From Chloroflexia bacterium SDU3-3 (GTDB lineage: Bacteria > Chloroflexota > Chloroflexia > Chloroflexales > Roseiflexaceae): DNA of 64,000 bases. Of this stretch, positions 1 through 64,000 are shown in pieces. Position 1 is the stretch's first letter, and the number at the start of each line of letters is the position of its first letter. The notes beneath the pieces are model-generated. The model made no database searches. It was not told the origin of the DNA and worked only from the letters and a program-made list of their open reading frames with translations. The stretch is taken from assembly GCA_009268125.1 (NCBI GenBank), contig WBOU01000002.1:124001-188000 (forward strand), read 5' to 3'. Both the position numbers and the translations under genes were made by a program.

Positions 1-1
1 A

Positions 2-298
2 ACATATCAAGATGTGCGTGATAAATTAAACCAATTTCTTGATGAAGAAACTGGGTTTCATATTGGTGATGGAGGAACTCCTTTGACAAGGCGATATATA
101 GTTGATATTTTCATAAACGGTTGGATATTCCATGTTAAAGATAGTGATAAAACAAAAGTTTATAGGGAATGGAAAGAAAGTCCATTGATATTTTATGGTT
201 TAGAACAGGTATTTATTACCGTTATTTATCAGCTGTCTGGTGCTGTAGGTATTATCGCAGGCCGATGCCGTGAGGAGATTATGAGATCTGCGGAATAA
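2..298 (+). CDS. Hypothetical protein, 5'-truncated by the window edge
   Basis: The reading frame is open from the first complete codon of the window to a TAA stop, so the true start is probably outside. About 98 residues are visible. An in-frame GTG at 14 could be an internal start but has no ribosome-binding site in view. The visible part is a soluble mixed alpha/beta sequence with no signal peptide and no motif I recognise (segments such as FINGWIFHV and IYQLSGAVGIIAG). It is clearly AT-rich compared with most of the window, as is the next gene, which suggests an acquired segment. No function can be assigned. Confidence 0.5.
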   Translation, partial: TYQDVRDKLNQFLDEETGFHIGDGGTPLTRRYIVDIFINGWIFHVKDSDKTKVYREWKESPLIFYGLEQVFITVIYQLSGAVGIIAGRCREEIMRSAE

Positions 299-342
299 GG
301 TTTTGATTACTATCAACTAAAAAATCTCAGAGTAAACTTTTT

Positions 343-452
343 GCCAATACGCTCGGCAATAAGTTTACTTTTTGCCAATACGTCTGAAAATAGGTTGCCA
401 ATACGTCTGACATAGAAGCCTTTCCTGGGCTTTTTTCTGCCAATACGTGTGA
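343..452. repeat. Four degenerate direct repeats, core GCCAATACGTCTGA
   Basis: Copies of GCCAATACGTCTGA occur at 343, 373, 397 and 439. The two middle ones are identical, the first diverges after GCCAATACG, and the last reads GTGTGA at its end. They lie with irregular spacing in the gap between two AT-rich genes. Clustered 14-mers like this can be protein-binding iterons or decayed repeat units, and the sequence does not say which. Confidence 0.6.
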
Positions 453-511
453 CAATTTACATAGCGCTGTGCATGGCCGCGCGTGATTGCTCGATAAACA
501 CCTTTGGTGTG

Positions 512-556
512 AAAAGCGGGTTTCTCTGAGATTATCTCGGAGGAACCCGCTTTTTA
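512..556. terminator. Intrinsic terminator hairpin
   Basis: AAAGCGGGTT and AACCCGCTTT form the arms of a stem, extended by CTC/GAG after one mismatch, around an AT-rich loop. The right arm runs into TTTTT. It closes the upstream unit before the gene at 619. Because A-runs flank the left arm it could act in both directions. Confidence 0.75.
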
Positions 557-618
557 TATCTTTATCATAGCATTGCAGTAGATCTCCACATAGACTGTTC
601 TTTATTTGGAGATACGAT

Positions 619-1308
619 ATGACTAGCACAAGGAAAATACTAGCCCTCTTTACTGTATTGCTCTGCGTGGTGGCGCTATGGTGGTTTCAGATCAGGCCGA
701 TAAAGGCAGGCCAGGATTGTCCAAACACATGGGAAGAAGCCACTCGGATGACCGAAGAAGATCGAGCGCGCTGTGCTCGCTTTAAAGAGCAATCACGTCT
801 CGATGAGCAGTATGCAGCGGAGAAAACAGCAGTTGCTCTACGGACACAGAGGCCCATCAAGGCTACCCCAACTGTTCCTTCAAACCAGCGCCTTGCCGCT
901 ACTCCGACACCAACGACCCCTCCCATAAACACGCTGCCTGAGAGTATGAGGAGAATAGAAGATATCACAGGCACTGATACCACTGCACAGTTGAAGGTAC
1001 TGAATGGTATGAATAGTGTCTGGCATGTAAGTGTTGTCCCAACATTTGATGAATTCAGCTATGGATATTATTTTGTGTGGGCGAGTCCTAAGCAAGATTA
1101 TCAATTTGCAAGACTCGGTACGTATGTCCTGACTAATAGTGCTGGAGCTGCTGATACGTACGATCTTGTCTTTGAGCTTCCTAAGGATGTGGGCGATATT
1201 ACCATCACCAATGTTACCGCGCCAGACGGCATTGTCTCTTTCACCACCAGCTCAGGGCGAGAGGGCACGTTTAACTTACACTCAGAAGAGTGGGTATTTT
1301 CTTCATAA
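619..1308 (+). CDS. Membrane-anchored extracytoplasmic protein, paralogue of the 1501 and 4896 lipoproteins
   Basis: A 229-residue protein with an N-terminal signal anchor (hydrophobic stretch about residues 7-24, no lipobox Cys). A charged helical segment and a Thr/Pro-rich tether (about 80-107) follow, then a beta-rich C-terminal domain. That domain ends with the pattern LP-x3-G-x-ITIT...P...S-x2-GRE-x2-FN-x6-EW, which matches the ends of the proteins at 1501 and 4896. The three are therefore homologous over the last ~100 residues although their N-terminal parts differ. GGAG sits 8 nt before the ATG. The gene is AT-rich for this window. It is likely a surface protein of unknown function. 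Confidence 0.7.
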   Translation: MTSTRKILALFTVLLCVVALWWFQIRPIKAGQDCPNTWEEATRMTEEDRARCARFKEQSRLDEQYAAEKTAVALRTQRPIKATPTVPSNQRLAATPTPTTPPINTLPESMRRIEDITGTDTTAQLKVLNGMNSVWHVSVVPTFDEFSYGYYFVWASPKQDYQFARLGTYVLTNSAGAADTYDLVFELPKDVGDITITNVTAPDGIVSFTTSSGREGTFNLHSEEWVFSS

Positions 1309-1380
1309 AATATACCTGCGAGATACAATAGGTTTTGTGCTGTAGCAAAGAAAAATCATTGTATGCGTCTCTTTTCAGAG

Positions 1381-1570
1381 AGATATCACCTGTCTGTGAT
1401 TGACATCGGTGCTTCAGAGCAGATACCCTGATAGTGCAATAATAGGCGCACCTGATCTATTCCCAACCATATGCCTTGATGCACCAGAAAGGGCACCCCA
1501 ATGCGCAGCGCGTGGCTCTTCCTCCTGCCCGTGGCGGCGCTGCTCGGCAGCTGCGGCGTCGCCGATACCG
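1381..1570 (+). repeat. Duplicated 5' block, copy A (partner at 4776-4965)
   Basis: From AGATATCACC through the leader, ribosome-binding site (AGAAAGGG), start codon and signal-peptide codons, this block aligns without indels to 4776-4965. The ATG lies exactly 120 nt from the left edge in both. Upstream of AGATATCACC the similarity ends abruptly. Downstream of the signal-peptide codons copy B jumps to sequence that corresponds to about 2386 here. The two loci therefore share a leader and signal sequence but differ by one internal deletion or insertion of about 0.8 kb. Confidence 0.85.
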
Positions 1571-2967
1571 CAGCGAGCACGCCCGCCTCCGCGACGGCTG
1601 CGGCCTACGCCGATGCTGCGACCGCGCAGGCGGTCTCTATCGACACAGGGCTGGCGTTTATCCCCAACCAGGGGCTGGATGCGGGCGACGCGCTCTTCTC
1701 CGCCCAGGCGTTTGGCGGCGTGGTGCAGTTCGCGCCGTCGGGGTACTAGGTTGCGCTGCCGACCGACGGGCGAGACCTCGGCGGGCGACCGGCGGCGCAG
1801 GTTGTCAGCCGGTGGTTTGTCGCGGCTGATGCGGGCGTGGCGCTGGCGGCCTACGGCCAGCCGACCTCGGAGATCTTCGTCGATGCGCCAGCGGGGCAGG
1901 CGCGGCTGCCCGTCTACGCCTCGATTGCCTACCAGCGGCTCTACCCTGGGGTGAGCATCGTGTACGGCGGCGATACATCCAGCCTGTCCAGCACGATCTT
2001 CATCAACCCAGGGGCCGACCCCGCGCAGATCTGCTGGGCCTACCCCGATGCCGAGTCGGTCGCGGTCGACCCCGCGACGGGCGACCTGCTCATCCGGCTG
2101 CCGCCCAGCGCCGCCGCCGAGATCCGCGAGCGCAGGCCGCTGGCGTGGCAGGAGGGCGCTTCGGGCGCGGGGGATGTGGCGGTGGCGTATACGGTGGCCG
2201 CCGACGGGACGATAGGCCTGTCGCTGGGAGCGTACGACCATGCGGAGCGGCTGTTTATCTCCCAGAGCCTCCAGATGGGCGGGCCGAGCACGGCGGGCGC
2301 GGCCACGCCCGCGCCTCGGCCCGCCCAAGCGCCTGCGGGCGGCTGCGGCGGCCCCAGGCCGACGGCGGACACCCTCACGCCGAGCGCGGTGCCAACCTAC
2401 GACTGGCAGCTTGCGGAGATGGAGCTTGATGCGGGGTCGACGCCCACGCTCCGGCCTGCGGATGCGACGGCTCGTGCTGAGCGGAATTCAAACCGAACGG
2501 CAGTTGCCCAGAATCAAGCAACAACCCGTGCGATAACACCACGCGCTATTGACAACGCATCGAGTCGGCGTCGCGTTTATACACCCCTACCTACCATTCC
2601 ATCGCCTGATGGCGTTGTGCAGTGTGAATTGGTGCAAACTGACATTCATGTGCTTATGGGAAGCTGCTTTCGGAAAACACAAGGCGAAAGGCGCATTACA
2701 ATCGGAGCAGGTATACAAGTCACTCTATCTGATGATAGACATGATGATCTTGGTATTATTATTATTTATGAAACAGATAAACCGTATAAAGTATATAGGC
2801 TTCCTGAGAATGAAGGAAATCTTACTATTACCGCCGCTACATGGCCGCATATCACGGTGCGGTCGGCGATAGGCAAGGAGCACGGCTTTAACGCGGAGAC
2901 GCTGGAATGGGAGACCCCGCAGGCCACGCCGACGACCCCAACGCCCACCGGGATGCCTACTCCGTAA
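1501..2967 (+). pseudogene. Lipoprotein with DUF7948/SBBP-type domain, split by an in-frame TAG
   Basis: MRSAW... is a lipoprotein signal peptide with lipobox LLGSC (Cys 18) and a good ribosome-binding site (AGAAAGGG). The frame is stopped by TAG at 1747-1749 but continues in the same frame with sensible protein on both sides (FIPNQG... before; LYPGVSIVYGG and PGADPAQICWAYP after). Those fragments resemble the conserved domain that precedes SBBP beta-propeller repeats in many surface proteins. A Pro/Thr-rich tether and the C-terminal domain shared with 619 and 4896 follow. The last ~150 codons are much more AT-rich than the middle. The explanation is a nonsense mutation, a sequencing error or readthrough. 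Without readthrough only an 82-residue stub is made. Confidence 0.75.
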
Positions 2968-2979
2968 CATCGTCAATTT

Positions 2980-3015
2980 AGCCCCTGGAACACTGTTCCA
3001 GGGGCTGACATTTTT
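2980..3015 (+). terminator. Intrinsic terminator
   Basis: AGCCCCTGGAA and TTCCAGGGGCT form an 11-bp perfect stem with a 5-nt loop, followed four bases later by TTTTT. It ends the transcript of the interrupted lipoprotein gene and faces the convergent membrane glycosyltransferase-like gene. Confidence 0.9.
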
Positions 3016-3122
3016 CGCAGCTTGCGTACCTCTGAACTTGATTCCCCCTCCGAATCAGCCTTTCTGCTTGATAATCACCACGAACCCTAGCGTAGCATCG
3101 CGCTGCGCATCTGGCTTTCTTT

Positions 3123-4505
3123 CTAGCGCGCCACCTTCTGGAGCAGATACCAGGGCATGAGCAGCCGATCGATCGTCATCTCCCGCAGGGTGAGGGCCTG
3201 ACTCATGCTGACAAAGCCGAGCCGGTACTGCGCGAAGCACAGCCCGTTCCACACCACCAGCAGGGCCAGCGCTGCGAGGATCAGCCTGCGCCGCTGGCTG
3301 CGGTCGCATGCGCCGATCAGGGCCGCGAGCGCGAGGGTGAGCAGCGGTATCGCGCTGGTGAACCTGCGCCCGCCGAAGGCGTCGTCGGCCCACCAGCGGG
3401 CGGCGGCGCTATTGATGTAGAGCTGGCACAGGAAGAAAAACAGCGCTGCGGCGGCGGCAGATCTGTCGATTTTCCATAGGGAGATGATGCCGATTAGCGC
3501 AAGGATAAAGATCGGGTGCCAGGAGAGCAGGCCGTGCCGTGTGGAAAACAGCGTGGGCAGAACCTGCGGATTCGACCACATAAAGAAGTCATTCCCCTGC
3601 GGGAGGGTCAGAATTGTCCCATAGATAGCGTGCCACATGATCATCTGCGGCAGAAACCCAACAGCGACCGCGCTGATACATAGCGCGAAGCTCAGGGCTG
3701 CGCTGCCTAGGCTCATGTTGCGCTTGTAGAGCCACCAGGCGATCTCGGCAAGCGGGATGAGGATGACCACGCCATCCTGCCAGCGCGTGAGGGCAACCAG
3801 GGCCACGCTCAGCCCGATGCCCAGCCACCTGAGCGGCGACCGCTGGGCATCGGGCGGGTACCAGAGCAACAGGAAGAGCGATACGGTGAACAGCGTGGTC
3901 GCGTGCGACATCGACGGCTCGGCGATGATGTAGTAGAGCGCCTGCGTTGCCCACCACATGGCCAGGGTCGCTACCAGCGCGGAGAGCACCGACCCGAATC
4001 GCCGAGCGATGCTGTAGAGCATGGTGAAGCCAAGGCTCGCGTACACGATGCTGCCAAGGCAGATAGCGGCCTCGTAGATGTAGCCTAGGCCATCGGTCGG
4101 CACCGTGACGCCGAGCGCACTCAGCAGCAGGGAGACGCCATGGGCGGCCAGGAAAAATGGCCCCCACAGCAGCGGCGCGCCAATGGCAAATGGGTTTGGC
4201 GGCACGCCCTGGGCCGTCGGCGCTGGTGAGCGCACCCCTAGGAGCTGATAGTCGTTCGTAAAATCAAAATCATGGTCGATGACCAGCGATCTGATGGTGG
4301 CGTAGTAGCTTGTGCCATCCGAGCCTATCAGGTGGTTGTCGATGCGGGGGAGCGGGATGGTGGCGAGAAAGACGAGCACACATATCAAACTGGAGATAAA
4401 CACCGCCCTTTTTGCGAACTGGTGATCATTGAGTCGATGGTAGATGTTTTGCCAAAGGGTGGAGTAGCGCACCTGATCGTCTGTTATGCCCTCAGCGTAT
4501 CCCAT
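3123..4505 (-). CDS. Polytopic membrane protein, GT-C glycosyltransferase-like
   Basis: About 460 residues with roughly ten to twelve hydrophobic helices after a short cytoplasmic N-terminus. The first extracytoplasmic loop carries an acidic motif (IGSDGTSYYA), as in GT-C (PMT/ArnT-like) enzymes, which use polyprenyl-phosphate sugars on the outer face of the membrane. No soluble catalytic domain is present. I start at the ATG preceded by AAGGGG four bases upstream. An in-frame ATG at 4592 would add 29 Arg/Pro-rich residues that look like leader read in frame. The gene sits between two paralogous lipoprotein genes and is convergent with the first. GT-C assignment is from topology and the loop motif only, and the acceptor is unknown. 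Confidence 0.65.
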   Translation of the reverse strand: MGYAEGITDDQVRYSTLWQNIYHRLNDHQFAKRAVFISSLICVLVFLATIPLPRIDNHLIGSDGTSYYATIRSLVIDHDFDFTNDYQLLGVRSPAPTAQGVPPNPFAIGAPLLWGPFFLAAHGVSLLLSALGVTVPTDGLGYIYEAAICLGSIVYASLGFTMLYSIARRFGSVLSALVATLAMWWATQALYYIIAEPSMSHATTLFTVSLFLLLWYPPDAQRSPLRWLGIGLSVALVALTRWQDGVVILIPLAEIAWWLYKRNMSLGSAALSFALCISAVAVGFLPQMIMWHAIYGTILTLPQGNDFFMWSNPQVLPTLFSTRHGLLSWHPIFILALIGIISLWKIDRSAAAAALFFFLCQLYINSAAARWWADDAFGGRRFTSAIPLLTLALAALIGACDRSQRRRLILAALALLVVWNGLCFAQYRLGFVSMSQALTLREMTIDRLLMPWYLLQKVAR

Positions 4506-4895
4506 AAGACCCCTTGTGCCTGGCGGCCTGCGTATAGGCCGCGTGTGCTGCAACACAGCCTCGCGCCGCCGCCCCGGCTGTTTTCGAGCCATGCGGCTAT
4601 CGCTAAGGCTACATGATCGTGCGGCTTATCACTGATATGGTGAGCAAAACCGACAGCATCGTGCTAGATAGCGCTATCTTACCATAAAAAGAGGGAATAA
4701 TCTTGGTAATATGTGGGGTTGATATGATCAGCATATCTCAACGCCGTTGTTTCTATGCATAGTTCTACCTCATAAAGATATCACCTGCCTGTGATGGACA
4801 GCGGCGCTTCACAGCAGATACCCTGATAGTGCGACAAAAGGCGTACCAGATCTATTCCCAACCACATGCCTCAATGCACCAGAAAGGGCACCCTA
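4506..4895. other. Divergent intergenic region
   Basis: This gap separates the divergent genes at 4505 (minus) and 4896 (plus). Its right third is copy B of the duplicated leader. The middle is AT-rich, with weak extended -10 candidates on both strands (TGGTAAGAT minus at 4676-4684, TGATATGAT plus at 4720-4728) but no convincing -35. I see no gene in it. Confidence 0.5.
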
Positions 4896-4965
4896 ATGCG
4901 CAGCGCGTGGCTCTTCCTCCTGCCCGTGGCGGCGCTGCTCGGCGGCTGCGGCGTGGCCGATACAA
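4776..4965 (+). repeat. Duplicated 5' block, copy B (partner at 1381-1570)
   Basis: Same-length match to 1381-1570 with scattered substitutions, covering the untranslated leader, ribosome-binding site and the first ~23 codons. The substitutions in the leader show that the duplication is not brand new. The near-identical signal-peptide codons are consistent with selection or local gene conversion. Confidence 0.85.
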
Positions 4966-5570
4966 GCACGGCGGTGCCGACCTACGACTGGCAGCTCGCG
5001 GAGATGGGGCTTGATGCAGGGCCGACGCCCACGCTCAGCTCTACAGATGCAACTACAGAGGTATTACGAAATCGGAATAGTACAGCTGTCGCACAAAATC
5101 GTGCAACGACGCTAGCGATTACGCCAAATGATGTTGGGATGCCTGCATCAAATAGGCGTGTGATATATACTCCAGTTCCTCCAACACATTCACCTGATGG
5201 CATTTCGTCGTGCAAACTTGATGTTGCGCAATTTCACGCTGTGATGTTTAGCTGCTTCCGAAAAAATCAAGATGACGGTGTGCTTTTGATCGCTGCGGGC
5301 AAAGAAGTTGTTCCTCAGAGGGAGGGCTTGCAGGCAAATAGTGTTCTCCTCATTTATAAGCCGCATATAGAACCCTTCATGTACTTCCTTCCTACGGCTG
5401 AGGGGAGCCTTATGATCACGGCGGTGAGTTGGCCACATCTCACCCTCCGATCACAGGCAGGCAAGGAGCACGGCTTTAACGCCGAGACGCTGGAATGGGA
5501 GACCCCGCAGGCCACGACAGCGCCGACCGGCACGCCTACGCCTGAGCGGGCCTTCCCGAGCATCAGGTAG
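4896..5570 (+). CDS. Lipoprotein paralogue lacking the DUF7948-type domain
   Basis: A 224-residue lipoprotein with signal peptide and lipobox LLGGC (Cys 18), nearly identical at the N-terminus to the gene at 1501. After the signal peptide it goes directly to the AVPTYDWQLAEM segment, so the ~270-residue middle domain of the 1501 gene is missing. A short Thr-rich tether leads to the shared C-terminal domain (LP-x3-G-x-LMIT..., ending GKEHGFNAETLEWETP). The ATG here aligns with the 1501 start and has AGAAAGGG upstream. An earlier in-frame ATG at 4866 lies before that site and is rejected. The stop overlaps the 3' end of the convergent gene by 8 bp. Function unknown; probably surface exposed. 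Confidence 0.75.
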   Translation: MRSAWLFLLPVAALLGGCGVADTSTAVPTYDWQLAEMGLDAGPTPTLSSTDATTEVLRNRNSTAVAQNRATTLAITPNDVGMPASNRRVIYTPVPPTHSPDGISSCKLDVAQFHAVMFSCFRKNQDDGVLLIAAGKEVVPQREGLQANSVLLIYKPHIEPFMYFLPTAEGSLMITAVSWPHLTLRSQAGKEHGFNAETLEWETPQATTAPTGTPTPERAFPSIR

Positions 5571-5937
5571 CCGCGCTTCCCACGCTGGCGAACAGGCCCC
5601 ACCAGGTGAGCGCGGCCAGCGTCACAAACATGGCCACCAGCAGCCAGATCTCCAGCTTCGAGCGGCCCGTGGCGGCGGCGTGGCGCATGCCGTAGCGCCA
5701 AGTGAGCGCGGCAAAGGCCAGGCAGACCAGCCCCGGCCCGAGCGCGACCAGCGCCCCGTAGGCGGCACCCCGCGTGCCCAGGAGCGAGGCCAGCAGCATC
5801 GGGCCGAAGCCCAGCGCGAGCACGGCGGCGGTGAGACCGACGACCTGCCACGAGAGGCCCGCCAGCCCTAGCTCGTCGAGCAGGCGCGAGCTGGTGGGCG
5901 GCGGCGCGCGGCGACCGCGCGAGGGTGGGCGTGCCAT
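5563..5937 (-). CDS. Small integral membrane protein
   Basis: A 124-residue protein with an Arg/Pro-rich cytoplasmic N-terminus (about 1-20) and three or four hydrophobic helices (about 35-60, 65-85, 95-118). AAGGAG lies upstream of the chosen ATG at good spacing. Longer in-frame starts would read into the upstream gene. It begins 13 bp after the RibD/DHFR-like gene on the same strand, so the two are probably cotranscribed. I do not recognise the family. It ends in an 8-bp convergent overlap with the lipoprotein gene at 4896. Confidence 0.65.
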   Translation of the reverse strand: MARPPSRGRRAPPPTSSRLLDELGLAGLSWQVVGLTAAVLALGFGPMLLASLLGTRGAAYGALVALGPGLVCLAFAALTWRYGMRHAAATGRSKLEIWLLVAMFVTLAALTWWGLFASVGSAAT

Positions 5938-5950
5938 GGTGCGTTGCTCC

Positions 5951-6496
5951 TTACTGGCTAGCTGGGCGATAGCGGCTCTGCACGAAGCCGTTGGGGAAGG
6001 CCTGCGTCGCGATATGCTCAAGCGCGAGGTCGCGGCCAAGCGGCCCGAACAGCGGCAGGCCCTCGCCGATCAGCACGGGGATGGTGGTGATGGTCATGTC
6101 GGTGATCAGCCCGGCGCGCAGGAAGCTCTGGATGGTTCTGCCGCCATCCACGTAGATGTGGCGCACGCCCTCGGCCTCCAGCCGGGCGCAGAGCGAGACC
6201 GGGTCGAGGTGGCTCAGCTCGGCGTGGCCCTCCAGGCGGCTGGGCAGCTCGGCCATGCTGCGGCTGAGCGCCACCACGCGCTTGCCCGCGTAGGGCCACG
6301 GGTCGAAGCCCAGCGCCTTCTCGAAGGTGCCGCGCCCCATCACGATGGCGTCGACCGTGTCCATGAATGCCTGGTAGCCGTAGTCGCTCTCGCTGGCCGC
6401 GGCGCTGGCCTGCTCCAGCCAGTCGATGTCGCCGTCGGGCCGCGCGATGAAGCCATCCAGGCTGGTGGCGATGTACACCGATGCGCGTATCGACAT
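5951..6496 (-). CDS. RibD C-terminal/dihydrofolate reductase-fold protein
   Basis: A 181-residue single-domain protein of the RibD_C/DHFR-like family (YwjB/YyaP type). Visible signatures are the N-terminal strand and loop SLDGFIARPDGDIDWL, the VMGRGTFE helix start, and the C-terminal IYVDGGRTIQSFLRAGLI followed by IPVLIGEGLPLF. These are the NADPH-binding and fold-defining segments of the family. The substrate is unknown; members are predicted NAD(P)H-dependent reductases, and stand-alone copies are not riboflavin enzymes by default. A strong ribosome-binding site (GGGAGGGG) precedes the ATG. It heads a two-gene unit with the small membrane protein at 5563. Confidence 0.85.
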   Translation of the reverse strand: MSIRASVYIATSLDGFIARPDGDIDWLEQASAAASESDYGYQAFMDTVDAIVMGRGTFEKALGFDPWPYAGKRVVALSRSMAELPSRLEGHAELSHLDPVSLCARLEAEGVRHIYVDGGRTIQSFLRAGLITDMTITTIPVLIGEGLPLFGPLGRDLALEHIATQAFPNGFVQSRYRPASQ

Positions 6497-6643
6497 ATCC
6501 CCTCCCTTTCATGTTTCGCGTGCGGACTTCGGATGATAGCGGGCCGCGCCGCGCGGCGCATCGTGCGCTGGGCGGATTGGGCGGTTGGGCGCGTGATATC
6601 TTCGTTCTACAGCGAGAAGCTGTCGACGGATGGGGCATTTTTT

Positions 6644-6652
6644 TGCTAGAAT
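6644..6652 (+). promoter_or_regulatory. Extended -10 promoter element (TGCTAGAAT)
   Basis: TG-C-TAGAAT about 40 bp before the HNH endonuclease start. No good -35 is seen, as is common for extended -10 promoters. Predicted initiation near 6659 gives a ~33-nt leader. Confidence 0.5.
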
Positions 6653-6691
6653 GATGCCAGTGCGCCAGCAACATTTTCTGCCAGAAAAACC

Positions 6692-7687
6692 ATGATCGAC
6701 TCCTACACCCGAGCCTTCGCCAAGCTCCGCTCCGATGCGGTGCCATCGCGCTGGGGCGCGGCCACAATGGGGCGCGCCCCACACAAGCCGCTGCTGCTGC
6801 TGTCCATCCTCGACCTGATCGCGCAGGGCCAGATCCAGACCAATGTCATCGTCCCGAATGCCGACCTGCTGGATGTCTTCGACCTGTACTGGGTGAAGGT
6901 GATGGGCCGCGAGCGCGAGGGCAATCTGGCCATGCCCTTCTTCCACCTGCGCAGCGAGGGCTTCTGGCACCTGATCGCGCTGCCAGGGCAGGATGCGCTG
7001 CTCTCCTCCGCGCGGCAGATCCGCTCGCTGCGCGACCTGCGGGCGGCGGTGCTCGGCGCGTCGCTGGATAGGAATCTTTTCCAGCTGCTGACACAACCCC
7101 ATTCGCGGGATGATCTGCGGCGCGTGCTGATCGAGCGCTACTTCGCGCCGGAGACGCGCCCGCTGCTGGTGGAGGCCGGGCAGATCGCGCAGGACTCGTT
7201 CACCTACAGCCGCGAGCTGCTCGACCGCACTCGGGGTGTCTTCCGCATCGAGGAGGCACCGGATGCCGACGAGGGCTTCCGCAGCGAGTCGCGCTCGGCG
7301 GCGTTTCGGCGAGTGATGGTGCAGGCCTACGCGCACACCTGCGCGGCCTGCGGCATCCGGCTGCTCACCCCCGAGGGCCGCACCGCCGTGGCTGCCGCAC
7401 ACATCGTGCCCTGGAGCCACAGCCATAACGATGACCCGCGCAATGGCCTGGCGCTGTGCGGGCTGCATCACTGGGCCTTTGATCAGGGCATGATCACCGT
7501 GACGCCCGCGCACCAGCTGGCGGTCTCCCCCGCTGTGGCGGATGATGCGGGCGCGGCCCCCATCCGCGACCTGGGCGGGCGGGCTATCCACCTGCCCGCC
7601 GACGCACGCCTGCGCCCCGCGACTGAGGCGCTGCGCTGGCACGGGCGCAACATCTTCCGCGCCGATGAGTCGTGGCGGGCCGGGTGA
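6692..7687 (+). CDS. HNH restriction endonuclease, probable phosphorothioate-DNA (SBD-HNH) type
   Basis: A 331-residue two-domain protein. The N-terminal ~150 residues contain the APHKPLLLL motif (about 29-37) typical of the sulfur-binding domain of ScoMcrA-like type IV enzymes, which recognise phosphorothioated DNA. The C-terminus is an HNH/His-Me nuclease: a CxxC pair near 217/220, HIVPWS with the general-base His near 237, then NGLALCGLHHWAFDQG with the metal-binding Asn/His. The role is cleavage of modified incoming DNA. No dnd or ssp modification genes are nearby, so it would be a solitary type IV defence enzyme. There is no clear ribosome-binding site before the ATG. The HNH call is firm; the modification specificity is inferred from the N-terminal motif. 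Confidence 0.8.
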   Translation: MIDSYTRAFAKLRSDAVPSRWGAATMGRAPHKPLLLLSILDLIAQGQIQTNVIVPNADLLDVFDLYWVKVMGREREGNLAMPFFHLRSEGFWHLIALPGQDALLSSARQIRSLRDLRAAVLGASLDRNLFQLLTQPHSRDDLRRVLIERYFAPETRPLLVEAGQIAQDSFTYSRELLDRTRGVFRIEEAPDADEGFRSESRSAAFRRVMVQAYAHTCAACGIRLLTPEGRTAVAAAHIVPWSHSHNDDPRNGLALCGLHHWAFDQGMITVTPAHQLAVSPAVADDAGAAPIRDLGGRAIHLPADARLRPATEALRWHGRNIFRADESWRAG

Positions 7688-7828
7688 TCGCGGCCTGGCC
7701 CATCCGGCGAAGGCGCTGCGGAGGGATGGCTGGCCATGATCAGGCCCGCAGCGGCGCGGCTGCGCTGGTGCCGCTGTCGGCTTTTTTCGATATCCGCCAA
7801 ATGTTTGCGCCTACGCTGGCCGTAAGGC

Positions 7829-7837
7829 TGCTATAAT
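7829..7837 (+). promoter_or_regulatory. Extended -10 promoter, leaderless configuration
   Basis: TG-C-TATAAT, a perfect extended -10, ends exactly 7 nt before the ATG at 7845, so transcription should start at or next to the A of the start codon. A more upstream ATG (7836) lies inside the -10 and cannot be used by this transcript. Confidence 0.7.
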
Positions 7838-7844
7838 GCGGCCT

Positions 7845-8825
7845 ATGCGAGCCTGGAACCACAACTTGGCCCCGCGCCTCGCCCCGGCGCTGGCGTGCTG
7901 GCTGCTGGCCGCGTGCGTCGGCGAGCCGCCGCGCCCGCAGGCGCTGCCCGGCGCTGCTGCGGCCACCCTTGTGCCCTCTGCTACCCCTGCGCTCTCCACG
8001 CCTGTGCCTACGCCCTCCCCAACGCCTGCGCCGCCTGTCCGCATCGCCGTGATCGGCGACTACGGCCTCTCCAGCCCGCCGGAGGCGGCGGTGGCCACGC
8101 AGGTGGCGGGCCTCGCGCCCGATGCGGTGGTGACAACGGGGGACAACAACTACCCGGCGGGCGGGGCGGACACGATCGACGACAATATCGGGCAGTACTA
8201 CCACCGCTACATCGGGCAGTACCAGGGTGCGTATGGCCCTGGCGCGGCGGAGAACCGCTTCTTCCCGGTGCTGGGCAACCACGACTGGCAGGCCCCCGGC
8301 GCGCAGCCCTACCTAGACTACTTTGCGCTGCCGGGGAACGAGCGCTACTACCAGGTGGATGTGGGGCCGGTGCGGGTGTTCGCGCTGGACAGCATGCCGG
8401 GCGAGCCGGATGGCACCACAGCGGACTCGGTGCAGGGCGCGTGGCTGCGGGAGGGGCTGGCTTCCTCCGGTGCGTGCTGGAACGTGGTGGTGATGCACCA
8501 CCCGCCGTACTCGTCGGGGCTGCACGGGTCGAGCGAGTGGATGCAGTGGCCGTTTGCGGCCTGGGGCGCAGACATGGTGCTGGCCGGGCACGACCACAGC
8601 TACGAGCGCCTCGCGCACGATGGCATCCCCTATGTGGTGAATGGGCTGGGCGGCGGCGCGCTGTACGACCTCGGCCCGCCGATCGCAGAGAGCCAGGTGC
8701 AGCACGATGGGCAGTACGGCGCGATGCTGTTGGAGGCCGACGCGCACACGCTGCGCTTCCAGTTTGTGACGGTTGATGGCGCGGTGGTGGATGACCAGAC
8801 CCTGCGCGGCGGCTGCGGCGGCTAG
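7845..8825 (+). CDS. Lipoprotein calcineurin-like metallophosphoesterase
   Basis: A 326-residue secreted phosphoesterase related to purple/tartrate-resistant acid phosphatases. The signal peptide ends in lipobox LLAAC, followed by an Ala/Pro/Thr tether (to about residue 63) and a catalytic domain. The metal-ligand motifs appear in order: IGDYG, TTGDNN, GNHDW, VMHHPPYSS and AGHDHSYER. All Asp, Asn and His ligands of the binuclear centre are present, so the enzyme should be active on phosphomonoesters or related substrates outside the cytoplasm. The start is placed at the second of two in-frame ATGs because the promoter's -10 hexamer covers the first. There is no ribosome-binding site, consistent with leaderless translation. 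Confidence 0.88.
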   Translation: MRAWNHNLAPRLAPALACWLLAACVGEPPRPQALPGAAAATLVPSATPALSTPVPTPSPTPAPPVRIAVIGDYGLSSPPEAAVATQVAGLAPDAVVTTGDNNYPAGGADTIDDNIGQYYHRYIGQYQGAYGPGAAENRFFPVLGNHDWQAPGAQPYLDYFALPGNERYYQVDVGPVRVFALDSMPGEPDGTTADSVQGAWLREGLASSGACWNVVVMHHPPYSSGLHGSSEWMQWPFAAWGADMVLAGHDHSYERLAHDGIPYVVNGLGGGALYDLGPPIAESQVQHDGQYGAMLLEADAHTLRFQFVTVDGAVVDDQTLRGGCGG

Positions 8826-8830
8826 GCGGG

Positions 8831-8892
8831 AACCATTTACCACGAAGGCGCGAAGTGGGGACGGTTTACCACCAAGGCTCCAAGACTCCAAG
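8831..8892 (+). repeat. Dispersed CACCAAG/ACGAAG repeat, copy 1
   Basis: Two modules, TTTACCACGAAGGCGCGAAG and TTTACCACCAAGGCTCCAAG, each built of 7-9 bp sub-repeats ending in AAG. Other copies are at 10641, 10977 (reverse), 31295 (reverse), 39853 and 46694 (reverse), always between or at the edges of genes. Confidence 0.8.
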
Positions 8893-8910
8893 TTTCGGAA
8901 GGGTGAGGGG

Positions 8911-9108
8911 CGGTGGTGGGACGATCCCACGCGGTGGTGGAACGATCCCACGCGGTGGTGGAACGATCCCACGCGGTGGTGGAACGATCCCACGCGGTGG
9001 TGGAACGATCCCACGCGGTGGTGGAACGATCCCACGCGGTGGTGGAACGATCCCACGCGGTGGTGGGACGATCCCACGCGGTGGTGGGACGATCCCACGC
9101 GGTGGTGA
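8911..9108 (+). repeat. 21-bp minisatellite, nine copies plus a partial unit
   Basis: Unit CGGTGGTGGAACGATCCCACG repeats with exact 21-bp periodicity nine times. Units 1, 8 and 9 carry GGGACG in place of GGAACG, which makes a perfect GTGGGA-CGA-TCCCAC inverted repeat. In-frame reading would give WWNDPTR repeats on one strand, but no start or gene context supports translation. It abuts a strong terminator. A related array with the same GGTGGTGGAACGATCC core is at 26484. Confidence 0.95.
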
Positions 9109-9157
9109 AAAGCAGAATGGGGCGAGACCGCACGGATCTCGCCCCATTCTGCTTTTT
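9108..9157. terminator. Strong bidirectional intrinsic terminator
   Basis: A 20-bp perfect stem (AAAAGCAGAATGGGGCGAGA with its complement) around a 9-nt loop, with T-runs on both strands. It lies just beyond the 3' end of the BY-kinase gene and downstream of the phosphoesterase gene, so it can stop transcripts from both sides. Confidence 0.92.
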
Positions 9158-9172
9158 CTACCAGAAGCAGCC

Positions 9173-9832
9173 CTAGCTGTAGTAGCCGTAGCCCTGCTCG
9201 ATCTCGGCGTCGTTCAGCACCACGCCCAGGATATTGGCCTTCACCTTCTCCAGGATCTGCCGGGCCTGGCGGGCGCGCTCGCGGCTGGTCTTGTGGGCCT
9301 GGAGCACCAGCAGCACGCCATCCACCCGCGTGGCCAGCACGGCGGCGTCGGTCACAGCCACCACCGGCGGGGTGTCGAATAGCACGATGTCGGCCTGGGC
9401 GCGCAGGCGTGCGATCAGCGCCTCCATGCGCCGCGAGCCGAGGATGTCGGCAGGGCGCGGCGGCAGCGGCCCGCTGGGCAGCAGGTGCAGGCCGGGCACC
9501 TCGGTGGCCACCAGCGGCAGCGCCTCCTCCTCGCTGGCCAGGATGACGCTGGTCAGGCCGCTGTCGTTATCCACCCCGAACAGCGTGTGCAGCGAGGGCC
9601 TGCGCAGGTCGCAGTCGACCAGGATAACGCGCTGCTCGGACTGGGCCATGGCCACGGCCAGGTTGGCCACGGTGGTGGACTTGCCCTCGTCGGGCGAGGT
9701 GCTGGTGGCCAGCAGCGTGGTGATCTGGCGGTCCAGGCTGGAGAACTGGATATTGGTGCGCAGCGTGCGGTAGGCCTCGGCGGCCTGCGAGCGCGGGTCG
9801 CGCAGCGTGATCAGTTGGTTGGTAGCTGTCAT
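9173..9832 (-). CDS. CpsD/CapB-family bacterial tyrosine kinase
   Basis: A 219-residue cytoplasmic BY-kinase that controls exopolysaccharide polymerisation. Motifs in order: Walker A in STSPDEGKSTT (about 45-54), Walker A' in ILVDCDLRRPS and Walker B in VLFDTPP. The C-terminus ends GYGYYS, a short Tyr cluster that would be the autophosphorylation site. The RAAEAYRTLRTNI-like helix upstream of the Walker A, here QAAEAYRTLRTNIQF, is the oligomerisation motif. It is encoded 9 bp after the Wzz-like gene at 9842; in this split arrangement the membrane partner activates the kinase in trans, as for CpsC/CpsD or CapA/CapB. Confidence 0.92.
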   Translation of the reverse strand: MTATNQLITLRDPRSQAAEAYRTLRTNIQFSSLDRQITTLLATSTSPDEGKSTTVANLAVAMAQSEQRVILVDCDLRRPSLHTLFGVDNDSGLTSVILASEEEALPLVATEVPGLHLLPSGPLPPRPADILGSRRMEALIARLRAQADIVLFDTPPVVAVTDAAVLATRVDGVLLVLQAHKTSRERARQARQILEKVKANILGVVLNDAEIEQGYGYYS

Positions 9833-9841
9833 GGGTGCTCG

Positions 9842-10546
9842 CTATCTGCTCAGCTTCAGCCTGCGGGCCAGGCTGGTGCCCCGGCGCTCGCCCTGGTGCG
9901 GGATCGCGCCCAGCGTGGTGAGGCCCACGAAGCGCTCGACATCCTGCGCGGTCTTGAGCGTGTTGTCCATCGCCTCGATCAGGAAGGCCAGCAGCAGGCC
10001 CAGGATGAGGCCCAGCACGAAGCCAGCGGCCACATTCACCCTGGTGTTGGGCTTGACCATGCCGATGTAGCGGGCGTGGTCTTGCACCGAGATGTAGATC
10101 TTATCGGTGCCATCGGTCTGGGCGTTCTTCGCCGTCTGCAGTGCCACCATGTTCTCGCCGATGGCGTCGGCCAGCCGCGCGGCGGTGTCGGATTCTTCGG
10201 GGTAGTCGACCCGCACCACCATCTTCCACTCGTTCGGCAGGGCCTGCATGCTCACCACGTCATCCAGCAGCCAGTCGGCGCTGCGGTCGAGGTGGAGCTG
10301 GGCGCTCACCTTCTCAAGCTGCGACTTGGCCAGCGCCGAGTCGCGCATGTTGTTCATACTGCTCTGCATCACCTGGGTGAGCGAGGCATCGAGGCGGCTG
10401 GGCGAGACCGAGTAGTAGGCCTCGGCGCGGTAGACCGGCGTCTGCGCCTTGCTGAAGAGAAATGCTGCGACGGTGGCGGCGAAGGCCACCAGCAGGATGG
10501 CCCACCAGCGTCGGCGCAGGATATTCACATAATCTATAAGCTGCAT
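9842..10546 (-). CDS. Wzz/CpsC-type polysaccharide chain-length determinant
   Basis: A 234-residue inner-membrane polysaccharide co-polymerase. The N-terminal YVNILRRRWWAILLV segment starts TM1. A ~140-residue extracytoplasmic helical domain follows, then TM2 (VAAGFVLGLILGLLLAFLIEA, about 173-193). The cytoplasmic tail contains the family pattern DNTLKTAQDVERFVGLTTLGAIP, which contacts the cognate BY-kinase. GAGGAG precedes the ATG. It is translated just upstream of the kinase gene at 9173, so the two form a modulator/kinase pair for capsule or exopolysaccharide length control. Confidence 0.9.
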   Translation of the reverse strand: MQLIDYVNILRRRWWAILLVAFAATVAAFLFSKAQTPVYRAEAYYSVSPSRLDASLTQVMQSSMNNMRDSALAKSQLEKVSAQLHLDRSADWLLDDVVSMQALPNEWKMVVRVDYPEESDTAARLADAIGENMVALQTAKNAQTDGTDKIYISVQDHARYIGMVKPNTRVNVAAGFVLGLILGLLLAFLIEAMDNTLKTAQDVERFVGLTTLGAIPHQGERRGTSLARRLKLSR

Positions 10547-10640
10547 GGCTCCTCGGGGGTATTCAGGCTTGGGATGCTGGCGGGAATAGTAGACGATCTT
10601 GGCGGAATCGGCAACGCGGCGCAGGTTTTGTCCGTAAAAC

Positions 10641-10710
10641 GTTTACCACCAAGGCTCCAAGACACCAAGAAAAAGAGGGACGAATACCACGAGGACGCGA
10701 AGGCGCGAAG
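10641..10710 (+). repeat. Dispersed CACCAAG/ACGAAG repeat, copy 2
   Basis: GTTTACCACCAAGGCTCCAA followed by GACACCAAGA, a short spacer and ATACCACGAGGACGCGAAGG. It has the same two modules as the other copies, in the 474-bp gap between the Wzz-like genes. The rest of that gap is the ~185-bp repeat at 10757 and the inverse copy at 10977. Confidence 0.8.
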
Positions 10711-10756
10711 AGGGGGAAACGGGATTCGCTATCAGGATGGCGGTTCCTCTTGGTTA

Positions 10757-10940
10757 GTGGGTGTTGCCCTGCGCGGGCGGCGGCTAGGGGCCAGCCCCTA
10801 ATAACCCCGCGATAGGGCGATGCCCCCTCCGAACCCCCAATTCTAGGCGTGCCCGCGCTGTCCGCAGGCCGCTGGTGTTGGTGCATATGGCCAGCAAAAC
10901 ATCAGCGACACCTTCGCCACATGGGCCGGGTGGGGAAGGT
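10757..10940 (+). repeat. ~185-bp dispersed structured repeat, copy 1
   Basis: Close match to 14325-14512 and 30853-31034. Shared landmarks in order: GCGGGCGGCG, a CTAGGGGCCAGCCCCTA hairpin, AACCCCGCGA, a second GGGG/CCCC hairpin, AACCCCCAAT, a GGCG box, GTGCATATGGCCA and CACCTTCGCC followed by GGGCCGGGTG. No conserved open frame runs through all three copies, so it is a repeat element and not a gene. Confidence 0.85.
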
Positions 10941-10976
10941 TGGTCATGTCTAAGGGCTTACCCCTTTTGTCCCCTT

Positions 10977-11046
10977 AGTGTCTTGGAGTCTTGGTGGTAA
11001 CAGGTTCCTTTTTATCCGCTTCAAGCCTTCGCGTCTTCGTGGTGAA
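10977..11046 (-). repeat. Dispersed CACCAAG/ACGAAG repeat, inverted copy 3, overlapping a CDS end
   Basis: Reverse orientation of the two-module repeat. Its left module lies in the gap. Its right module runs into the 3' end of the gene at 11021 and supplies that gene's last codons and stop. Confidence 0.8.
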
Positions 11047-11650
11047 AAGCTAGGCCGCCGCGCAGCGCATCCAGCCCGAAGGCCAGGGCCAGCGACACCA
11101 CCAGCGCGGCGGCGGCTCGCAGCGCCGCATCCAGCAGCAGCGCGCGGGTGCCCGGGGTGGCCGTGGGCGGGCTAGGCGGGTCGAGCGTGCCGATGTTCAC
11201 GCCGGGGTGCTCAGGCGACCAGGTGGGGTCGCCCCAGTAGCGCAGCCCATTGGCGCGCAGCAGGTCGAGCGCGGCCTGCACGGTGGCCTGGGCGGCCTGG
11301 GGCTGGCTGGCCGTGGCCGCCACCGTCACGATCTTGCCGTCGGTGCTGCCGTGCAGCGCGCCGGGGGCCAGGCCCTGGGGCTGGAGCGCCGCCGCCACAT
11401 CGCCGCCAAACGCCGCGCTGGCGATGATCGTAGGGATGTCGAGCGCCACCGTGTCCTCGTTGGCCCATGTCACACCTGCGGTGCTGCGCTCGTCGGCGAT
11501 GCCGCGCGAGACCAGCACCCGTGCGGATGAGGTGTAGCTTTTGGGCCGCGCCGCGCCCGCGCCCAGGCTGGCCAGGGCCACCAGGATGGGCAGGCCCAGC
11601 ACCAGCGGCCAGCGCCGCAGCAGCACGCTCCAGATCTGTGGGATGGTCAT
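11021..11650 (-). CDS. Wzz-like polysaccharide co-polymerase with repeat-derived C-terminus
   Basis: A 209-residue inner-membrane protein with the chain-length-determinant layout: SVLLRRWPLVLGLPILVAL (TM1, about 8-30), an extracytoplasmic region, a Pro-rich PPSPPTATPG stretch and a second TM segment (about 168-195). It lacks the kinase-contact tail of its neighbour at 9842. The last residues (FHHEDAKA) and the stop codon are encoded by an inverted dispersed intergenic repeat, which suggests that repeat insertion truncated or replaced the original C-terminus. It lies upstream of the Wzz/BY-kinase pair and downstream of the GT4 gene, all on the minus strand. Confidence 0.75.
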   Translation of the reverse strand: MTIPQIWSVLLRRWPLVLGLPILVALASLGAGAARPKSYTSSARVLVSRGIADERSTAGVTWANEDTVALDIPTIIASAAFGGDVAAALQPQGLAPGALHGSTDGKIVTVAATASQPQAAQATVQAALDLLRANGLRYWGDPTWSPEHPGVNIGTLDPPSPPTATPGTRALLLDAALRAAAALVVSLALAFGLDALRGGLAFHHEDAKA

Positions 11651-11690
11651 ATCTTGCCCTGCGGCGCGAGCACGGGGGCTGGCTGCCGCG

Positions 11691-12773
11691 CTAGGTTGCG
11701 GTCATCTCTTCGATCAGGGCCATGAGCCGCCTGCGGAAGACCTCGCGGCCAAAGCCCTCGGCGTGGCGGCGGATGGCGCGCGCATCGTAGGTGTCGGTGC
11801 GCGACGCGGCCACGGCGGCGGCCAGGGCGGCGGCGGTGGGCTGGTGGAAGAACCGCCCGGTGCGCTCGGGGATCACGGTGTCCAGCGCGCCGCCTGCAGC
11901 GTAGGCGATCACCGGGCGACCGGCGGCCATGGCCTCCAGCGGGGTGATGCCGAAATCCTCCTCGCCGGGGAAGATGAAGGCGCGGCAGCGCGAGAACAGG
12001 CTTAGGCGCTCCTCCTCGCTCACGTGGCCCACAAAGCGGATGTTCGGCCCGCTGGCCGCCTCCAGCGCGGCGCGGTCGCGGCCCTCGCCGAAGATCACCA
12101 GCGGCAGCTTCAGCGCGCTGAAGGCCTGCACCACCAGGTCGAGCCGCTTGTAGGGGATGAGCCGCCCGCCCGCCAGGTAGAAGTCCTCTGGCTCGCGCTC
12201 CTCGTAGGGCGCGATCTCCACCGGCGGCGGGATGACCACCGAGTCGCGGTCGTAGTAGCGGCGGATGCGCGCCGCCACCTCGTGCGAGTTGGCCACGAAG
12301 GTGTCGACCCGCTTGGCGCTCATCACATCCCACACCCGCACGCTGGTGAGCACCACCGAGAGCACGCCGCGCTGGGGCGCGCTCATCTGCTCGCGCTCGA
12401 CGTAGGAGCTGGTGCGCCACGCGAAGCGCATGGGCGTGTGGCAGTAGCAGATGTGCTTGGCGTGCGGCGCGGGGATGATACCCTTGGCGAAGGCGCTAGA
12501 GCTGCTGAGGATGAGGTCGTACTCGCTCAGGTCGAAGCTCTCGAAGGCGCTGGGGTAGAGCGGCATATAGTGGCGGAAGAACTTCCGCCAGCCCGGCAGC
12601 CCCTGCATCCACGATGTGCGGATGTCCCAGGAGCGGTAGAAGTCGGGCATGGTCGACTCGTCGTAGATCGAGGTGTAGATCGGCGCGTCGGGGAACATCT
12701 CGTGGATGGCCTCAAGCACGCGCTCCGCGCCGCCGTACTGGTTGAGGTAGTCGTGGACGATTGCGACGCGCAT
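11691..12773 (-). CDS. GT4 family glycosyltransferase
   Basis: A 360-residue GT-B fold enzyme of family 4, acting in the cytoplasm on lipid-linked polysaccharide precursors. The N-terminus MRVAIVHDYLNQYGGAERVL contains the GGAE acceptor-domain loop. The C-terminal nucleotide-sugar domain has AGGRLIPYKRLDL, VIFGEGRDR and EEDFGITPLEAMAAGRPVIA, with the E-x7-E motif. I start at the Met where family members begin; an in-frame ATG at 12890 would add 39 residues lacking family similarity. A perfect extended -10 promoter lies upstream. It is part of the exopolysaccharide locus. Confidence 0.88.
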   Translation of the reverse strand: MRVAIVHDYLNQYGGAERVLEAIHEMFPDAPIYTSIYDESTMPDFYRSWDIRTSWMQGLPGWRKFFRHYMPLYPSAFESFDLSEYDLILSSSSAFAKGIIPAPHAKHICYCHTPMRFAWRTSSYVEREQMSAPQRGVLSVVLTSVRVWDVMSAKRVDTFVANSHEVAARIRRYYDRDSVVIPPPVEIAPYEEREPEDFYLAGGRLIPYKRLDLVVQAFSALKLPLVIFGEGRDRAALEAASGPNIRFVGHVSEEERLSLFSRCRAFIFPGEEDFGITPLEAMAAGRPVIAYAAGGALDTVIPERTGRFFHQPTAAALAAAVAASRTDTYDARAIRRHAEGFGREVFRRRLMALIEEMTAT

Positions 12774-12945
12774 ACGCCTCGGCGAGGGAGCCACAGGCAG
12801 ATGGAGCAGCCCGCCCTGGCGCTCGATGGCTCCACGATCAGTTGTGTAGTGCGGCAGGTGCCGCAGGGGCGTCTCGGCCCGTGTTTCCATGCAGGTGCGC
12901 TAGATTTGCGTCTATATAATAATGTTATGTTGCTTAATCCGGCGC

Positions 12946-12974
12946 ATTATAGCAGGGCTAGGCTATACGTGCAA
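12946..12974 (-). promoter_or_regulatory. Promoter, TTGCAC-17-TATAAT with extended -10
   Basis: On the minus strand, -35 TTGCAC, a 17-bp spacer and TGC-TATAAT. Initiation near 12939 gives a ~166-nt leader for the GT4 gene. The 300-bp gap around it otherwise holds only the radC terminator. Confidence 0.8.
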
Positions 12975-13018
12975 TGTAGCGCAGCTGATGCGGAGGTGGT
13001 ATGCGGGGGCGTGCGGCG

Positions 13019-13054
13019 CAAAAAAAGGCACCTGGGCGCTGCGCCGCAGTGCCT
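13019..13054 (-). terminator. Intrinsic terminator after radC
   Basis: On the minus strand AGGCAC and GTGCCT close a GC-rich hairpin followed by a run of seven or more T. Confidence 0.8.
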
Positions 13055-13076
13055 CTTTCCCCGATGGCGGTTTGGC

Positions 13077-13775
13077 CTACTTGGGGAAGCCCAGCCCGCG
13101 CTCGCGCAGGCTCACGAAGCGGCCCGCGCCGATCACCAGGTGGTCGAGCACATCCACATCGAGCAGCTGGCCGGCGTCGTAGATCTGGCGGGTCACCAGC
13201 ACATCCTCGGGGCTGGGGGTGGGGTCGCCGCTGGGGTGGTTGTGCACGATGATCACGGCGCAGGCGTTCAGCTTCAGGGCCTCCTTGAAGACCTCGCCCA
13301 CGCGGATCATGGCGCTGTTCAGGCTACCGACGTAGACGGTGTGGACTTTCTGGACGCGGTTTTTGGTGTCTAGCGCGATGGCGCGCAGGTGCTCCTGATC
13401 CAGGTGGCTCATCTCCATCTGCATCAGCTGGGCCACATCGGTGGGCGACTTGATCTGGAAGCGCTGGCCATGGGATGCCAGCAGCAGCCTGCGCCCGATC
13501 TCCAGGCATGCCTTGAGCGTGGCGGTCTTGGCCTCGCCGAGGCCGTGGTAGCCGCACAGGCTCTCGAAGTCGGCCTGCACCAGCCCGGCCCAGCCGCCGT
13601 GGTCGGCCAGCAGCTGCTGCGAGAGCTGGAGCACGTTCTGGCCCTGCACGCCCACGCGCAGCAGGATGGCCAGCAGCTCGGCGTCGCTCAGGGCCTGCGG
13701 GCCGTGCTTGCGCAGGCGCTCGCGCGGCAGCTCGCTTGGGGGTAGATCGCTCATGCGCAGCATGTAGTCGCCCAT
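13077..13775 (-). CDS. radC: RadC-family JAB/MPN domain protein
   Basis: A 232-residue member of the RadC (UPF0758) family. An N-terminal helix-hairpin-helix region (PRERLRKHG, LSDAELLAILLRVG, GLGEAKTATLKACLEIGRR) precedes the JAMM metalloprotease-like domain with HNHPSGDPTPSPED (about 178-191) and an upstream catalytic-type Glu (GEVFKEA). All metal ligands are present. The biological role of RadC is unsettled; the old DNA-repair assignment was withdrawn. Start: GAGGG five bases before this ATG. An ATG at 13811 lies upstream without a site. The gene is a single unit with its own terminator. Confidence 0.93.
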   Translation of the reverse strand: MGDYMLRMSDLPPSELPRERLRKHGPQALSDAELLAILLRVGVQGQNVLQLSQQLLADHGGWAGLVQADFESLCGYHGLGEAKTATLKACLEIGRRLLLASHGQRFQIKSPTDVAQLMQMEMSHLDQEHLRAIALDTKNRVQKVHTVYVGSLNSAMIRVGEVFKEALKLNACAVIIVHNHPSGDPTPSPEDVLVTRQIYDAGQLLDVDVLDHLVIGAGRFVSLRERGLGFPK

Positions 13776-14193
13776 GGTTCCCTCGCTGTGTGATGCGTGT
13801 TTCGACACCACTATGCTACCGCAGGCCGCTAGGCATGGTTACGAGGGATGATGCTACAGTTTCTTGTGGTGGTAGCGCAATCCTATGTGAAGTGCGCAGC
13901 ACAAGCATAGGCCTAATGGGAAAGGATGATGAAAGATGGCATTCTCAGATGAAGCGGATGGGTGCGATAAACAAAAGAACCCACGTTGGACGGGAGAAAG
14001 CGAAAATCGATGCGTGATTGTGCTTACGCGGAAAGATAGCGAAATACTGGCTAGAGCATTTTTATGCAAAGATATGTCAAATCAGGCATTTGCTGCAGCA
14101 TTTACCCGGTATGGTAAAGATGTCATTAATCGCTCATAATCGGCCCGACTGGTTGCAGCCTCGATGATGATGGTTCTTCGTGGGTAGTGGGTG
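13776..14193. other. AT-rich intergenic stretch upstream of radC
   Basis: This is the left part of an 848-bp region without a firm gene. It is AT-rich and contains the weak small frame at 13936. The right part is filled by the hairpin at 14194 and the ~185-bp repeat at 14325, followed by about 110 bp in which I see nothing. Confidence 0.5.
13936..14139 (+). CDS. Possible small protein (67 residues), weak
   Basis: A short open frame in an AT-rich pocket between radC and a large hairpin. GGAAAGGATGATG lies upstream, but the purine block is about 10 nt from the ATG and overlapping ATGs compete. The predicted product is charged and soluble (ends KDMSNQAFAAAFTRYGKDV). It has no recognised motif, and an equally long frame exists on the other strand. 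It is listed because composition and start context are compatible with a gene; it may be nothing. Confidence 0.25.
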   Translation: MAFSDEADGCDKQKNPRWTGESENRCVIVLTRKDSEILARAFLCKDMSNQAFAAAFTRYGKDVINRS

Positions 14194-14250
14194 GATGCCC
14201 ATGGCGGGGTTCCAAGGGTTCCACGCCCTTGGAACCCCGCCATGGGCATC
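14194..14250. repeat. Perfect 25-bp inverted repeat
   Basis: GATGCCCATGGCGGGGTTCC... pairs perfectly over 25 bp with its complement around a 7-nt loop (TTCCACG). There is no T-run, so it is not a standard terminator. It lies 75 bp before a copy of the ~185-bp repeat and shares the GGATGCCC and GGAACCCCGC words with that family, so it may be a rearranged fragment of it. Confidence 0.9.
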
Positions 14251-14324
14251 ACCCCTCAACAGGTGTCACTTTTCCCGTCGGCGCTGGGCGTTTTTTCTTT
14301 CAGCGATGGCATTGGTCGATGTTT

Positions 14325-14512
14325 GGTGGGTGGATGCCCTGCGCGGGCGGCGCCTAGGGGCCAGCCCCTAGGAACCCCGCGAGGGGGCGTAGCCCCCTTC
14401 GAAACCCCCAATGTTGGGCGTTCCCGTGCTGTTTTCCTGGCGGCTGGTGTTCGTGCATATGGCCAGTTTGCATGAGCGACACCTTCGCCGCATGGGCCGG
14501 GTGGGTAAGGTG
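14325..14512 (+). repeat. ~185-bp dispersed structured repeat, copy 2
   Basis: The best-preserved copy. GGTGGGTGGATGCCCTGCG starts it, with hairpins CCTAGGGG/CCCCTAGG and AGGGGGC/GCCCCCT in the first half, and GTGCATATGGCCA and CACCTTCGCCGCATGGGCC at the end. Substitutions against copy 3 fall on both arms of the first hairpin less often than elsewhere, which hints at conserved structure. Confidence 0.88.
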
Positions 14513-14623
14513 GAGCGGCGATCTTGGCTCATGTGCAATGTAGGCGAAGTACTTGTTTTCAGCATTGTTTGCAGCTAACAATGTGGGGAATGGTTTGGTA
14601 TATGGTTTTGTTCTGTACCCTAT

Positions 14624-15586
14624 CTACGCCCCTGCGCCGCTCAGCCGGGCGATCTGCTCGGCGCTCAGGGCGAGGCTGGCGGCGGCCAGATTCTCGCGCA
14701 GCTGCTGGGCGTCGCTGGCGGCAATCACGGGGGTGGCGGCGGGCGAGCTGCGCAGCAGCCAGGCCAGCACCACCTGGCCGGGCGAAGCGCCCAGCTCCTG
14801 GGCCACCTGGGCCAGGGCGCGCAGGCGGGCCTGCGAGTCGGCGGTGGCGTACTCGGGGGGCAGGGGGCGGTCGGCGCGGGTGTAGGCCCCGCCCAGCAGC
14901 GGCGAGTAGGCCATGATCCGCATGTCGGGGTGGGCGCGGCAGTAGTCGAGCAGGTCGGCGTCGGCGCTCACCTGCAGGCCGAAGTCGGCGCTGGGGCTGG
15001 GGCGCAGGTAGGTGTGGCGCTGCTGCACGCAGCAGTAGGCGGCCCAGCCGTGGCGCTGGCAGAGCGCGCGGGCCTCGGCCAGCCGCCAGGCCCGCAGGTT
15101 GCTGCAGCCCACCGCGCGCACCTTGCCCGCGCGCACCAGGCGGTCGAATGCCTCCAGAGTCTCCTCCAGCGGCGTGTCGCGGTCGTCGATGTGGGCGTAG
15201 TACAGGTCGATGTAGTCGGTCTGCAGGCGGCTGAGGCTCTGCTCGACCTCGGCGATGATGGTCTTGGCGGCCAGGCCCTGGCGGCTCTCTAGCCCGCCGC
15301 CGGGCACCGTGGGCAGCGCGCCGACCTTGGTGGCCAGCACCACGCGCTGGCGTGCGCCGCGCTGGCGCATCCAGCGGCCCAGCAGCAGCTCGCTCTCGCC
15401 GCCCTGGCCGCCCTCGGCCCAGAAGGCGTAGTTGTTGGCGGTGTCGAGAAGATCCCCTCCCGCGCCCACAAACTGGTCGAGCAGGTCGAACGACGTGCGC
15501 TCGGGCGTCCTGGTGCCGAAGTACATGCAGCCCAGGCTCAGCTCGCTAGCCTCCACCCCCGTCGTACCCAGTGCGATCTTCCTCAT
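14624..15586 (-). CDS. Aldo/keto reductase
   Basis: A 320-residue (beta/alpha)8 NADPH-dependent aldo/keto reductase of the bacterial YajO/Tas type. The catalytic tetrad is visible: Asp48 (LLDTANNY), Tyr53, Lys87 (LATKVG) and His132 (YYAHIDD). The C-terminal pattern PVIAASDAQQLRENL is the cofactor phosphate-binding end. It reduces carbonyls; the substrate is unknown. The start lies inside the 3' end of the MerR regulator gene (41-bp overlap) with AGGGG upstream, so the two are translated from one message under the MerR-type promoter. The overlap makes the regulator-target link very likely. Confidence 0.92.
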   Translation of the reverse strand: MRKIALGTTGVEASELSLGCMYFGTRTPERTSFDLLDQFVGAGGDLLDTANNYAFWAEGGQGGESELLLGRWMRQRGARQRVVLATKVGALPTVPGGGLESRQGLAAKTIIAEVEQSLSRLQTDYIDLYYAHIDDRDTPLEETLEAFDRLVRAGKVRAVGCSNLRAWRLAEARALCQRHGWAAYCCVQQRHTYLRPSPSADFGLQVSADADLLDYCRAHPDMRIMAYSPLLGGAYTRADRPLPPEYATADSQARLRALAQVAQELGASPGQVVLAWLLRSSPAATPVIAASDAQQLRENLAAASLALSAEQIARLSGAGA

Positions 15587-15986
15587 AGTTGTGCCCCTGT
15601 TCTTCGCCCGCAGCCTGCAGCCGCTCGCCCCAGGCGCGGTAGTGCGCCAGCTTGGCGTCGAGCAGGCCGAGCGTGTGCTGGATGATGTCGATCTGGCGGT
15701 GGAGCGCCTGCCGGTGGGCTTCGAGGATCGCCACCCGCTGCGGGATGGTGTGCGCGCCCTGCCGCACCAGCGCGGTAAACCGCTGCATGTCGGCTATCGG
15801 CATATCGCTCTCGCGCATGTGCAGGATGAGCGTGATCCACTCCATGTCGGCCTCGGTGTAGCGCCGGTGGCCGCTGTCGGCTCGCCCCACCGGGTCGAGC
15901 AGGCCGATGCGCTCGTAGTAGCGCAGGGTGTGGACGCTCAGGCCAGTGCGCAGCGCCACCTGCTGGATGGTTAGCTCGGTGTCCAT
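15546..15986 (-). CDS. MerR-family transcriptional regulator
   Basis: A 146-residue MerR protein. The winged helix-turn-helix is at residues 6-30 (IQQVALRTGLSVHTLRYYERIGLL), the wing is DSGHRRYTEADMEW, and a long coiled-coil dimerisation helix (about 80-120) follows. The C-terminus has no Cys, so it is not a metal or SoxR-type redox sensor. It resembles the regulators of aldo/keto reductase operons that respond to organic or electrophilic compounds. Its own promoter has the long spacer and dyad of the family, indicating autoregulation and control of the overlapping reductase gene. Confidence 0.93.
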   Translation of the reverse strand: MDTELTIQQVALRTGLSVHTLRYYERIGLLDPVGRADSGHRRYTEADMEWITLILHMRESDMPIADMQRFTALVRQGAHTIPQRVAILEAHRQALHRQIDIIQHTLGLLDAKLAHYRAWGERLQAAGEEQGHNYEEDRTGYDGGGG

Positions 15987-16012
15987 CGCTGTTGCTCCGT
16001 CGCCATAGCGGC

Positions 16013-16043
16013 AGTCTACAAGTTAGAGTTCACTCGAAGTCAA
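16013..16043 (-). promoter_or_regulatory. MerR-type promoter/operator, TTGACT-19-TAGACT
   Basis: On the minus strand -35 TTGACT and -10 TAGACT are separated by 19 bp. The spacer holds the dyad CTTCGAGTGAACTCTAACTT centred on GAGT-GA-ACTC. Long spacers are the hallmark of promoters that MerR proteins activate by DNA untwisting. Initiation would be ~20 bp before the merR start. Confidence 0.88.
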
Positions 16044-16058
16044 GGGGCATTGTGGCGC

Positions 16059-16085
16059 GTGGCCCCAGCCGCAGGCCGGGGCCAC
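16059..16085 (-). terminator. Hairpin after the PIG-L gene
   Basis: GTGGCCCC and GGGGCCAC close an 8-bp stem with an 11-nt interior just beyond the deacetylase stop. There is no T-run, so termination is possible but not certain. Confidence 0.45.
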
Positions 16086-16097
16086 ATGGGGCGTGGG

Positions 16098-17042
16098 CTA
16101 GGCATTCACCCCGGCGAACAGGTCGCGCTCGCGCGGGCCGCCAGCCCAGGCCGGCACCACGCGGGTGAAGCTCTCGCCCGCGTAGATCTGGCTGCGCACT
16201 GGGGCGGGCAGCCTGCCCAGCACGCCGCGCCCGCTGGTCTGGCTGGCGTGGGCGTCCCAGGCCTTTTCCTTCTGGGCCAGGAAGGCCGCGCTGTTCACCC
16301 TGGTGGTGGTGGGGGTGATCTCGCCCGCGATCTTGGTCAGGTCGACATCCTGGTTGGTGCCGAAGCGGCGCGGGTCGCGGCCAAAGAGCGGCATGATCCG
16401 GATGGCGGCGCGGATGAAGCCAGCGCCGAAGGTGGAGTAGTAGAGCTTCTGGGGCTGCCACGGCTCCAGCCCGGTGGCCACCTGCTCGGGGTAGAGCGTG
16501 GGGTTGGCGGCGGCCTGAAAGGCGGCCACGGTGGCGCGGTGGGCCATGATGTGGTCGGGGTGGCCGTAGCCGCCGTAGGGGTTGAAGGTGAGCACCACCT
16601 GGGGCCGCAGCGCGCGGATGAGGCCCACCACCTGCCCGGCGGCGCGCTGGATGTCGGCGTTGCAGTAGGCCAGCGGGTGCTGGTTGGCCTCGCTGCCCTG
16701 CATCCCCGAGTCGCGGTAGCCCAGGAAGTGGATGCTGCTGAGCTGGATGGCCTCGGCGGCGGCGCGTAGCTCGGCGGTGCGCCGCGCCGCGATGTCGGCG
16801 TAGCCCTCCAGCAGCTTGGGGTCCATCTCGCCGCACTCGCCGCGCGTGGCGCAGGCGTAGTGCACATCCACGCCCGCGCTGGTGTAGCGGGCGATCGTCC
16901 CGGCGTTGCCGAAGCTCTCGTCGTCGGGGTGGGCGTAGACGATCAGCATGCGGCGGGCGGCGGTGGGCGGCTTGTACCAGATCGACTCGTCGACGAGATC
17001 GGACAGGTTGGGGAATTCGTCGTTGGGCGGCTGTTGTGTCAT
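16098..17042 (-). CDS. PIG-L family (LmbE-like) deacetylase
   Basis: A 314-residue zinc-dependent N-deacetylase of the PIG-L/LmbE/MshB family. Metal and catalytic motifs: AHPDDES near residues 37-43 (zinc His and Asp plus the general base) and HPDH near 167 in GGYGHPDHIMAH. Family substrates are N-acetylglucosaminyl compounds, thiol cofactor precursors or glycolipids; which applies here is not visible. The start is the ATG 11 bp after the Nudix gene with AGGA upstream. The same frame stays open through most of the Nudix gene, but that extension is out-of-frame shadow. Cotranscribed with the Nudix hydrolase. Confidence 0.88.
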   Translation of the reverse strand: MTQQPPNDEFPNLSDLVDESIWYKPPTAARRMLIVYAHPDDESFGNAGTIARYTSAGVDVHYACATRGECGEMDPKLLEGYADIAARRTAELRAAAEAIQLSSIHFLGYRDSGMQGSEANQHPLAYCNADIQRAAGQVVGLIRALRPQVVLTFNPYGGYGHPDHIMAHRATVAAFQAAANPTLYPEQVATGLEPWQPQKLYYSTFGAGFIRAAIRIMPLFGRDPRRFGTNQDVDLTKIAGEITPTTTRVNSAAFLAQKEKAWDAHASQTSGRGVLGRLPAPVRSQIYAGESFTRVVPAWAGGPRERDLFAGVNA

Positions 17043-17053
17043 TGTGCGTGTTC

Positions 17054-17515
17054 CTATAGAGCTGGCGTCGTTCCATCGGTGAGCAGCGCCGTGGCCTGCT
17101 GGATGATGGCGCGCAGGCGGGCGCGTTTGATGCGGTTCTGCGCGGTAGCAAGGGCGAACCATTTGACCCTGGCGATGTGCTCTTTCTTGCTGGGCTTGGG
17201 CCGCCCGCCGGTGGCCCGCACCAGATAGTACGTGACAATCTTTGTACGTGGCGAGCCGCCTTTTAGGATGGTGTAGCTGACCGCGCATAGCCGCTGCTCG
17301 GCGCTGCCGCTGATACCGGTCTCCTCGTGGATCTCGCGCAGCAGCGCGCCGCTGTGGGTCTCGCCCTGCTCGATGTGGCCCTTGGGCAGCGACCACAGGC
17401 CGCCCTCTTTTTTGATCAGCAGCAGCTCGATCTGGTTGCGGCGGTTTTTGCGGTAGACAACCCCGCCGACCGCCGCGACAGGTTCCCCGGAAAACGTTGG
17501 GCGTCTATCTTTCAT
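17054..17515 (-). CDS. Nudix hydrolase
   Basis: A 153-residue Nudix enzyme that cleaves nucleoside diphosphates linked to another moiety. The box is perfect: GHIEQGETHSGALLREIHEETGI at residues 46-68 fits G-x5-E-x7-REUxEExGU, with the Mg-binding Glu residues intact. LWSLPKGH just before it is typical of the Ap4A/NTP pyrophosphohydrolase group. A Lys/Arg-rich C-terminal half (KPSKKEHIARVKWF, NRIKRARLR) is unusual. It is first in a unit with the PIG-L gene. A decayed IS element lies directly upstream. Confidence 0.92.
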   Translation of the reverse strand: MKDRRPTFSGEPVAAVGGVVYRKNRRNQIELLLIKKEGGLWSLPKGHIEQGETHSGALLREIHEETGISGSAEQRLCAVSYTILKGGSPRTKIVTYYLVRATGGRPKPSKKEHIARVKWFALATAQNRIKRARLRAIIQQATALLTDGTTPAL

Positions 17516-17521
17516 AGAAAT

Positions 17522-18085
17522 AGCCTCACGAAACCCCCGCTCTTTAGGCGGGGGAGGAATGAGGCTTTACCCACATTCCTCGCTTGTACAAGGTTCCAGC
17601 GTCGCCGCATTCAGCGGCGCGGGCCTCCAACGTTCACTAGAGTTTCTGGCACTCTAGGATGTACCGCCGTTCCGGACTTGAGCGTGACACCGTTCGCTTC
17701 GTACTGCCCGCGCTCCCATCGCTCCATCTCTACAGGTGTTTGCGGCGTGTCACGACCAATCAAGCGGCGAATGTCAGGGTGTTCCAGAATGAATGAGCGC
17801 GCACGCAAGTTGGCAATGTCGCTCGGCTTGCGCATGTCCATCCATTTTGTCGACCCTCGGAGTACATCGCGGGAATGCCCGAACGGTGGACATACCGCGA
17901 AAGAGAACCGGAAAACACAAGCCTCGTTTGTTTGCACATCGTGCGGGTTCGCTGGCCTCGCAGATGTGATCGCGGCGGGAATATTTCCCGCCGGGCGGCT
18001 GTAACCCCGCCATACGGCTCGCCAGACGGTACTGCTACCGGGCTGGCAGGGCCAAAGCCTGCGGCTTAAGCCGTGGGTTGTTTAC
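17522..18085 (+). mobile_element. Degenerate IS200/IS605-family element
   Basis: The left part has a nested palindrome: AGCCTCA...TGAGGCT outside CCCCCGC-TCTTTAG-GCGGGGG. The right end has CCTGCGGCTTAAGCCGTGGG, a hairpin typical of IS605-type ends. Between them only the C-terminal zinc-finger part of TnpB can be read. No TnpA transposase is present. The middle (about 17590-17840) has no convincing frame on either strand. The element cannot move itself. It separates the Nudix/PIG-L unit from the subtilisin gene. Confidence 0.7.
17846..18004 (+). pseudogene. TnpB C-terminal remnant
   Basis: The reading FVDPRSTSRECPNGGHTAKE followed by NRKTQASFVCTSCGFAGLAD matches the end of the TnpB RuvC/zinc-finger region. 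One zinc-binding Cys is lost (C-P-N-G-G-H where C-x2-C-G-H is usual), the HAD step reads LAD, and everything upstream of the first Asp is gone. It is a dead fragment. Confidence 0.75.
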
Positions 18086-18095
18086 AGCCTCACCG

Positions 18096-18104
18096 TGGTA
18101 TAAT
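18096..18104 (+). promoter_or_regulatory. Extended -10 promoter (TGGTATAAT)
   Basis: TG-G-TATAAT just outside the IS605-type right end. Initiation near 18111 gives a ~114-nt leader for the subtilisin gene. No good -35 is seen. Confidence 0.65.
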
Positions 18105-18224
18105 GCGCCAGCATTTCGGCCCCTGGAATGATCGGTGGCAATGCTGGGCTGCTGGCCGCTCGTTGGGATGGCCTGCTCCCTCTACTGTACCGCCTCGCAT
18201 CCGTAGATGAAATTGAGGTTTTGC

Positions 18225-20318
18225 ATGAAGCGACTGACCATCGCGCTTATGGTCCTGGCCGTGCTCGCGGCCTTCTTGGCACCTGCCTACGCTGCGGCCC
18301 CGGAGACGCAGCGGGCGCTGGCGTATCAGATCATTATAAAGCTTGCGCCCAACACCGCGCTGACGGGCGACGCGCGCGCCCAGGGGCTGGGCACTGGGCC
18401 GCTGGGCCTGGCGCTGCGGGCGGTGGGGGCCACCCAGGCCGAGGACATCGGCGGCTCGACCTACCGCGTGCGCTTTAGCGCTTCCACGCCGGTGGGCGTG
18501 ATCGCTTCGCGGATCGCGGCTGTGCCTGGCGTGATCTACGCCCAGCCCAACTATGAGCGCAGCATGCTGCGCTCCACCAACGACCCCATGCTCGGCCAGC
18601 AGTGGCACCTCGACACCATCCAGGCCCCCGCCGCCTGGGATGTGACGGTGGGCGAGGGCATGACGGTGGCGCTGCTCGACACCGGCGTGTCGTTTTCGCA
18701 CCCCGACCTGAAGGACCGCGTGCGCGGCGGATACGACCTGGTGAACGACGACCCCGACCCCGACGACGATGAGGGCCACGGCACCCATGTGGGCGGCATC
18801 GTGGCCGCCGACGGCGACAACGGCGAGGGCGTGGCGGGCATCTGCTGGCGCTGCACCCTGCTGCCGATCAAGGTGCTGGGCGCGCGCGGTCGCGGCGACG
18901 ATGCGACCGTGGCCTACGGCATCCGGCTGGCGGTGGACCAGGGCGCGCGCGTGATCGGCATGAGCCTGGGCGGCCCCGAGGATACCCAGGCCCTGCGCGA
19001 CGCGGTGGACTACGCCACCTCGCGCAATGTGCTGATCGTGGCGGCCTCGGGCAACGATGGCACCCGTGGCACCTCGGCCAGCTACCCGGCGGCCTACCCC
19101 AGCGTCATGGCGGTGTCGGCCACCGATAGGCAGGACAACGTCACCTGGTTCTCGACCACGGGCGACTTTGTAGATATCGCCGCGCCCGGATCGAACATCC
19201 TCAGCACGTTCTGGTCGAAGGATCGCGGTAACACCTATGTGTCGGCCAGTGGCACATCCGAGGCCACGCCGCTGGTGGTGGGGGCCGCCGCGCTGGTGCT
19301 TTCGCTGCGCCCCGAGCTGACCGCGCCGCAGATGGCCCAGATCTTGGAGGCGACCGCCGACGACATCGACGCGCCAGGGGTGGACCCGCAGAGCGGCCAC
19401 GGGCGGCTGAATGTGGCCCGCGCTGTGCAGCTGGCCAGCGCCCCCGACGCGCTCTCGCGCTCGGTCATCCAGGGCCAGGTCAGCGGCGCTGCGCCCGACC
19501 AGATCACCGTGGCGCTGAGCACCGGCCAGGAGACCCGCCCCGACGGCAATGGCAACTACCGCTTCGAGGCCCTGCCCGCAGGTACCTACACGGTCACCGC
19601 GCGCCTGCCCGATGGCACGCAGACCGCCCAGCAGGTGTTTGTCAGCGGCACGCCGATCAGCGTGGCCACCATCAACCTGAGCTTCGGCGGCGCTCCGGCG
19701 GGCGCGGCCTCGGCTGCCGGGGCCTTCGCGCCCGTGGCGCAGCCCAGCGACCCCAGCGTGGCCTTCTTCGCCGAGACCGGCCATACCCTGCGCGGCACCT
19801 TCCGCAGCTACTGGCAGGCCAACGGCGGCCTGGCGGTGTTCGGTATGCCGCTCAGCGAGGAGCTGACCGAGCGCGGCAGCGATGGCCGCGACTACACCGT
19901 GCAGTACTTCGAGCGCAACCGCTTCGAGCTGCACCCCGAGAGCGCGCCGCCCTACAATGTGCAGCTTGGCCGCCTGGGCGACGACATCCTGAAGCTGAGT
20001 GGCCGCGACTGGTTCAGCTTCGCCAAGGGCGGCGAGCAGCCCGGCTGCCGCTACTTCGCCGAGACCGGCCATAGCCTCTGCGGGGCCTTCCTAGAGTACT
20101 GGAGCAGCCACGGCCTTGAGCTGGATGGCCGACGCGGCAAGACCGCCGCCGAGAGCCTGGCGCTGTTCGGCATGCCGCTCTCCGAGCCGCAGCTTGAGAC
20201 CTTCCCCGATGGGCGCAGCTATGTGGTGCAGTGGTTTGAGCGCGTGCGGATGGAAGACCACGGCGCAGATGGCGTGCTGCTTGGCCTGCTTGGCCGCGAG
20301 GTTGTCGAGAAGCGCTAG
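18225..20318 (+). CDS. Secreted subtilisin-like serine protease (S8)
   Basis: A 697-residue exported protease. Signal peptide (1-24, cleavage after AYA), an inhibitor-I9-like propeptide region (YRVRFSAS..VIYAQPNYE), then the S8 domain with Asp in VALLDTGVSFSHPD (about 152), His in GHGTHVGG (about 185) and Ser in SGTSEATP (about 344). The Met usual in SGTSMATP is Glu here. A carboxypeptidase-regulatory-like beta domain (GNYRFEALPAGTYTVTA) follows, then two copies of a module with FFAETGH..GxFxxYW...FGMPLSE...VQxFER. The same module recurs in the GT-C protein at 40440. Start: GAGG six bases before this ATG; an ATG at 18207 lies upstream of that site. Confidence 0.92.
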   Translation: MKRLTIALMVLAVLAAFLAPAYAAAPETQRALAYQIIIKLAPNTALTGDARAQGLGTGPLGLALRAVGATQAEDIGGSTYRVRFSASTPVGVIASRIAAVPGVIYAQPNYERSMLRSTNDPMLGQQWHLDTIQAPAAWDVTVGEGMTVALLDTGVSFSHPDLKDRVRGGYDLVNDDPDPDDDEGHGTHVGGIVAADGDNGEGVAGICWRCTLLPIKVLGARGRGDDATVAYGIRLAVDQGARVIGMSLGGPEDTQALRDAVDYATSRNVLIVAASGNDGTRGTSASYPAAYPSVMAVSATDRQDNVTWFSTTGDFVDIAAPGSNILSTFWSKDRGNTYVSASGTSEATPLVVGAAALVLSLRPELTAPQMAQILEATADDIDAPGVDPQSGHGRLNVARAVQLASAPDALSRSVIQGQVSGAAPDQITVALSTGQETRPDGNGNYRFEALPAGTYTVTARLPDGTQTAQQVFVSGTPISVATINLSFGGAPAGAASAAGAFAPVAQPSDPSVAFFAETGHTLRGTFRSYWQANGGLAVFGMPLSEELTERGSDGRDYTVQYFERNRFELHPESAPPYNVQLGRLGDDILKLSGRDWFSFAKGGEQPGCRYFAETGHSLCGAFLEYWSSHGLELDGRRGKTAAESLALFGMPLSEPQLETFPDGRSYVVQWFERVRMEDHGADGVLLGLLGREVVEKR

Positions 20319-20354
20319 CCGCCGCAGCAGCTAGCAGAAGAACGGCTGGTGGAA

Positions 20355-20390
20355 AACGGTAGGGTCGCCGCTTGCGGCGGCCCTACCGTT
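20355..20390. terminator. Hairpin between convergent genes
   Basis: AACGGTAGGG and CCCTACCGTT with an inner CGCCG/CGGCG pair form a long stem with a small loop. There is no T-run. It lies between the convergent protease and purD genes and probably serves both. Confidence 0.65.
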
Positions 20391-20399
20391 CGTCATTGG

Positions 20400-21725
20400 C
20401 TAGGCGAACTCGCGCTCGGCCACGCTCTGGCGGTAGCTGCGGCCATCGAAGCGGATGCGCTCGGCGTTGGCCATGGCGGCGGCGCGGGCCTCGGCCAGCG
20501 TGCTGCCCAGCGTCACCACCGTCACCGGCTGGCCGCCGGTGATCCGCGCCTCGCTGCTGGCGGTGCTGGCGCTGGCCCCGAAGCCAAAACCGCCGAGGAA
20601 CCCGCCGCCGCCCATGCTCACCTGCGGGCGCTCGGTGTCGCTGTGGAACAGCAGCACGCCCTGGGCCAGATCCTCGGCACCCTGGATGGTGCCGCCGGAT
20701 GCGAAGTAGTTGGGGTAGCCCCGCGCGAACAGCCCCAGCCCCACGCTGGCCTGCGGCGAAAAGCGCGGCGCTGGCATGTCGTGCAGGCGCTGGGTGATGG
20801 CGGCCTGCAGCAGCGGCAGCAGGTCATCCTCCAGCCGAGGCAGCAGCACCTCGGCCTCGCCGCGGTGGAAGGTGGTGCGCAGCCCGGTGAGCTTGGGGCC
20901 ATCGGCCCCGATGATGCAGTCGATGCTCAGCAGCCCCCAGTAGGGCAGCCCATCCTTGGCCAGGCTCTCGACGATCGGCTGGATGAGCTTCTGGTGCATA
21001 TAGTCGCCCAGCATGCTGGCGTACTTCGAGTGGTTGGTGTGCGCGCCGATGCCGGGCGCGTGCATCCCCGCGTCGCGCTCATCCACGCGGTCGTAGATGC
21101 GGGTGGGCAGCAGCGGCAGCGAGGTGCGCCCGTCGGTGAGCGCCGAAAACACCACGCGCGGCCCGTGTATGAACGACTCGACCACCACGCCCGCGTTGTC
21201 GCCCTGCAGCGGCCTAGCCTTGAACAGCTCGTGCAGCCCGGCGATGGCGGCGTAGCGGTCGTCGAAGACCTGCTCGCCTAGGGTCGGGTTGTCGGCCTTG
21301 ATGATCACCGGCATGGGCTGGGTGGCCAGAAAGCGCTCGGCGGTGTCGAGGTTGTCGAAGGGCCGCCCGGGCGGCGTGGGCAGCTTGTGGCGCAGCATGA
21401 AGGCCTTGGTGGCGCAGCGGCTGTAGGCCATGGTGGCCGCGCGCTGCGAGGGGCCGCACACGTTCACGCCCAGCGACACGGCCTCATCCACCAGGCCCAG
21501 CTGCAGCGGCAGGCCGTAGCTGGGGATGACCATGCCGATCGACTCGTCGAAGGCCCAGCGCGCGATCCCCGCGATGTCGCTTGGCTCGAAGTCGGGGGTG
21601 CTGGCCAGCGGCGCGGTGCCGCCGTTGCCGGGCGCGCAGGAGATCTCGCCCGCCGTCGGGCTGTTGAAGAGCTTCCACGTCAGCGCGTGGGCGCGGCTGT
21701 CATTGCCAAGGATGAGAAGTTTCAT
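20400..21725 (-). CDS. purD: Phosphoribosylamine-glycine ligase
   Basis: A 441-residue ATP-grasp enzyme for step two of purine synthesis (phosphoribosylamine + glycine + ATP to GAR). N-terminal MKLLILGNDSRAHALTWKL, ATP-grasp segments (SRCATKAFMLRHKLPTPPG, MPVIIKADNPTLGEQVF, VVVESFIHGPRVVFSALTDG) and the C-terminal ITGGQPVTVVTLGSTLAEAR are all family features. A Gly/Ser-rich insert (MGGGGFLGGFGFGASAS) sits just before the last beta segment. The start is the Met where the fold begins. No Shine-Dalgarno is seen, but an extended -10 promoter lies ~100 bp upstream. No other pur genes are near. Confidence 0.88.
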   Translation of the reverse strand: MKLLILGNDSRAHALTWKLFNSPTAGEISCAPGNGGTAPLASTPDFEPSDIAGIARWAFDESIGMVIPSYGLPLQLGLVDEAVSLGVNVCGPSQRAATMAYSRCATKAFMLRHKLPTPPGRPFDNLDTAERFLATQPMPVIIKADNPTLGEQVFDDRYAAIAGLHELFKARPLQGDNAGVVVESFIHGPRVVFSALTDGRTSLPLLPTRIYDRVDERDAGMHAPGIGAHTNHSKYASMLGDYMHQKLIQPIVESLAKDGLPYWGLLSIDCIIGADGPKLTGLRTTFHRGEAEVLLPRLEDDLLPLLQAAITQRLHDMPAPRFSPQASVGLGLFARGYPNYFASGGTIQGAEDLAQGVLLFHSDTERPQVSMGGGGFLGGFGFGASASTASSEARITGGQPVTVVTLGSTLAEARAAAMANAERIRFDGRSYRQSVAEREFA

Positions 21726-21827
21726 GGCTGGTAGGTATGCGCAAAAGGGCTGCTCCAGAGCTGGCTCGTTGGGCGTAGGCCATACAGCTTGTTTCGTCGG
21801 CGCTTGCGACCACAACACCTAGCTAGA

Positions 21828-21836
21828 ATTATACCA
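21828..21836 (-). promoter_or_regulatory. Extended -10 promoter for purD (TGGTATAAT)
   Basis: Minus-strand TG-G-TATAAT. Initiation near 21821 gives a leader of about 96 nt. Its -10 is only 24 bp from the plus-strand -10 at 21860, so the two promoters are back to back. A gap this short could couple them. Confidence 0.65.
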
Positions 21837-21859
21837 TGCCGTTTTTATCGGGGGCGGTG

Positions 21860-21868
21860 TGCTATACT
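21860..21868 (+). promoter_or_regulatory. Extended -10 promoter (TGCTATACT)
   Basis: Plus-strand TG-C-TATACT. Initiation near 21875 gives a ~130-nt leader for the VWA gene. Confidence 0.6.
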
Positions 21869-22005
21869 TTCCTCTGCCTGGGCGCAACTTCTGCCCCGCA
21901 CCACGCGTACAATATGCAGAGCCAGAAGGCCTACGCGCCGCTGGCAGTTTGTTTCCGCACGAGCATGCCAATGGGGCATGCCCTCGCACCCTCCAAGGAG
22001 TTGCT

Positions 22006-23277
22006 ATGGCCGGGGAGGTCACGCTACGAACCGAGCTTGCGCGACCGCAGCTCGCCGTCACGAATACGCCGCAGGTCGCCTACCTGCTGCTGGATGTGCA
22101 GCCCGCCGCCGTGATGGCGCAGGTGCGCATGCCGGTGAGCGTCGCTTTTGTGCTCGACCACAGCGGCTCGATGAAGGGCGAGAAGATCGACCGCGTGCGC
22201 CGCGCCACCGCCCGCGCCGTCGATGCGCTCGATCAGCAGGATGTGCTCTCGATCGTGATCTTCGACCACCGCGTGGATGTGCTGGTGCCCGCCACCCACG
22301 TCACCAACCGCCGCGCCATCCAGGATGCCATCACCCGCATCCGCGACGCGGGCGGCACCAAGATCGCCCCCGGCGTCGAGCGCGGCCTGCGCGAGGTCAG
22401 CGCCGCCGGGCCGAATGCCATCCGCCGCATGGTGCTGCTGACCGACGGCCAGACCGAGAACGAGAGCGAGTGCCTGCTGCGCGCCGACGACGCGGGCCGC
22501 ATGGGCGTGCCGATCACTGCGCTGGGCGTGGGCAAGGATTGGAACGAGGATCTGCTGATCGATATGGCCAATCGCTCGGGCGGCACCGCCGACTACATCG
22601 ACCACCCCGACAAGATCACCGAGTACTTCCAGAATACGGTGCAGCGCGCCCAGGCCACGGCGGTGCAGAACGCCAATCTGACGCTGCGCTTCGTGCAGGG
22701 CATCACGCCCCGCGCGGTCTGGCAGGTCATCCCGCTGATCTCTAACCTGGGCTACCGCCCGATCTCCGACCGCGATATCGGCGTGCCGCTGGGCGAGCTG
22801 GAGACTGGCGGCGGGCGCACGCTGCTGGTCGAGCTGCTGGTGGACCCGCGCCCAGCAGGGCAGTATCGCATCGGCCAGATCGAGGCCACCTACGATGTGC
22901 CGGCCATGGGCGTACGCTCCGAGCGCACCCGCAGCGATGTGATGCTCAGCTTCTCGGCGGACCCAGCCCAGACATCCCAGGTCAACCCCAAGGTGATGAA
23001 CATCGTCGAGAAGGTCAGCGCCTTCAAGCTGCAGACCCGCGCCCTGCAGGATCTGCAGTCGGGCGATGTGGCTGGGGCCACCCAGAAGCTGCAGAGCGCC
23101 GTCACCCGCCTGCTCAGCCAGGGCGAGCTAGATCTGGCCAATACCATGCAGCAGGAGATCACCAACCTGCAGCAGACCGGCCAGATTTCCAGCGAGGGCC
23201 AGAAGACCATGAAGTTCGGCACGCGCAAGACGGTGCGCCTGAGCGACCGCGATGTGCCTGACGATCTGAAGTCGTAA
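22006..23277 (+). CDS. von Willebrand factor A domain protein
   Basis: A 423-residue soluble protein with a VWA domain at about 43-215. The MIDAS motif is complete: DHSGSMKG (about 51-58), a Thr in GGTKIAPG and an Asp in LLTDGQTE. A beta-rich middle region follows, then a helical C-terminus (LQSAVTRLLSQGELDLANTM) of about 90 residues. No signal peptide or TM segment is seen, so it acts in the cytoplasm as a metal-dependent protein-binding module. In Chloroflexota and cyanobacteria such proteins often accompany Ser/Thr kinase signalling, but no partner is adjacent here. AAGGAG sits five bases before the ATG, and a strong terminator follows. Confidence 0.85.
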   Translation: MAGEVTLRTELARPQLAVTNTPQVAYLLLDVQPAAVMAQVRMPVSVAFVLDHSGSMKGEKIDRVRRATARAVDALDQQDVLSIVIFDHRVDVLVPATHVTNRRAIQDAITRIRDAGGTKIAPGVERGLREVSAAGPNAIRRMVLLTDGQTENESECLLRADDAGRMGVPITALGVGKDWNEDLLIDMANRSGGTADYIDHPDKITEYFQNTVQRAQATAVQNANLTLRFVQGITPRAVWQVIPLISNLGYRPISDRDIGVPLGELETGGGRTLLVELLVDPRPAGQYRIGQIEATYDVPAMGVRSERTRSDVMLSFSADPAQTSQVNPKVMNIVEKVSAFKLQTRALQDLQSGDVAGATQKLQSAVTRLLSQGELDLANTMQQEITNLQQTGQISSEGQKTMKFGTRKTVRLSDRDVPDDLKS

Positions 23278-23306
23278 CCACGCCCGCGCTCTCGGCGCGC
23301 TGAAAA

Positions 23307-23360
23307 AAAGAGCGTAAAGGTTAAGAGATAGGCCATGTCTCTTAATCTTTACGCTCTTTC
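23307..23360 (+). terminator. Strong intrinsic terminator
   Basis: AAGAGCGTAAAGGTTAAGAGA pairs with its near-perfect complement (one G-T) around a 9-nt loop, flanked by A- and T-rich ends. It ends the VWA gene transcript. Confidence 0.92.
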
Positions 23361-23449
23361 GTGCTACTGACCTGCCTGGTCATTTTCCCCGTCCCCATGC
23401 CTTGCGCATGTGCCCCGCTCTTCCCGTGATGCAACTATATCTAGCGGGG

Positions 23450-23467
23450 TTATGCACATTATCCACA
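23450..23467. promoter_or_regulatory. Two abutting perfect DnaA boxes
   Basis: TTATGCACA followed directly by TTATCCACA: both fit TTATNCACA, and the second is the strongest known box. TGTGGAAAG a few bases on resembles a weak inverted box. They lie in a 326-bp gap between the VWA terminator and the GT2 promoter. No dnaA, dnaN or AT-rich unwinding element is next to them. Confidence 0.6.
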
Positions 23468-23567
23468 AAATGTGGAAAGAACGAGTGATCCTCGCCTCTT
23501 TTACAGCTTGCGCCCATCCTACCCTCAGTCGTTTTCTTCCACCCGCTGTCGCCCTTTTCGCGCCGCG

Positions 23568-23596
23568 TTGCGCAGTTCGGGCGAGAATGCTACACT
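23568..23596 (+). promoter_or_regulatory. Promoter TTGCGC-17-TACACT, leaderless configuration
   Basis: -35 TTGCGC, a 17-bp spacer and extended -10 TG-C-TACACT. The -10 ends 7 nt before the ATG at 23604, so the transcript should start at or one base before the start codon. Confidence 0.75.
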
Positions 23597-23603
23597 AGGC
23601 CGC

Positions 23604-24548
23604 ATGCGAGAGACTGTCGGCGTCATCATTGTTTCTTTTAACACATGCGCCCTGCTGCGCGAGTGCCTGGCCTCGCTGCGCGGGTGCGGCCTGCCGCTGC
23701 GCACCCTGGTGGTGGACAACGGCTCGCGCGATGGCTCGCAGGCCATGGTGCGCGCCGAGTTCTCCGAGGTCGATCTGATCGAGCCGGGGCGCAACCTGGG
23801 CTTCGGCGCGGCCAACAACCTGGGCCTCCGCCAGCTCTACGGCGGCCAGCCCGCCCACGCAGGCCCCGCGCTGCTGCTCAACTCCGACACGGTGGTGCAC
23901 CCCGGCGCGATCGAGGCGCTGGCCGATTTTCTGGCCCAGCACCCGCGCGTGGGCGTGGTCGGCCCGCGCCTGCTCAACCCCGATGGCTCGCTGCAGCACG
24001 CCGCCTTCCGCTTCCCCACGCTCTCCCTGACCGCGCTCGATCTCTTCCCGCCCGGCGAGGCGCTGCCCGGTCGGCTCTACGGCTCGTGGTGGCATGGCCG
24101 CTACGCCCAGGAGATCGCGGGCGCTGCGCCCTTCCCGATCGACCACCCGCTGGGCGCGTGCATGCTGGTGCGCGCCGAGGCCCTGGCCGAGGTCGGCGGC
24201 TTCGACGAGGACTTCTTCATGTACGCCGAGGAGGTGGAGCTGTGCCACCGCATCCGCGCGGCAGGCTGGTCGATCTGGCAGCAGCCTGCGGCCCAGGTGA
24301 CACATGTGGGCGGCGCATCCACCTCGCAGCTGCGCTCGCAGATGCAGATCGCCCTGTGGGAGAGCCGCCTGCGCCTGTTCCGCAAGCGCTACCCGCGCCG
24401 CGCCCTGGCCGCGCACCGCGCCCTGCTGCGCGTGGGCATGCTGCGCGCCGCCCTGCTGGCATGGGCCGCCTTCGCCCGCCGCCAGATCTCGCGCCGCGAC
24501 CTGCGCGAGCGCCTCTACACCTGCGGGCGCATCGCCCAGCTGAGGTAG
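23604..24548 (+). CDS. GT2 family glycosyltransferase (rhamnosyltransferase-like)
   Basis: A 314-residue inverting GT-A glycosyltransferase. VGVIIVSFNTCALL opens the fold, VVDNGSRDGS binds the nucleotide sugar, EPGRNLGFGAANNLGL is typical of the rhamnosyltransferase-like group, LLNSDTVV carries the DxD-type metal site, and GGFDEDFFMYAEEVELCHRI contains the catalytic Asp region. The C-terminus is Arg-rich and amphipathic, consistent with membrane association. There is no ribosome-binding site and the promoter predicts a leaderless mRNA. First of three GT2 genes in a row (23604, 24553, 25354). Confidence 0.9.
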   Translation: MRETVGVIIVSFNTCALLRECLASLRGCGLPLRTLVVDNGSRDGSQAMVRAEFSEVDLIEPGRNLGFGAANNLGLRQLYGGQPAHAGPALLLNSDTVVHPGAIEALADFLAQHPRVGVVGPRLLNPDGSLQHAAFRFPTLSLTALDLFPPGEALPGRLYGSWWHGRYAQEIAGAAPFPIDHPLGACMLVRAEALAEVGGFDEDFFMYAEEVELCHRIRAAGWSIWQQPAAQVTHVGGASTSQLRSQMQIALWESRLRLFRKRYPRRALAAHRALLRVGMLRAALLAWAAFARRQISRRDLRERLYTCGRIAQLR

Positions 24549-24552
24549 CCCC

Positions 24553-25326
24553 ATGAGCATCGCCGTCGCTATCATCGCCCGCGACGAGGCCCGCCACATC
24601 GGCGCGGCCCTGGCCAGCGTGGCCGCCCTGGCCGACGAGCTGCTGGTGCTGCTCGACGACCGCACAGCCGACGACACCGCCGCCATCGCCATTGCCGCCG
24701 GTGCCACCGTGGCCGTCGAGCCGTGGCGCGGCTTCGCGGCCCAGCGCAACCGTGCGCTCGACCTGTGCCGCAGCGAGTGGGTGCTGTTCCTGGATGCCGA
24801 CGAGCGCGTCAGCCCCGAGCTGGCGGCGGAGATCTTGGCCATGGTGGGGCCGGGCGGGCAGTCCAGCCCCGCCGTGGCGGGCTACTGGCTGCCGCGCCAC
24901 AACCAGTTCTTTGGCCGCGTGGTGCGCGGCGGCGGCTGGTACCCCGACCACCAGCTGCGCCTGCTGCGCCGCGCCCAGGCCCGCTACGACACCGACATGC
25001 ACGTGCACGAGTACGCCCAGCTGGCTGGCGAGGCCGCCTTTCTGCATGGCCACCTGCTGCATATCAACATCGAGCGCGCCGACGAGTTCTGGCGCAAGCA
25101 GACATCCTACGCCATCCACGAGGCCCAGTCGCTCTACCGCGCCGGGCGGCGGGCGCGCTGGCGTAACTTCGTGGGCGCGCCCGCCCGCGAGCTGGTGCGG
25201 CGCTACCTGCGGCTGGGCGGCTGGCGCGATGGCTGGCTGGGCCTGGCCCTGTGCGGCAGCCTGGCCTACTTCGAGCTGGTGAAGTTTGCCCATCTGCGCG
25301 GCCTCCAGCGCATCCTGCGCGGCTAG
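24553..25326 (+). CDS. GT2 family glycosyltransferase (WaaE/KdtX-like)
   Basis: A 257-residue GT-A enzyme. MSIAVAIIARDEARHIGAAL starts it, followed by VLLDDRTADDT, WVLFLDADERVSPEL (the DxD site), GRVVRGGGWYPDHQLRLLRR and a conserved Glu/His pair (MHVHEYAQL). This is the pattern of lipopolysaccharide-core or glycan beta-glucosyltransferases of the WaaE group. It begins 4 bp after the previous gene, so the two are translationally linked. A C-terminal hydrophobic segment near 220-240 may touch the membrane. Confidence 0.9.
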   Translation: MSIAVAIIARDEARHIGAALASVAALADELLVLLDDRTADDTAAIAIAAGATVAVEPWRGFAAQRNRALDLCRSEWVLFLDADERVSPELAAEILAMVGPGGQSSPAVAGYWLPRHNQFFGRVVRGGGWYPDHQLRLLRRAQARYDTDMHVHEYAQLAGEAAFLHGHLLHINIERADEFWRKQTSYAIHEAQSLYRAGRRARWRNFVGAPARELVRRYLRLGGWRDGWLGLALCGSLAYFELVKFAHLRGLQRILRG

Positions 25327-25353
25327 CCCCGTTCTGCCGAAAGAAGCACCCCT

Positions 25354-26373
25354 ATGAGCGAGCTTGCGATCATCATTGTTTCGTGGAATACCCGCGATCT
25401 GCTGCAGCGCTGCATCGAGCACGTGCATAGCTCGCTAGCCGGCGCGGGGCTGCCCTACCGCGTGGTGGTGGTGGATAACGCCTCGCACGATGGCACGCCT
25501 GCCATGCTGCGCGCCGAGCACCCCGACGTGGTGCTGATCGAGCCGGGGCGCAACCTGGGCTTCGCGGGCGGCAACAACCTGGCGCTGCGCTGGCTGCTGG
25601 GCATGCCGCTGCCCGCCGAGCTATCCATCCAGCCCGAGAACGCACAGCCCGGCCAGCCGCAGTGGCTGCTGCTGCTCAACCCCGACACCGAGCCGCTGGC
25701 CGATGCCCTGCCCCAGCTGGTGCGCTATATCCAGGCCCACCCCGATGTGGCCGCCGTCGGCCCGCGCCTGCTCAACCCCGACGGCTCGACCCAGCCCTCC
25801 CGCCGCCGCTTCCCCGACGCGGGCGTGTTCTTTCTGGAGAGCACGCCGCTGGAGCAGCTTTTCCCCCACAACCGCTGGGCCGCCCGCTACCGTATGGAGG
25901 GTACGCCCGACGACGCCGAGCAGGATGTCGACTGGCTGGTGGGCGCGGCGCTGCTGGTGCGCCGCAGCGCGGTGGAGCGCGCGGGCCTGCTGGATGCGGG
26001 CTTCGCCATGTACTCCGAGGAGCTAGAGTGGCAGCTGCGCCTGCGCCGCGCGGGCCGCGTGGTCTACCTCCCCGCCGCCCAGATTACCCACTACGAGGGC
26101 AAGAGCAGCGAGCAGGTGCCCGCCCGCCGCCTCATCCACTTTCAGCAGAGCCGCCTGCGCTATGTGCGCATGGTCTTCGGTCCCATCCACGCCCTGCCGC
26201 TGTGGGCCACCCTGGTGGCGCTCTACAGCGCCCAGCTCGCCACCGAGGCCGCCAAGTGGCTGCTGGGCCACAAGCGCCCGCTGCGCGCCCAGCGCGTGGC
26301 CGTCTACCGCCAGGTGCTGGCTGGCCTGCTGGCCGGGCCAGAGGCCGAGACCTTCACGCAGCGCCCACGCTAG
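25354..26373 (+). CDS. GT2 family glycosyltransferase (rhamnosyltransferase-like)
   Basis: A 339-residue GT-A enzyme related to the one at 23604: IIIVSWNTRDLLQRCI, VVVDNASHDGTPAML, EPGRNLGFAGGNNLAL, LLLNPDTEP, AVGPRLLNPDGSTQPS and the DAGFAMYSEELEWQLRLR catalytic region. An insertion around QPENAQPGQPQ lengthens the loop before the DxD. AGAAGCACCC upstream gives only a weak ribosome-binding site. Last gene of the glycosyltransferase unit. No polymerase or flippase is visible within the window. Confidence 0.9.
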   Translation: MSELAIIIVSWNTRDLLQRCIEHVHSSLAGAGLPYRVVVVDNASHDGTPAMLRAEHPDVVLIEPGRNLGFAGGNNLALRWLLGMPLPAELSIQPENAQPGQPQWLLLLNPDTEPLADALPQLVRYIQAHPDVAAVGPRLLNPDGSTQPSRRRFPDAGVFFLESTPLEQLFPHNRWAARYRMEGTPDDAEQDVDWLVGAALLVRRSAVERAGLLDAGFAMYSEELEWQLRLRRAGRVVYLPAAQITHYEGKSSEQVPARRLIHFQQSRLRYVRMVFGPIHALPLWATLVALYSAQLATEAAKWLLGHKRPLRAQRVAVYRQVLAGLLAGPEAETFTQRPR

Positions 26374-26435
26374 CCAGCAACGATAGGAAAAAACAGCCCA
26401 GCCTTGTGCCGCGCGGCCTCGTCGCTGCGTGCGGA

Positions 26436-26482
26436 TTATGGCCAGCCGCCTATGTGAGGCACCTTCGCTGGATGGGCGAGGC
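26436..26482 (+). repeat. 3' fragment of the ~185-bp dispersed repeat
   Basis: ATTATGGCCAGCC..GGCACCTTCGCTGGATGGGC matches the last ~45 bp of the family (CATATGGCCA..CACCTTCGCCGCATGGGCC) and leads straight into the minisatellite. Confidence 0.6.
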
Positions 26483-26483
26483 C

Positions 26484-26599
26484 GGTGGTGGAACGATCCG
26501 CCATGGTGGTGGAACGATCCGCCGTGGTGGTGGAACGATCCGCCGTGGTGGTGGAACGATCCGCCGTGGTGGTGGAACGATCCGCCGTGGTGGTGGAGC
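26484..26599 (+). repeat. 21-bp minisatellite, five copies plus a partial unit
   Basis: Unit GGTGGTGGAACGATCCGCCGT repeats five times at exact 21-bp spacing (the first unit ends CCAT), then degenerates. It shares the first 16 bases of its unit with the array at 8911 but has a different 5-bp end. Read in the rumA frame it is open, which extends that gene falsely upstream. Confidence 0.93.
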
Positions 26600-26694
26600 A
26601 TATGTACAAGCGAAAAGAGCGAACCTGGCGTTCGCCCGCTGCGCCTACAAGGGCGCAGCGCATAAAAGCCCGAAACCCGAAGAGGAGCGAACCA

Positions 26695-27936
26695 ATGGCA
26701 GCAGAATGGCCCGAGACCCTAGAGCTAACCATCGACGCGATGGCGCAGGGCGGCGATGGCGTGGGGCGGTGGCAGGGCCGCGTGGTGTTTGTCGAGGGCG
26801 GCCTGCCCGGCGAGCAGGTGCTGGTGCGTCTGCGCGAGCGCCGCGAGGCCTACGCGCGCGGCGAGGTGTCCCAGGTGCTGGTGGCCGCGCCCGAGCGCAT
26901 CGCCCCGCGCGACCCTCAGGCCGACCACATGCCCTGGCAGCACATCGAGCACGCCGCCCAGCTGCGCTTCAAGCGCCAGATCCTGACCGAGCAGCTGGCC
27001 AAGATCGGCGGCCTGGCCGACGCGCCCGTGGCCGAGATCGTGCCCGCCTCGCAGCCATGGGGCTACCGCAGCTCGGCGCGGCTGCATGTGCGCGGCGGGC
27101 GGCTGGGCTACTTCCACGCGGGCACCCGCGAGCTGCGGCACTTCGCGGGCGACCCGCTGCTGCTGCCCGCGCTTGGCCGCGCCCTGGAGGCACTGGCCGG
27201 CCTGATCGATGAGGATGACGGCGTGGAGGAGGTGGCGCTGCGGGCCAGCGAGGCCAACGGCTACGCCGTGGCGGCCCTGCGCGGGCGCGGCGACCTGCGG
27301 CCCCTGGCGCGGCTGTGGATGCAGCGCGCCCCGCAGGTGGCCGGGGTCAGCCTGCCCGGCGGCGCGGTGGGCAACGTCGAGCTTTCCGAGGAGGTGGGCG
27401 GCATCTCGTTCCTGCTGCGCCCCGAGTCGTTCTTCCAGGTGAACAGCGCCGCCGCCGAGGTGCTGCTGCGGCTGGTGCGCCAGGGCCTGGCCATGCAGGG
27501 CGGCGAGCGCCTGATCGACCTCTACTGCGGTGTCGGCACCTTCGCGCTGCCGCTGGCCGGGCGCGCATCCGCCGTGATCGGCATCGAGGAGGCCGAGGGG
27601 GCCGTGCGCGACGCCGAGCGCAGCGCCGAGGCCAACGGCGTGGCCAACGTGCGCTTCTTCGCGGGCACCGCCGAGCGCCTGCTGTCCACTGTCAAGGAGC
27701 AGGCCGACGCGCTCGTGCTCGACCCGCCCCGGCGCGGCTGCCACCCCCAGGCCCTGGCCCAGGTGCTGCGCATCGCCCCGGCGCGGGTGGTCTACGTCTC
27801 GTGCCACCCCGGCACCCTGGCCCGCGACCTCAAGATCCTAGTCGAGGGCGGCTACCATGTCGAGCAGGTCACGCCGGTCGACCTCTTCCCCCAGACCCCC
27901 CACATCGAGAGCGTGACGGTGCTGACCCGCGCCTAG
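26695..27936 (+). CDS. RNA uracil-C5 methyltransferase (RumA/TrmA family)
   Basis: A 413-residue SAM-dependent enzyme that makes m5U in rRNA or tRNA. N-terminal TRAM-type OB fold (TIDAMAQGGDGVGRWQGRVVFV), a central domain, then the methyltransferase: DLYCGVGTFALPLA (SAM site), LVLDPPRRGCHP, and YVSCHPGTLARDL with the catalytic Cys. The Fe-S cluster Cys motif usual before the WQH..QL segment is absent (ADHMPWQHIEHAAQLRFKR), so it is a cluster-less variant. Start: GAGGAG seven bases before the ATG. The frame is open upstream only because the minisatellite is. Target nucleotide unknown. Confidence 0.9.
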   Translation: MAAEWPETLELTIDAMAQGGDGVGRWQGRVVFVEGGLPGEQVLVRLRERREAYARGEVSQVLVAAPERIAPRDPQADHMPWQHIEHAAQLRFKRQILTEQLAKIGGLADAPVAEIVPASQPWGYRSSARLHVRGGRLGYFHAGTRELRHFAGDPLLLPALGRALEALAGLIDEDDGVEEVALRASEANGYAVAALRGRGDLRPLARLWMQRAPQVAGVSLPGGAVGNVELSEEVGGISFLLRPESFFQVNSAAAEVLLRLVRQGLAMQGGERLIDLYCGVGTFALPLAGRASAVIGIEEAEGAVRDAERSAEANGVANVRFFAGTAERLLSTVKEQADALVLDPPRRGCHPQALAQVLRIAPARVVYVSCHPGTLARDLKILVEGGYHVEQVTPVDLFPQTPHIESVTVLTRA

Positions 27937-27946
27937 CGCCGCCGCG

Positions 27947-27982
27947 CTGGCCTGCCGCCGGGCTGCATCGGCGGCAGGCCAG
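27947..27982. terminator. Hairpin between convergent genes
   Basis: CTGGCCTGCCGCC and GGCGGCAGGCCAG, a 13-bp perfect stem with a 10-nt loop, between the methyltransferase and the response regulator. There is no clear T-run. Confidence 0.6.
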
Positions 27983-27990
27983 GAATGCGC

Positions 27991-28368
27991 TCAGCGCCTG
28001 CGCTGCATCGCCTCCTGCACGGTTGCGTGCAGCATGCCGAAGTCGATCGGCTTGTAGAGCGCCTCGTCGAACCCGGCGCGGATGATGTCGGCGGCCACGT
28101 TCACGCGGGCGTAGGCCGTGAGCGCCAGGATGGGGGTCGACGCGAAGCTCGGATCGGTGCGGAGATAGCGAACCGCATCCAGGCCGCTCATAAACGGCAT
28201 CTGGATGTCCATCAGGATAATATCGGGCTGATGACGCTTGGCCAGATCGATGCCAGCTTTTCCATCGTTGGCAAGGTAGATGGTGAACCCCTGCCGTTCA
28301 AAAAAGATCCGGAGGAGCTGGCGGATATCCGGCTCGTCATCGACGACAAGCATTGTATATGTGCCCAT
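27991..28368 (-). CDS. Single-domain response regulator (CheY-like)
   Basis: A 125-residue receiver domain without an output domain. The acidic pocket is Asp10/Asp11, the phosphoacceptor Asp54 (ILMDIQMP), with switch Thr84 (LALTAYA) and Lys106 (LYKPID). It would act by protein-protein contact, as CheY or Spo0F do. No histidine kinase is adjacent. AAGGAC is five to seven bases before the ATG. Confidence 0.92.
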   Translation of the reverse strand: MGTYTMLVVDDEPDIRQLLRIFFERQGFTIYLANDGKAGIDLAKRHQPDIILMDIQMPFMSGLDAVRYLRTDPSFASTPILALTAYARVNVAADIIRAGFDEALYKPIDFGMLHATVQEAMQRRR

Positions 28369-28978
28369 ACATGTCCTTGCTTCAGCGTTGTGTTACAGTG
28401 TCACCGGCGGGATGGAATGGAAGTTGCTTTCGTTTGCGCTACAGCACATACAGGGCCATTAGTTTGCGGCCGTGCCCAGAGTCGGCCACGGTGGAGCGGT
28501 GCTACAATGTGGCGAACTGCCGGTTTGGTCGGCGCTGAACACCAGCGCGGTGTCTACTGCCGCATGTCGTAGCGGCGGAAGGCGTGGCGTGGCCCCAGAA
28601 CATTGCGCCGCTGCAATGCCTGCCATGTATGGATGCGCCAAGATTTGCTGCCCGAGGGGCACGGCAGCCGCACCGGGCCATGGCCGCCGGGGGCAGGCCG
28701 CCCGCCGCAGGCCGCTGGCCAGCGCAGGCGGCTGACACAGACGAGTACGGAGCGCATCGTTTGTGGGCCTATTATAACGTTATTTTTGACAGAGCAGAAG
28801 ACCGACTCTGCGCCTGTCAGGGCCGTGGGCCCCTGGATCGGCTGGGTGAGATACCGCGCTTGGATGGCCTAGGCAGCCGGGCGCGCGGCCCCACAAAGAA
28901 GATCGGGTAGCGGGCTGCCGCCGGGCGGATGACAATGTTTTCTCGTTTCGAATCGAGCAGCAAAGCGAGGAGGTGGCG
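28369..28978. other. 610-bp intergenic region, no gene seen
   Basis: This gap between divergent genes has several short frames on both strands, none with a ribosome-binding site, sensible composition or motif. It contains GC-rich inverted patches near 28680-28730, a TTATAAT-like element on the minus strand near 28771-28777 without a good -35, and an isolated TTGACA on the plus strand at 28786. A long leader for the dynamin-like gene or a noncoding RNA is possible but unsupported. Confidence 0.4.
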
Positions 28979-30727
28979 GTGATCGGGTTGCTGAAAAAAC
29001 AACGGCTGCTCACAGAGCAGCAGGATGCCCTGCTGGCCCAGGTGCGGGCGCAGCTGGTGGATCTGCATGGTGCGCTGGCCCGCTTCGGGGCCGACGTGGC
29101 CCCCAGCGACACGCGCGCGCTGGATGAGACCATCGAGCAGCTGGAAAGCCTGTTCATGCTGGTGATCGCGGGCGAGTTCAACTCGGGCAAGTCCAGCTTC
29201 ATCAACGCGCTGGTGGGCGAGAAGATCGTGCGCGAGGGCGTCACCCCCACCACCGACCGCATCACGCTGCTGCGCTACGGCCCCGAGTCGCACGAGCAGG
29301 TGCTCTCCGAGTTCTTGGCCGAGTACAGCTTCCCCGCCGAGGTGCTCAAGCAGATCGTGCTGGTCGACACCCCCGGCACCAACGCGATCGTGCGCCGCCA
29401 CGAGGAGCTGACCCGCGAGTTCATCCCCCGCTCCGATCTGGTGCTGTTCGTCACATCCGCCGACCGCCCCTTCACCGAGAGCGAGCGCGCCTTCCTGGCC
29501 ACCATCCAGGAGTGGGGCAAGAAGGTGATCATCATCCTGAACAAGGTCGACCTGCTGGAGCCGGATGACTTGGCCCAGGTGATCGAATTCATCCAGGAGA
29601 ACGCCCGCGACCTGCTGGGCGCGACCCCGCAGATCTTCCCGATTTCGGCGCGGCTGGCCCAGCGCAGCCGCCAGAGCGAGGACGCCGCCGCATGGGGCGC
29701 GAGCCGCTTCGAGGCCGTCGAGCGCTACGTGATCGACCAGCTGGATGAGGAGGAGCGCATCCGGCTCAAGCTGCTTTCGCCGATCGGCGTGGCCCAGCGG
29801 CTGGGCAGCAAGTACCTGCAGGTGGTGGAGGGGCGGCTGGCCACCCTGCAGGGCGACGTGGGCGCGCTGGAAAATATCGAGCGCCAGCTGGAGCTGTTCC
29901 GCGAGGATCTGACCAACGACTTTCGCTACCACCTGACCGAGGTCGACAAGATCCTGGCCGACCTAGAGCTGCGCGGCAACAGCTTCTTCGACGAGACCCT
30001 GCGGCTCACCAACATCCGCCAGCTCATCCACACCGAGCAGGTGCGCGAGGCCTTTGAGGACGAGGTGCTGGCCGATGTGCCCCAGCAGATCGATGCGCGC
30101 CTGCACGCGCTGATCGACTGGATGATCGAGAAGAACTTGCGGCTGTGGCAGTCGGTGATGGACTATCTGCAGCGCAACCGCGTGCCGCACCATCAGGAGC
30201 ACATCATCGGCGAGGTGGGCGGCAGCTTCGAGTACAACCGCGCGGCGCTGCTGGATGCGGTGGCCACCCGCACCCAGCAGGTGGTGAACAGCTACGATAG
30301 CCAGGCCGAGGCCGCCGCGCTGGAGGATGGCGTGCGCGGTGCGCTGGCCGCCACTGCCCTGGTCGAGGTGGGGGCTATTGGCTTAGGCGCGTTGCTGATC
30401 GCGGTGCTCCATGGGGCGCTGCTCGATTTTACCGGCGTGTTTGCCGCTGGTATCGTTGGTGTGGTTGGTATCTTCGTTATCCCCACCAAGCGCCGCCAGG
30501 TCAAGCAGCAGTTCCACGAGAAGATCGGTGAGCTGCGCGAGCGCATCCACGAGACCATGCAGGCCCAGTTCGATAGCGAGCTGGACAAGATGATCGAGCG
30601 GCTGCGCGAGGCGATCATGCCCTACACGCGCTTCATCCGCAGCCAGCGCGAGCAGCTGCTCAACACCCAGCGCGAGCTTTCCGATGTGGATGTGGAGCTG
30701 GGCCGCATCCGCGCCAAGCTGAAATAG
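28979..30727 (+). CDS. Dynamin-family GTPase (bacterial dynamin-like protein)
   Basis: A 582-residue large GTPase. G1 GEFNSGKSSFINAL (about 65-78), G2 Thr in TPTTDRITLLRYG, G3 VDTPGTNA and G4 ILNKVD are all present. Long helical stalk segments follow. A hydrophobic hairpin near 455-495 (GAIGLGALLIAVLHGALL, then FTGVFAAGIVGVVGIFVIP) serves as the membrane paddle, and a last coiled coil ends the protein. The architecture fits a membrane-remodelling BDLP. GTG start: AGGAGG is five bases before it; the GTG two codons earlier overlaps the site. No second dynamin gene is adjacent. Confidence 0.88.
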   Translation: MIGLLKKQRLLTEQQDALLAQVRAQLVDLHGALARFGADVAPSDTRALDETIEQLESLFMLVIAGEFNSGKSSFINALVGEKIVREGVTPTTDRITLLRYGPESHEQVLSEFLAEYSFPAEVLKQIVLVDTPGTNAIVRRHEELTREFIPRSDLVLFVTSADRPFTESERAFLATIQEWGKKVIIILNKVDLLEPDDLAQVIEFIQENARDLLGATPQIFPISARLAQRSRQSEDAAAWGASRFEAVERYVIDQLDEEERIRLKLLSPIGVAQRLGSKYLQVVEGRLATLQGDVGALENIERQLELFREDLTNDFRYHLTEVDKILADLELRGNSFFDETLRLTNIRQLIHTEQVREAFEDEVLADVPQQIDARLHALIDWMIEKNLRLWQSVMDYLQRNRVPHHQEHIIGEVGGSFEYNRAALLDAVATRTQQVVNSYDSQAEAAALEDGVRGALAATALVEVGAIGLGALLIAVLHGALLDFTGVFAAGIVGVVGIFVIPTKRRQVKQQFHEKIGELRERIHETMQAQFDSELDKMIERLREAIMPYTRFIRSQREQLLNTQRELSDVDVELGRIRAKLK

Positions 30728-30852
30728 GCCCAGCGGACTGGGGCGATCCGGGTGCCCTGCGCGTGCGGCTCCTCGGGGCTAGCCCGCACATGGTGTCATG
30801 TTTATGAGCGGGGCTGGGCTTTTTCCATAAGCGTTGGCGGTGGTAGGTGGTT

Positions 30853-31034
30853 GGTGGGTGGATGCCCTACGCGGGCGGCGCCTAGGGGCCAGCCCCTAGG
30901 AACCCCGCGAGGGGGTGTCAGCCCCTTCGAAACCCCCAATGTTCGGCGTTCCTATGTCGTTTCCTGGCGGCTAATGTTCGTGCATATGGCCATCAAAACA
31001 TTATTGGCACCTTCGCCGCATGGGCCGGGTGAGA
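30853..31034 (+). repeat. ~185-bp dispersed structured repeat, copy 3
   Basis: Starts GGTGGGTGGATGCCCTACG and ends CACCTTCGCCGCATGGGCC. It is close to copy 2 along its whole length, with the first hairpin CCTAGGGG-CCAG-CCCCTAGG perfectly conserved. Confidence 0.88.
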
Positions 31035-31124
31035 GGGGGTATTGTGACCATTGCTGTCATTGACACCCCACACAATGGTGGCAATGCGTTCCCACGAGTG
31101 TAGGGGCGGGTCTTGTGCCCGCCC

Positions 31125-31183
31125 CATCGCCATGCGCCGCAGGCATCGGATTCGAAATCCGATGCCTGCGGCGCATGGCGATG
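31125..31183. repeat. Perfect 28-bp inverted repeat with 3-nt loop
   Basis: CATCGCCATGCGCCGCAGGC... pairs perfectly for 28 bp around CGA. A second small hairpin (CGTGCGAT/ATCGCACG) follows at once, and a GGGCGGG/CCCGCCC hairpin precedes it. The three sit together between the ~185-bp repeat and the SAM hydrolase promoter. There is no T-run. Confidence 0.92.
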
Positions 31184-31294
31184 CGTGCGATCGTTCATCG
31201 CACGGTATCCGATGATGCCGGTGCCTCCGGCGCGGGATGGCCCAAGGCCCGCCCATAGGGTGATGATGACATGGGTGGCGTGGCAGCACCTATC

Positions 31295-31336
31295 GTGTCT
31301 TCGTGGTTTTTGTTTCCTTGGTGTCTTGGTGGTAAG
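31295..31336 (-). repeat. Dispersed CACCAAG/ACGAAG repeat, inverted copy 4
   Basis: GTGTCTTCGTGG, a T-rich spacer, then CCTTGGTGTCTTGGTGGTAA. A compact reverse-orientation copy ending 30 bp before the -10 of the SAM hydrolase gene. Confidence 0.8.
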
Positions 31337-31366
31337 AACGCTCTGCTGAGCGCGTTGCCTGCTTCA

Positions 31367-31375
31367 TGGTATCAT
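31367..31375 (+). promoter_or_regulatory. Extended -10 promoter (TGGTATCAT)
   Basis: TG-G-TATCAT. Initiation near 31382 gives a ~36-nt leader containing GAGGGGG before the ATG at 31418. Confidence 0.55.
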
Positions 31376-31417
31376 CTTCTCGGCGACGGAAAGCCGCACG
31401 AGAGGGGGACCTATACC

Positions 31418-32233
31418 ATGCAACCAAGCGGGATCGTGACGCTCACAACCGATTTTGGTAGCTCCGATAGCTATGTTGGCATCATGAAAGGTGTGATTCT
31501 GGGTGTGAATCGCGCCGCGCAGATGGTGGATATCACCCACGAGATCAGGCCGCAGAACATCCAGCAGACTGCCTATATGGTGCAGACGTTCTACCGCTTT
31601 TTCCCGCAGGGCACGGTGCATGTGATCGTGGTGGACCCTGGCGTGGGCAGCGAGCGCCAGGCCATCGCGCTGCAGACGCCCGAGGCCACGTTTGTGGCCC
31701 CCGACAACGGCGTGCTCACCTACGCCTACCGCGAGGCCCTGGCGCGCTGGGGTGCCGAGCAGGTGCGGGTACATGCGCTCACCGAGCCGCGCTTCTGGCT
31801 GCCCGATGTGAGTCGTACCTTCCACGGGCGCGATGTGTTCGCCCCGGTGGCCGCCCACCTCTCCAGAGGCGTGGGCGTCGAGCAGCTGGGGCCGCAGCTG
31901 GCTGGCCTGCACGAGGCCCAGCTCGATGAGCCATCGGTGGACTGGCGCGGCGCGCTGGTGGGCCAGATCATCCACGTGGATCACTTTGGCAACTACATCA
32001 CCAATATCTGCCCGCAGCACATCGCGCAGTCGGGCCTTGGCCAGAAGTTCGCCATCGAGATCCTGGATGAGCGGATCACCAAGATCTGCGACACCTACGC
32101 CGAGGGCGAGGTGGGCGTGCTGATTGCGCTGTTCGGCAGCAGCGGCAGGCTGGAGCTGTCGGTGCGCAACGGCAGCGCGGCGCATCTGCTGGGCGTGGGC
32201 GTGGGCGATAATGTGAAGGTCTGGCCTGCGTAG
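31418..32233 (+). CDS. SAM hydrolase (SAM hydroxide adenosyltransferase, DUF62)
   Basis: A 271-residue member of the fluorinase/chlorinase superfamily that hydrolyses S-adenosylmethionine to adenosine and methionine. N-terminal TLTTDFGSSDSYVGIMKG, VVDPGVGSERQ (catalytic Asp and Arg), FVAPDNGVLT, TFHGRDVFAPVAAHL (catalytic His) and, in the C-terminal domain, HVDHFGNYITNI. The halogenase-specific insertion is not apparent, so water is the expected nucleophile. GAGGGGG lies nine bases before the chosen ATG, and the frame upstream of it is repeat DNA. Role: SAM turnover control; a single gene here. Confidence 0.92.
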   Translation: MQPSGIVTLTTDFGSSDSYVGIMKGVILGVNRAAQMVDITHEIRPQNIQQTAYMVQTFYRFFPQGTVHVIVVDPGVGSERQAIALQTPEATFVAPDNGVLTYAYREALARWGAEQVRVHALTEPRFWLPDVSRTFHGRDVFAPVAAHLSRGVGVEQLGPQLAGLHEAQLDEPSVDWRGALVGQIIHVDHFGNYITNICPQHIAQSGLGQKFAIEILDERITKICDTYAEGEVGVLIALFGSSGRLELSVRNGSAAHLLGVGVGDNVKVWPA

Positions 32234-32349
32234 TTGGGCACATGGGCTAGTCGGCTGCGGCAATGGTGCCGCCCGACAACTGCTGTCAATCTACGGTGTG
32301 ATGTAGCACTATTTTTCCTCTCGCTCTCATCTTCTGGCCCGCGTGGCTA

Positions 32350-32358
32350 TGGTATACT
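32350..32358 (+). promoter_or_regulatory. Extended -10 promoter (TGGTATACT)
   Basis: TG-G-TATACT 38 bp before the GTG start of the amidase gene. It lies inside a longer open frame and so argues for the downstream start. Confidence 0.65.
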
Positions 32359-32395
32359 GGTTCCCCAACGTTATCCCTATGTCAAGGAACCTGGC

Positions 32396-33502
32396 GTGCC
32401 ATTTCGAACTCCTCGTCTGACCCATACCCTTTTTGCAGCCGCTCTGCCGCTTACCCTCTTTATGGGCATGCTGCACAGCCCCGGGCTGATAGATTCGGCA
32501 GGCGTGCCTGGGCCGCAGTCGGTGCTGGCCTTCCCGCCCACCCTCACCGCATCGCCCATCCCGCCCACCGCCACGCTCACCCCCACGCCCACCATCACGC
32601 CCTTCCCCTCGGCCCAGCCCACCCCCGACCCGGCCCAGCCCACGGCGCAGCCGCGCAGCGGGGTGCGCATCGGCCTGCAGGCGGGGCACTGGAAGTCCAG
32701 CGAGCTGCCCGACGAGCTGGCGCGGCTGCGCACTTCCACCGGCACATCCGCCGGGGGCGTGCGCGAGGTCGACCTGAATCTGGCCGTGGCCCAGCGTGTG
32801 GCCGAGATGCTGCGCACCCGTGGGATCGAGGTGGATGTGCTGCCCGCCACGGTGCCGCCCAGCTATCTGGCCGATGCCTTCGTGGCCATCCACGCCGATG
32901 GGTCGAGCAGCACCAAGCCCAGCGGCTACAAGGCCAGCGCGCCGTGGCGCGCATCCCCGGCCTCGCAGCACCTGCTAGAGGCGATGATCGCCGAGTACGG
33001 CACCGCCACCAAGCTGAAGCAGGATGGCGCGATCACCATGAACATGCGCGGCTACTTCGCCTTTAACTGGATGCGCCACACCCACGCGGTGGCGAAGACC
33101 ACGCCCGCGATCATCCTGGAGATGGGCTTCTTGACCAATGCATCCGACCGCAGCTTCATGGTCAACCGCCAGGATCGGGTGGCGGTGGGCATTGCCAATG
33201 GCATCATCCGCTACCTGAACGAGCGCAATGCCAACGACCTCGCGGCCCTGCAGCCGCCCGAGTTCAAGACCAAGCGCCCGGCCTCGGCGGATGGCGTGCT
33301 GGTGCGCGCCTCGCCCTCGGATACGGCCAAGGTGATCTACGAGGCGAGCGCGAACACGCGGCTGTTCCCCTTCCAGGAGCGCGATGGCTGGCTTCAGGTG
33401 GTGGTGCGCGGCGCGGGCAACGTGGTGGGCTGGGTGCGCGGCGACCAGCTGGTGGACAGCACCGACCCAGCGCCCACGCCGCCGCCCGCATCCGACACCT
33501 AG
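32396..33502 (+). CDS. Exported N-acetylmuramoyl-L-alanine amidase with SH3-like domain
   Basis: A 368-residue cell-wall hydrolase. A signal peptide (about 1-25), a Thr/Pro tether (ATLTPTPTITPFPS), then an Amidase_3 domain: GLQAGHWK (zinc His), GVREVDLNLAVA (zinc Glu), VAIHADGSSS (zinc His) and IILEMGFLTN (catalytic Glu). A C-terminal bacterial SH3-like segment (VLVRASPSDTAKVIYEA..GWVRGDQLV) probably binds peptidoglycan. It cleaves the MurNAc-L-Ala bond in wall turnover or cell separation. GTG start with AAGGA seven bases upstream; the promoter -10 lies inside the longer open frame. Confidence 0.9.
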   Translation: MPFRTPRLTHTLFAAALPLTLFMGMLHSPGLIDSAGVPGPQSVLAFPPTLTASPIPPTATLTPTPTITPFPSAQPTPDPAQPTAQPRSGVRIGLQAGHWKSSELPDELARLRTSTGTSAGGVREVDLNLAVAQRVAEMLRTRGIEVDVLPATVPPSYLADAFVAIHADGSSSTKPSGYKASAPWRASPASQHLLEAMIAEYGTATKLKQDGAITMNMRGYFAFNWMRHTHAVAKTTPAIILEMGFLTNASDRSFMVNRQDRVAVGIANGIIRYLNERNANDLAALQPPEFKTKRPASADGVLVRASPSDTAKVIYEASANTRLFPFQERDGWLQVVVRGAGNVVGWVRGDQLVDSTDPAPTPPPASDT

Positions 33503-33510
33503 CGCGCCCC

Positions 33511-33539
33511 GAGGCTCGGCACTGCGCCGGGCCTCTTTT
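33511..33539 (+). terminator. Intrinsic terminator after the amidase gene
   Basis: GAGGCTCGGC and GCCGGGCCTC form a 10-bp stem (one G-T) with a 5-nt loop and TTTT. The next gene begins only 15 bp later, so some read-through may be intended. Confidence 0.75.
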
Positions 33540-33554
33540 GTGCAAAGGTACCCC

Positions 33555-35132
33555 ATGCGCGAGATTTTGCTGCAGCTGGATGAGGAAGATCTGCCGCCGG
33601 TGGTCGAGCACCAGCCGGTGGAGTTTGTGGCCGCCCCGCCCGGCGAGGGCACGCTAGAGCTGGCGGTGGATGGGCTGGCGCTGGAGCCGTTTCTGCGCCC
33701 CGGCGATGCGCACTGGCGCTGGCGCTGGAACCCCGGCGCGGCGGCTGGCCTGCACACCGTGGCGCTGCGCGGCGCGGGCGGCGCGCGCACTTGGGTGCTG
33801 CGGGCCGAGCCGCGCAAGATCGACCAGGAGCGCTACGCCGCGCTGATCGACGACCTGCAGCAGGTGGGCTACGGGCTGGTGGCCTCGCTGGGCGGCAGCG
33901 CCGCCGAGGGCGCGGCGGGCCAGCCCCAGCCCGCCGAGAGCCTGCTCGACGCCTACTATGCCGCCATCCTCGGCCAGCTGCCCGCCTTCGAGCGCGCCGT
34001 GCGCCAGGTGGCGGCGCGCCCGCACGAGCTGCTGGCACCCCAGGGCCAGCGCGGGCCGCTCGACCTGGCCCGCCAGGTGGATCCCGCCGCCCTGGCCCGC
34101 ATGGCCGAGGGCGCGCTCGACCCCGCGCCCCCCGGCGTGGCCGACACCCTGCAGCAGGCGCTGCGCCCCGGCGGCGGCATGCTGCCGCGCGAGGTCGAGC
34201 AGCCCGCCCCTAGCCCCACGCTCGATATCTACGAGCACCGCCTGCTGGGCCACCTGCTTGGCCTGCTGCTGCTGCGCACGCGCCAGATCCACGCCCTGGC
34301 CGAGGGCGGGCTGCAGCGCGTGGGCCAGCTGCCCACGGCCCGCGCCGCACGCCTGCGCGAGATCGCCCAGTCCAGCGCCGCCGCCGAGCGCAGCCTGCGC
34401 GGCTTGCGCGCCCTGCCGCTGCTGGATGCGGTCGGCCCGCTGACGAGCTTCCACGGCCCCACCGCGCTGCTGCAGCGCGACCCACGCTACCGCACGATCT
34501 ACCAGATGTGGCAGGCCCTGCGCCAGCAGCCCGCGTTTTCATTCCAAAGCCCGCTGCTCAGCATCCCGATCGCCGATCTGCCCCAGCTGTACGAGTCGTG
34601 GTGCGCGCTGCAGGTGGCCGCCGCACTGCTGGCGGCAGGCGGCGAGGTGCGCTCGCAGCGGCTGGTGCGCCCCGCCGCCGATGGCGATGCGCTGGCCACC
34701 GTGGGACTGGCCACCGACGCGCCGCTGCTGGTGATCGCGCGCGGCGACGCCGAGCTGCGCCTGCGCTACCAGCCGCGCTATCGCCCCGGCGCGGGCGCAG
34801 TGCGGCTGCGCTCGCTCGATCGCCACACCCGCACGCCCGACCTTGCCATCGAGGTCTGGCGCGCCGGGGCCGCGCCGCAGGTGCTGGTGCTGGATGCCAA
34901 GTATCGGCTGGATGACGACGGGCGCGGCGTGCCCCAGGATGCCCTGGCCGAGGCCTACGCCTACCGTGGGGCTATCGGCTACGGCGGGGCGGGGGCGGTG
35001 CGCCGCGCGCTGCTGCTCTACCCTGGGGCGGCCAGCGAGCGGTACCCCAGCGGGGTGGGCGTGGTGGCCGCGCTGCCTGGCCAGCTGGGCGATCTGGCGG
35101 GCGCGCTGGCCGAGGCGCTTGGCGAGGGGTAG
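33555..35132 (+). CDS. DUF2357 protein with PD-(D/E)XK nuclease domain
   Basis: A 525-residue protein of the DUF2357 family (COG1700). A beta-rich N-terminal domain (about 1-85), a long helical middle with DUF2357 features (FHGPTALLQRDPRYRTIYQMW) and a C-terminal restriction-like nuclease: TPDLAIEVW near 427-435 and VLVLDAKYRLDD near 445-456 supply the Asp and the D-x-K core. Relatives usually pair with a McrB-like AAA+ motor in restriction systems, but no such gene lies next to it. It may be an orphan nuclease or work with a distant partner. AAAGG lies eight bases before the ATG. Confidence 0.8.
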   Translation: MREILLQLDEEDLPPVVEHQPVEFVAAPPGEGTLELAVDGLALEPFLRPGDAHWRWRWNPGAAAGLHTVALRGAGGARTWVLRAEPRKIDQERYAALIDDLQQVGYGLVASLGGSAAEGAAGQPQPAESLLDAYYAAILGQLPAFERAVRQVAARPHELLAPQGQRGPLDLARQVDPAALARMAEGALDPAPPGVADTLQQALRPGGGMLPREVEQPAPSPTLDIYEHRLLGHLLGLLLLRTRQIHALAEGGLQRVGQLPTARAARLREIAQSSAAAERSLRGLRALPLLDAVGPLTSFHGPTALLQRDPRYRTIYQMWQALRQQPAFSFQSPLLSIPIADLPQLYESWCALQVAAALLAAGGEVRSQRLVRPAADGDALATVGLATDAPLLVIARGDAELRLRYQPRYRPGAGAVRLRSLDRHTRTPDLAIEVWRAGAAPQVLVLDAKYRLDDDGRGVPQDALAEAYAYRGAIGYGGAGAVRRALLLYPGAASERYPSGVGVVAALPGQLGDLAGALAEALGEG

Positions 35133-35133
35133 C

Positions 35134-35163
35134 AAAAAACCTGCGCTTGCGGCGCAGGTTTTG
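35134..35163. terminator. Bidirectional intrinsic terminator
   Basis: AAAACCTGCGC and GCGCAGGTTTT around TTGCG, with A/T runs on both sides. It terminates the DUF2357 gene on the plus strand and the tRNA unit on the minus strand. Confidence 0.9.
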
Positions 35164-35165
35164 TG

Positions 35166-35241
35166 TGGTGGAGTAGAGGAGGTTCGAACTCCTGACCCCG
35201 ACACTGCCAGTGTCGTGCTCTCCCAACTGAGCTACTACCCC
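35166..35241 (-). tRNA. tRNA-Ala (anticodon GGC)
   Basis: A 76-nt cloverleaf. Acceptor GGGGTAG/CTACTCC has the G3-U70 wobble that specifies alanine, discriminator A, and CCA is encoded. D arm AGCTCAGTTGGGAGAGC, anticodon arm CGACA-CTGGCAG-TGTCG (anticodon GGC), T arm AGGAGTTCGAACCTCCT. Second in a two-tRNA transcript with the Ala-CGC gene. Confidence 0.97.
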
Positions 35242-35257
35242 ATAGATTGTGTGTTGA

Positions 35258-35333
35258 TGGTGGAGGTGAGGAGGTTCGAACTCCTGACCTCGACAGTGCG
35301 ATTGTCGCGCTCTCCCAACTGAGCTACACCCCC
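35258..35333 (-). tRNA. tRNA-Ala (anticodon CGC)
   Basis: A 76-nt cloverleaf. Acceptor GGGGGTG/CACCTCC with G3-U70, discriminator A, and CCA encoded. Anticodon arm CGACA-ATCGCAC-TGTCG (anticodon CGC). D and T arms are nearly identical to the neighbouring Ala-GGC gene, which suggests tandem duplication followed by anticodon change. Transcribed first, from a near-consensus promoter. Confidence 0.97.
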
Positions 35334-35345
35334 TCAACGCGCGCT

Positions 35346-35374
35346 AGTATAGCATAGGGCCATGCCTTTGTCAA
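35346..35374 (-). promoter_or_regulatory. tRNA promoter, TTGACA-17-TATACT with extended -10
   Basis: On the minus strand, consensus -35 TTGACA, a 17-bp spacer and TGC-TATACT, ending 12 bp before the first tRNA base. It is the strongest promoter by eye in the window, as expected for tRNA. Confidence 0.93.
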
Positions 35375-35523
35375 ATTGGCCCAAAACGCCGATCTTCCAG
35401 CCCGCGCGGGTTCTCTGCAACGGTTTGCGCTGCGGCTACGTCATAGCACCATGCGACCTATGGCGTAGGCTGATAAGCGCATCCTGATCGTTTATACCCG
35501 ATAGAGGGGCACGCTGCGAAAGT

Positions 35524-35532
35524 TGCTATAAT
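35524..35532 (+). promoter_or_regulatory. Extended -10 promoter (TGCTATAAT)
   Basis: TG-C-TATAAT. Initiation near 35539 coincides with an ATG that opens a 31-codon frame overlapping the kinase start in another frame. The kinase leader is ~52 nt. Confidence 0.7.
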
Positions 35533-35590
35533 AGTTTTATGAGGCCTTCTTGGGCGTGGACCAACATTCATCACAGTAGGATCTTTATTC

Positions 35591-38182
35591 ATGACCAGCC
35601 TGAACCTTCTAGGGCAGACTATCGACGGCTTTGAGATTCTGAGCGAGCTTGGGCGCGGCGGGATGGCGGTGGTCTACCGCGCCCGCCAGCAGATGCCCAG
35701 CCGCTATGTCGCGCTGAAGGTGCTGCCGCCCGAGTTTGGCCGCGATGCCAGCTACATCGCCCGCTTCCGGCAAGAGGCCGACAGCGCCGCCGCGCTGGAG
35801 CACCCGCACATTGTGCCGATCTACGCCTTTGGCTCGTCGGAGAGCCTGCACTATATCGCGATGAAGCTGGTCTCGGGGAGGACGCTCAAGAGCCTGATCG
35901 ATGTGCAGGGTGCGATGCGGCTGGAAGATACGATTGTGGTGCTTGAGCAGATCGCCGACGCGCTCGACTACGCCCACCGCAACGGCGTGATCCACCGCGA
36001 TATCAAGCCCTCGAATGTGATGCTGGATGATGGCGGCTGGGTCTACCTCACCGACTTCGGCCTGGCGCGCGGGATGACATCCTCGCTGCTGACCCAGACC
36101 GGCACCGTGATGGGCACGCCCGCCTACATGTCGCCCGAGCAGGCCGAGGGCCGCACCAACATCGGCCCCGCATCCGATCTCTACTCGCTGGGCGTGATTA
36201 TCTACGAGATGCTGACCGGCCAGATGCCGTTTGAGGCCGAGACCTCGCAGGGCGTGCTGGTGGCGCGGCTCTACCAGCCGCCCCGCCCGCCCCGCCAGCT
36301 GCGCCCCGAGCTTTCGCCCGAGGTCGAGGCGATCATCCTGCGCGCGCTGGGCCGCCAGCCCGAAGATCGTTTCCCGTCGGCCCGCGATCTGGTGTCGGCC
36401 CTGCGCGATGCCGAGCGCGCCGAGGACAGCGCGCCGCCCGCCGCCGCCGAGTATGCGCCCGCCCCTGTCGTCGAGACTGTCCCGACGGTGGCCATGCCCC
36501 TGACGCGTCCTGTTGCGCCCACGCCCACGCCGCTGCCCACGCCGCCCGTGGGTGTACCGCATGCTGCGCCGCCCCACGTGGGGCGCACGCGCCACGCGCC
36601 GCCGCACGCGGTGCCGAGCACCGGCCCGACCATGGCCCTGCCCACCATGGGCGATACGATCGCGGTCGGCCAGCGGCCCGGCGCCCACGACCACGCCGCC
36701 CGCCCCAAGCGCAGCTGGCGCGGCTGCCTCGTCGGCTGCGCCATCGCGGGCGTGCTGATGCTGGGTGGCGCCGCCGGGGGCGCATACCTAGTCTACACCT
36801 ACGGCGTCCAGATCTCGCAGGCCGATGATGCGCGGCGCATGCTGGCCACCAGCGGCGATATGAAGGCCTCAATTGCCTCGCTTGAGCAGCTGCAGGCGGC
36901 CCACCCCGATCTCGATGAGGCCAAAGAGTATCTGGCGCTGACCTACCTGCTGAGCGGGCGGAATGCCGATGCGGTGCGGCTTGCGGAGCCTTTCGCGGAC
37001 AAGGGCATGTACCCGCCGCTCGGCGGCGTGGTGCTGGCCATGGCCAAGGCCGAGCGCGGCGAGTATCAGCACGCCCTAGAGGCGATCGATCAGGCGATCG
37101 ACCACGATAGCGGCTACGCGCTGGCCTACGCCGTGCGGGCCTCGATCAACGCCGACCGCGGGGCCGCCAGCTTCGACCGCGACCTGTTTTCCAAGGCCGC
37201 CCACGATCTGGATCTGGCCAATGTGAAGCTCTCGAACGAAGACCCGCTCGACCGCGCGCTGATCTTTGCCGCCACGGCCCACGTCCACCGCCAGAGCTAC
37301 GAGCTGAGCGACGACAGCGCCGAGCTGGCGAAGGCCTCCGAGGCGCTGGAGCAGGCGGTGAAGCTTCAGCCCAAGCTAGCCTACTTCCACGCCGAGCTGG
37401 GCTATATCTACAGCGCCCAGGGTGAGCACGATAAGGCGCGACAGGCCTTCCAGGATGCGCTGGATGCCGATCACGGCTATGTGCACGCGCAGGTGGGCCT
37501 GGGCTGGAACGCCTACTATACCAAGGACTACGAGGCGGCGGTGCGGCTGTTCGATCAGGCTATCCAGATGCGCTCCGACGATGCCGACGCCCACCTGGGC
37601 AAGAGCTACGCCCTGGCCGAGCTGAGCACCCCCGACTACCAGGCCGCCGTTGCCGAGGCACGGCTGGCCGCTAGCCTGGCCCCCGACCGCCTGGATGTGC
37701 AGAGCGAGCTGGGCTGGGCCTACCGCAATCTGGGCAGCAGCCTGAGCGATAATGCCGCCCGCAAGGATCAGTACACCCAGGCCGAGCAGCAGTTCCGCCG
37801 CGTGCTTGAGAAGAACGACCGCTTCTTCGATGCGCAGCTGGGGCTTGGCTGGGCGCTGCAGGATCTTGCTTTGCTGATCGGGGATGATGCCAAGCTGCAC
37901 GATTCGCTCGATACCCTCGATCGCGCACTTGAGCTGAAGAAGAACCAGCCGTACGCGCTGAATGCACGCGGCTGGACCAACTACCACCTGAACGAATATG
38001 ACGATGCCCTGGATGATTTCAACCAGGCGCTGGAGCGCGACGCGCAGTATGGCGACGCGCTGCTAGGCAAGGGCCGCACGCTTGTGGCGCTGGAGAAGCC
38101 CGATGAGGCGAAGGTGGTGTTTCAGGCAGCGGTGGATGCCGGAAGTACAACGGCGCAGTATGATCTCGACGAGCTTAAGTAG
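35591..38182 (+). CDS. Transmembrane Ser/Thr protein kinase with TPR sensor region
   Basis: An 863-residue Hanks-type kinase. Kinase domain about 12-275: GRGGMAVVY P-loop, catalytic Lys43 (ALKVL), HRDIKPSN (Asp137), DFG near 155, and the activation end MGTPAYMSPEQ. A Pro/Ala-rich juxtamembrane linker follows, with one TM helix near 380-400 (GCLVGCAIAGVLMLGGAAGGAYLVY). The external half is about 450 residues of TPR-like repeats, with clear units such as YFHAELGYIYSAQGEHDKAR and YALNARGWTNYHLNEYDDAL. The TPR part would sense or bind proteins outside the membrane. AGGA lies upstream of the ATG. A 15-bp hairpin terminates it. Confidence 0.93.
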   Translation: MTSLNLLGQTIDGFEILSELGRGGMAVVYRARQQMPSRYVALKVLPPEFGRDASYIARFRQEADSAAALEHPHIVPIYAFGSSESLHYIAMKLVSGRTLKSLIDVQGAMRLEDTIVVLEQIADALDYAHRNGVIHRDIKPSNVMLDDGGWVYLTDFGLARGMTSSLLTQTGTVMGTPAYMSPEQAEGRTNIGPASDLYSLGVIIYEMLTGQMPFEAETSQGVLVARLYQPPRPPRQLRPELSPEVEAIILRALGRQPEDRFPSARDLVSALRDAERAEDSAPPAAAEYAPAPVVETVPTVAMPLTRPVAPTPTPLPTPPVGVPHAAPPHVGRTRHAPPHAVPSTGPTMALPTMGDTIAVGQRPGAHDHAARPKRSWRGCLVGCAIAGVLMLGGAAGGAYLVYTYGVQISQADDARRMLATSGDMKASIASLEQLQAAHPDLDEAKEYLALTYLLSGRNADAVRLAEPFADKGMYPPLGGVVLAMAKAERGEYQHALEAIDQAIDHDSGYALAYAVRASINADRGAASFDRDLFSKAAHDLDLANVKLSNEDPLDRALIFAATAHVHRQSYELSDDSAELAKASEALEQAVKLQPKLAYFHAELGYIYSAQGEHDKARQAFQDALDADHGYVHAQVGLGWNAYYTKDYEAAVRLFDQAIQMRSDDADAHLGKSYALAELSTPDYQAAVAEARLAASLAPDRLDVQSELGWAYRNLGSSLSDNAARKDQYTQAEQQFRRVLEKNDRFFDAQLGLGWALQDLALLIGDDAKLHDSLDTLDRALELKKNQPYALNARGWTNYHLNEYDDALDDFNQALERDAQYGDALLGKGRTLVALEKPDEAKVVFQAAVDAGSTTAQYDLDELK

Positions 38183-38201
38183 GTTGGTCTGTAGCTGATT
38201 G

Positions 38202-38234
38202 GCGCGGGGTGGGGAATGCTTCCCCACCCCGCGC
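38202..38234. terminator. Hairpin between convergent genes
   Basis: GCGCGGGGTGGGGAA and its perfect complement around TGC, a 15-bp stem immediately before the hydrolase stop. No long T-run, but placement and stability suggest termination for both convergent genes. Confidence 0.75.
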
Positions 38235-38238
38235 TGCG

Positions 38239-39732
38239 CTAGTCGGCCAGCTGCTGCGCCATGAAGGCGATCGCCTTTCCCGAGCTGAAGTAGCCGAAGT
38301 GGTCGTTATCCAGCTGCAGTCGGCGGCTGCGCGGCACCAGCCCGGTGTCATCCAGCCGCGACATGCTCTCGGTGGGCACCACCAGATCGTTTGGCTTGTC
38401 GAAGAAGGTCTGGGCGGCGAAGCTGGCGAGCGCCTGCTGCATGGTGGGGCTGGCTAGGCCGCCGCTGGTGTAGCGCGAGCTGATCACGCTGTAGCGCACC
38501 CGGTCCTGGGCCTGCGCGATGATGCTGCCCTCGCGCGCTGCCGCGTTCAGCTTGGTGATGAACTCGCCGTCGGGCGTCATCGCGCCAATGCCCGGCAGGT
38601 CGAAGACCACCTGCGATGCGGCCTTCAGCACCAGCTCAAGGATGCGCGGTACCCACACCAGCCCGCCGGCGGGCGCGGCCAGCACGCTGGCCGCCGTCAT
38701 GCCCAGCGACACCAGCCGATCCCAGCGCTCGGGGTCGGCCAGGCGCGTGCCGCCGTGCGGGGTGCCATTGGTGATCAGCCTGCGGATGTTCAGCTTGGGC
38801 TGCGGCTCGATCAGCTCCACCAGGCTGCGCGCCACCAGCCCGCCTCGGCTGTGGGCCACCACATCCACCGACAGCTCCAGGTCGTCAGGGATCATGGCCA
38901 GCAGCTCGCGGGCGTTGTGCTCGGGGTCGCACCAGATCGTCGGGTGGTCGTAGCCGATGATCGCATCGTACTGCTGGCCCAGCTGGGTGAACCACTCGTT
39001 GGTGCCCGGGCCGCCCAGCATGCTGCCGAAGCCGTGGATGAACAGCAGCACGCGGTGCGGCTGCCCGGGCTTGAGCAGCATGCGCCAGCCCTCGAAGCCC
39101 TGGATGGGCGCGAAGCTCTGGGCGGGATCCCACAGCACCCCGGCCCACGGCTCGCCCTCGGCCCTGCGGATGCTCTCGTGCAGGGCGCTGTCGAAGGGGC
39201 TTTTCAGCACCTGCACGGCCCGCTTTACGATCGCCCCGCCCAGCTCGCTGCCCACAACACCACCGATGATCTCGCCCACGCCCAGCACCGCGCTATCGCC
39301 GCCCGGCCCCGCGAGCGCCACCGGGTTGATCGGGAAGGTGAGTGTCTCGGGGCCGCCCAGCACCGCGCCATCGTCGCCCGCAGGCTGCTGGGGCAGCGTG
39401 AAATCGTAGATCAGGCCGTCGGCGGTCTCGACCGTCTGCATCAGCACGTAGGCGGCGCGCTCGTCGGGCAGGAACTCAAGCGCGCCCTGGGTGGGCTGGC
39501 CGAGCACCGCCGAGGGCGTGGCGGCGGCATCGTGCAGGATGACGGCGGGCGCGGCTGGCTCGAACAGGCCCAGCGCGTCGGCTGGGCCTGCCCCCGCGCC
39601 GCCCGCGCTCAGCACGGCGTCGCCCGGCTTGGCCACGGTGGCCCTGGCGCTCCACTGGTTGCCAAGGCGCAGCTTCATATCTTTGGTCAGCGGGATGCTT
39701 CCTCCACGGCCTCCTGGGGTTCGCGACGCCAT
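38239..39732 (-). CDS. Alpha/beta-hydrolase (lipase-like)
   Basis: A 497-residue protein. The N-terminal ~190 residues are a beta-rich region with no recognised family. The C-terminal ~300 form an alpha/beta hydrolase: LLFIHGFGSMLGG oxyanion strand (about 229), nucleophile elbow VVAHSRGGLVAR (Ser near 293), FDKPNDLVVP as the acid region and DNDHFGYF with the catalytic His near 476. The elbow resembles lipase/PGAP1-like proteins. No signal peptide is seen, so it is probably cytoplasmic. AAGGAG six bases before the ATG. Substrate unknown. Confidence 0.82.
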   Translation of the reverse strand: MASRTPGGRGGSIPLTKDMKLRLGNQWSARATVAKPGDAVLSAGGAGAGPADALGLFEPAAPAVILHDAAATPSAVLGQPTQGALEFLPDERAAYVLMQTVETADGLIYDFTLPQQPAGDDGAVLGGPETLTFPINPVALAGPGGDSAVLGVGEIIGGVVGSELGGAIVKRAVQVLKSPFDSALHESIRRAEGEPWAGVLWDPAQSFAPIQGFEGWRMLLKPGQPHRVLLFIHGFGSMLGGPGTNEWFTQLGQQYDAIIGYDHPTIWCDPEHNARELLAMIPDDLELSVDVVAHSRGGLVARSLVELIEPQPKLNIRRLITNGTPHGGTRLADPERWDRLVSLGMTAASVLAAPAGGLVWVPRILELVLKAASQVVFDLPGIGAMTPDGEFITKLNAAAREGSIIAQAQDRVRYSVISSRYTSGGLASPTMQQALASFAAQTFFDKPNDLVVPTESMSRLDDTGLVPRSRRLQLDNDHFGYFSSGKAIAFMAQQLAD

Positions 39733-39852
39733 CGAGTTCTCCTTCTACTAGGCGATGTCGCACGTGGGCCTGATCATACATCGCCAGATTTTCTTGCGCA
39801 ATAGGCGCTCTGGTACCAAGCAGGGCCTATGAGTTCTCGACACACCAACGAT

Positions 39853-39917
39853 GTTTACCACCAAGACACCGAGGGCACGCAAAAGAGCGAATATCACAAA
39901 GATTCGAAGGCACGAAG
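39853..39917 (+). repeat. Dispersed CACCAAG/ACGAAG repeat, copy 5
   Basis: GTTTACCACCAAGACACCGA, a spacer, then ATATCACAAAGATTCGAAGG CACGAAG. A slightly diverged forward copy. It is the first recognisable element in the 707-bp gap that also holds the small-RNA unit and the next promoter; I see nothing in 39918-40211. Confidence 0.75.
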
Positions 39918-40211
39918 CCAACCGGTCGCGCAGAGCGGCATACTGCCGAGCATGTCGGCAATGGGCAACCTGCATCGCCGCTTTCCCCAGCCTAGTGGTT
40001 GCAGAACATGATAGATCCTGTAGATCTAAAATCGCTGGCCGTGTGTTTTTGAAGCCTGTTTTTCGGTTGCGAGGCTGTGGCGCTCGCGCTTAACGAGCAG
40101 ATTCTCTTTTACGGTTGAGTTTTTTGGGAAAACAAAGAAGAAAATAGCTAAACAGTGGTCTATATCATCGTAGCAATGGTAATTGGTAGTAATGATATGA
40201 AAAAAGGCGTT

Positions 40212-40278
40212 AAAAAAGTCCGAAGGGAACTGGTGTGAACCAGTTCCCTTCGAACAAGAGAAGAGAGGAGAAGGAGAT
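40212..40278 (-). ncRNA. Predicted small RNA with anti-Shine-Dalgarno 5' end
   Basis: A minus-strand unit of about 67 nt with its own promoter directly upstream. The predicted 5' part is C/U-rich and unstructured (ACATCTCCTTCTCCTCTCTT), complementary to purine-rich ribosome-binding sites such as GGAGAAGGAGAT. The 3' part is a 14-bp perfect hairpin (CGAAGGGAACTGGT and complement, 4-nt loop) followed by TTTTTT. There is no reading frame of note. This is the layout of trans-acting sRNAs: seed region plus terminator. Targets are unknown and expression is inferred only from promoter and terminator. Confidence 0.6.
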
Positions 40279-40284
40279 GTTTGG

Positions 40285-40312
40285 ATTATAGCATGTGCGA
40301 TACCGATTGCAA
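40285..40312 (-). promoter_or_regulatory. Promoter of the predicted small RNA, TTGCAA-16-TATAAT
   Basis: On the minus strand -35 TTGCAA, a 16-bp spacer and perfect extended -10 TGC-TATAAT, only ~7 bp before the predicted RNA start. Confidence 0.75.
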
Positions 40313-40376
40313 GAGCTTTATCGTGTAATAAGGTCAAAAAGAGCGTTAATAGTCAACCTTTTACGTGCGGTTGATT

Positions 40377-40403
40377 TTGCACTACCTTTGGGTGTGGTAC
40401 AAT
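40377..40403 (+). promoter_or_regulatory. Promoter TTGCAC-15-TACAAT with extended -10
   Basis: -35 TTGCAC, a 15-bp spacer and TG-G-TACAAT. Initiation near 40410 gives a ~30-nt leader with GGAG before the GTG start at 40440, and excludes the longer frame from 40365. Confidence 0.7.
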
Positions 40404-40439
40404 CGCCCAAAGTTTCCGCCGCGTTTCCATGGAGCAACC

Positions 40440-42320
40440 GTGCGCCGCCACCACCTGCTGCTGATCTTCGCCCTGGCCCTCGCGCTGCGCTGCTACGGCC
40501 TGCTCTCGCCGCTGCTCGACACCCACTCGTGGCGGCAGGCCGACACGGCGGCGATCGCCCGCAACTTTGTGGCCTCGCACTACCAGTTCTCGCACCCGCA
40601 GATCGACTGGGGCGGCACCACTGAGGGCTATGTTGAGAGCGAGTTTCCGCTCTACACTGGCGCGCTGGCGCTGCTGTTCGGCGCGTTCGGCCCCCACGCC
40701 TGGCTGGGGCGGCTGCTCACCGCGCTGATCAGCGCGCTCACGCCGCTGGCGCTGTACGCGCTGGTGATGGCGGCGGGCGGGCCGCGCCGCGTGGCGCTCT
40801 ACGCCGCGCTGGCCATGTGCGTGCTGCCCTTCCCGGTGTACTTTGGCCGCACCGTCATGCCCGACTCGCTGATGCTGCTGCTGGCCACGCTGGCGCTGTG
40901 GGCTTTCTGCCGCTGGGTGCGCGATCCATCCCCCGCGCGGTTTGCCCTGGCCCTGGCGCTGGCCGCGCTTGCGCCCCTGGCCAAGACTCCCAACCTCGTC
41001 ATCCTGGCCGCGCCGCTGGCTGCGCTGGCGCTGGATGCCCGCCCGTGGCGGCGCTGGCCCCAGCTGCTGCTCTATGGCCTGTGCTTTGCCGCGCCCGCGC
41101 TGCTGTGGACCCGCTACGCCGCCACGCTGCCCGCCGATGCGCGCTTTTCGTTCGGCATTGGCGAGAAGCTGTTCGACCGCGCGTTGCTGGCCGATCCGCA
41201 ATTCTACATAACCGTGATGCGCTGGGCAGTGGAGGATGTGGCGACCTGGGCGGGTGCGGCGCTGGCTGCTGCGGGCGCGCTGGCCTCCCTGCGGGCTAGG
41301 CGCTGGGCGGCGACGCTGCCGCTGGCCTGGCTGGCGGGCGTCGCGCTCTTCCTGCTGGTGGGCGCGGCGGGCGTGATTGGGCAGGAATACTATGTGCTGC
41401 CGCTGGCCCCGCCGCTGGCCTGGCTGGCCGCGCTGGGGCTGGATGCGGCCCAGCGCTGGCTGGCCAGTCGCTGGCGTGTGGCCGCACTGGCGCTGCCGAT
41501 GGCGGTGCTGGCCGCCGTGGTGGCGCTCTCGGCCACGCGCATCGCGCCCATGTACCGCACCGCCGACCTCTACGGCCAGTTGGGGCGGCGGCTAGATGCG
41601 GCCCTGCCGCAGGGCGAGCGCGTGGGCCTGATCTCGCCCGCCGTCTCCGAGCTGCTCTACTACGCCCAGCGCAAGGGCTGGCGGCTTGACCCCGGCGTGA
41701 TCGTCCCTGGCGGCCTGGCCTCGCTTGGGCCGGATCTGGGCGTGCGCTATGTGCTGATCACCGACCCATGGCTCAGCGAGCGGCGCGAGCAGCTGGCCGC
41801 CGACCTGCGCAGCTTCCGCCGCATCCCGGTCGGCCCCTACGCGCTGCTGCTCGACCTGCAGCAGCCAGGCTACGCGGGCGAGTTCGAGCTGGCCTGGGAT
41901 ACCGGCCACGTGGTCGAGCCGCCCTTCCTCGACCTCTGGCGCGATATGGGCGGCGCTGCCGAGCTGGGCCAGCCGCTCAGCGATGCGCTGGAGACCGGCG
42001 AGGGGCGCGTGCAGTACTTCGAGCGGCTGGTGCTGCTGCGGCACAAAGGGCGCACCCGCTTCGCGCCCGCCGGGCGCTGGCTGCTGGCCGCGCGCGGCCA
42101 GGCCGAGCAGCCCAGCGCCGCCGCCCCGGCCTTCGCCGACGCGCAGCGGCGCTACGGCCTGGGCGACGCGCTCGGGCCGCTGGCGGATGGCGTGCAGATC
42201 TTCGAGAATGGCGCGCTGCAGCAGGCGGCGGATGGCCGCGTGTCGTTCGCGCCGCTGGGTCGCTGGCTGCTGGATGCGCGCGGGCTGAGTGAGGATGCCC
42301 AGCTTGAGCTTTCGCGCTAG
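40440..42320 (+). CDS. GT-C membrane glycosyltransferase (GT39/ArnT-like) with C-terminal extracytoplasmic modules
   Basis: A 626-residue protein. The first ~370 residues have about ten TM helices with the GT-C first-loop motif LDTHSWRQADTAAIARNF (Asp as catalytic base) and a second acidic loop, as in dolichyl/undecaprenyl-phosphate sugar transferases. The C-terminal ~250 residues are outside and end in two copies of a module with G..LG.PLSD...VQYFER or its variant, the same type as in the subtilisin at 18225. Start: GTG with GGAG five bases upstream, downstream of the promoter. Probable role: transfer of a sugar from a lipid carrier to a surface acceptor. Confidence 0.82.
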   Translation: MRRHHLLLIFALALALRCYGLLSPLLDTHSWRQADTAAIARNFVASHYQFSHPQIDWGGTTEGYVESEFPLYTGALALLFGAFGPHAWLGRLLTALISALTPLALYALVMAAGGPRRVALYAALAMCVLPFPVYFGRTVMPDSLMLLLATLALWAFCRWVRDPSPARFALALALAALAPLAKTPNLVILAAPLAALALDARPWRRWPQLLLYGLCFAAPALLWTRYAATLPADARFSFGIGEKLFDRALLADPQFYITVMRWAVEDVATWAGAALAAAGALASLRARRWAATLPLAWLAGVALFLLVGAAGVIGQEYYVLPLAPPLAWLAALGLDAAQRWLASRWRVAALALPMAVLAAVVALSATRIAPMYRTADLYGQLGRRLDAALPQGERVGLISPAVSELLYYAQRKGWRLDPGVIVPGGLASLGPDLGVRYVLITDPWLSERREQLAADLRSFRRIPVGPYALLLDLQQPGYAGEFELAWDTGHVVEPPFLDLWRDMGGAAELGQPLSDALETGEGRVQYFERLVLLRHKGRTRFAPAGRWLLAARGQAEQPSAAAPAFADAQRRYGLGDALGPLADGVQIFENGALQQAADGRVSFAPLGRWLLDARGLSEDAQLELSR

Positions 42321-42375
42321 CTGTATGCACGACCTAGGTGATTAATATTTCTGATCAGGAGAAAAGAGGAGCGAT

Positions 42376-42726
42376 ATGGCGCAGATCTTCCACATGGCCC
42401 CAGCGGAGCGCTGGCGCACATGGCCGCAGGGCCAGGACTACCTGCCCGCCGAGTACGCCGCCGACGGCTTCATCCACTGCACGCGCGGCGAGGAGCTGAT
42501 GCTGCAGGTGGCCAACAGCTTCTACCGCGCCCAGCCGGGCGACTTTGTGCTGCTAGTGATCGAGGCTGATCTGCTGGCCGCCCCCGTGCGCTGGGAGCGG
42601 TCGGCAGATCATCTCGCGGCGGAGTTTCCACACATCTATGGCCCGATCAACCGCGCCGCCGTGGTGGCCGAGCGCCTGATGCTGCGCGACACCAGCGGCG
42701 ACTTCATCGGCATTGTGGCGGGCTAG
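42376..42726 (+). CDS. DUF952 family protein
   Basis: A 116-residue single-domain protein. IFHMAPAERW, DGFIHCTRGEEL, DFVLLVIEADLL, RWE and FPHIYGPINRAAVV are the conserved DUF952 segments; the fold is related to ADP-ribosyltransferases but the activity is unproven. GAGGAG before the ATG. The stop overlaps the convergent decarboxylase gene by 4 bp (CTAG). Confidence 0.9.
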   Translation: MAQIFHMAPAERWRTWPQGQDYLPAEYAADGFIHCTRGEELMLQVANSFYRAQPGDFVLLVIEADLLAAPVRWERSADHLAAEFPHIYGPINRAAVVAERLMLRDTSGDFIGIVAG

Positions 42727-43742
42727 CGCGACACTAGCCGCGCCCCCGCGCCGCCGCCGTTGGCGATGGTGAACTGCACCAGCGGCAGCGCATCCAGCCG
42801 CCGCTGCACCTCGGCGCGGTCGGCCTCGGCGCAGATCACGTGCACGTTCGGGCCAGCGTCGATGGTGAAGTAGGCCAGCAGGCCCTCGTCGCGCCAGCCG
42901 CGCACGGCGTGGATTACCTGCATGGTGCCCGCGCTCCAGTAGAACGAGGCCGGGCTGGATGTCATGCAGACCGCGTGCATCGACACCGCATCGGCCTCCA
43001 TGGTCTCGCCCAGCAGCCGCAGGTCGCGCCGCTCGATCGCCTGGCGGGTGGCCGCAAGGCGCGCGGGGATCTCGGCCAGCCGCACCGCAAAGTACGCGCT
43101 GGTCACGGCCAGGCGGTGGTTCTCGGCGCTGCCGATCTTCTTCGCGCCCGCATCCACCACCGCCACCACATCGGCCAGCGCCCAGTGCTCGGCGGGGGCC
43201 AGGCTCACCGCGTAGGAGTCGCGGTCCCACGCCTCGGCGTCGAACGGCCCCTCGGGCACCAGCCACTCGGCGTAGCCCGTGGGGATGGAGCGCGAGGCCG
43301 AGCCAGAGCCGCTGAGCCGCGCCAGCCGCGACAGCTCGGCCTCGCCCACATCCAGCCCCAGCGCCGCCGCGCCCGCCAGGGTCAGCGCCGCGAACGCCGC
43401 CGCCGAGGAAGCGATGCCCGCATCCGAGGGGAAGTTGTTCTCCGACATCACCCGCGCCCGCGTCTGCACCCCCGCCAGGGCGCGCAGCCTGTCCAGGTGG
43501 CGCACCACGCGGCCCAGCGGCCCGCCGCTGGCGGCCTGCGGCTGCTGGCCGTACAGCGTCAGCGTCACCTCGTCGGCCTCCAGCGCGGGGTCGAAGCTCA
43601 CGGTTGTGGTCGTCAGGCAGCTGTCCAGGTTCAGCGAGATCGAGCCGTTGTAGGGCAGTATCCGCTCGCTGTCCTGCACGCCCCAGTACTTGATAAATGC
43701 GATATTCGCTGGTGCGATGGCCGTGGCCGTGCGTTCCTGCAT
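42723..43742 (-). CDS. Diphosphomevalonate (or phosphomevalonate) decarboxylase
   Basis: A 339-residue GHMP-fold decarboxylase of the mevalonate pathway to isopentenyl units. APANIAFIKYWG at the N-terminus, NNFPSDAGIASSAAAFAAL (ATP-binding GHMP loop), LSGSGSASRSIPTGYAEW and TIDAGPNVHVIC with the catalytic Asp. Chloroflexota are known to carry either the classical enzyme or a phosphomevalonate-specific one (Roseiflexus castenholzii) that works with isopentenyl phosphate kinase; which this is cannot be read by eye. Start: AAGGAAGAG before this ATG; a GTG eight codons earlier has no site. No other pathway gene is in view. Confidence 0.9.
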   Translation of the reverse strand: MQERTATAIAPANIAFIKYWGVQDSERILPYNGSISLNLDSCLTTTTVSFDPALEADEVTLTLYGQQPQAASGGPLGRVVRHLDRLRALAGVQTRARVMSENNFPSDAGIASSAAAFAALTLAGAAALGLDVGEAELSRLARLSGSGSASRSIPTGYAEWLVPEGPFDAEAWDRDSYAVSLAPAEHWALADVVAVVDAGAKKIGSAENHRLAVTSAYFAVRLAEIPARLAATRQAIERRDLRLLGETMEADAVSMHAVCMTSSPASFYWSAGTMQVIHAVRGWRDEGLLAYFTIDAGPNVHVICAEADRAEVQRRLDALPLVQFTIANGGGAGARLVSR

Positions 43743-43787
43743 GTCTCTTCCTTCAAAAATATGCACCGTCGAGGTGTGCGTGTCTTC

Positions 43788-45179
43788 CTAGCGCTCGCCC
43801 GCCGAGATCCGCAGCAGCAGGCCGATGATCAAGAAGTTCATCAGCACCGACGAGCCGCCGTACGAGATAAAGGGCAGCGTGATGCCGGTGAGCGGGATGA
43901 GCCGCAGGTTGCCGCCGATGATGATAAAGGTCTGCACCGCCAGGATGGTGGTCAGCCCCACCGCCATCAGCTGCTCGAAGCCGCGGAACCGCCCGGGCAC
44001 CCGCAGCGCGATGTGGAAGCCTCGGAACACCAGCAGCAGGTAGGCGATCAGCACCGCCAGCGTGCCCGCCAGGCCCATCTCCTCGCCAAACGAGGTGAAG
44101 ATAAAATCGGTGTGCGCCGCCGGAACCACTGTGGGGTAGCCGCTGCCCAGCCCCGTGCCCAGGATATTGCCCGCCGAGAAGGCGTAGATCGCCTGCACGA
44201 TCTGGTAGCCGGTGTCGTGCACGTGCGCCCATGGGTCGAGCCAGATCGACACGCGCGTCTGCACGATCGCGATGATCCGGTAGAGCACCATGGTGCCCAC
44301 GCCGAACGCGCTCAGGCCCGCGATCACATACCAGCCACTGCTGGTGGCCACGTACAGCATAGCCAGAAACACGCTGAAGAGCATGAGCGCCGCGCCCAGG
44401 TCGCGCTGGAAGATGATCAGACCCATGGCCATGCCCCACATGCTCACCAGCGGCAGCAGGTAGGGCAGCGGCGGGATGGTGAGCGGCCCCAGCTTGTAGC
44501 CGCGCGCCACCAGCTCGCGATGGTCATCCAGGTACGAGGCCAGGAAGATCACCAGGATGATCTTCAGCAGCTCCGAGGGTTGGAACAGGATCGGCCCCAG
44601 GCGGAACCAGGCCCGCACGCCGCTGTCGTTGGGGTCGATGCCGAACACAAAGGTCAGCACGATCAGCACGATACCGAGGAACAGCCACACGTAGCGCTGG
44701 TGGCTGAGGAAGTCCATCAGCGAGGTGCGGAAGTAGCGGCGCATCAGGTCATCCCAGGGCACAAACAGGATGGCCGACATCACCAGCAGCCCCACCGAGA
44801 CCCACATGGTCTGGCGCGTGTCGATGCCCTCGTAGCAGGGGTAGGCGATGCCATTGGCCCCCTCGCACATGCGGTCGAGCAGGGCTGGCTCCAGCCGCGC
44901 GATCATCAGCAGGCCCAGGCCGGTGAGCAGCGCCACCAGCGGCAGCAGCATCTGGTCGGCGTTGGACATGCGCCAGCTCATGCCGATGGAGATCGGGATG
45001 AACAGCAGGATGGGCAGAATCGACGGCCAGAGGACGTCGAGCAGGCCGTGGGCGGTCGGCACCAGCTGCTCGGTGCCCAGCACGCCCACCACCAGCACAT
45101 AGCCTGCCCCAAACAGCAGCAGCGCGGTGAGGAGCAGCTGGATCTCAAGGGCGCGCAAGCGCCGGATGTAGTACATCAT
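43788..45179 (-). CDS. SEDS-family peptidoglycan glycosyltransferase (FtsW/RodA/SpoVE)
   Basis: A 463-residue polytopic membrane protein that polymerises lipid II. SEDS signatures: GVRAWFRLGPILFQPSELLKI, the long loop with GYQIVQAIYAFSAGNILG TGLGSG and HTDFIFTSFGEEMGLAG, and the end LTGITLPFISYGGSSVLMNF. The N-terminus is longer than in E. coli FtsW, with about two additional helices. Cognate PBP genes are not adjacent, so division versus elongation role is open. It begins upstream of the decarboxylase on the same strand (45-bp gap), which may be a shared transcript. Confidence 0.92.
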   Translation of the reverse strand: MMYYIRRLRALEIQLLLTALLLFGAGYVLVVGVLGTEQLVPTAHGLLDVLWPSILPILLFIPISIGMSWRMSNADQMLLPLVALLTGLGLLMIARLEPALLDRMCEGANGIAYPCYEGIDTRQTMWVSVGLLVMSAILFVPWDDLMRRYFRTSLMDFLSHQRYVWLFLGIVLIVLTFVFGIDPNDSGVRAWFRLGPILFQPSELLKIILVIFLASYLDDHRELVARGYKLGPLTIPPLPYLLPLVSMWGMAMGLIIFQRDLGAALMLFSVFLAMLYVATSSGWYVIAGLSAFGVGTMVLYRIIAIVQTRVSIWLDPWAHVHDTGYQIVQAIYAFSAGNILGTGLGSGYPTVVPAAHTDFIFTSFGEEMGLAGTLAVLIAYLLLVFRGFHIALRVPGRFRGFEQLMAVGLTTILAVQTFIIIGGNLRLIPLTGITLPFISYGGSSVLMNFLIIGLLLRISAGER

Positions 45180-45315
45180 GTATTTCTACCATTGCTTGCT
45201 GCGCGGTGGCGGTATGGCGCGGGAGTGGCTTGGGGGAGTGGGGGCGCGATGCCCCCACGGCGGCTCCGCAGGCTGCGGCGTGGCGCGCCACAGCCCCGGC
45301 AGCGGTCGGTCGGCG
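45180..45315. other. GC-rich intergenic hairpins
   Basis: GTGGGGGCGCGATGCCCCCAC forms a compact hairpin, followed by GGCTCCGCAGGCTGC. They lie between ychF and the SEDS gene on the minus strand and may attenuate or process the message. Confidence 0.4.
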
Positions 45316-46395
45316 CTAGATGTTGAACAGGAAGTGGCAGATGTCGCCATCCTGCACGATGTAGGTCTTGCCCTCCATGCGCACCGTGCCCTGCTTCTTG
45401 GCCTCGACCATGTTGCCCGCGCGCATCAGGTCGTCGTAGGCCACGATCTCGGCGCGGATGAAGCCGCGCTGGATGTCGGAGTGGATGGTGCCAGCGGCCT
45501 CGACCGCCGGGATGCCTTTGCGGATAGTCCATGCGCGCACCTCGTCGGTGCCGGCGGTGAGGAAGCTGATCAGGCCCAGCAGATCGTACGACTTCTTGAT
45601 CGCGCGGTCGCGGGCGGCCTCGCTGATGCCCAGATCCTCCATGAACGCGGCGGCGTCCTCGTCATCCATCTGGGCCAGCTCGGCCTCGATCTTGCCGCTG
45701 ATCGCCACCACGTCGCTGCGCTTGTGCTCGTACTTCACCTCGGGCGGGCTGGCGATCTGGTCGTCGCCGGTGTTCACCACCACCAGCATGGGCTTGGCCG
45801 AGAGGAACTGGTAGCCTTTGACTAGGCGCTCCTCGTCCTCATCCAGCTCGATGTCGCGCACCGGGATCTCGCTCTCCAGCGCCTGCTGGATCTTCAGCAT
45901 CACCTCGCGCTCGGCGATCCGTTGCTCTTTGTCCTTCGACGACATCTTGTTGATCTCGGCGGTCAGGCGCTGCAGCCGCCGCTCGATGATCGCCATGTCC
46001 GAGAACATCAGCTCCATGTCCAGCGTGGCGATGTCGCGCTCGACATTCACCGAGCCCTGGGGGTGCGGCACGTTCTCATCCTGGAAGGCGCGCACCACAT
46101 GCAGGTAGGCGTCGGCACCCTGGATGTAGTTCAGCAGCGCGCCCGGCAGGCCGCCGCTCTGGTGCTCGCCGCTGATGCCGCCCACATCCACATACTGCAC
46201 GTCGGCGGGCGTCAGCTTGCGCGGGTTGAACATCTCGGATAGCTTGGTCAGGCGCTCGTCGGGCACCTTCACCATGGAGATGTTCGGCTCCAGTTGGCCC
46301 GAGGCGTAGGTGGTGGTCTCGGCGGTGCCGCGGGTGAGCGCGTTAAATACCGTTGTCTTCCCGCTGTTGGGAAGACCGATGATAGCCATTTTCAT
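45316..46395 (-). CDS. ychF: YchF/OLA1-type P-loop ATPase
   Basis: A 359-residue translation-associated ATPase of the Obg-like family. G1 IGLPNSGKTTVFNAL (10-24 region), G3 VDVGGISG, a VVNTGDD segment where a canonical NKxD would be (ATP preference is typical), a long coiled-coil insertion (QRLTAEINKMSSKDKEQR), and a C-terminal TGS domain (FLTAGTDEVRAWTIRKG..HSDIQRGFIRAEIVAYDD). Its good promoter lies ~180 bp upstream. It binds ribosomes and affects stress adaptation in other bacteria. Confidence 0.95.
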   Translation of the reverse strand: MKMAIIGLPNSGKTTVFNALTRGTAETTTYASGQLEPNISMVKVPDERLTKLSEMFNPRKLTPADVQYVDVGGISGEHQSGGLPGALLNYIQGADAYLHVVRAFQDENVPHPQGSVNVERDIATLDMELMFSDMAIIERRLQRLTAEINKMSSKDKEQRIAEREVMLKIQQALESEIPVRDIELDEDEERLVKGYQFLSAKPMLVVVNTGDDQIASPPEVKYEHKRSDVVAISGKIEAELAQMDDEDAAAFMEDLGISEAARDRAIKKSYDLLGLISFLTAGTDEVRAWTIRKGIPAVEAAGTIHSDIQRGFIRAEIVAYDDLMRAGNMVEAKKQGTVRMEGKTYIVQDGDICHFLFNI

Positions 46396-46574
46396 GCAGC
46401 TTCTACCTTAAATGAAAGATGTCTGTCTGGCCACGCGGCCAAAAGCATACAAAGGGTGCTCTGAATTTTTGCTCGGGTTAGCTGGCTGCTGCTCCACCGC
46501 GCCCGCCGTGCGGCAGACGCAAAAACGCCGTGCTGCTGGTGCGTGGCGTGGTAGATTCCCCCCAATCTCCGTGC

Positions 46575-46603
46575 AGTATAACAAGCCGCGCTCATTCATG
46601 CAA
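46575..46603 (-). promoter_or_regulatory. Promoter for ychF, TTGCAT-17-TATACT with extended -10
   Basis: On the minus strand, -35 TTGCAT, a 17-bp spacer and TGT-TATACT. Initiation near 46567 leaves a ~170-nt leader. Confidence 0.78.
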
Positions 46604-46693
46604 CCGCACTCTGATGCGCTATCAGGGTCTATGCGTTCTGTCTAACGCGGCATCGCATCACCGTACCTTGGTAATGCATGCGTTTTCTTCCAT

Positions 46694-46762
46694 TCGTGTC
46701 TTCGTGCCTTCGTGGTATTCGTTCCCGTTTGTTCTTTGGTGTCTTGGAGCCTTGGTGGTAAA
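46694..46762 (-). repeat. Dispersed CACCAAG/ACGAAG repeat, inverted copy 6
   Basis: TTCGTGTCTTCGTGCCTTCG TGG, a spacer, then TTTGGTGTCTTGGAGCCTTGG TGGTAA. It lies between the ychF promoter and the sigma-factor promoter in a 586-bp divergent gap. Confidence 0.8.
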
Positions 46763-46829
46763 CATTGTTGGTGGCGTGGCCCGTGAGTGCATCGTTTTGG
46801 GCCTCACCGACGTCTAAACCGTAGCATAT

Positions 46830-46857
46830 TTGATATTAGTCGCATATGGGCTATACT
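46830..46857 (+). promoter_or_regulatory. Promoter TTGATA-16-TATACT
   Basis: -35 TTGATA, a 16-bp spacer and -10 TATACT (preceded by GGC, so not extended). Initiation near 46864 gives a ~118-nt leader for the sigma-factor gene. Confidence 0.72.
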
Positions 46858-46906
46858 ATGCCTGTGCAAAACGATGCCGCGCCTCAACCAACCTGCTGCA
46901 CGCACG

Positions 46907-46938
46907 AACAGCCGCACTGGTGCGCAGGGCTGTTTTTC
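46907..46938 (+). terminator. Possible attenuator in the sigma-factor leader
   Basis: AACAGCC and GGCTGTT close a hairpin with an inner GCACTGGTGC, followed by TTTTT, about 45 nt into the predicted leader and 44 nt before the ATG. It can end transcription before the sigma gene or give a short RNA. Confidence 0.6.
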
Positions 46939-46981
46939 CCCGCCGCGATGCTGTGGCCCAGCTCACAATGAAGGAATAGCC

Positions 46982-47632
46982 ATGCACTTGGAGGAGCGTA
47001 TCGCCCTTGCCAGGGCTGGTGACATCGCCGCCTATAGCGAGATCTACCGGCAGTATGCGGTCGGCATCCTCCGCTACCTCTACGCGCGCCTGGGCGACCA
47101 GGAGCTGGCCCAAGAGCTGACCCAGGAGGTGTTTGTGCGCGCGCTGCACAACCTGGGCGTGTTCGAGAGCCGGGGCGAGCTGCTGTTTTTGGGCTGGCTC
47201 TACCAGATCGCTGGCGATGTGCTGGCGGGCTATGCCCAGCACGCCGCATTGCCGCGCACGCCCCTGGATGGCGGGGGCGAGCTGCCCAGCCAGCCCGGCC
47301 CCAACCGCTCTACCCTGCGCCGCATGCTGCTGCGCCTCCCCGAGCAGCAGCAGGTGCTGCTGGCGCTGCGTTTCTTCGCGGGCATGTCGGCCAGCGAGAT
47401 CGCCCAGGCGCTGCGTGTGGCCGAGCCTGCGGTGCTTGAGCGGCAGCACCAGGCCCTGGCCGCCCTGCACCAGCTGATCGAGCGTGGCGAGCCTGCCCCA
47501 GCCCCAGCCGCACCCGGCGCCCCCGACCCCTACCGCGTGCCCGATGGGCCGCTGCAGGGCCGGGCGCTTGACAGCACGATCGATATGATGGAGTACCGAC
47601 GCAGTGGAACATCGGCTCAGCACGACTCTTGA
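46982..47632 (+). CDS. ECF-type RNA polymerase sigma factor
   Basis: A 216-residue group IV sigma factor. Region 2 (about 18-75) has YRQYAVGILRYLYARLGD, ELAQELTQEVFVRALHNLG and FLGWLYQIAGDVL. Region 4 (about 110-165) has RRMLLRLPEQQQVLLALRFF and MSASEIAQALRVAEPAVLER, the -35-binding helix-turn-helix. The Ala/Pro-rich last 45 residues are extra. AAGGA lies before the ATG. The gene overlaps its putative anti-sigma gene by 29 bp, so levels are coupled by translation. A leader hairpin may attenuate it. Confidence 0.9.
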   Translation: MHLEERIALARAGDIAAYSEIYRQYAVGILRYLYARLGDQELAQELTQEVFVRALHNLGVFESRGELLFLGWLYQIAGDVLAGYAQHAALPRTPLDGGGELPSQPGPNRSTLRRMLLRLPEQQQVLLALRFFAGMSASEIAQALRVAEPAVLERQHQALAALHQLIERGEPAPAPAAPGAPDPYRVPDGPLQGRALDSTIDMMEYRRSGTSAQHDS

Positions 47633-49184
47633 TCAGGCGCTTGCGCTGATGCAGGCCGGGGCCAGCGTAGAGGAGTGTCTCGCGCGCTACCCCGCCGACC
47701 AGGCCGCGCTGGAGCCGCTGCTGTGGGTCGCTGCGGCCATGGCTACGCAGGCCGCCGAGCCGCTGGGAGCCGATCTGGAGCTATGGCCCTACCTTGAGGG
47801 CGCGCACGAGCTGGCGGCCATAGCCGCGCTGCGGCGGCACACCCACCGCCGCAGCCAGCGGCCCACATCCCCCGCCGCGCTGGATACCGCGCTGGATCTG
47901 GCCCAGCTGGGCGGCCCGCCGCTGCCCTGCCTGGGCGAGCTAGCCCCCCTGGCCGATCTGGGCAGCGCGCTCTACGCCGAATCGCGCGAGCCGCTGCCAC
48001 GCGAGATGATCGAGTGGCTGGCGGCTGGCGAGCGCGACATCCGCCAGCACGCCGAGCGCCGAGCAGGGCTGCCGCTGGTGCTGCGTGAGCGCCGCGCGCG
48101 CCGTGGGCTTGCGCAGGCGGCGCTGGCCACGCTGGCCGCTGCCTTCATGCTGCTGGCGGTTGACCAGGCCTCGGCAGAGAGCTTGCCGGGCCAGCCGCTC
48201 TACGCCTGGAAGCTGGCCCGTGAGGATCTGGCAGTGGCGATCACGCCAGATGCTGGGCCGCGCGGGTGGCTGCACGTGCGCTATGCCCAAGAGCGCATGA
48301 GCGAGGCGCAGGCCCTGATCTCCAGCGGGGTTGCGGCTGACTCGCCGCTGGTGGCGGGGGCCATGCACAGCGCCCTGGAGCACTCGCGCAGCGCCCTGAG
48401 CAACGCCACGCTGGCAAATACCTACCCCAATGTGCTGCCAGCGCTCAGCCAGATGGCCAGCGAGTCGCGAGCAACGCTTGCCCAAGTTGAACAGGCCGAG
48501 CAGCCCGGCCCCGCTCTGGCCGAGGTGCGGCAGGTGCTAGATGAGATCGCTGGCCCGTCGGTGCTGCCAGCCGTCGCGTCATCCACGGTGTCGCCACAGC
48601 CCACAGCTACGCTGGCGGTGGCCACCCCCGTGCGCACGAGCGCGCCCGCCAGCCCTACCGCAGCATCGGCTGTGCCTACCGCCGCTGCGACACGCCCGCC
48701 CACCGCCGCGCCGACGCCCGCCCTATCCGCTACGGTGGTTGCAGCTACGGCCACAGCTACGCCGATCGCGACCGCAGCAGCTCAGCCGACGCTGCCCCCG
48801 AGCGCGACGCCCGTGCTGCCGAGCGCGACGCCGCAGGCCACGGCCAGCGCGACGCCGCAGGCCACGGCCACCGTTACAGCCACCGCCACGGCAATGCCAA
48901 GCGCCACGGTAATGCCAAGCGCCACGCCGACGGCCACCGCCACACCCACCGCCCTGCCCACCGCCACACCCACGGCTACGCCGAGTGCCACGCCCACGGT
49001 GCCGCCGAGCGAGACGCCTGCGCCGAGCGAGACGCCCGTGCCGCCAACAGAGCTGCCGCCGAGCGAGACGCCTGCGCCGAGCGAGACGCCCGTGCCGCCA
49101 ACAGAGCTGCCGCCGAGCGAGACGCCCGTACCCAGCGAGATATCTGTGCCCAGCGAGATCGTCACGGCAGAGCCGCAGGAATAG
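47604..49184 (+). CDS. Membrane anti-sigma-like protein with DUF5667 and Thr/Pro stalk
   Basis: A 526-residue single-pass protein. The N-terminal ~165 residues are cytoplasmic and helical (LARYPADQAALEPLLWVAAA), without a zinc-finger HxxxCxxC. TM helix near 170-188. The outside begins with a DUF5667 segment (SLPGQPLYAWKLAREDLAVA..ERMSEAQALI), which in other phyla follows ECF anti-sigma regions. About 200 residues of Thr/Pro/Ala stalk follow, with near-perfect PPTELPPSETPAPSETP repeats at the end. GTG start with GGAG 10 bases upstream, inside the sigma gene. Pairing with the ECF gene makes an anti-sigma or sensor role likely. Confidence 0.78.
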   Translation: MEHRLSTTLDQALALMQAGASVEECLARYPADQAALEPLLWVAAAMATQAAEPLGADLELWPYLEGAHELAAIAALRRHTHRRSQRPTSPAALDTALDLAQLGGPPLPCLGELAPLADLGSALYAESREPLPREMIEWLAAGERDIRQHAERRAGLPLVLRERRARRGLAQAALATLAAAFMLLAVDQASAESLPGQPLYAWKLAREDLAVAITPDAGPRGWLHVRYAQERMSEAQALISSGVAADSPLVAGAMHSALEHSRSALSNATLANTYPNVLPALSQMASESRATLAQVEQAEQPGPALAEVRQVLDEIAGPSVLPAVASSTVSPQPTATLAVATPVRTSAPASPTAASAVPTAAATRPPTAAPTPALSATVVAATATATPIATAAAQPTLPPSATPVLPSATPQATASATPQATATVTATATAMPSATVMPSATPTATATPTALPTATPTATPSATPTVPPSETPAPSETPVPPTELPPSETPAPSETPVPPTELPPSETPVPSEISVPSEIVTAEPQE

Positions 49185-49227
49185 CAAAGCCCCGCCCTCC
49201 AGCCGAGGGCGGGGCTTTGCTATTCCT
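49179..49227. terminator. Perfect 22-bp terminator hairpin
   Basis: GGAATAGCAAAGCCCCGCCC... pairs perfectly for 22 bp around CAGCC and includes the stop codon of the anti-sigma-like gene. It faces the convergent ndk gene and should work for both. Confidence 0.88.
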
Positions 49228-49238
49228 GCGCCGAGGGG

Positions 49239-49688
49239 CTAGCCGTAGATCCAGCCGTCCACGTTGCGCTCCATCTCCACCAGCTCGTCGGCCTTGAAGA
49301 ACAGGTTCACCTCAAGCTCGCCATTCTCGGGCGAGTCCGACGCGTGGATCAGGTTGCGGCTGGTCTCCAGGCCGAAGTCGCCGCGGATGGTGCCAGGGGC
49401 GGCGTTGACCGGGTTGGTCGCGCCGACCATGGTGCGCACGGTGGCCACAACCTCTTTACCTGTGACGGCTAGCACCACCACCGGGCCGGAGGTGATGAAC
49501 GAGATCAGGCCCGGGAAGAACGGCTTGCCCTCGTGGACGGCGTAGTGGCGCTTGGCTAGGCTCTCATCCATGTGGATGAGCTTCATGCCGATCAGCTTCA
49601 GCCCGCGCTGCTCAAGGCGGGTGAGGATCGCGCCAACAAGCCCGCGCTGGACAGCATCGGGCTTGAGGATAATCAGTGATCGCTCCAT
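49239..49688 (-). CDS. ndk: Nucleoside diphosphate kinase
   Basis: A 149-residue NDK that transfers the gamma phosphate among nucleotides. MERSLIILKPDAVQRGLVG at the N-terminus, the Kpn-loop region, MVGATNPVNAAPGTIRGDFG and the active-site RNLIHASDSPENG with phospho-His near 116 are all intact. AAGGAG is nine bases before this ATG. The frame is open for 47 codons upstream, but that part is leader with a promoter inside it. Confidence 0.96.
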   Translation of the reverse strand: MERSLIILKPDAVQRGLVGAILTRLEQRGLKLIGMKLIHMDESLAKRHYAVHEGKPFFPGLISFITSGPVVVLAVTGKEVVATVRTMVGATNPVNAAPGTIRGDFGLETSRNLIHASDSPENGELEVNLFFKADELVEMERNVDGWIYG

Positions 49689-49766
49689 GATCTGAATCTC
49701 CTTCTCAGTCTCGCTTAATAAGATGCCGTAAGGCTCTATGTCGATAATATCCGTTTGCCACGCCAA

Positions 49767-49793
49767 ATAATACCATAGCTTTTTCATCACAAA
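49767..49793 (-). promoter_or_regulatory. Extended -10 promoter for ndk (TGGTATTAT)
   Basis: Minus-strand TTTGTG, a 15-bp spacer and TG-G-TATTAT. Initiation near 49760 gives a ~72-nt leader. Confidence 0.6.
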
Positions 49794-49907
49794 CTCAGAA
49801 AACGGGCAAGGTATCAGCACTTTTGGCAAAAATGTGATGAAAGAAAAGGGAAAGCGCTTGATATTACGTTAGGGTGCTAGTGTTTTAGCATCCTCTGCTG
49901 CCGACAC

Positions 49908-49936
49908 ACAAAAGCGGTGGCCTTTCGACCACCGCC
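49908..49936 (-). terminator. Terminator of the scaffold/Roadblock operon
   Basis: On the minus strand GCGGTGG and CCACCGC form a stem around an 8-nt loop, followed by TTTTGT. Confidence 0.75.
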
Positions 49937-49960
49937 GCTTGCGTGTGTGGAGCGGCAGGG

Positions 49961-50308
49961 CTAGATGGGGAGTGCTTCGCCGATGCGCTTGGACGCGCGT
50001 CGCATTTCCATCTTCACCAAGCCCAGGTTGACCATCCGCTGGGTGATCACAACCAGGATCAGGTCTTTCGCCTCAAGCATCAGGATAGACCCTTGCTCAG
50101 CATCAATGATGCTGTCCACCAGGGTTCCAACGCCGATCCGTTTGGTCGCTTTATCTATCTCGCCGAAGACTGCGGCGGACATGGCACCCAAAACCTCGGC
50201 ATCTTCTTCATCGAGTAGCGTACTGGCGACAACAAGGCCATCCTTGCCCACCAGCAGGCTTCCGATTACGCCTTCTACTCGGATCAAGTCTTCGACGATC
50301 CGTCGCAT
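49961..50308 (-). CDS. Roadblock/LC7 domain protein
   Basis: A 115-residue Roadblock/LC7 (MglB-like) fold: IVEDLIRVEGVIGSLLVGKDG, VVASTLL, LGAMSAAVFGEIDKATKRIG and ILMLEAKDLILVVITQ, then a C-terminal helix with KMEMRRASKRIG. Roadblock proteins dimerise and regulate small Ras-like GTPases (for example MglA) in motility and polarity. No MglA-like GTPase lies next to it. The gene starts 25 bp after the stop of the giant scaffold gene, so the two are cotranscribed and probably work together. AAAGG is eight bases before the ATG; earlier in-frame ATGs lie inside the scaffold gene. Confidence 0.88.
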   Translation of the reverse strand: MRRIVEDLIRVEGVIGSLLVGKDGLVVASTLLDEEDAEVLGAMSAAVFGEIDKATKRIGVGTLVDSIIDAEQGSILMLEAKDLILVVITQRMVNLGLVKMEMRRASKRIGEALPI

Positions 50309-50333
50309 TGCTGCAGCCTTTCCCTTAGCACAG

Positions 50334-53300
50334 TTAGTTGTTGCCGTAGATCCAGTTGTACTCACTAATTGCGTCGTCGATACGCCCCTGCTTTGAGTAG
50401 GCGTCACCGAGGAGGCGGTGCAGCCGCTGTAGCGTGTGCGGATCGTCTGTGTCGCTAATCAGGTCGGACAGATCGTCGACGACGATGTCAAGCAGTACAT
50501 TCTGGCGGATGATGTTCTTGTACTGCTGAATAGCCGCCTCTGCCTGCCCGATCTGCCCACTGATGCGCGCCAGCGAGAGCCGAAGCGCATGGTTCTGGGG
50601 GTCTTGCTCAAGCCGCTTCAGGTAGCTGCCCAGGGCAGGCACCTGCTCGGAAAGCGAGTTGGAAAGCCCTGGGCTCTGCCGGGGCTGCACAATCGGCGTC
50701 GGCTGCTGCGCAGGTGTGGGCTGCGCCGCCGGTTCAACAATGTGCGGGGTCGCTGCCACGGGCGGCGTATCCACCGGCCTGCTGGGTGCAGGCGTGGGCG
50801 TCTTCGGCTCCTCGGGCGTCGGTTCGGCCAGGATGTCATCGAGCGAGAACGAGCCGATGTCGAGCGAGGGGCTGGCGCTGGCCTTTGGCGTCTCCGGGAG
50901 ATCCGGCTCAAGGCTGGCAAGCTCCTCTTCGGTGAGCCCCAGATCGCTCAGGGCAAACGGGGTCATCTCCGGCTCATCCTCATCGTCGGCTGGGGCCGGG
51001 GTTGCCGCAGGTGCGTCGCCCAGGCCTAGGTCGGCGATCTCATCGTCGGAGAGGCCAAGGTCGGCCAGCGAGAACGGGGTCATCTCCGGCTCGGCGGCAG
51101 GCTCGGGGGTGGTCTCCGGGATGTCATTGAGGCCCAGGTCGGCGATCTCGTCCTCGGAGAGGCCAAGGTCGGCGAGCGAGAACGGGGTCATATCGGACTC
51201 ATCGGCCACCGGCTCTGGCTCACGGGTCTTCGGGGCTGGCTCGCCCAGGCCCAGGCTGGCAATCTCGTCATCGGAGAGGCCCAGGTCGCTGAGCGAGAAC
51301 GGGGTCATGTCCGGCTCTTCGGCGGTGGGGCGCACATCGGCAAAGTCGATCTGGGAGAGGTCATCGGCTTGCTCTTCCTCCTCGACCTCGTACTCGGCCT
51401 CCATGTCCACTTCCTCATCGCCATCGAAGATCTTGATGTTGTTCTCGTGCAGGATCTGCCCGATCTGCTCGATGCGCTCGGCCTCGGCCTCGGGGTTCTC
51501 AACCCCAGCGATGATGTCGGCAATATCGACATAGCCCTGCATCGTGCCCAGGTCAAGCAGCCGATCCAGCAGAGGGTCGCCGGTGCCGGTGGCGGCGGGT
51601 TCTGGCTCTGGCTCCGGCTCGGGGTCAAAGTTGAGGTCGAGATCGAAGCTTGACAGTGGCTCCGGCTCTGGCTCTGGCTCTGGTGTCGCTGGCGTGCTCT
51701 CGCTGAGCTGGAATTCGCTCAGGTCGATGTCGCCGCCCATGTCCAGGCCCTTGAGCTCTTCCTCGGTGATGCGCAGGCCGGTGTCCTCGGGCTGGTCGTC
51801 AAGCCCAAGGGCGTCGATCTCATCCTGCGAGAGGCCCAGGTCGCTCAGCGAGAAAGGCGAGAGCGAGTCGAATCCTGCGGCGAGGTCATCTTCCGCGTGG
51901 GTCTCGGCCACCGGCTTCTCATCCGCTGGCTCCTCATCCACTAGCTCAAGTGCGCCCAGCGAATCATCCGATAGGAAGTCGAAGTCGTCGGCCTGTGGGC
52001 TTTCGGCCTCGGGGGCTGCCTCGATCACTGGCTCGGGTGTGCTTGGTGTGGCCGAGGCCGCCTCGGCAGGCTCGTCATCGCCGAGCATGCTGGTGAAGCT
52101 TTGGGCCGCACCACTGTTGCCGCCCAGGCCCAGCGCGGCGATCTCCTCGGGGCTAAGCCCAAGGTCGGCCAGCGAGAACGGCTGGATCTGGCCGCTGGAG
52201 AGACCAGCGCTCAGATCTTCCACATTCTCGTCTTCGTGTGCGGGCTTGGATGCCTCGGGTGTGCTCGGCGTGGCGGCAGCCTCGGCAGCCAGTTGCTCGT
52301 GGGCCGCGCCTTCTGCTGTGTCGTCACGCAGCGAGATGTCATCCATCGAGAAGATCATGCGGTCGTTTGGCGTCTCCTCGAAGTTCTCGCTGAGCGGCGG
52401 CTCGATCGGCTGGAACGAGTCGATCTCTTGCTCCTTGCGCGTCTTCAGCTTGGAGAAGATAGATTCGCCATCCGGCATCAGCGGGTCGCGCTCACCGGTC
52501 ACCGGGTCGACATAGGCGGGGCGAGGGCGCTGCGTGGGCTGCTGCCAGCTATACCCGCCGCTCTGCGCGATGGTGTCCTCGTCGTCTTCGCTCGATGGCT
52601 CGTCGCGGTTGAACTTTGGCTCGGGCGGGATGAAGCTGCTCGATCGCGGCTGCCCCATCGGGGCATCATCCAGCGAGAAGGGCTGGAGCGATGGAGGAAG
52701 CCCACCACCACCGTTGTCGAGGTCAAGCTCGTCGAACGAGAATGGCAGCAGGTCATCGGGTAGGTCATCTTGCTGGCTGCTTGGATTCTGGCCAGGGATG
52801 CCAAATGGCATGTCGGGTGTGGCGCTGCCGATCTGCCCAGCGTTGATGCTGGCGATCTCGTCGTCGGAGAGGCCAAGGTCGGCGAGCGAGAAGGGCGTCA
52901 TCTCCGGCTCGTCGGCTGCAGGCGCGGCGGTAGAGGCGCTGTCGATGCTGGCAATCTCGTCGTCGGAGAGGCCAAGGTCGGCGAGCGAGAAGGGCGTCAT
53001 CTCCGGCTCGTCGGCGCTCGGCGCGGCGGTAGAGGCGCTATCGATGCTGGCGATCTCGTCGTCGGAGAGGCCAAGGTCGGCGAGCGAGAAGGGCGTCATC
53101 TCTGGCTCGTCGGCTGCAGGCGCGGGAGACTCGGTCACGCTGGCGTCGCTGATGCTGGCGATCTCGTCGTCGGAGAGGCCAAGGTCGGCGAGCGAGAAGG
53201 GCGCCATCTCCGGCTCGTCGGCGCTCGGTGCGGCGGTAGAGGCGCTGTCGATGCTGGCGATCTCGTCGTCGGAGAGGCCAAGGTCGGCGAGCGAGAAGGG

Positions 53301-54845
53301 CGTCATCTCCGGCTCGTCGGCTGCAGGCGCGGGAGACTCGGTCACGCTGGCGTCGCTGATGCTGGCGATCTCGTCGTCGGAGAGGCCGAGGTCGGCGAGC
53401 GAGAAGGGCGCCATCTCCGGCTCGTCGGCGCTCGGTGCGGTGGTAGAGGCGCTGTCGATGCTGGCGATCTCGTCGTCGGAGAGGCCAAGGTCGGCGAGCG
53501 AGAAAGGCGCCATCTCCGGCTCGTCGGCGCTCGGCGCGGGAGACTCGGTCACGCTGGCGTCGCTGATGCTGGCGATCTCGTCGTCGGAGAGGCCAAGGTC
53601 GGCGAGCGAGAAGGGCGCCGTCTCCGGCTCATCGGCCACGAACTCACCTGGTTGGGTGATCTCGCTTGCCGACGGGCTGGATGTGATGCCCTCGATCTCG
53701 TCATCGGAGAGACCCAGGTCGCTGAGCGAGAAAGGCGTGAGCGGCGGCGCGTCGTCCTCTTTTGCGCCACCTGCGCCGAAGTCTAGGTCATCCAGCGAGA
53801 AGGGGTTGGCGTTGATCGGCTCGGTTATCTCGTCGATCGGTGCGCTGGGGGCCGCCTTGGGTGCGGCTGCGGCAGCTGCGGCTGCGGCAGCTGCGGTGGT
53901 GGCACCAGTGCCCGCCAGCAGCACAGCCAGGAAGTCATCGTTGTTGCCCGCGCTGACGGCAGCGGGCTGCGGCGTGCGCTGCGGCGCGGCGACAGGTGTC
54001 TCTAGCTCGGCGATCGGGATGGGGCGCGTGGCGGCGGGCACGGGCTGCTTCTCAAGCTCGCGCTGGCGCAGCCACTCATCGGCGTCCCACTCGGGCAGCT
54101 CGGGGTTCTGCTCGGAGCCAGCGGGCAGCGTGTCGAAGAGCACCTTGCCGACCGTCAGGTAGGGGTCGATCTGCAGGGCGGTGTCCCAGTAGCGCTGGCC
54201 ATCGGGCTTGCCCTGGGCGAGGTAGATGTAGCCGAGCAGCAGGTTGGCCTTGAGCGACTCGGGCCGCTGGGCCAGGATGTCCTTGGATTGAGCGATGGCC
54301 TCGTTTTCCTGGCCGTCGCGCCAGAGCGCCTCGGCCAGCGCGACCTTCGCATCCTGGCGAGCGGGCTGCTCGGTGATCACCTGGCGAAACTCGTTGATCG
54401 CCTGGGGCAGCATGTGCCCTTTGGCGTAGAGCCGCGCGAGGCCGGCCTTGCTGATTCCGACCTGGGCATGCTCTTTGCCCCAAGCCTCGGTGTAGAGACG
54501 CTGCAGCTGAGTGCGCAGCTCCGTCATGTCCTGGCGAATTTCCCAGGCCTGTTCGAACTCCAGCACTGCGCGATCGAGCTTACCTTGCCGTTCGTACGAG
54601 ATGCCAAGGCCCACGTGGGCCGGAATATTTTCCGGGTCTGAGCGCAGCACACGATCGAATGCTTCTTGAGCCTTGTCGAGCTGCCTGCTGGCAAGATAGG
54701 CCTCGCCAAGGATACGATAGGCTTCAAGGTTATTCGGGTAGTAGTTGAGGATGTGCTGGGCTAGCCCGATGGCACGCTCCGGATCGTTGCTCTCAATCCA
54801 GCGCCGGGTCTGGTCATAGGCCCCTTGGAGGCTCATCGTAGCCAT
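50334..54845 (-). CDS. Giant acidic TPR scaffold with 15 PFSLADLGLSDDEIASI motifs and a sigma-1.1-like segment
   Basis: A 1503-residue cytoplasmic protein with no TM or signal peptide. Residues 1-240: TPR repeats (NLEAYRILGEAYLASRQLDK, IPAHVGLGISYERQGKLDRA). About 325-345: poly-Ala. From ~360 on: acidic Pro/Glu/Ser-rich sequence carrying 15 copies of PF[SA]L[AS]DLGL[ST]-x2-E[IL], nine between ~365 and 665, then near 890, 998, 1185, 1225, 1262 and 1298. Several decayed versions (PFSFDELDL, SFSLDDIL) lie between. About 1085-1145: RLLDLGTMQGYVDIADII..IEQIGQILHENNIKIFDG followed by a Glu-rich tail, which resembles sigma-70 region 1.1. About 1400-1503: further TPR-like helices. It is likely a multivalent assembly platform. 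No characterised protein with this layout comes to mind. Confidence 0.8.
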   Translation of the reverse strand: MATMSLQGAYDQTRRWIESNDPERAIGLAQHILNYYPNNLEAYRILGEAYLASRQLDKAQEAFDRVLRSDPENIPAHVGLGISYERQGKLDRAVLEFEQAWEIRQDMTELRTQLQRLYTEAWGKEHAQVGISKAGLARLYAKGHMLPQAINEFRQVITEQPARQDAKVALAEALWRDGQENEAIAQSKDILAQRPESLKANLLLGYIYLAQGKPDGQRYWDTALQIDPYLTVGKVLFDTLPAGSEQNPELPEWDADEWLRQRELEKQPVPAATRPIPIAELETPVAAPQRTPQPAAVSAGNNDDFLAVLLAGTGATTAAAAAAAAAAAPKAAPSAPIDEITEPINANPFSLDDLDFGAGGAKEDDAPPLTPFSLSDLGLSDDEIEGITSSPSASEITQPGEFVADEPETAPFSLADLGLSDDEIASISDASVTESPAPSADEPEMAPFSLADLGLSDDEIASIDSASTTAPSADEPEMAPFSLADLGLSDDEIASISDASVTESPAPAADEPEMTPFSLADLGLSDDEIASIDSASTAAPSADEPEMAPFSLADLGLSDDEIASISDASVTESPAPAADEPEMTPFSLADLGLSDDEIASIDSASTAAPSADEPEMTPFSLADLGLSDDEIASIDSASTAAPAADEPEMTPFSLADLGLSDDEIASINAGQIGSATPDMPFGIPGQNPSSQQDDLPDDLLPFSFDELDLDNGGGGLPPSLQPFSLDDAPMGQPRSSSFIPPEPKFNRDEPSSEDDEDTIAQSGGYSWQQPTQRPRPAYVDPVTGERDPLMPDGESIFSKLKTRKEQEIDSFQPIEPPLSENFEETPNDRMIFSMDDISLRDDTAEGAAHEQLAAEAAATPSTPEASKPAHEDENVEDLSAGLSSGQIQPFSLADLGLSPEEIAALGLGGNSGAAQSFTSMLGDDEPAEAASATPSTPEPVIEAAPEAESPQADDFDFLSDDSLGALELVDEEPADEKPVAETHAEDDLAAGFDSLSPFSLSDLGLSQDEIDALGLDDQPEDTGLRITEEELKGLDMGGDIDLSEFQLSESTPATPEPEPEPEPLSSFDLDLNFDPEPEPEPEPAATGTGDPLLDRLLDLGTMQGYVDIADIIAGVENPEAEAERIEQIGQILHENNIKIFDGDEEVDMEAEYEVEEEEQADDLSQIDFADVRPTAEEPDMTPFSLSDLGLSDDEIASLGLGEPAPKTREPEPVADESDMTPFSLADLGLSEDEIADLGLNDIPETTPEPAAEPEMTPFSLADLGLSDDEIADLGLGDAPAATPAPADDEDEPEMTPFALSDLGLTEEELASLEPDLPETPKASASPSLDIGSFSLDDILAEPTPEEPKTPTPAPSRPVDTPPVAATPHIVEPAAQPTPAQQPTPIVQPRQSPGLSNSLSEQVPALGSYLKRLEQDPQNHALRLSLARISGQIGQAEAAIQQYKNIIRQNVLLDIVVDDLSDLISDTDDPHTLQRLHRLLGDAYSKQGRIDDAISEYNWIYGNN
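52846..53640 (-). repeat. Near-identical tandem coding repeats (motif copies 2-9)
   Basis: Eight units of two alternating lengths, with almost identical DNA over ~70-bp cores (for example GATCTCGTCGTCGGAGAGGC). The linkers alternate between an SDASVTESPAP type and an SAST(A/T)AP type, so the expansion went by duplication of a two-unit block. The outlying copies 1 and 10-15 are much more diverged. Confidence 0.92.
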
Positions 54846-54967
54846 ATCGCTCCTCCCACCGTCGGCTCCGCGTGCGATTTCATCATAGTGTAATGTTTTA
54901 CGGATACGGACGGGTCTTGTGGTACCGAAGGCGAAGCAACGCGCTATAATGCGTAAATCTAGTGCCC
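54846..54967. other. Leader of the scaffold operon
   Basis: The ~120-nt leader between the promoter at 54968 and the scaffold start has no strong hairpin or small frame. Beyond the promoter, 54997-55228 is AT-rich and I see no gene or regulatory element in it. Confidence 0.5.
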
Positions 54968-54996
54968 ATTATAGCCTATGTGTCAAACCCTCGCAA
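54968..54996 (-). promoter_or_regulatory. Promoter TTGCGA-17-TATAAT
   Basis: On the minus strand, -35 TTGCGA, a 17-bp spacer and -10 TATAAT. It is the only convincing promoter for the scaffold/Roadblock operon, with a leader of about 115 nt. Confidence 0.78.
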
Positions 54997-55228
54997 GACA
55001 CTGCCGCTTGCAGCGAGCGCACAAAATCCCCGCCGCCTTGCGCCGCTGCGTCGTAACGCATGTGCTGCGCTCCGAAATATCGCCACATTCTAGCATGACA
55101 ACTCTATAGCTGTGTTGCTGTCGGTAAGCAGAATAACAACAGTTTACACTACATGGGCTAGGTTTTTGCTCTTTGATCGCGTTTCAATGCGTTTTTTTGG
55201 GGCATGCTAGCCAAGGCGACTTGCAGAA

Positions 55229-55603
55229 TTAGGAGGAACGTACTACCACAACACGCATGCGTGCATCGGCGTGAATAGTGCACATCAGATCAAATGTTCC
55301 AACATTAAAGAACTGCTGCTGAAATGTTTGGCCTGGCTCGATCTTGTAGGGGCCGATCTGCACCGCCTGCTGGTCGTCGTTGCGGATCACTAGGATGTCG
55401 CGCAGGCCGAGGGTCATGGTGATGGTGGATGGGAGGACATCGAGTGGCTGCCCAGCGGCGACACGCTGGATGGTGCCCTGCGGGATGACGTACTCGACCT
55501 TGCGATTGGCCTCGCGCTGCTGGTGGGTCTGCCAGCCGGTGGCGGCTGCCACGCAGGCGATCAGGAAGGCGCAGATGCCGATGAGTATGATTTTCCAGCT
55601 CAT
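55229..55603 (-). CDS. Membrane-anchored cupredoxin-like protein
   Basis: A 124-residue protein: one N-terminal TM helix (about 5-24), then a small beta-barrel. The end has CTIHADARM, the Cys-x2-His-x4-Met end of a type 1 copper site. The first His expected in the loop after IRNDD is replaced by Gln (DQQAVQIGPYKI), so the site is incomplete or binds copper differently. Last gene of the copper-delivery operon (54 bp after the PCuAC gene). It may pass Cu to cytochrome c oxidase or serve as an electron carrier; this is inferred from context. Confidence 0.75.
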   Translation of the reverse strand: MSWKIILIGICAFLIACVAAATGWQTHQQREANRKVEYVIPQGTIQRVAAGQPLDVLPSTITMTLGLRDILVIRNDDQQAVQIGPYKIEPGQTFQQQFFNVGTFDLMCTIHADARMRVVVVRSS

Positions 55604-55657
55604 AGATGTCCTCTCTCCACTTCGGGCAGGGCGGCGTGCGCCGCCCTGCCCTGCGGG

Positions 55658-56236
55658 CTACTTCTCGCGGATGGGGGCGGTGACCGTGACCTCGCCTGCG
55701 GTGGCGAAGGTGAGCTTGAGCGTGATGCTCTCGCCCGCCACCAGCGGCTTGGTGAGGCCGATCAGCATCAGGTGGTAGCTGCCGGGCTTCAGCGTGACGC
55801 TGCCGCCCGCCGGGATCTCTAGCCCGCCCTCGACGGGGCGCATAGACATCACGCCGTTTTCCTCGATCACATTGTGGACCTCGGCGGTCTTGGCGGCGTC
55901 GGTGCTGACGCTCACCAGCTTGTCGGCGGCGCTGCCGCTGTTGGCGATGACCATGTAGGCCGCGCCCATGCCGCCATCCATGTCGCCCATGCCGCCCGCC
56001 TCGGCGGTGGCCATGCTGCCCATGCCGCCCGCCTCGGCGGTGGCCATGCTGCCCATGCCGCCGCTCATCTGCGAGGCGCGCGCCCAGGGGCTGCTAATGC
56101 TGATCGCGCCTGCCTTCACATCGGCGGCGCTGGATGCGGCGGCGGTGCTGGCGGCTGGGGCGGTGGCGGTGCTGCTGCCACATGCGGCCAGGGCCAGGGC
56201 GAGCGCTGCCGTGGGCAGGATGGTGTGGAGTTTCAT
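55658..56236 (-). CDS. PCu(A)C copper chaperone lipoprotein with Met-rich insert
   Basis: A 192-residue lipoprotein (lipobox LAAC). The domain has the H-x10-M...H-x-M copper(I) motif: VHNVIEENGVMSM and YHLM. PCuAC proteins load copper into the CuA centre of cytochrome oxidase together with Sco. An unusual insert after SPWARASQM holds repeated GGMGSMATAEA and GGMGDMDGGMG units, Met/Gly-rich sequence likely to bind extra Cu(I). 36 bp downstream of the Sco gene, same strand. Confidence 0.93.
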   Translation of the reverse strand: MKLHTILPTAALALALAACGSSTATAPAASTAAASSAADVKAGAISISSPWARASQMSGGMGSMATAEAGGMGSMATAEAGGMGDMDGGMGAAYMVIANSGSAADKLVSVSTDAAKTAEVHNVIEENGVMSMRPVEGGLEIPAGGSVTLKPGSYHLMLIGLTKPLVAGESITLKLTFATAGEVTVTAPIREK

Positions 56237-56272
56237 GGGATCTGCCTTTCTGCTGAATCTATCGCGAAGAAA

Positions 56273-56866
56273 CTAGGAGTTGTTCACAAGGTAGCGGGTG
56301 TCGCTGGCGATGTCCTCGGATGTCACGCCGAATGGCATCATCGCCCGCCAGTTGCCGTCTTTGTCGATCACATAGATGAATGCCGAGTGGTCCATGGTGT
56401 ACTGCAGCTTCGAGTTCGGCAGCTCGCGGCGGATGGCGGTGACGCCGTACGACTTCATCACCGGCGCGATCTCCTCCTGGGTGCCGGTGAGGCCGATGAA
56501 GGTGGAGTCGTAGTTGTGGACGTAGGTGCCGATCTTCTGCTGGTTGTCGCGGGCGGGGTCGACGGTGATCAGGGCGACCTTGATCCGGTCGGCGTCGCCG
56601 CCGAGCTGCTTGCGGGCGGCGGCGATGTCGGCCAGGGTGGTGGGGCAGACATCGGGGCAGGATGTGAAGCCGAAGAACAGCAGCACCACATTGCCCTTCT
56701 GCTGGCTGAGCGTGAAGGGCTGGCCGTTCTGGTCGGTCAGGGTGAAGTCGGGCGCGGGCTTGGCTGGCTCGATCACCGTGCTGCGAAAGGTGTAGGGCTG
56801 GCCGCACGAGCTGAGGGCGAGCAGGCTAACCAGGGCGAGCAGGATCAGGGCGGGCATTCGTTTCAT
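56273..56866 (-). CDS. SCO1/SenC family copper metallochaperone
   Basis: A 197-residue lipoprotein (lipobox LSSC) with a thioredoxin-like fold. Copper ligands are TSCPDVCP and the later His (MDHSAFIYVID). Sco proteins reduce or load the CuA site of cytochrome c oxidase. Start: GAGG seven bases before this ATG; an ATG 12 codons earlier has no site. The CopC-CopD gene ends 59 bp upstream. Both Cys and the His are present, so it should be functional. Confidence 0.94.
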   Translation of the reverse strand: MKRMPALILLALVSLLALSSCGQPYTFRSTVIEPAKPAPDFTLTDQNGQPFTLSQQKGNVVLLFFGFTSCPDVCPTTLADIAAARKQLGGDADRIKVALITVDPARDNQQKIGTYVHNYDSTFIGLTGTQEEIAPVMKSYGVTAIRRELPNSKLQYTMDHSAFIYVIDKDGNWRAMMPFGVTSEDIASDTRYLVNNS

Positions 56867-56925
56867 AGTGTGTCCTCTTTTGGTGTGTGATACCGACGGC
56901 ACGGCTGGCGGCTCGCCTCGGGCGG

Positions 56926-58656
56926 CTAGGGCCGCGCGGCCTTGACAATGTCGGCCTGGAAGGTATGGCGGATGTCGTCGTACCCTGGGCGGCGCACGAT
57001 CACCTCGATCTGCCAGCGCCCGCCCATGGAGATGTAGCTGCCGCGCGCGGTGTAGCGGCCGTCGCCGCCCGGCTTCATCTCGGCCTGGATGGTGCCCATC
57101 TCCATGCCCACCATGGTGAAGTCGATCAGCACCGTGGCGGGCGCGGCATCCGCGCCCTGGCGGGTGTCGCGCACATCCACGGCGAACTCGTTCTCGCCGA
57201 TCTGCGCGGGCGCGACCTGGAGCCGGATGCTCGCGCCGTCGAGATCGGCGGTCTGGCTGATGCCGAGCTTGCTCTGCTCGGCCCAGGCGGCCTTGCTAGG
57301 GGCCACGCTGGTCATCGCGCCCACGGCCAGCAGCACCAGCGCGCCCAGGGCCAGCTCGCCCGCGATGCTGCGCCCGAAGCGGCGGGCCAGGCCCGTGCCG
57401 CCCTTGCGCAGCCCTGGCGAGAGCACCAGCAGGTTCCACGCCCCCAGCGCCAGCAGCAGCGCGAACAGCGCCAGCTTGGCGGCCAGCGCCCGCCCATAGG
57501 TGGTGTCGCGCAGCAGCGCGGGCTGGCCAATGTGCAGGAAGTAGCTGTAGGTGCCGCTGGCGGCCAGCACCAGCACGCAGGCCACGGCCAGCGCCGAGAA
57601 GCGCGGGATGAGCCTGCCCAGCGGCAGTGCGTGGTCTCTGCGCTCGCGCGCGCCCCACAGGGCCATGCCCAGCGGGGCCAGCCCGCCCACCCAGGCCACT
57701 GTGGCCGCGATGTGCAGCCAGTCGAGGGCGGTGGCCAGCGCCGCGCCCTGCGGCTCGGCGGCGGCGTGGCTGCCCAGGCTGAAGGTGAGCACCTGCGCGC
57801 CACCCAGGCCCAGGGCCAGCCACCACGGCCAGGCCGCGCCCGCGCCAGGGGCGGGCAGCCGCGTGGCCAGGGCCAGGGTGGCCAGCCCCAGCGCCGCGCG
57901 GGCCACCAGTAGCCCGCCGGTGTAGCTGCGCAGCAGCGCCGCCGCAGGCTGGCCCAGGGCCTGCCACGCGGGCACGCCCGCCGCCGTGGCCGCCTGATCG
58001 ATCAGGAAGACCACGGCGGCCAGCAGCCCGGCGGCGCTGCCCGCCACGATCAGTCGGCGCAGGTGCCTGCCAAACGACTGGTCGATCGCGGTGTAGTCGG
58101 CCTTTTGGTCGGCGGCGCTGGCCGCGCGGAAGGCGGGACGCCACACCAGCAGCGCGAAGGGCACCCCGCCCAGCGCCGCGACCAGGGCCAGCAGCCCCAT
58201 CCAGCGTGTGGCCGCGCTGCCCAGCGGTGGCGCGGCGGTGGCTGGCTCTACCGCGCCCGGCGGCGGGATGAGTGCAGCCTGCGCGACGGCCACGCCCACG
58301 CCGAACGGCACGCTGCCCTCGGTCACGTGCCCATCCACCGCCGAGCGAGCGCGCCAGAGCGCGGTGTAGGTGCCCTTGGGCAGGGTGCCCAGCGCCAGCC
58401 GCAGCGTGTGCGGGTCGGCAGGGTCGATGCTGCCGGGGCCTGCATCCAGCAGCGCGTTGCTGGAGTCGAAGAGCTGCACGCGCGAGAAGTCAGCGTCGAG
58501 CTGCTCGCTGAACTCCAGCACGATCTCGGCGGGGGCCTGATCGAGCGTGCTGCCCACGGCGGGCGTGGAGCGCACCAGCCCGGCGTGCGCCCACGCGGGC
58601 GTGGCCGTGGCCAGCAGGGCCAGCGCGACAATGGTGATGGCGAGAAACCTGCGCAT
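56926..58656 (-). CDS. CopC-CopD fusion, copper import/resistance protein
   Basis: A 576-residue fusion. Signal peptide, then a CopC domain: the N-terminal copper-binding His directly after cleavage (WAHAGLVRSTP), STLDQAPAEIVLEFSE, and DGHVTEGSVPF with the second His. A membrane CopD domain of about eight helices follows, including SHAAAEP and LDWLHIAATVAWVGGLAPL. A C-terminal YtkA-like beta domain (VLIDFTMVGMEMG) ends it. The YcnJ-type fusion imports copper in Bacillus. The gene begins 8 bp after the gene at 58665. Confidence 0.92.
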   Translation of the reverse strand: MRRFLAITIVALALLATATPAWAHAGLVRSTPAVGSTLDQAPAEIVLEFSEQLDADFSRVQLFDSSNALLDAGPGSIDPADPHTLRLALGTLPKGTYTALWRARSAVDGHVTEGSVPFGVGVAVAQAALIPPPGAVEPATAAPPLGSAATRWMGLLALVAALGGVPFALLVWRPAFRAASAADQKADYTAIDQSFGRHLRRLIVAGSAAGLLAAVVFLIDQAATAAGVPAWQALGQPAAALLRSYTGGLLVARAALGLATLALATRLPAPGAGAAWPWWLALGLGGAQVLTFSLGSHAAAEPQGAALATALDWLHIAATVAWVGGLAPLGMALWGARERRDHALPLGRLIPRFSALAVACVLVLAASGTYSYFLHIGQPALLRDTTYGRALAAKLALFALLLALGAWNLLVLSPGLRKGGTGLARRFGRSIAGELALGALVLLAVGAMTSVAPSKAAWAEQSKLGISQTADLDGASIRLQVAPAQIGENEFAVDVRDTRQGADAAPATVLIDFTMVGMEMGTIQAEMKPGGDGRYTARGSYISMGGRWQIEVIVRRPGYDDIRHTFQADIVKAARP

Positions 58657-58664
58657 GGCTGTGG

Positions 58665-59288
58665 CTAGGCCTGCTGGCCCTGGGCCTTGGCCGGCGCGGC
58701 CTGGGCCTTGGCCGGTGCCTTGCGCAGCAGCACAAACAGCGCCGCGATCAGCGCGATCGCGCCCACGGCAATGCCGGTGATCCCGATGGCGCGGGCCTGG
58801 GCCACCTGGTCGAGCAGATCTTGGCTGGTCGGCTCGGCGGCGGGGAAGGCCACCGTGGCCTTGGCGTTCACGTTGCCGAAGGTCTCGGGGCCGCTGGTGA
58901 GCGAGAGGTCCACTGGCGTGCCCTCGATGGTGCCGAAGATGCGCCAGGTGTAGGTGCCCGCCTTCGTTGGGATGACATCGGCGGTATACGCGCCATCCTG
59001 GCCCCACTGGGCGTGGATGGCGAACTCCTGCTTGCTGCCGCCGTAGGTCAGCTCGGCCTTGAGCGTGTCCTCTAGGTTCTTGACTGGCTGGCTGGTCTTC
59101 TCGTTGGTCACGCGCAGGTCAAGGCCGTTTGGCTCGCCCTGGTAGGCTGGCTCGTTCAGGAAGCCGATCACCAGCTCGTAGTCGCCCGCCTTCAGGTGGC
59201 CGTGGGCCGACGCGGTGGGCATGGCGATGGGCGCGAGCAGCGCGCCAGCAAGCACGGCCAGGGCCGCGATCCGGGTTGCGATCTTCAT
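58665..59288 (-). CDS. Exported membrane-anchored protein of the copper operon
   Basis: A 207-residue protein: signal peptide ending TASAH, an extracytoplasmic beta-sandwich-like domain (GDYELVIGFLNEPAYQGEPN, DGAYTADVIPTKAGTYTWRI) and a C-terminal TM helix (about 165-188) with an Ala/Lys/Gln-rich tail (KAPAKAQAAPAKAQGQQA). His residues right after cleavage (HGH) may bind metal. Strong ribosome-binding site (AAGGAG). It heads the five-gene copper unit. Chloroflexota relatives are uncharacterised, and a copper-binding role is inferred from its position. Confidence 0.72.
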   Translation of the reverse strand: MKIATRIAALAVLAGALLAPIAMPTASAHGHLKAGDYELVIGFLNEPAYQGEPNGLDLRVTNEKTSQPVKNLEDTLKAELTYGGSKQEFAIHAQWGQDGAYTADVIPTKAGTYTWRIFGTIEGTPVDLSLTSGPETFGNVNAKATVAFPAAEPTSQDLLDQVAQARAIGITGIAVGAIALIAALFVLLRKAPAKAQAAPAKAQGQQA

Positions 59289-59446
59289 CTCTTCTCTCCT
59301 TCGAAATACATCATTCGTTGTAAGGGCTGGTCGAGCGGCGCATGGCAGCAGATCGGCCATGGATCTTTTTTCCATGGGGATGCTGGCGCTCGTGCGCTGG
59401 GCCATCTTGGGGTACGCTGTGCATGCCCCGAGGTGCTGGGGTGATG

Positions 59447-59935
59447 TTAGGCTGCGAAGGCAGGTCGAATGATCGGAGGAGGCGAGAGCGGCTGGGGGCG
59501 GTGTTGGGCTTGGCGCAGCACCGGGGATAGGTTGGGGCGGGCGATGCTGGCCAGCACCAGCAGGATGACCACGGACAGCAGCAGCATCTCGTGGAAGGGC
59601 TGGCCGAAGCTGGTGGGGCAGTTTGGGGCGGCGCTGTTGGGGCTGCTGGCCATCCCGTGGCAGTTGGTGCCCACCGGGGCCACGCTGGCCAGATCGGGCG
59701 TGGCGCTGGCGTGGTGGTGGTGCATGGCTGTCATGCCGCTGGCGGTGCCCAGCATCTCGATGATCGCACAGTGGGCGACACAGGCCAGCGGCTCCAGCAG
59801 GCCGAGCGTGAGCACGACAAATAGGCTGGTCAGCGCCCCGCGCCGTCGCAGCCTGCCTGCTATTGGGTGCCAGATGCGGCACATGCGTGTCAGAAGCTCG
59901 CGCACACTCTTCTCAATGCTGGAAATATCTGCCAT
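59447..59935 (-). CDS. His/Cys-rich small membrane protein, start uncertain
   Basis: Up to 162 residues: an amphipathic basic N-terminus, one TM segment (LTSLFVVLTLGLLEPLACVAH), an external loop with CVAHC, MHHHHAS, CHGM and CPTSFGQ, and a second TM segment near the end. The clustered His/Cys/Met residues and its place upstream of the copper operon suggest copper sensing or binding. A consensus promoter lies so close that the ATG at 59935 would be just upstream of the transcript start. GTG at codon 12 or ATG at 59884 may be the real start. Confidence 0.55.
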   Translation of the reverse strand: MADISSIEKSVRELLTRMCRIWHPIAGRLRRRGALTSLFVVLTLGLLEPLACVAHCAIIEMLGTASGMTAMHHHHASATPDLASVAPVGTNCHGMASSPNSAAPNCPTSFGQPFHEMLLLSVVILLVLASIARPNLSPVLRQAQHRPQPLSPPPIIRPAFAA

Positions 59936-59964
59936 GTTGTACACGTTTGTGATAAATGTGTCAA
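59936..59964 (-). promoter_or_regulatory. Promoter TTGACA-17-TACAAC
   Basis: On the minus strand, consensus -35 TTGACA with a 17-bp spacer. Initiation near 59929 would serve the His/Cys-rich gene and possibly the copper operon behind it. Confidence 0.65.
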
Positions 59965-59995
59965 ATAACATGGGCGGCTATTGCCACAGCATGGC

Positions 59996-60030
59996 ACCAG
60001 CCCGCTATCCTGTTGCGATAGCGGGCTGGT
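59996..60030 (-). terminator. Hairpin after the dehydratase gene
   Basis: ACCAGCCCGCTATC and its perfect 14-bp complement around CTGTTGC, just beyond the stop of the gene at 60073. No T-run. Confidence 0.65.
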
Positions 60031-60072
60031 GTTAGGATTCAGCAGGCCACGTGAGGTGCGCAGATGCTCCGG

Positions 60073-61029
60073 CTAGGCCCACAGGCTGGACAGCACCTCG
60101 GGGTCGATGTTGCCGCCGGTGATGATCATGCCCACGCGGCGCGGCCCGGCGGGCAGTTTGCCCGCCATAGCGGCGGCCACCACCACCGCGCTGCTCGGCT
60201 CGACCACCAGCTTCATGCGCAGCAGCAGGAAGCGCAGCGCCGTGCGGATCTCGTCATCTGTCACCGTGAGCACCTGGGCCACGTGCGACTGGATGATCGG
60301 GAAGGTGATGTCGCCGGGCATCTGGGTGCGCAGGCCATCGGCGATGGTGCGGGGCGGCGGGATCTGGACCGGGTGGCCCGCCGCCAGCGACAGGGCCACG
60401 TCGTTGCCATCGGCTGGCTCGACCCCGAGCACCGGCATGTCCGGGCGCAGGCCGTGGGCCGCCAGCGCGCTGCCGCTGATCAGCCCGCCGCCGCCCACAG
60501 GTGTCACCAGGGCGTCGAGGTCGGGCACATCCTGGATGAGCTCCAGCGCGGCGGTGCCCGCCCCGGCCACGATGTGGGGGTGGTTGAAGGGCGGCACGAT
60601 CGGCGCGCCGCGCTGCTGGGCTACCCGCCCCGCCACCTCGTCGCGATCCTCGGTCATCCGGTCGTAGAACACCACCTCGGCCCCATAGGCGCGGGTGCCC
60701 TCCACCTTCACGGCGGGCGCGTCGCTAGGCATGCAGATGGTGGCCTGCACGCCCAGCAGCTGCGCGGCCAGCGCCACGCCCTGGGCGTGATTGCCCGACG
60801 AGAAGGCCACCACGCTGCGGCAACCCTCCAGGCGGCTGATGGTGTTGTAGGCCCCGCGAAACTTGAACGCGCCGCCGCGCTGGAAGTTTTCGCACTTCAG
60901 CACGATCTCCAGGCCAGTGGCCTGGTTGAGCGAGCGCGAGGTGAAGATGGGCGTGCGGTGGGCGATGCCCTTGAGCCTATCGGCGGCATCCTGCACCGCC
61001 GCGAAATCGACCGAATCGACCAGCGTCAT
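60073..61029 (-). CDS. PLP-dependent threonine dehydratase/serine racemase-like enzyme
   Basis: A 318-residue fold-type II PLP enzyme. GGAFKFRGAYN holds the Schiff-base Lys, SSGNHAQGVALAA binds the PLP phosphate environment, VGGGGLISG is the Gly loop, and a Ser near the C-terminus (ITGGN region) contacts the ring. There is no ACT domain, so it is the short catabolic/racemase type: threonine or serine deamination, hydroxyaspartate ammonia-lyase or serine racemisation. It starts 4 bp after the DinB gene; a second enzyme of the family is at 61539, so the three may be one unit. Confidence 0.9.
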   Translation of the reverse strand: MTLVDSVDFAAVQDAADRLKGIAHRTPIFTSRSLNQATGLEIVLKCENFQRGGAFKFRGAYNTISRLEGCRSVVAFSSGNHAQGVALAAQLLGVQATICMPSDAPAVKVEGTRAYGAEVVFYDRMTEDRDEVAGRVAQQRGAPIVPPFNHPHIVAGAGTAALELIQDVPDLDALVTPVGGGGLISGSALAAHGLRPDMPVLGVEPADGNDVALSLAAGHPVQIPPPRTIADGLRTQMPGDITFPIIQSHVAQVLTVTDDEIRTALRFLLLRMKLVVEPSSAVVVAAAMAGKLPAGPRRVGMIITGGNIDPEVLSSLWA

Positions 61030-61033
61030 TGCG

Positions 61034-61510
61034 CTATTTCTCCTTCGCCTGGGCCACGGTCTTCTCGATCTGATCGTGGTGGAGGTAGTCGTGCTTGGAC
61101 ATGATGCCGATGGCCTGCGAGAGCGTGATGATGCCGTAGGTGGGGTGCACGCCGGTGCGCTCCAGGTGCAGCGGCTTCAGGCCGCGCAGGAACTCGATGG
61201 TCTGCTCGCGAGCCTCGCTGAAGGTGCCCAGCAGCCCGGACAGCTGCTTCTGCTGGTAGCTGCGCTGGCGCACCAGTTCGTCGACATCGAACCGCTGCAG
61301 CGTGGGCTGCTCGGCGGCCAGCATCTGCTGGAAGCGCCCGGTCCAGATGCCCTCGATATCGATCAGGTGGCCCACATTTTCGATCACCGACCACTCGCCC
61401 TCGGGCTTGAAGCGCAGGGTAGTATCATCGAGCGGCCTAGTGAGGTCGCGCAGGACGGCGGGGAAGGCGGCGAGCAGGTCGAGCACGGGTGCGATCTCGG
61501 ACTGAGTCAT
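61034..61510 (-). CDS. DinB-family protein
   Basis: A 158-residue four-helix DinB/YfiT-like protein. The metal-binding His set is visible: NVGHLID on helix 2 and HDYLHHDQI near the end. GEWSVIENVGHL is a typical DinB start. These are putative metal-dependent enzymes, some thiol transferases; substrate unknown. AAGGAG seven bases before the chosen ATG. It sits between two PLP dehydratase genes on the same strand, 4 bp from the downstream one. Confidence 0.88.
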   Translation of the reverse strand: MTQSEIAPVLDLLAAFPAVLRDLTRPLDDTTLRFKPEGEWSVIENVGHLIDIEGIWTGRFQQMLAAEQPTLQRFDVDELVRQRSYQQKQLSGLLGTFSEAREQTIEFLRGLKPLHLERTGVHPTYGIITLSQAIGIMSKHDYLHHDQIEKTVAQAKEK

Positions 61511-61538
61511 AGGTTTTCTCCTTCTTTGGGGGTGCGGG

Positions 61539-62495
61539 CTACCGCTGGTAGCTGGTGAACACTGGCTCCGCCGCAGCATTGCCGCCGCAGATCAGAGCCA
61601 CCGGGGCATGGTACGCTGCAAGATCCAGACCCGCCTGGATGGCCGCCACCACCGCCGCGCCAGCTGGCTCCACCAGCTGGTTGGCCTCGGCCCATAGCCA
61701 GCGCATGCCCGCGACCATCTGGGCATCCTCCACTAGCACCACCTCATCCACGTACTGGCGGGTCAGGGCCAGGGTGCGTTCGCTCACCGCGCGCGGCGCG
61801 AGCGTGTCGGCGATGGTGTGGGTGGCGGGCAGCTCGCGCACGCGCCCGGCCTGGAGCGCCGCGCTCATGGATGCCGCGCCCACCGGCTCGACGCCGATGA
61901 TGCGCACGTGGGGCCGCAGCTGCTTGATCGCGGCGGACAGGCCGCTGATCAGGCCGCCGCCGCCGATGGCCACCACCACGCAGTCAAGCTCGGGCAGGTC
62001 ATCCAGCAGCTCCAGGCCGAGCGTGCCGGTGCCCTCCAGGGTGCGCTGGGCGTCGAAGGGGTGGATGTACGGGCTGCCCTGGGCTTGGGCGTGGGCCATG
62101 GCCTGCTGGTGGGCGTCGTCCCAGTTGCGCCCGTAGGGCACCACCTGCGCGCCCCAGGCCGCGATCCTGGCCACGCGGTCGGCGCTGGCCTGCTCGGGCA
62201 GGTAGATTGTGGCGGGCAGGCCCAGCCTGCTGGCGGCGTAGGCCACCGCCACACCGTGGTTGCCGCCCGAGGCCGCGACCACGCCGCGCTGGCGCTGCTC
62301 GGGGGCGAGCTGGAGCAGGTGGTTGAACGCGCCGCGCGCCTTGAACGAGCCGCTGACCTGCAGATTCTCCAGCTTCAGCCGCAGGTTGGGCGGCATGTCG
62401 CCGCGCAGGGCTGGCAGGGGCAGCAGCGGCGTGTGGCGAGTGTGGGGCGCGATGCGGCTGCGGGCCGCCTCGATGCTGGCGAGATCGAGGCTCAT
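61539..62495 (-). CDS. PLP-dependent threonine dehydratase-like enzyme
   Basis: A 318-residue fold-type II PLP enzyme, a distant paralogue of the one at 60073 (same length and layout). VSGSFKARGAFNHL holds the catalytic Lys, ASGGNHGVAVAYAA the phosphate loop, IGGGGLISGLSAAI the Gly loop, and ICGGN the C-terminal contact. The PLP loop is SGGNHG here versus SSGNHA in the paralogue, so substrates may differ. The ATG overlaps the stop of an 11-codon leader frame (ATGA), implying coupled translation. Confidence 0.88.
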   Translation of the reverse strand: MSLDLASIEAARSRIAPHTRHTPLLPLPALRGDMPPNLRLKLENLQVSGSFKARGAFNHLLQLAPEQRQRGVVAASGGNHGVAVAYAASRLGLPATIYLPEQASADRVARIAAWGAQVVPYGRNWDDAHQQAMAHAQAQGSPYIHPFDAQRTLEGTGTLGLELLDDLPELDCVVVAIGGGGLISGLSAAIKQLRPHVRIIGVEPVGAASMSAALQAGRVRELPATHTIADTLAPRAVSERTLALTRQYVDEVVLVEDAQMVAGMRWLWAEANQLVEPAGAAVVAAIQAGLDLAAYHAPVALICGGNAAAEPVFTSYQR

Positions 62496-62527
62496 AGCCG
62501 GGCCTTGGACATGGGGTCGTTCGTCAT
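62492..62527 (-). CDS. Possible 11-residue leader peptide coupled to the dehydratase gene
   Basis: ATG with AAAGGG seven to eight bases upstream opens the frame MTNDPMSKARL, whose TGA overlaps the ATG of the dehydratase gene. The peptide has no run of Thr or Ile, so classical attenuation is not suggested. Translational coupling is. It could be chance, because the site also lies within reach of the main start. Confidence 0.35.
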   Translation of the reverse strand: MTNDPMSKARL

Positions 62528-62577
62528 AGCGTGCCCTTTCCTGGTGCAGATGGGTTGTTGGCGCAACGCGATTGTAG

Positions 62578-62641
62578 CAAAAAAAGCCCCAGCGTCAGCC
62601 CGCCCCACGACGGAATGTGCAGGGCGGGCTGACGCTGGGGC
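62578..62641 (-). terminator. Strong intrinsic terminator
   Basis: On the minus strand GCCCCAGCGTCAGCCCGCC and its complement form an 18-19 bp stem with a long loop, followed by seven T. It ends the channel gene at 62653. Confidence 0.92.
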
Positions 62642-62652
62642 GGGCTGTGGTG

Positions 62653-63348
62653 TTAGGCGCTGCGCGGCTGCAGCAGGTGCCGGAACGAGGCCAGCGGCAT
62701 GGCGTAGAGCAGGCCCAGCAGTATGTAGCACGCCAGGCTCACCTCCACATTCCAGAAGGCCACCAGCGTGACCAAAAAGTACAGCACAGGCCCAAACATA
62801 AACGAGTGCCTGAGCGCGCGCAGATGCACCGGGTTGCTCTTGCGATCGACCAGATTGGACGGGCCGGTGGCGTAGACCCAGATCAGGTTGAAGAACACAC
62901 CGCCGATCGTCAGCACGCCGCCATACACCACCGCCGCCGTCTGCTCCTCGGGGCGCTGGATGTATTCGCCCAGCAGGGCCGAGGCGAACGGGATGGCCGC
63001 GATCCAGAACAGAAAGAGCAGATTGATCAGCAGGAACATATGATCGGTGCGCTTGATGTGGGCGAACATGGTGTGGTGGTTGGCCCATGTCACGCCGATG
63101 ATCATAAAGCTGACGATAAAGCTCAGGTATGACGGCCACTGGTTCAGCAGCGCCATGGTCAGCGCGGCGTTGCCGCCCTCCTCCACATGGGGCACCTTGA
63201 TCTCAAGCACCAGCAGCGTGATCACGATCGCGATCACCGCATCGCTAAAGGCCACAAGGCGCTCCGCCGAGGGCGTGCGCTTTTCCGAGTCTTCCACATC
63301 CTCGACATAGGTGGACAGAATCCGCGAGCTTTTGTGCCTGATGGTCAT
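62653..63348 (-). CDS. TMEM175-family (DUF1211) predicted potassium channel
   Basis: A 231-residue membrane protein with about six TM helices. Helix 1 carries the hallmark RLVAFSDAVIAIVITLLVLE (R-x3-FSD), which lines the ion pathway in bacterial TMEM175 channels. There is a single repeat, so it would form a tetramer. WANHH in helix 3 is also typical. GGAG lies before the ATG, and a strong terminator follows. A second FSD repeat is not present. Confidence 0.92.
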   Translation of the reverse strand: MTIRHKSSRILSTYVEDVEDSEKRTPSAERLVAFSDAVIAIVITLLVLEIKVPHVEEGGNAALTMALLNQWPSYLSFIVSFMIIGVTWANHHTMFAHIKRTDHMFLLINLLFLFWIAAIPFASALLGEYIQRPEEQTAAVVYGGVLTIGGVFFNLIWVYATGPSNLVDRKSNPVHLRALRHSFMFGPVLYFLVTLVAFWNVEVSLACYILLGLLYAMPLASFRHLLQPRSA

Positions 63349-63403
63349 GAACGCTCCTTCTCTGCTCTGGATGGCGGTGCGGTGGTATCGGCGCTGCCCG
63401 TGC

Positions 63404-64000
63404 TCAGCGCGGCATCACGTGGGTCAGCGAGCCAGGGGCCATGTGCTCGACCACCAGCATAGTGATATCGTCGTACTGCTCGGCGTTGCCGATGTGCAGC
63501 GCCAGTTGGGTGGAGATCTGGGTCACGAGGTCGGCTGCCGACACGCCAGTGTGCAGCATCTCGATCAGGCGCTGCTCGCCAAACAGCCGCCGCTCGGGGT
63601 TGCGGGCGTCGGTGACGCCGTCGGTATAGGTGAAGAGAATGTCGCCTGGGTCGAGCTGGATGCGCTGGATGTCGAAGGTGGTGTTAGGGATGATGCCGAC
63701 CGCAGGGCCGGTGGGCGTAAGGCGGTGCTTGATGCCCTGATCGCCGACGATCAGCGCGGGCACGTGGCCACCATTCACATAGAACAGGCTTCCGTCGGAT
63801 GGGTTCAGTATACCAAAAAAGAGCGTCGCAAAATAGCCCTTGTCGCCGTGGTTGTCGATCACATAGTTGTTCACCAGGTTAAAGGTGTCGTAGAGCACCT
63901 GCGACTCCTGATCGCCTGGGTAGGGCGGCTGATCGGGGCTGGCAGGGATCTGCTGCTGGGCGGCGGCGCGGAACAGGCTGCGGAACAGCGCCATGAACAG
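63404..64000 (-). CDS. SpoIIE-type PP2C phosphatase, 5' part outside the window
   Basis: The visible ~198 residues are the C-terminal half of a SpoIIE/RsbU-like Ser/Thr phosphatase domain: YFATLFFGILNPSDGSLFYVNGGHVPALIV, DILFTYTDGVTDARNP and AEQYDDITMLVV, with the metal-binding Asp residues in DGVTDA and DDIT. The frame runs off the window, and the first Met seen (63994, MALFRSLFRA) is a typical internal helix of the domain. It is probably part of a partner-switching regulator with an N-terminal sensor. The gene ends ~55 bp before the channel gene. Confidence 0.88.
   Translation of the reverse strand: MFMALFRSLFRAAAQQQIPASPDQPPYPGDQESQVLYDTFNLVNNYVIDNHGDKGYFATLFFGILNPSDGSLFYVNGGHVPALIVGDQGIKHRLTPTGPAVGIIPNTTFDIQRIQLDPGDILFTYTDGVTDARNPERRLFGEQRLIEMLHTGVSAADLVTQISTQLALHIGNAEQYDDITMLVVEHMAPGSLTHVMPR

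Follow-up and report, generated by a model that had tools for sequence, protein, structure and literature searches.

A motif-rich TPR protein encoded beside a Roadblock protein in Chloroflexota, a candidate multivalent adaptor

What a 1503-residue protein that carries one short motif again and again might bind, and whether its partner is the small Roadblock/LC7 protein encoded next to it, is the question raised by a locus of Chloroflexia bacterium SDU3-3. The locus lies in a window of 64,000 nucleotides, which is the whole stretch of DNA analyzed here, and all features are on the reverse strand unless stated otherwise. The open frame and translation of the larger gene (hereafter the scaffold; 50334..54845) begin at an ATG that is preceded by a strong ribosome-binding sequence, GGAGGAG, and homologs of the protein were matched in all 40 genomes sampled from the family and the order. 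An original prediction, made from the letters of the sequence, described a protein of 1503 aa with TPRs at both ends, and this architecture was confirmed by the open frame and by Pfam matches above the gathering score. The N-terminal TPR superhelix (aa 1-236; 54138..54845) matched TPR_19 with E=3.6e-21 and was modeled by AF2 with a pLDDT of 92-98; its closest structural matches are generic TPR superhelices, PEX5 and OGT among them. At the other end, a TPR match at aa 1403-1449 falls within a TPR-like helical domain (aa 1380-1503; 50334..50708; PF14561), and the homologous segment of a relative was predicted by AF2 to form six helices (pLDDT 80-89).

The linker between these ends is of low confidence in the AF2 model and probably disordered. 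A short motif recurs along it in many conserved copies, and on this basis the protein appears to behave as a multivalent short-motif scaffold, with the Roadblock protein as the putative receptor of the motif. A second conserved element in the linker, the SWQ...SIFxKL...IFSMDD box (aa 767-842; 52320..52547), was located with a regular expression and occurs in most Chloroflexales scaffolds that are accompanied by a Roadblock gene; the same expression found no box in the scaffolds of genera g8 and g2. At four loci (L097, L115, L119 and L145, from Viridilinea and others) the scaffold is split over two overlapping frames, owing either to a real frameshift or to misassembly of the repeats.

A strict regular expression recovered 15 full PFSLADLGLSDDEIASI copies of the motif, together with 5 shorter FS[LFM] sites at aa 349, 702, 723, 832 and 1333, in agreement with the 15 clean copies and about five others counted previously. 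PF-type sites number 18 in the scaffold, as compared to a mean of 0.42 and a maximum of 4 in 200 shuffles. When the 6.76-Mb genome of SDU3-3 was searched with a DNA pattern of the motif, all 14 matches fell inside the scaffold gene, and the reversed pattern, used as a control, gave none. The first full copy (aa 371-387, PFSLSDLGLSDDEIEGI; 53685..53735; regular expression) was predicted by AF2 as a short helix, a turn and a further helix. It is followed by a tandem array identified with TRF, with eight full copies in a higher-order unit of 207 bp (52845..53636), by two dispersed copies recovered by the regular expression at aa 889-905 (52131..52181) and, also by the DNA pattern, at aa 997-1013 (51807..51857), and by four copies at aa 1182, 1221, 1257 and 1296 (50910..51302; regular expression and TRF), past a sigma-70 region 1.1 domain discussed below. 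The consensus of 276 instances from 21 genomes is EPE[LM]xPFSLx[DE]LGLSxxEIAxL, with codons that vary at most positions. In each copy, AF2 placed a helix of four residues before an LGL turn and another helix after it, with a pLDDT of about 70-89, and the motif is thus predicted to consist of two short capped helices joined by the LGL turn, rather than of the one short amphipathic helix proposed at first.

The DNA pattern matched 63 of 74 order-level genomes, an outcome that answers the proposed search for the motif in relatives in the affirmative, and the 11 genomes that lack it are exactly those of genera g8 and g2. The full motif is found in the Chloroflexales and in one deeper member of the class (G043); the other deep members have the short form only, such as EPFSFDEP or QPFAFEDF. 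This form is probably ancestral, as judged from its distribution, and since the five short sites of the scaffold match it, they are better read as an older form than as the decayed copies for which they had been taken.

The eight copies in the array are recent duplicates, because its 207-bp units are 94% matching, and such an array is what would be expected if the repeats were a neutral tandem expansion with no role in binding. The copies outside the array are, however, dispersed and encoded by different codons, and they keep their residues across 21 genomes, which largely refutes this explanation; furthermore, presence of the motif tracks the Roadblock gene (see below). We therefore regard neutral expansion as extremely unlikely. 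A relationship of the motif to PF06568 (DUF1127; 16 residues, one helix) was considered and rejected: the match was obtained for 10 of 31 members, with a best value of 2.4e-16 that is summed over repeats, and the similarity is regarded as convergence. Searches with the motif among PDB sequences gave matches at chance level.

The neighboring gene encodes a protein of 115 aa (49961..50308) that is, with 63.2 bits against a gathering score of 23 for PF03259 (E=2e-17), a member of the Roadblock family according to its sequence. Its start lies 25 bp past the stop of the scaffold, and both the family assignment and the spacing bear out the earlier description. A terminator-like hairpin with a 10-bp stem and a T-rich tail (49913..49936) is located just 3' of the Roadblock gene. 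A single weak promoter-like site was found at the operon, upstream of the scaffold (54968..54996), as would suit the proposal that both genes are under the same promoter; 0.9 such sites are, however, expected by chance, and a shared scaffold-Roadblock transcript is plausible. The third gene, conserved by synteny, encodes a nucleoside diphosphate kinase (NDK; 49239..49829; PF00334, 2.3e-54). Across the order, the Roadblock protein is 82-93% identical, as compared to 46-65% for the best-conserved part of the scaffold.

Two other groups of genes were observed nearby. On the forward strand, at 46787-49184, a sigma-factor-like frame overlaps that of a DUF5667 protein with a long repeat tail rich in Pro, Ser, Thr and Glu, and this pair also adjoins NDK in an uncultured Kouleothrix (L108). 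On the reverse strand, at 55229-59882, there is an apparent copper-handling cluster, named from the sequence by eye, with cupredoxin-like, PCuAC-like, SCO-like, CopC/CopD-like and YtkA-like proteins, of which the PCuAC-like protein has a Met-rich GGMGSMATAEA repeat.

The original prediction had suggested examining whether the Roadblock gene is syntenic in relatives, and its adjacency to the scaffold is indeed kept in the whole of the order and also outside it. Among the named organisms that carry the Roadblock gene are Roseiflexus, Kouleothrix, Chloroflexus, Oscillochloris, Chloroploca, Viridilinea and Herpetosiphon. The genes are arranged as scaffold, Roadblock, NDK throughout the order, as well as in families f6, f8, f10 and f12 (one of two loci). 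Outside the class, a TPR scaffold is encoded directly upstream of the Roadblock gene at all 10 loci fetched (families f17, f23, f30, f46 and f49), with NDK downstream in 8 of them. The scaffolds at these loci (L171-L180) have 0-3 PF sites in the presence of the Roadblock gene, and the PF motif is therefore not universally required. Other short motifs recur in them, P.WL..L and LE.LE..L.S.GF..L.P..L, which are possibly alternative ligands of Roadblock. As judged from its distribution, the operon is old in the Chloroflexota, and filamentous phototrophs, for example Chloroflexus and Roseiflexus, are among its carriers. No description of the operon or of the scaffold-Roadblock combination was found in the literature searched, and the operon is apparently undescribed so far.

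For 66 scaffolds from the class, placed on a single tree, we compared the presence of the motif with that of the Roadblock gene. In the 52 scaffolds that have the Roadblock gene next to them, PF motifs are always present (2-37), as compared to 0-1 motifs in 13 of the 14 scaffolds without one, genome G027 being the exception. The lineages that lack the Roadblock gene are genera g2 and g8 (f1), g39 (f10), and genomes G083 (f12), G127 (f14), G060 (f7) and G027 (f2). In the loss lineages NDK overlaps the scaffold or sits less than about 165 bp from it, a gap that leaves no room for the gene, which must therefore be gone and not merely divergent. A count of co-losses genome by genome was abandoned in favor of a count by branches. 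The tree implies six losses of the Roadblock gene and five of the motif, and all five motif losses map to Roadblock-loss branches, for which the probability by chance is about 0.004 when weighted by branch length and about 2e-8 when unweighted. When the count is confined to supported branches, three pairs are concordant, no pair is discordant and one pair is without difference, and the sign test is not significant. An early tree of 45 rows contained one concordant and one discordant loss, to which the deeper families added four concordant ones. As a control free of prior choice of the motif, all 400 dipeptides in the linker were compared, and PF best separates scaffolds with from those without the Roadblock gene (AUC 0.954); restricted to deep families that lack the long motif, the comparison puts it in second place. 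Family f10, in which the MglA-like GTPase discussed below was not found, shows the same association.

Because PF motifs vanish almost whenever the Roadblock gene is lost in the class, the Roadblock protein is the likeliest partner of the motif, as argued from sequence comparisons and from analogy with known systems. Our preferred reading, to which we give somewhat better than an even chance, is that the scaffold is a multivalent adaptor whose PF motifs dock dimers of the Roadblock protein encoded next to it. Each copy of the motif would dock on a Roadblock dimer, such that one scaffold chain would bind many of them; the dimers could in turn cross-link scaffolds into a high-avidity hub, with clients held by the TPRs. 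Roles of such a hub in polarity, motility or transcription, or a capacity for phase separation, as put forward in the original prediction, are speculative.

Alternatively, the PF motifs may bind a third protein, with the Roadblock protein docking elsewhere or acting beside the scaffold, and both being lost when the pathway is lost. Genome G027 (locus L078) fits this scenario in that it has no Roadblock gene and yet keeps seven PF sites, three of which are full motifs. So does the fate of the linker in g8 and g2, where the whole of it, including the SWQ/SIFxKL box, was lost together with the Roadblock gene, and so do other families, in which Roadblock occurs alongside different short motifs, P.WL being one. 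With regard to the preferred reading, linkers are shorter and branches long in the loss lineages, and the scaffold of G083 is almost without a linker, so the motif could have been lost along with the linker as a whole. Against a third protein, PF is the top one of 400 dipeptides between the two groups and the second in deep families, and the co-loss recurs on five branches; we consider this scenario rather unlikely.

The motifs could also fold back onto the TPR grooves of the scaffold itself, for autoinhibition or self-assembly and independently of Roadblock. TPRs are peptide-binding folds, as the matches to PEX5 and OGT illustrate, and here they share one chain with the motifs. The TPR ends survive, however, in lineages that have lost the Roadblock gene and the motifs, and are thereby shown, at the level of sequence conservation, to be the conserved Roadblock-independent part of the scaffold. 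In addition, an AF2 model of the N-terminal TPRs with motifs, obtained without PAE, has a folded TPR domain and locally helical motifs with no signal of docking. Such folding back is very unlikely in our view. Regarding the preferred docking of motifs on Roadblock, an AF2 model of a natural read-through chain of a relative (locus L099), which contains region 1.1, three motifs, the C-terminal TPR domain and Roadblock, gave no usable docking (pTM 0.27); the chain contains a single copy of Roadblock, which is itself poorly modeled (pLDDT about 31-69), and a fold search with this model gave weak TPR-like matches only.

The fold of the Roadblock protein is distantly similar to that of MglB (6h5b, E=0.046) and LAMTOR2, which raises the alternative that the operon is an MglB-like polarity module, in which Roadblock would regulate a GTPase, the scaffold would concentrate the regulator and an MglA-like GTPase would be the output. 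The SDU3-3 genome encodes such a small GTPase, which shows 82-93% identity in most Chloroflexales and is distributed within the order almost like the Roadblock gene, being absent from g8, g2 and G027. Its gene is located on the same contig about 398 kb from the operon, and there is no GTPase gene beside the operon itself. The search of the phylum speaks against this alternative: families f30, f46, f49 and f10 have the operon and no match to the MglA-like GTPase, and in f19 the GTPase is present in the absence of an ortholog of the operon's Roadblock gene. The operons in f30, f46 and f49 argue against the GTPase as an obligate partner, which was rejected on these grounds, and since families with the operon have no GTPase match, Roadblock can evidently work without it. 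Against the NCBIfam MglB model, the one MglB model matched, the protein scored 17.2 bits with a cut-off of 200. As the score is far below the cut-off of the model and an obligatory GTPase is not co-encoded, we did not assign the operon to the MglA/MglB modules. A more natural partner for a GTPase is a second Roadblock protein of SDU3-3, encoded at locus L186 (G000 C18) in a cluster with three other frames that were named by eye, one globin-like, one DUF4388-like and one for a small GTPase. The Roadblock proteins of such DUF4388-like clusters share the fold with that of the operon, but they are distant paralogs (about 29-32% identity) with different neighbors. Altogether, we find the polarity module unlikely.

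The scaffold also contains a domain that the original prediction had missed, a sigma-70 region 1.1 (PF03979, Sigma70_r1_1; aa 1089-1152; 51390..51581; Pfam match at aa 1093-1159), which scored 24.8 bits against a gathering score of 22.5, was matched in 18 of 31 scaffold orthologs and was modeled in a relative with a pLDDT of mostly 77-90. Only two other region 1.1 domains are encoded in the SDU3-3 genome, both in SigA-type sigma factors (L162 and L163; G000 C12 and C5), one of which is encoded beside dnaG. The domain in the scaffold resembles that of the dnaG-adjacent sigma factor, with 33% identity over 49 aa, and 39% identity was obtained for the scaffold of Chloroflexus. Pfam gave no match in the scaffold to sigma regions 2 and 4, which recognize promoters, and in contrast to the sigma-70 factors the scaffold is, judging by its domains, a non-sigma protein. 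It is in itself unusual to find region 1.1 in a protein other than a sigma factor; the domain may contact RNA polymerase or another protein.

This domain suggests a further alternative, a transcription-linked hub, in which region 1.1 and the acidic linker would contact RNA polymerase, with the motifs and Roadblock as accessories. In addition to the 33-39% identity to the sigma factor, it is in agreement with this alternative that an iterated profile recovered exactly one well-conserved copy of region 1.1 in scaffolds of f1 (g8 excepted), f3 and f4. In f2, in g8 and in those deeper members of the class that were tested, however, the same profile did not recover it, nor was it found at the checked loci outside the class, where the operon is present, and the promoter-recognition regions are missing from the scaffold. 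Region 1.1 is kept in g2, which has no Roadblock gene, and was not found in f2, which has one; the profile searches show it as a separate module, within the Chloroflexales only. We consider a hub of this kind quite improbable.

Docking of the PF motifs on Roadblock dimers, as we propose, has partial counterparts in known systems. The operon's Roadblock protein has weak sequence matches that include LAMTOR2, and in Ragulator, LAMTOR1 wraps the LAMTOR2/3 Roadblock dimers; unlike the operon, Ragulator is eukaryotic and has neither a repeat motif nor a TPR scaffold. In the polarity system of Myxococcus, a short helical segment at the C-terminus of the bacterial protein RomR binds the Roadblock protein MglC with a KD of 2.6 nM (PMC12719032), which is similar to what we propose for the motif. 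RomR, which interacts with MglC/MglB, has one such segment, as opposed to the many in the scaffold, and a response-regulator receiver domain instead of TPRs, and the system is embedded in that of the MglA GTPase, unlike the scaffold operon (PMC12719032). The dynein intermediate chain, like the proposed scaffold, is a disordered chain that binds dimeric light chains (LC7/Roadblock, LC8 and Tctex) at multivalent short sites; it is, however, a subunit of a eukaryotic motor, with no single repeated motif and without the TPR ends and the sigma domain of the scaffold, and no homology is claimed (PMC9771362).

In the most far-reaching version of the proposal, the scaffold would be a polyvalent hub resembling the dynein intermediate chain, in which up to about 37 motifs recruit rows of Roadblock dimers independently of an MglA-like GTPase and, in the Chloroflexales, a captured region 1.1 provides a link to RNA polymerase; we think this combination quite unlikely. 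Bacterial Roadblock proteins are mostly understood as GTPase regulators. If the proposed docking is true, the Roadblock protein of these bacteria, being coupled to a motif even where there is no GTPase, would probably have a role as a structural adaptor, like LC7 or LAMTOR, and this adaptor role would be accessible to a simple assay with a peptide of one motif.
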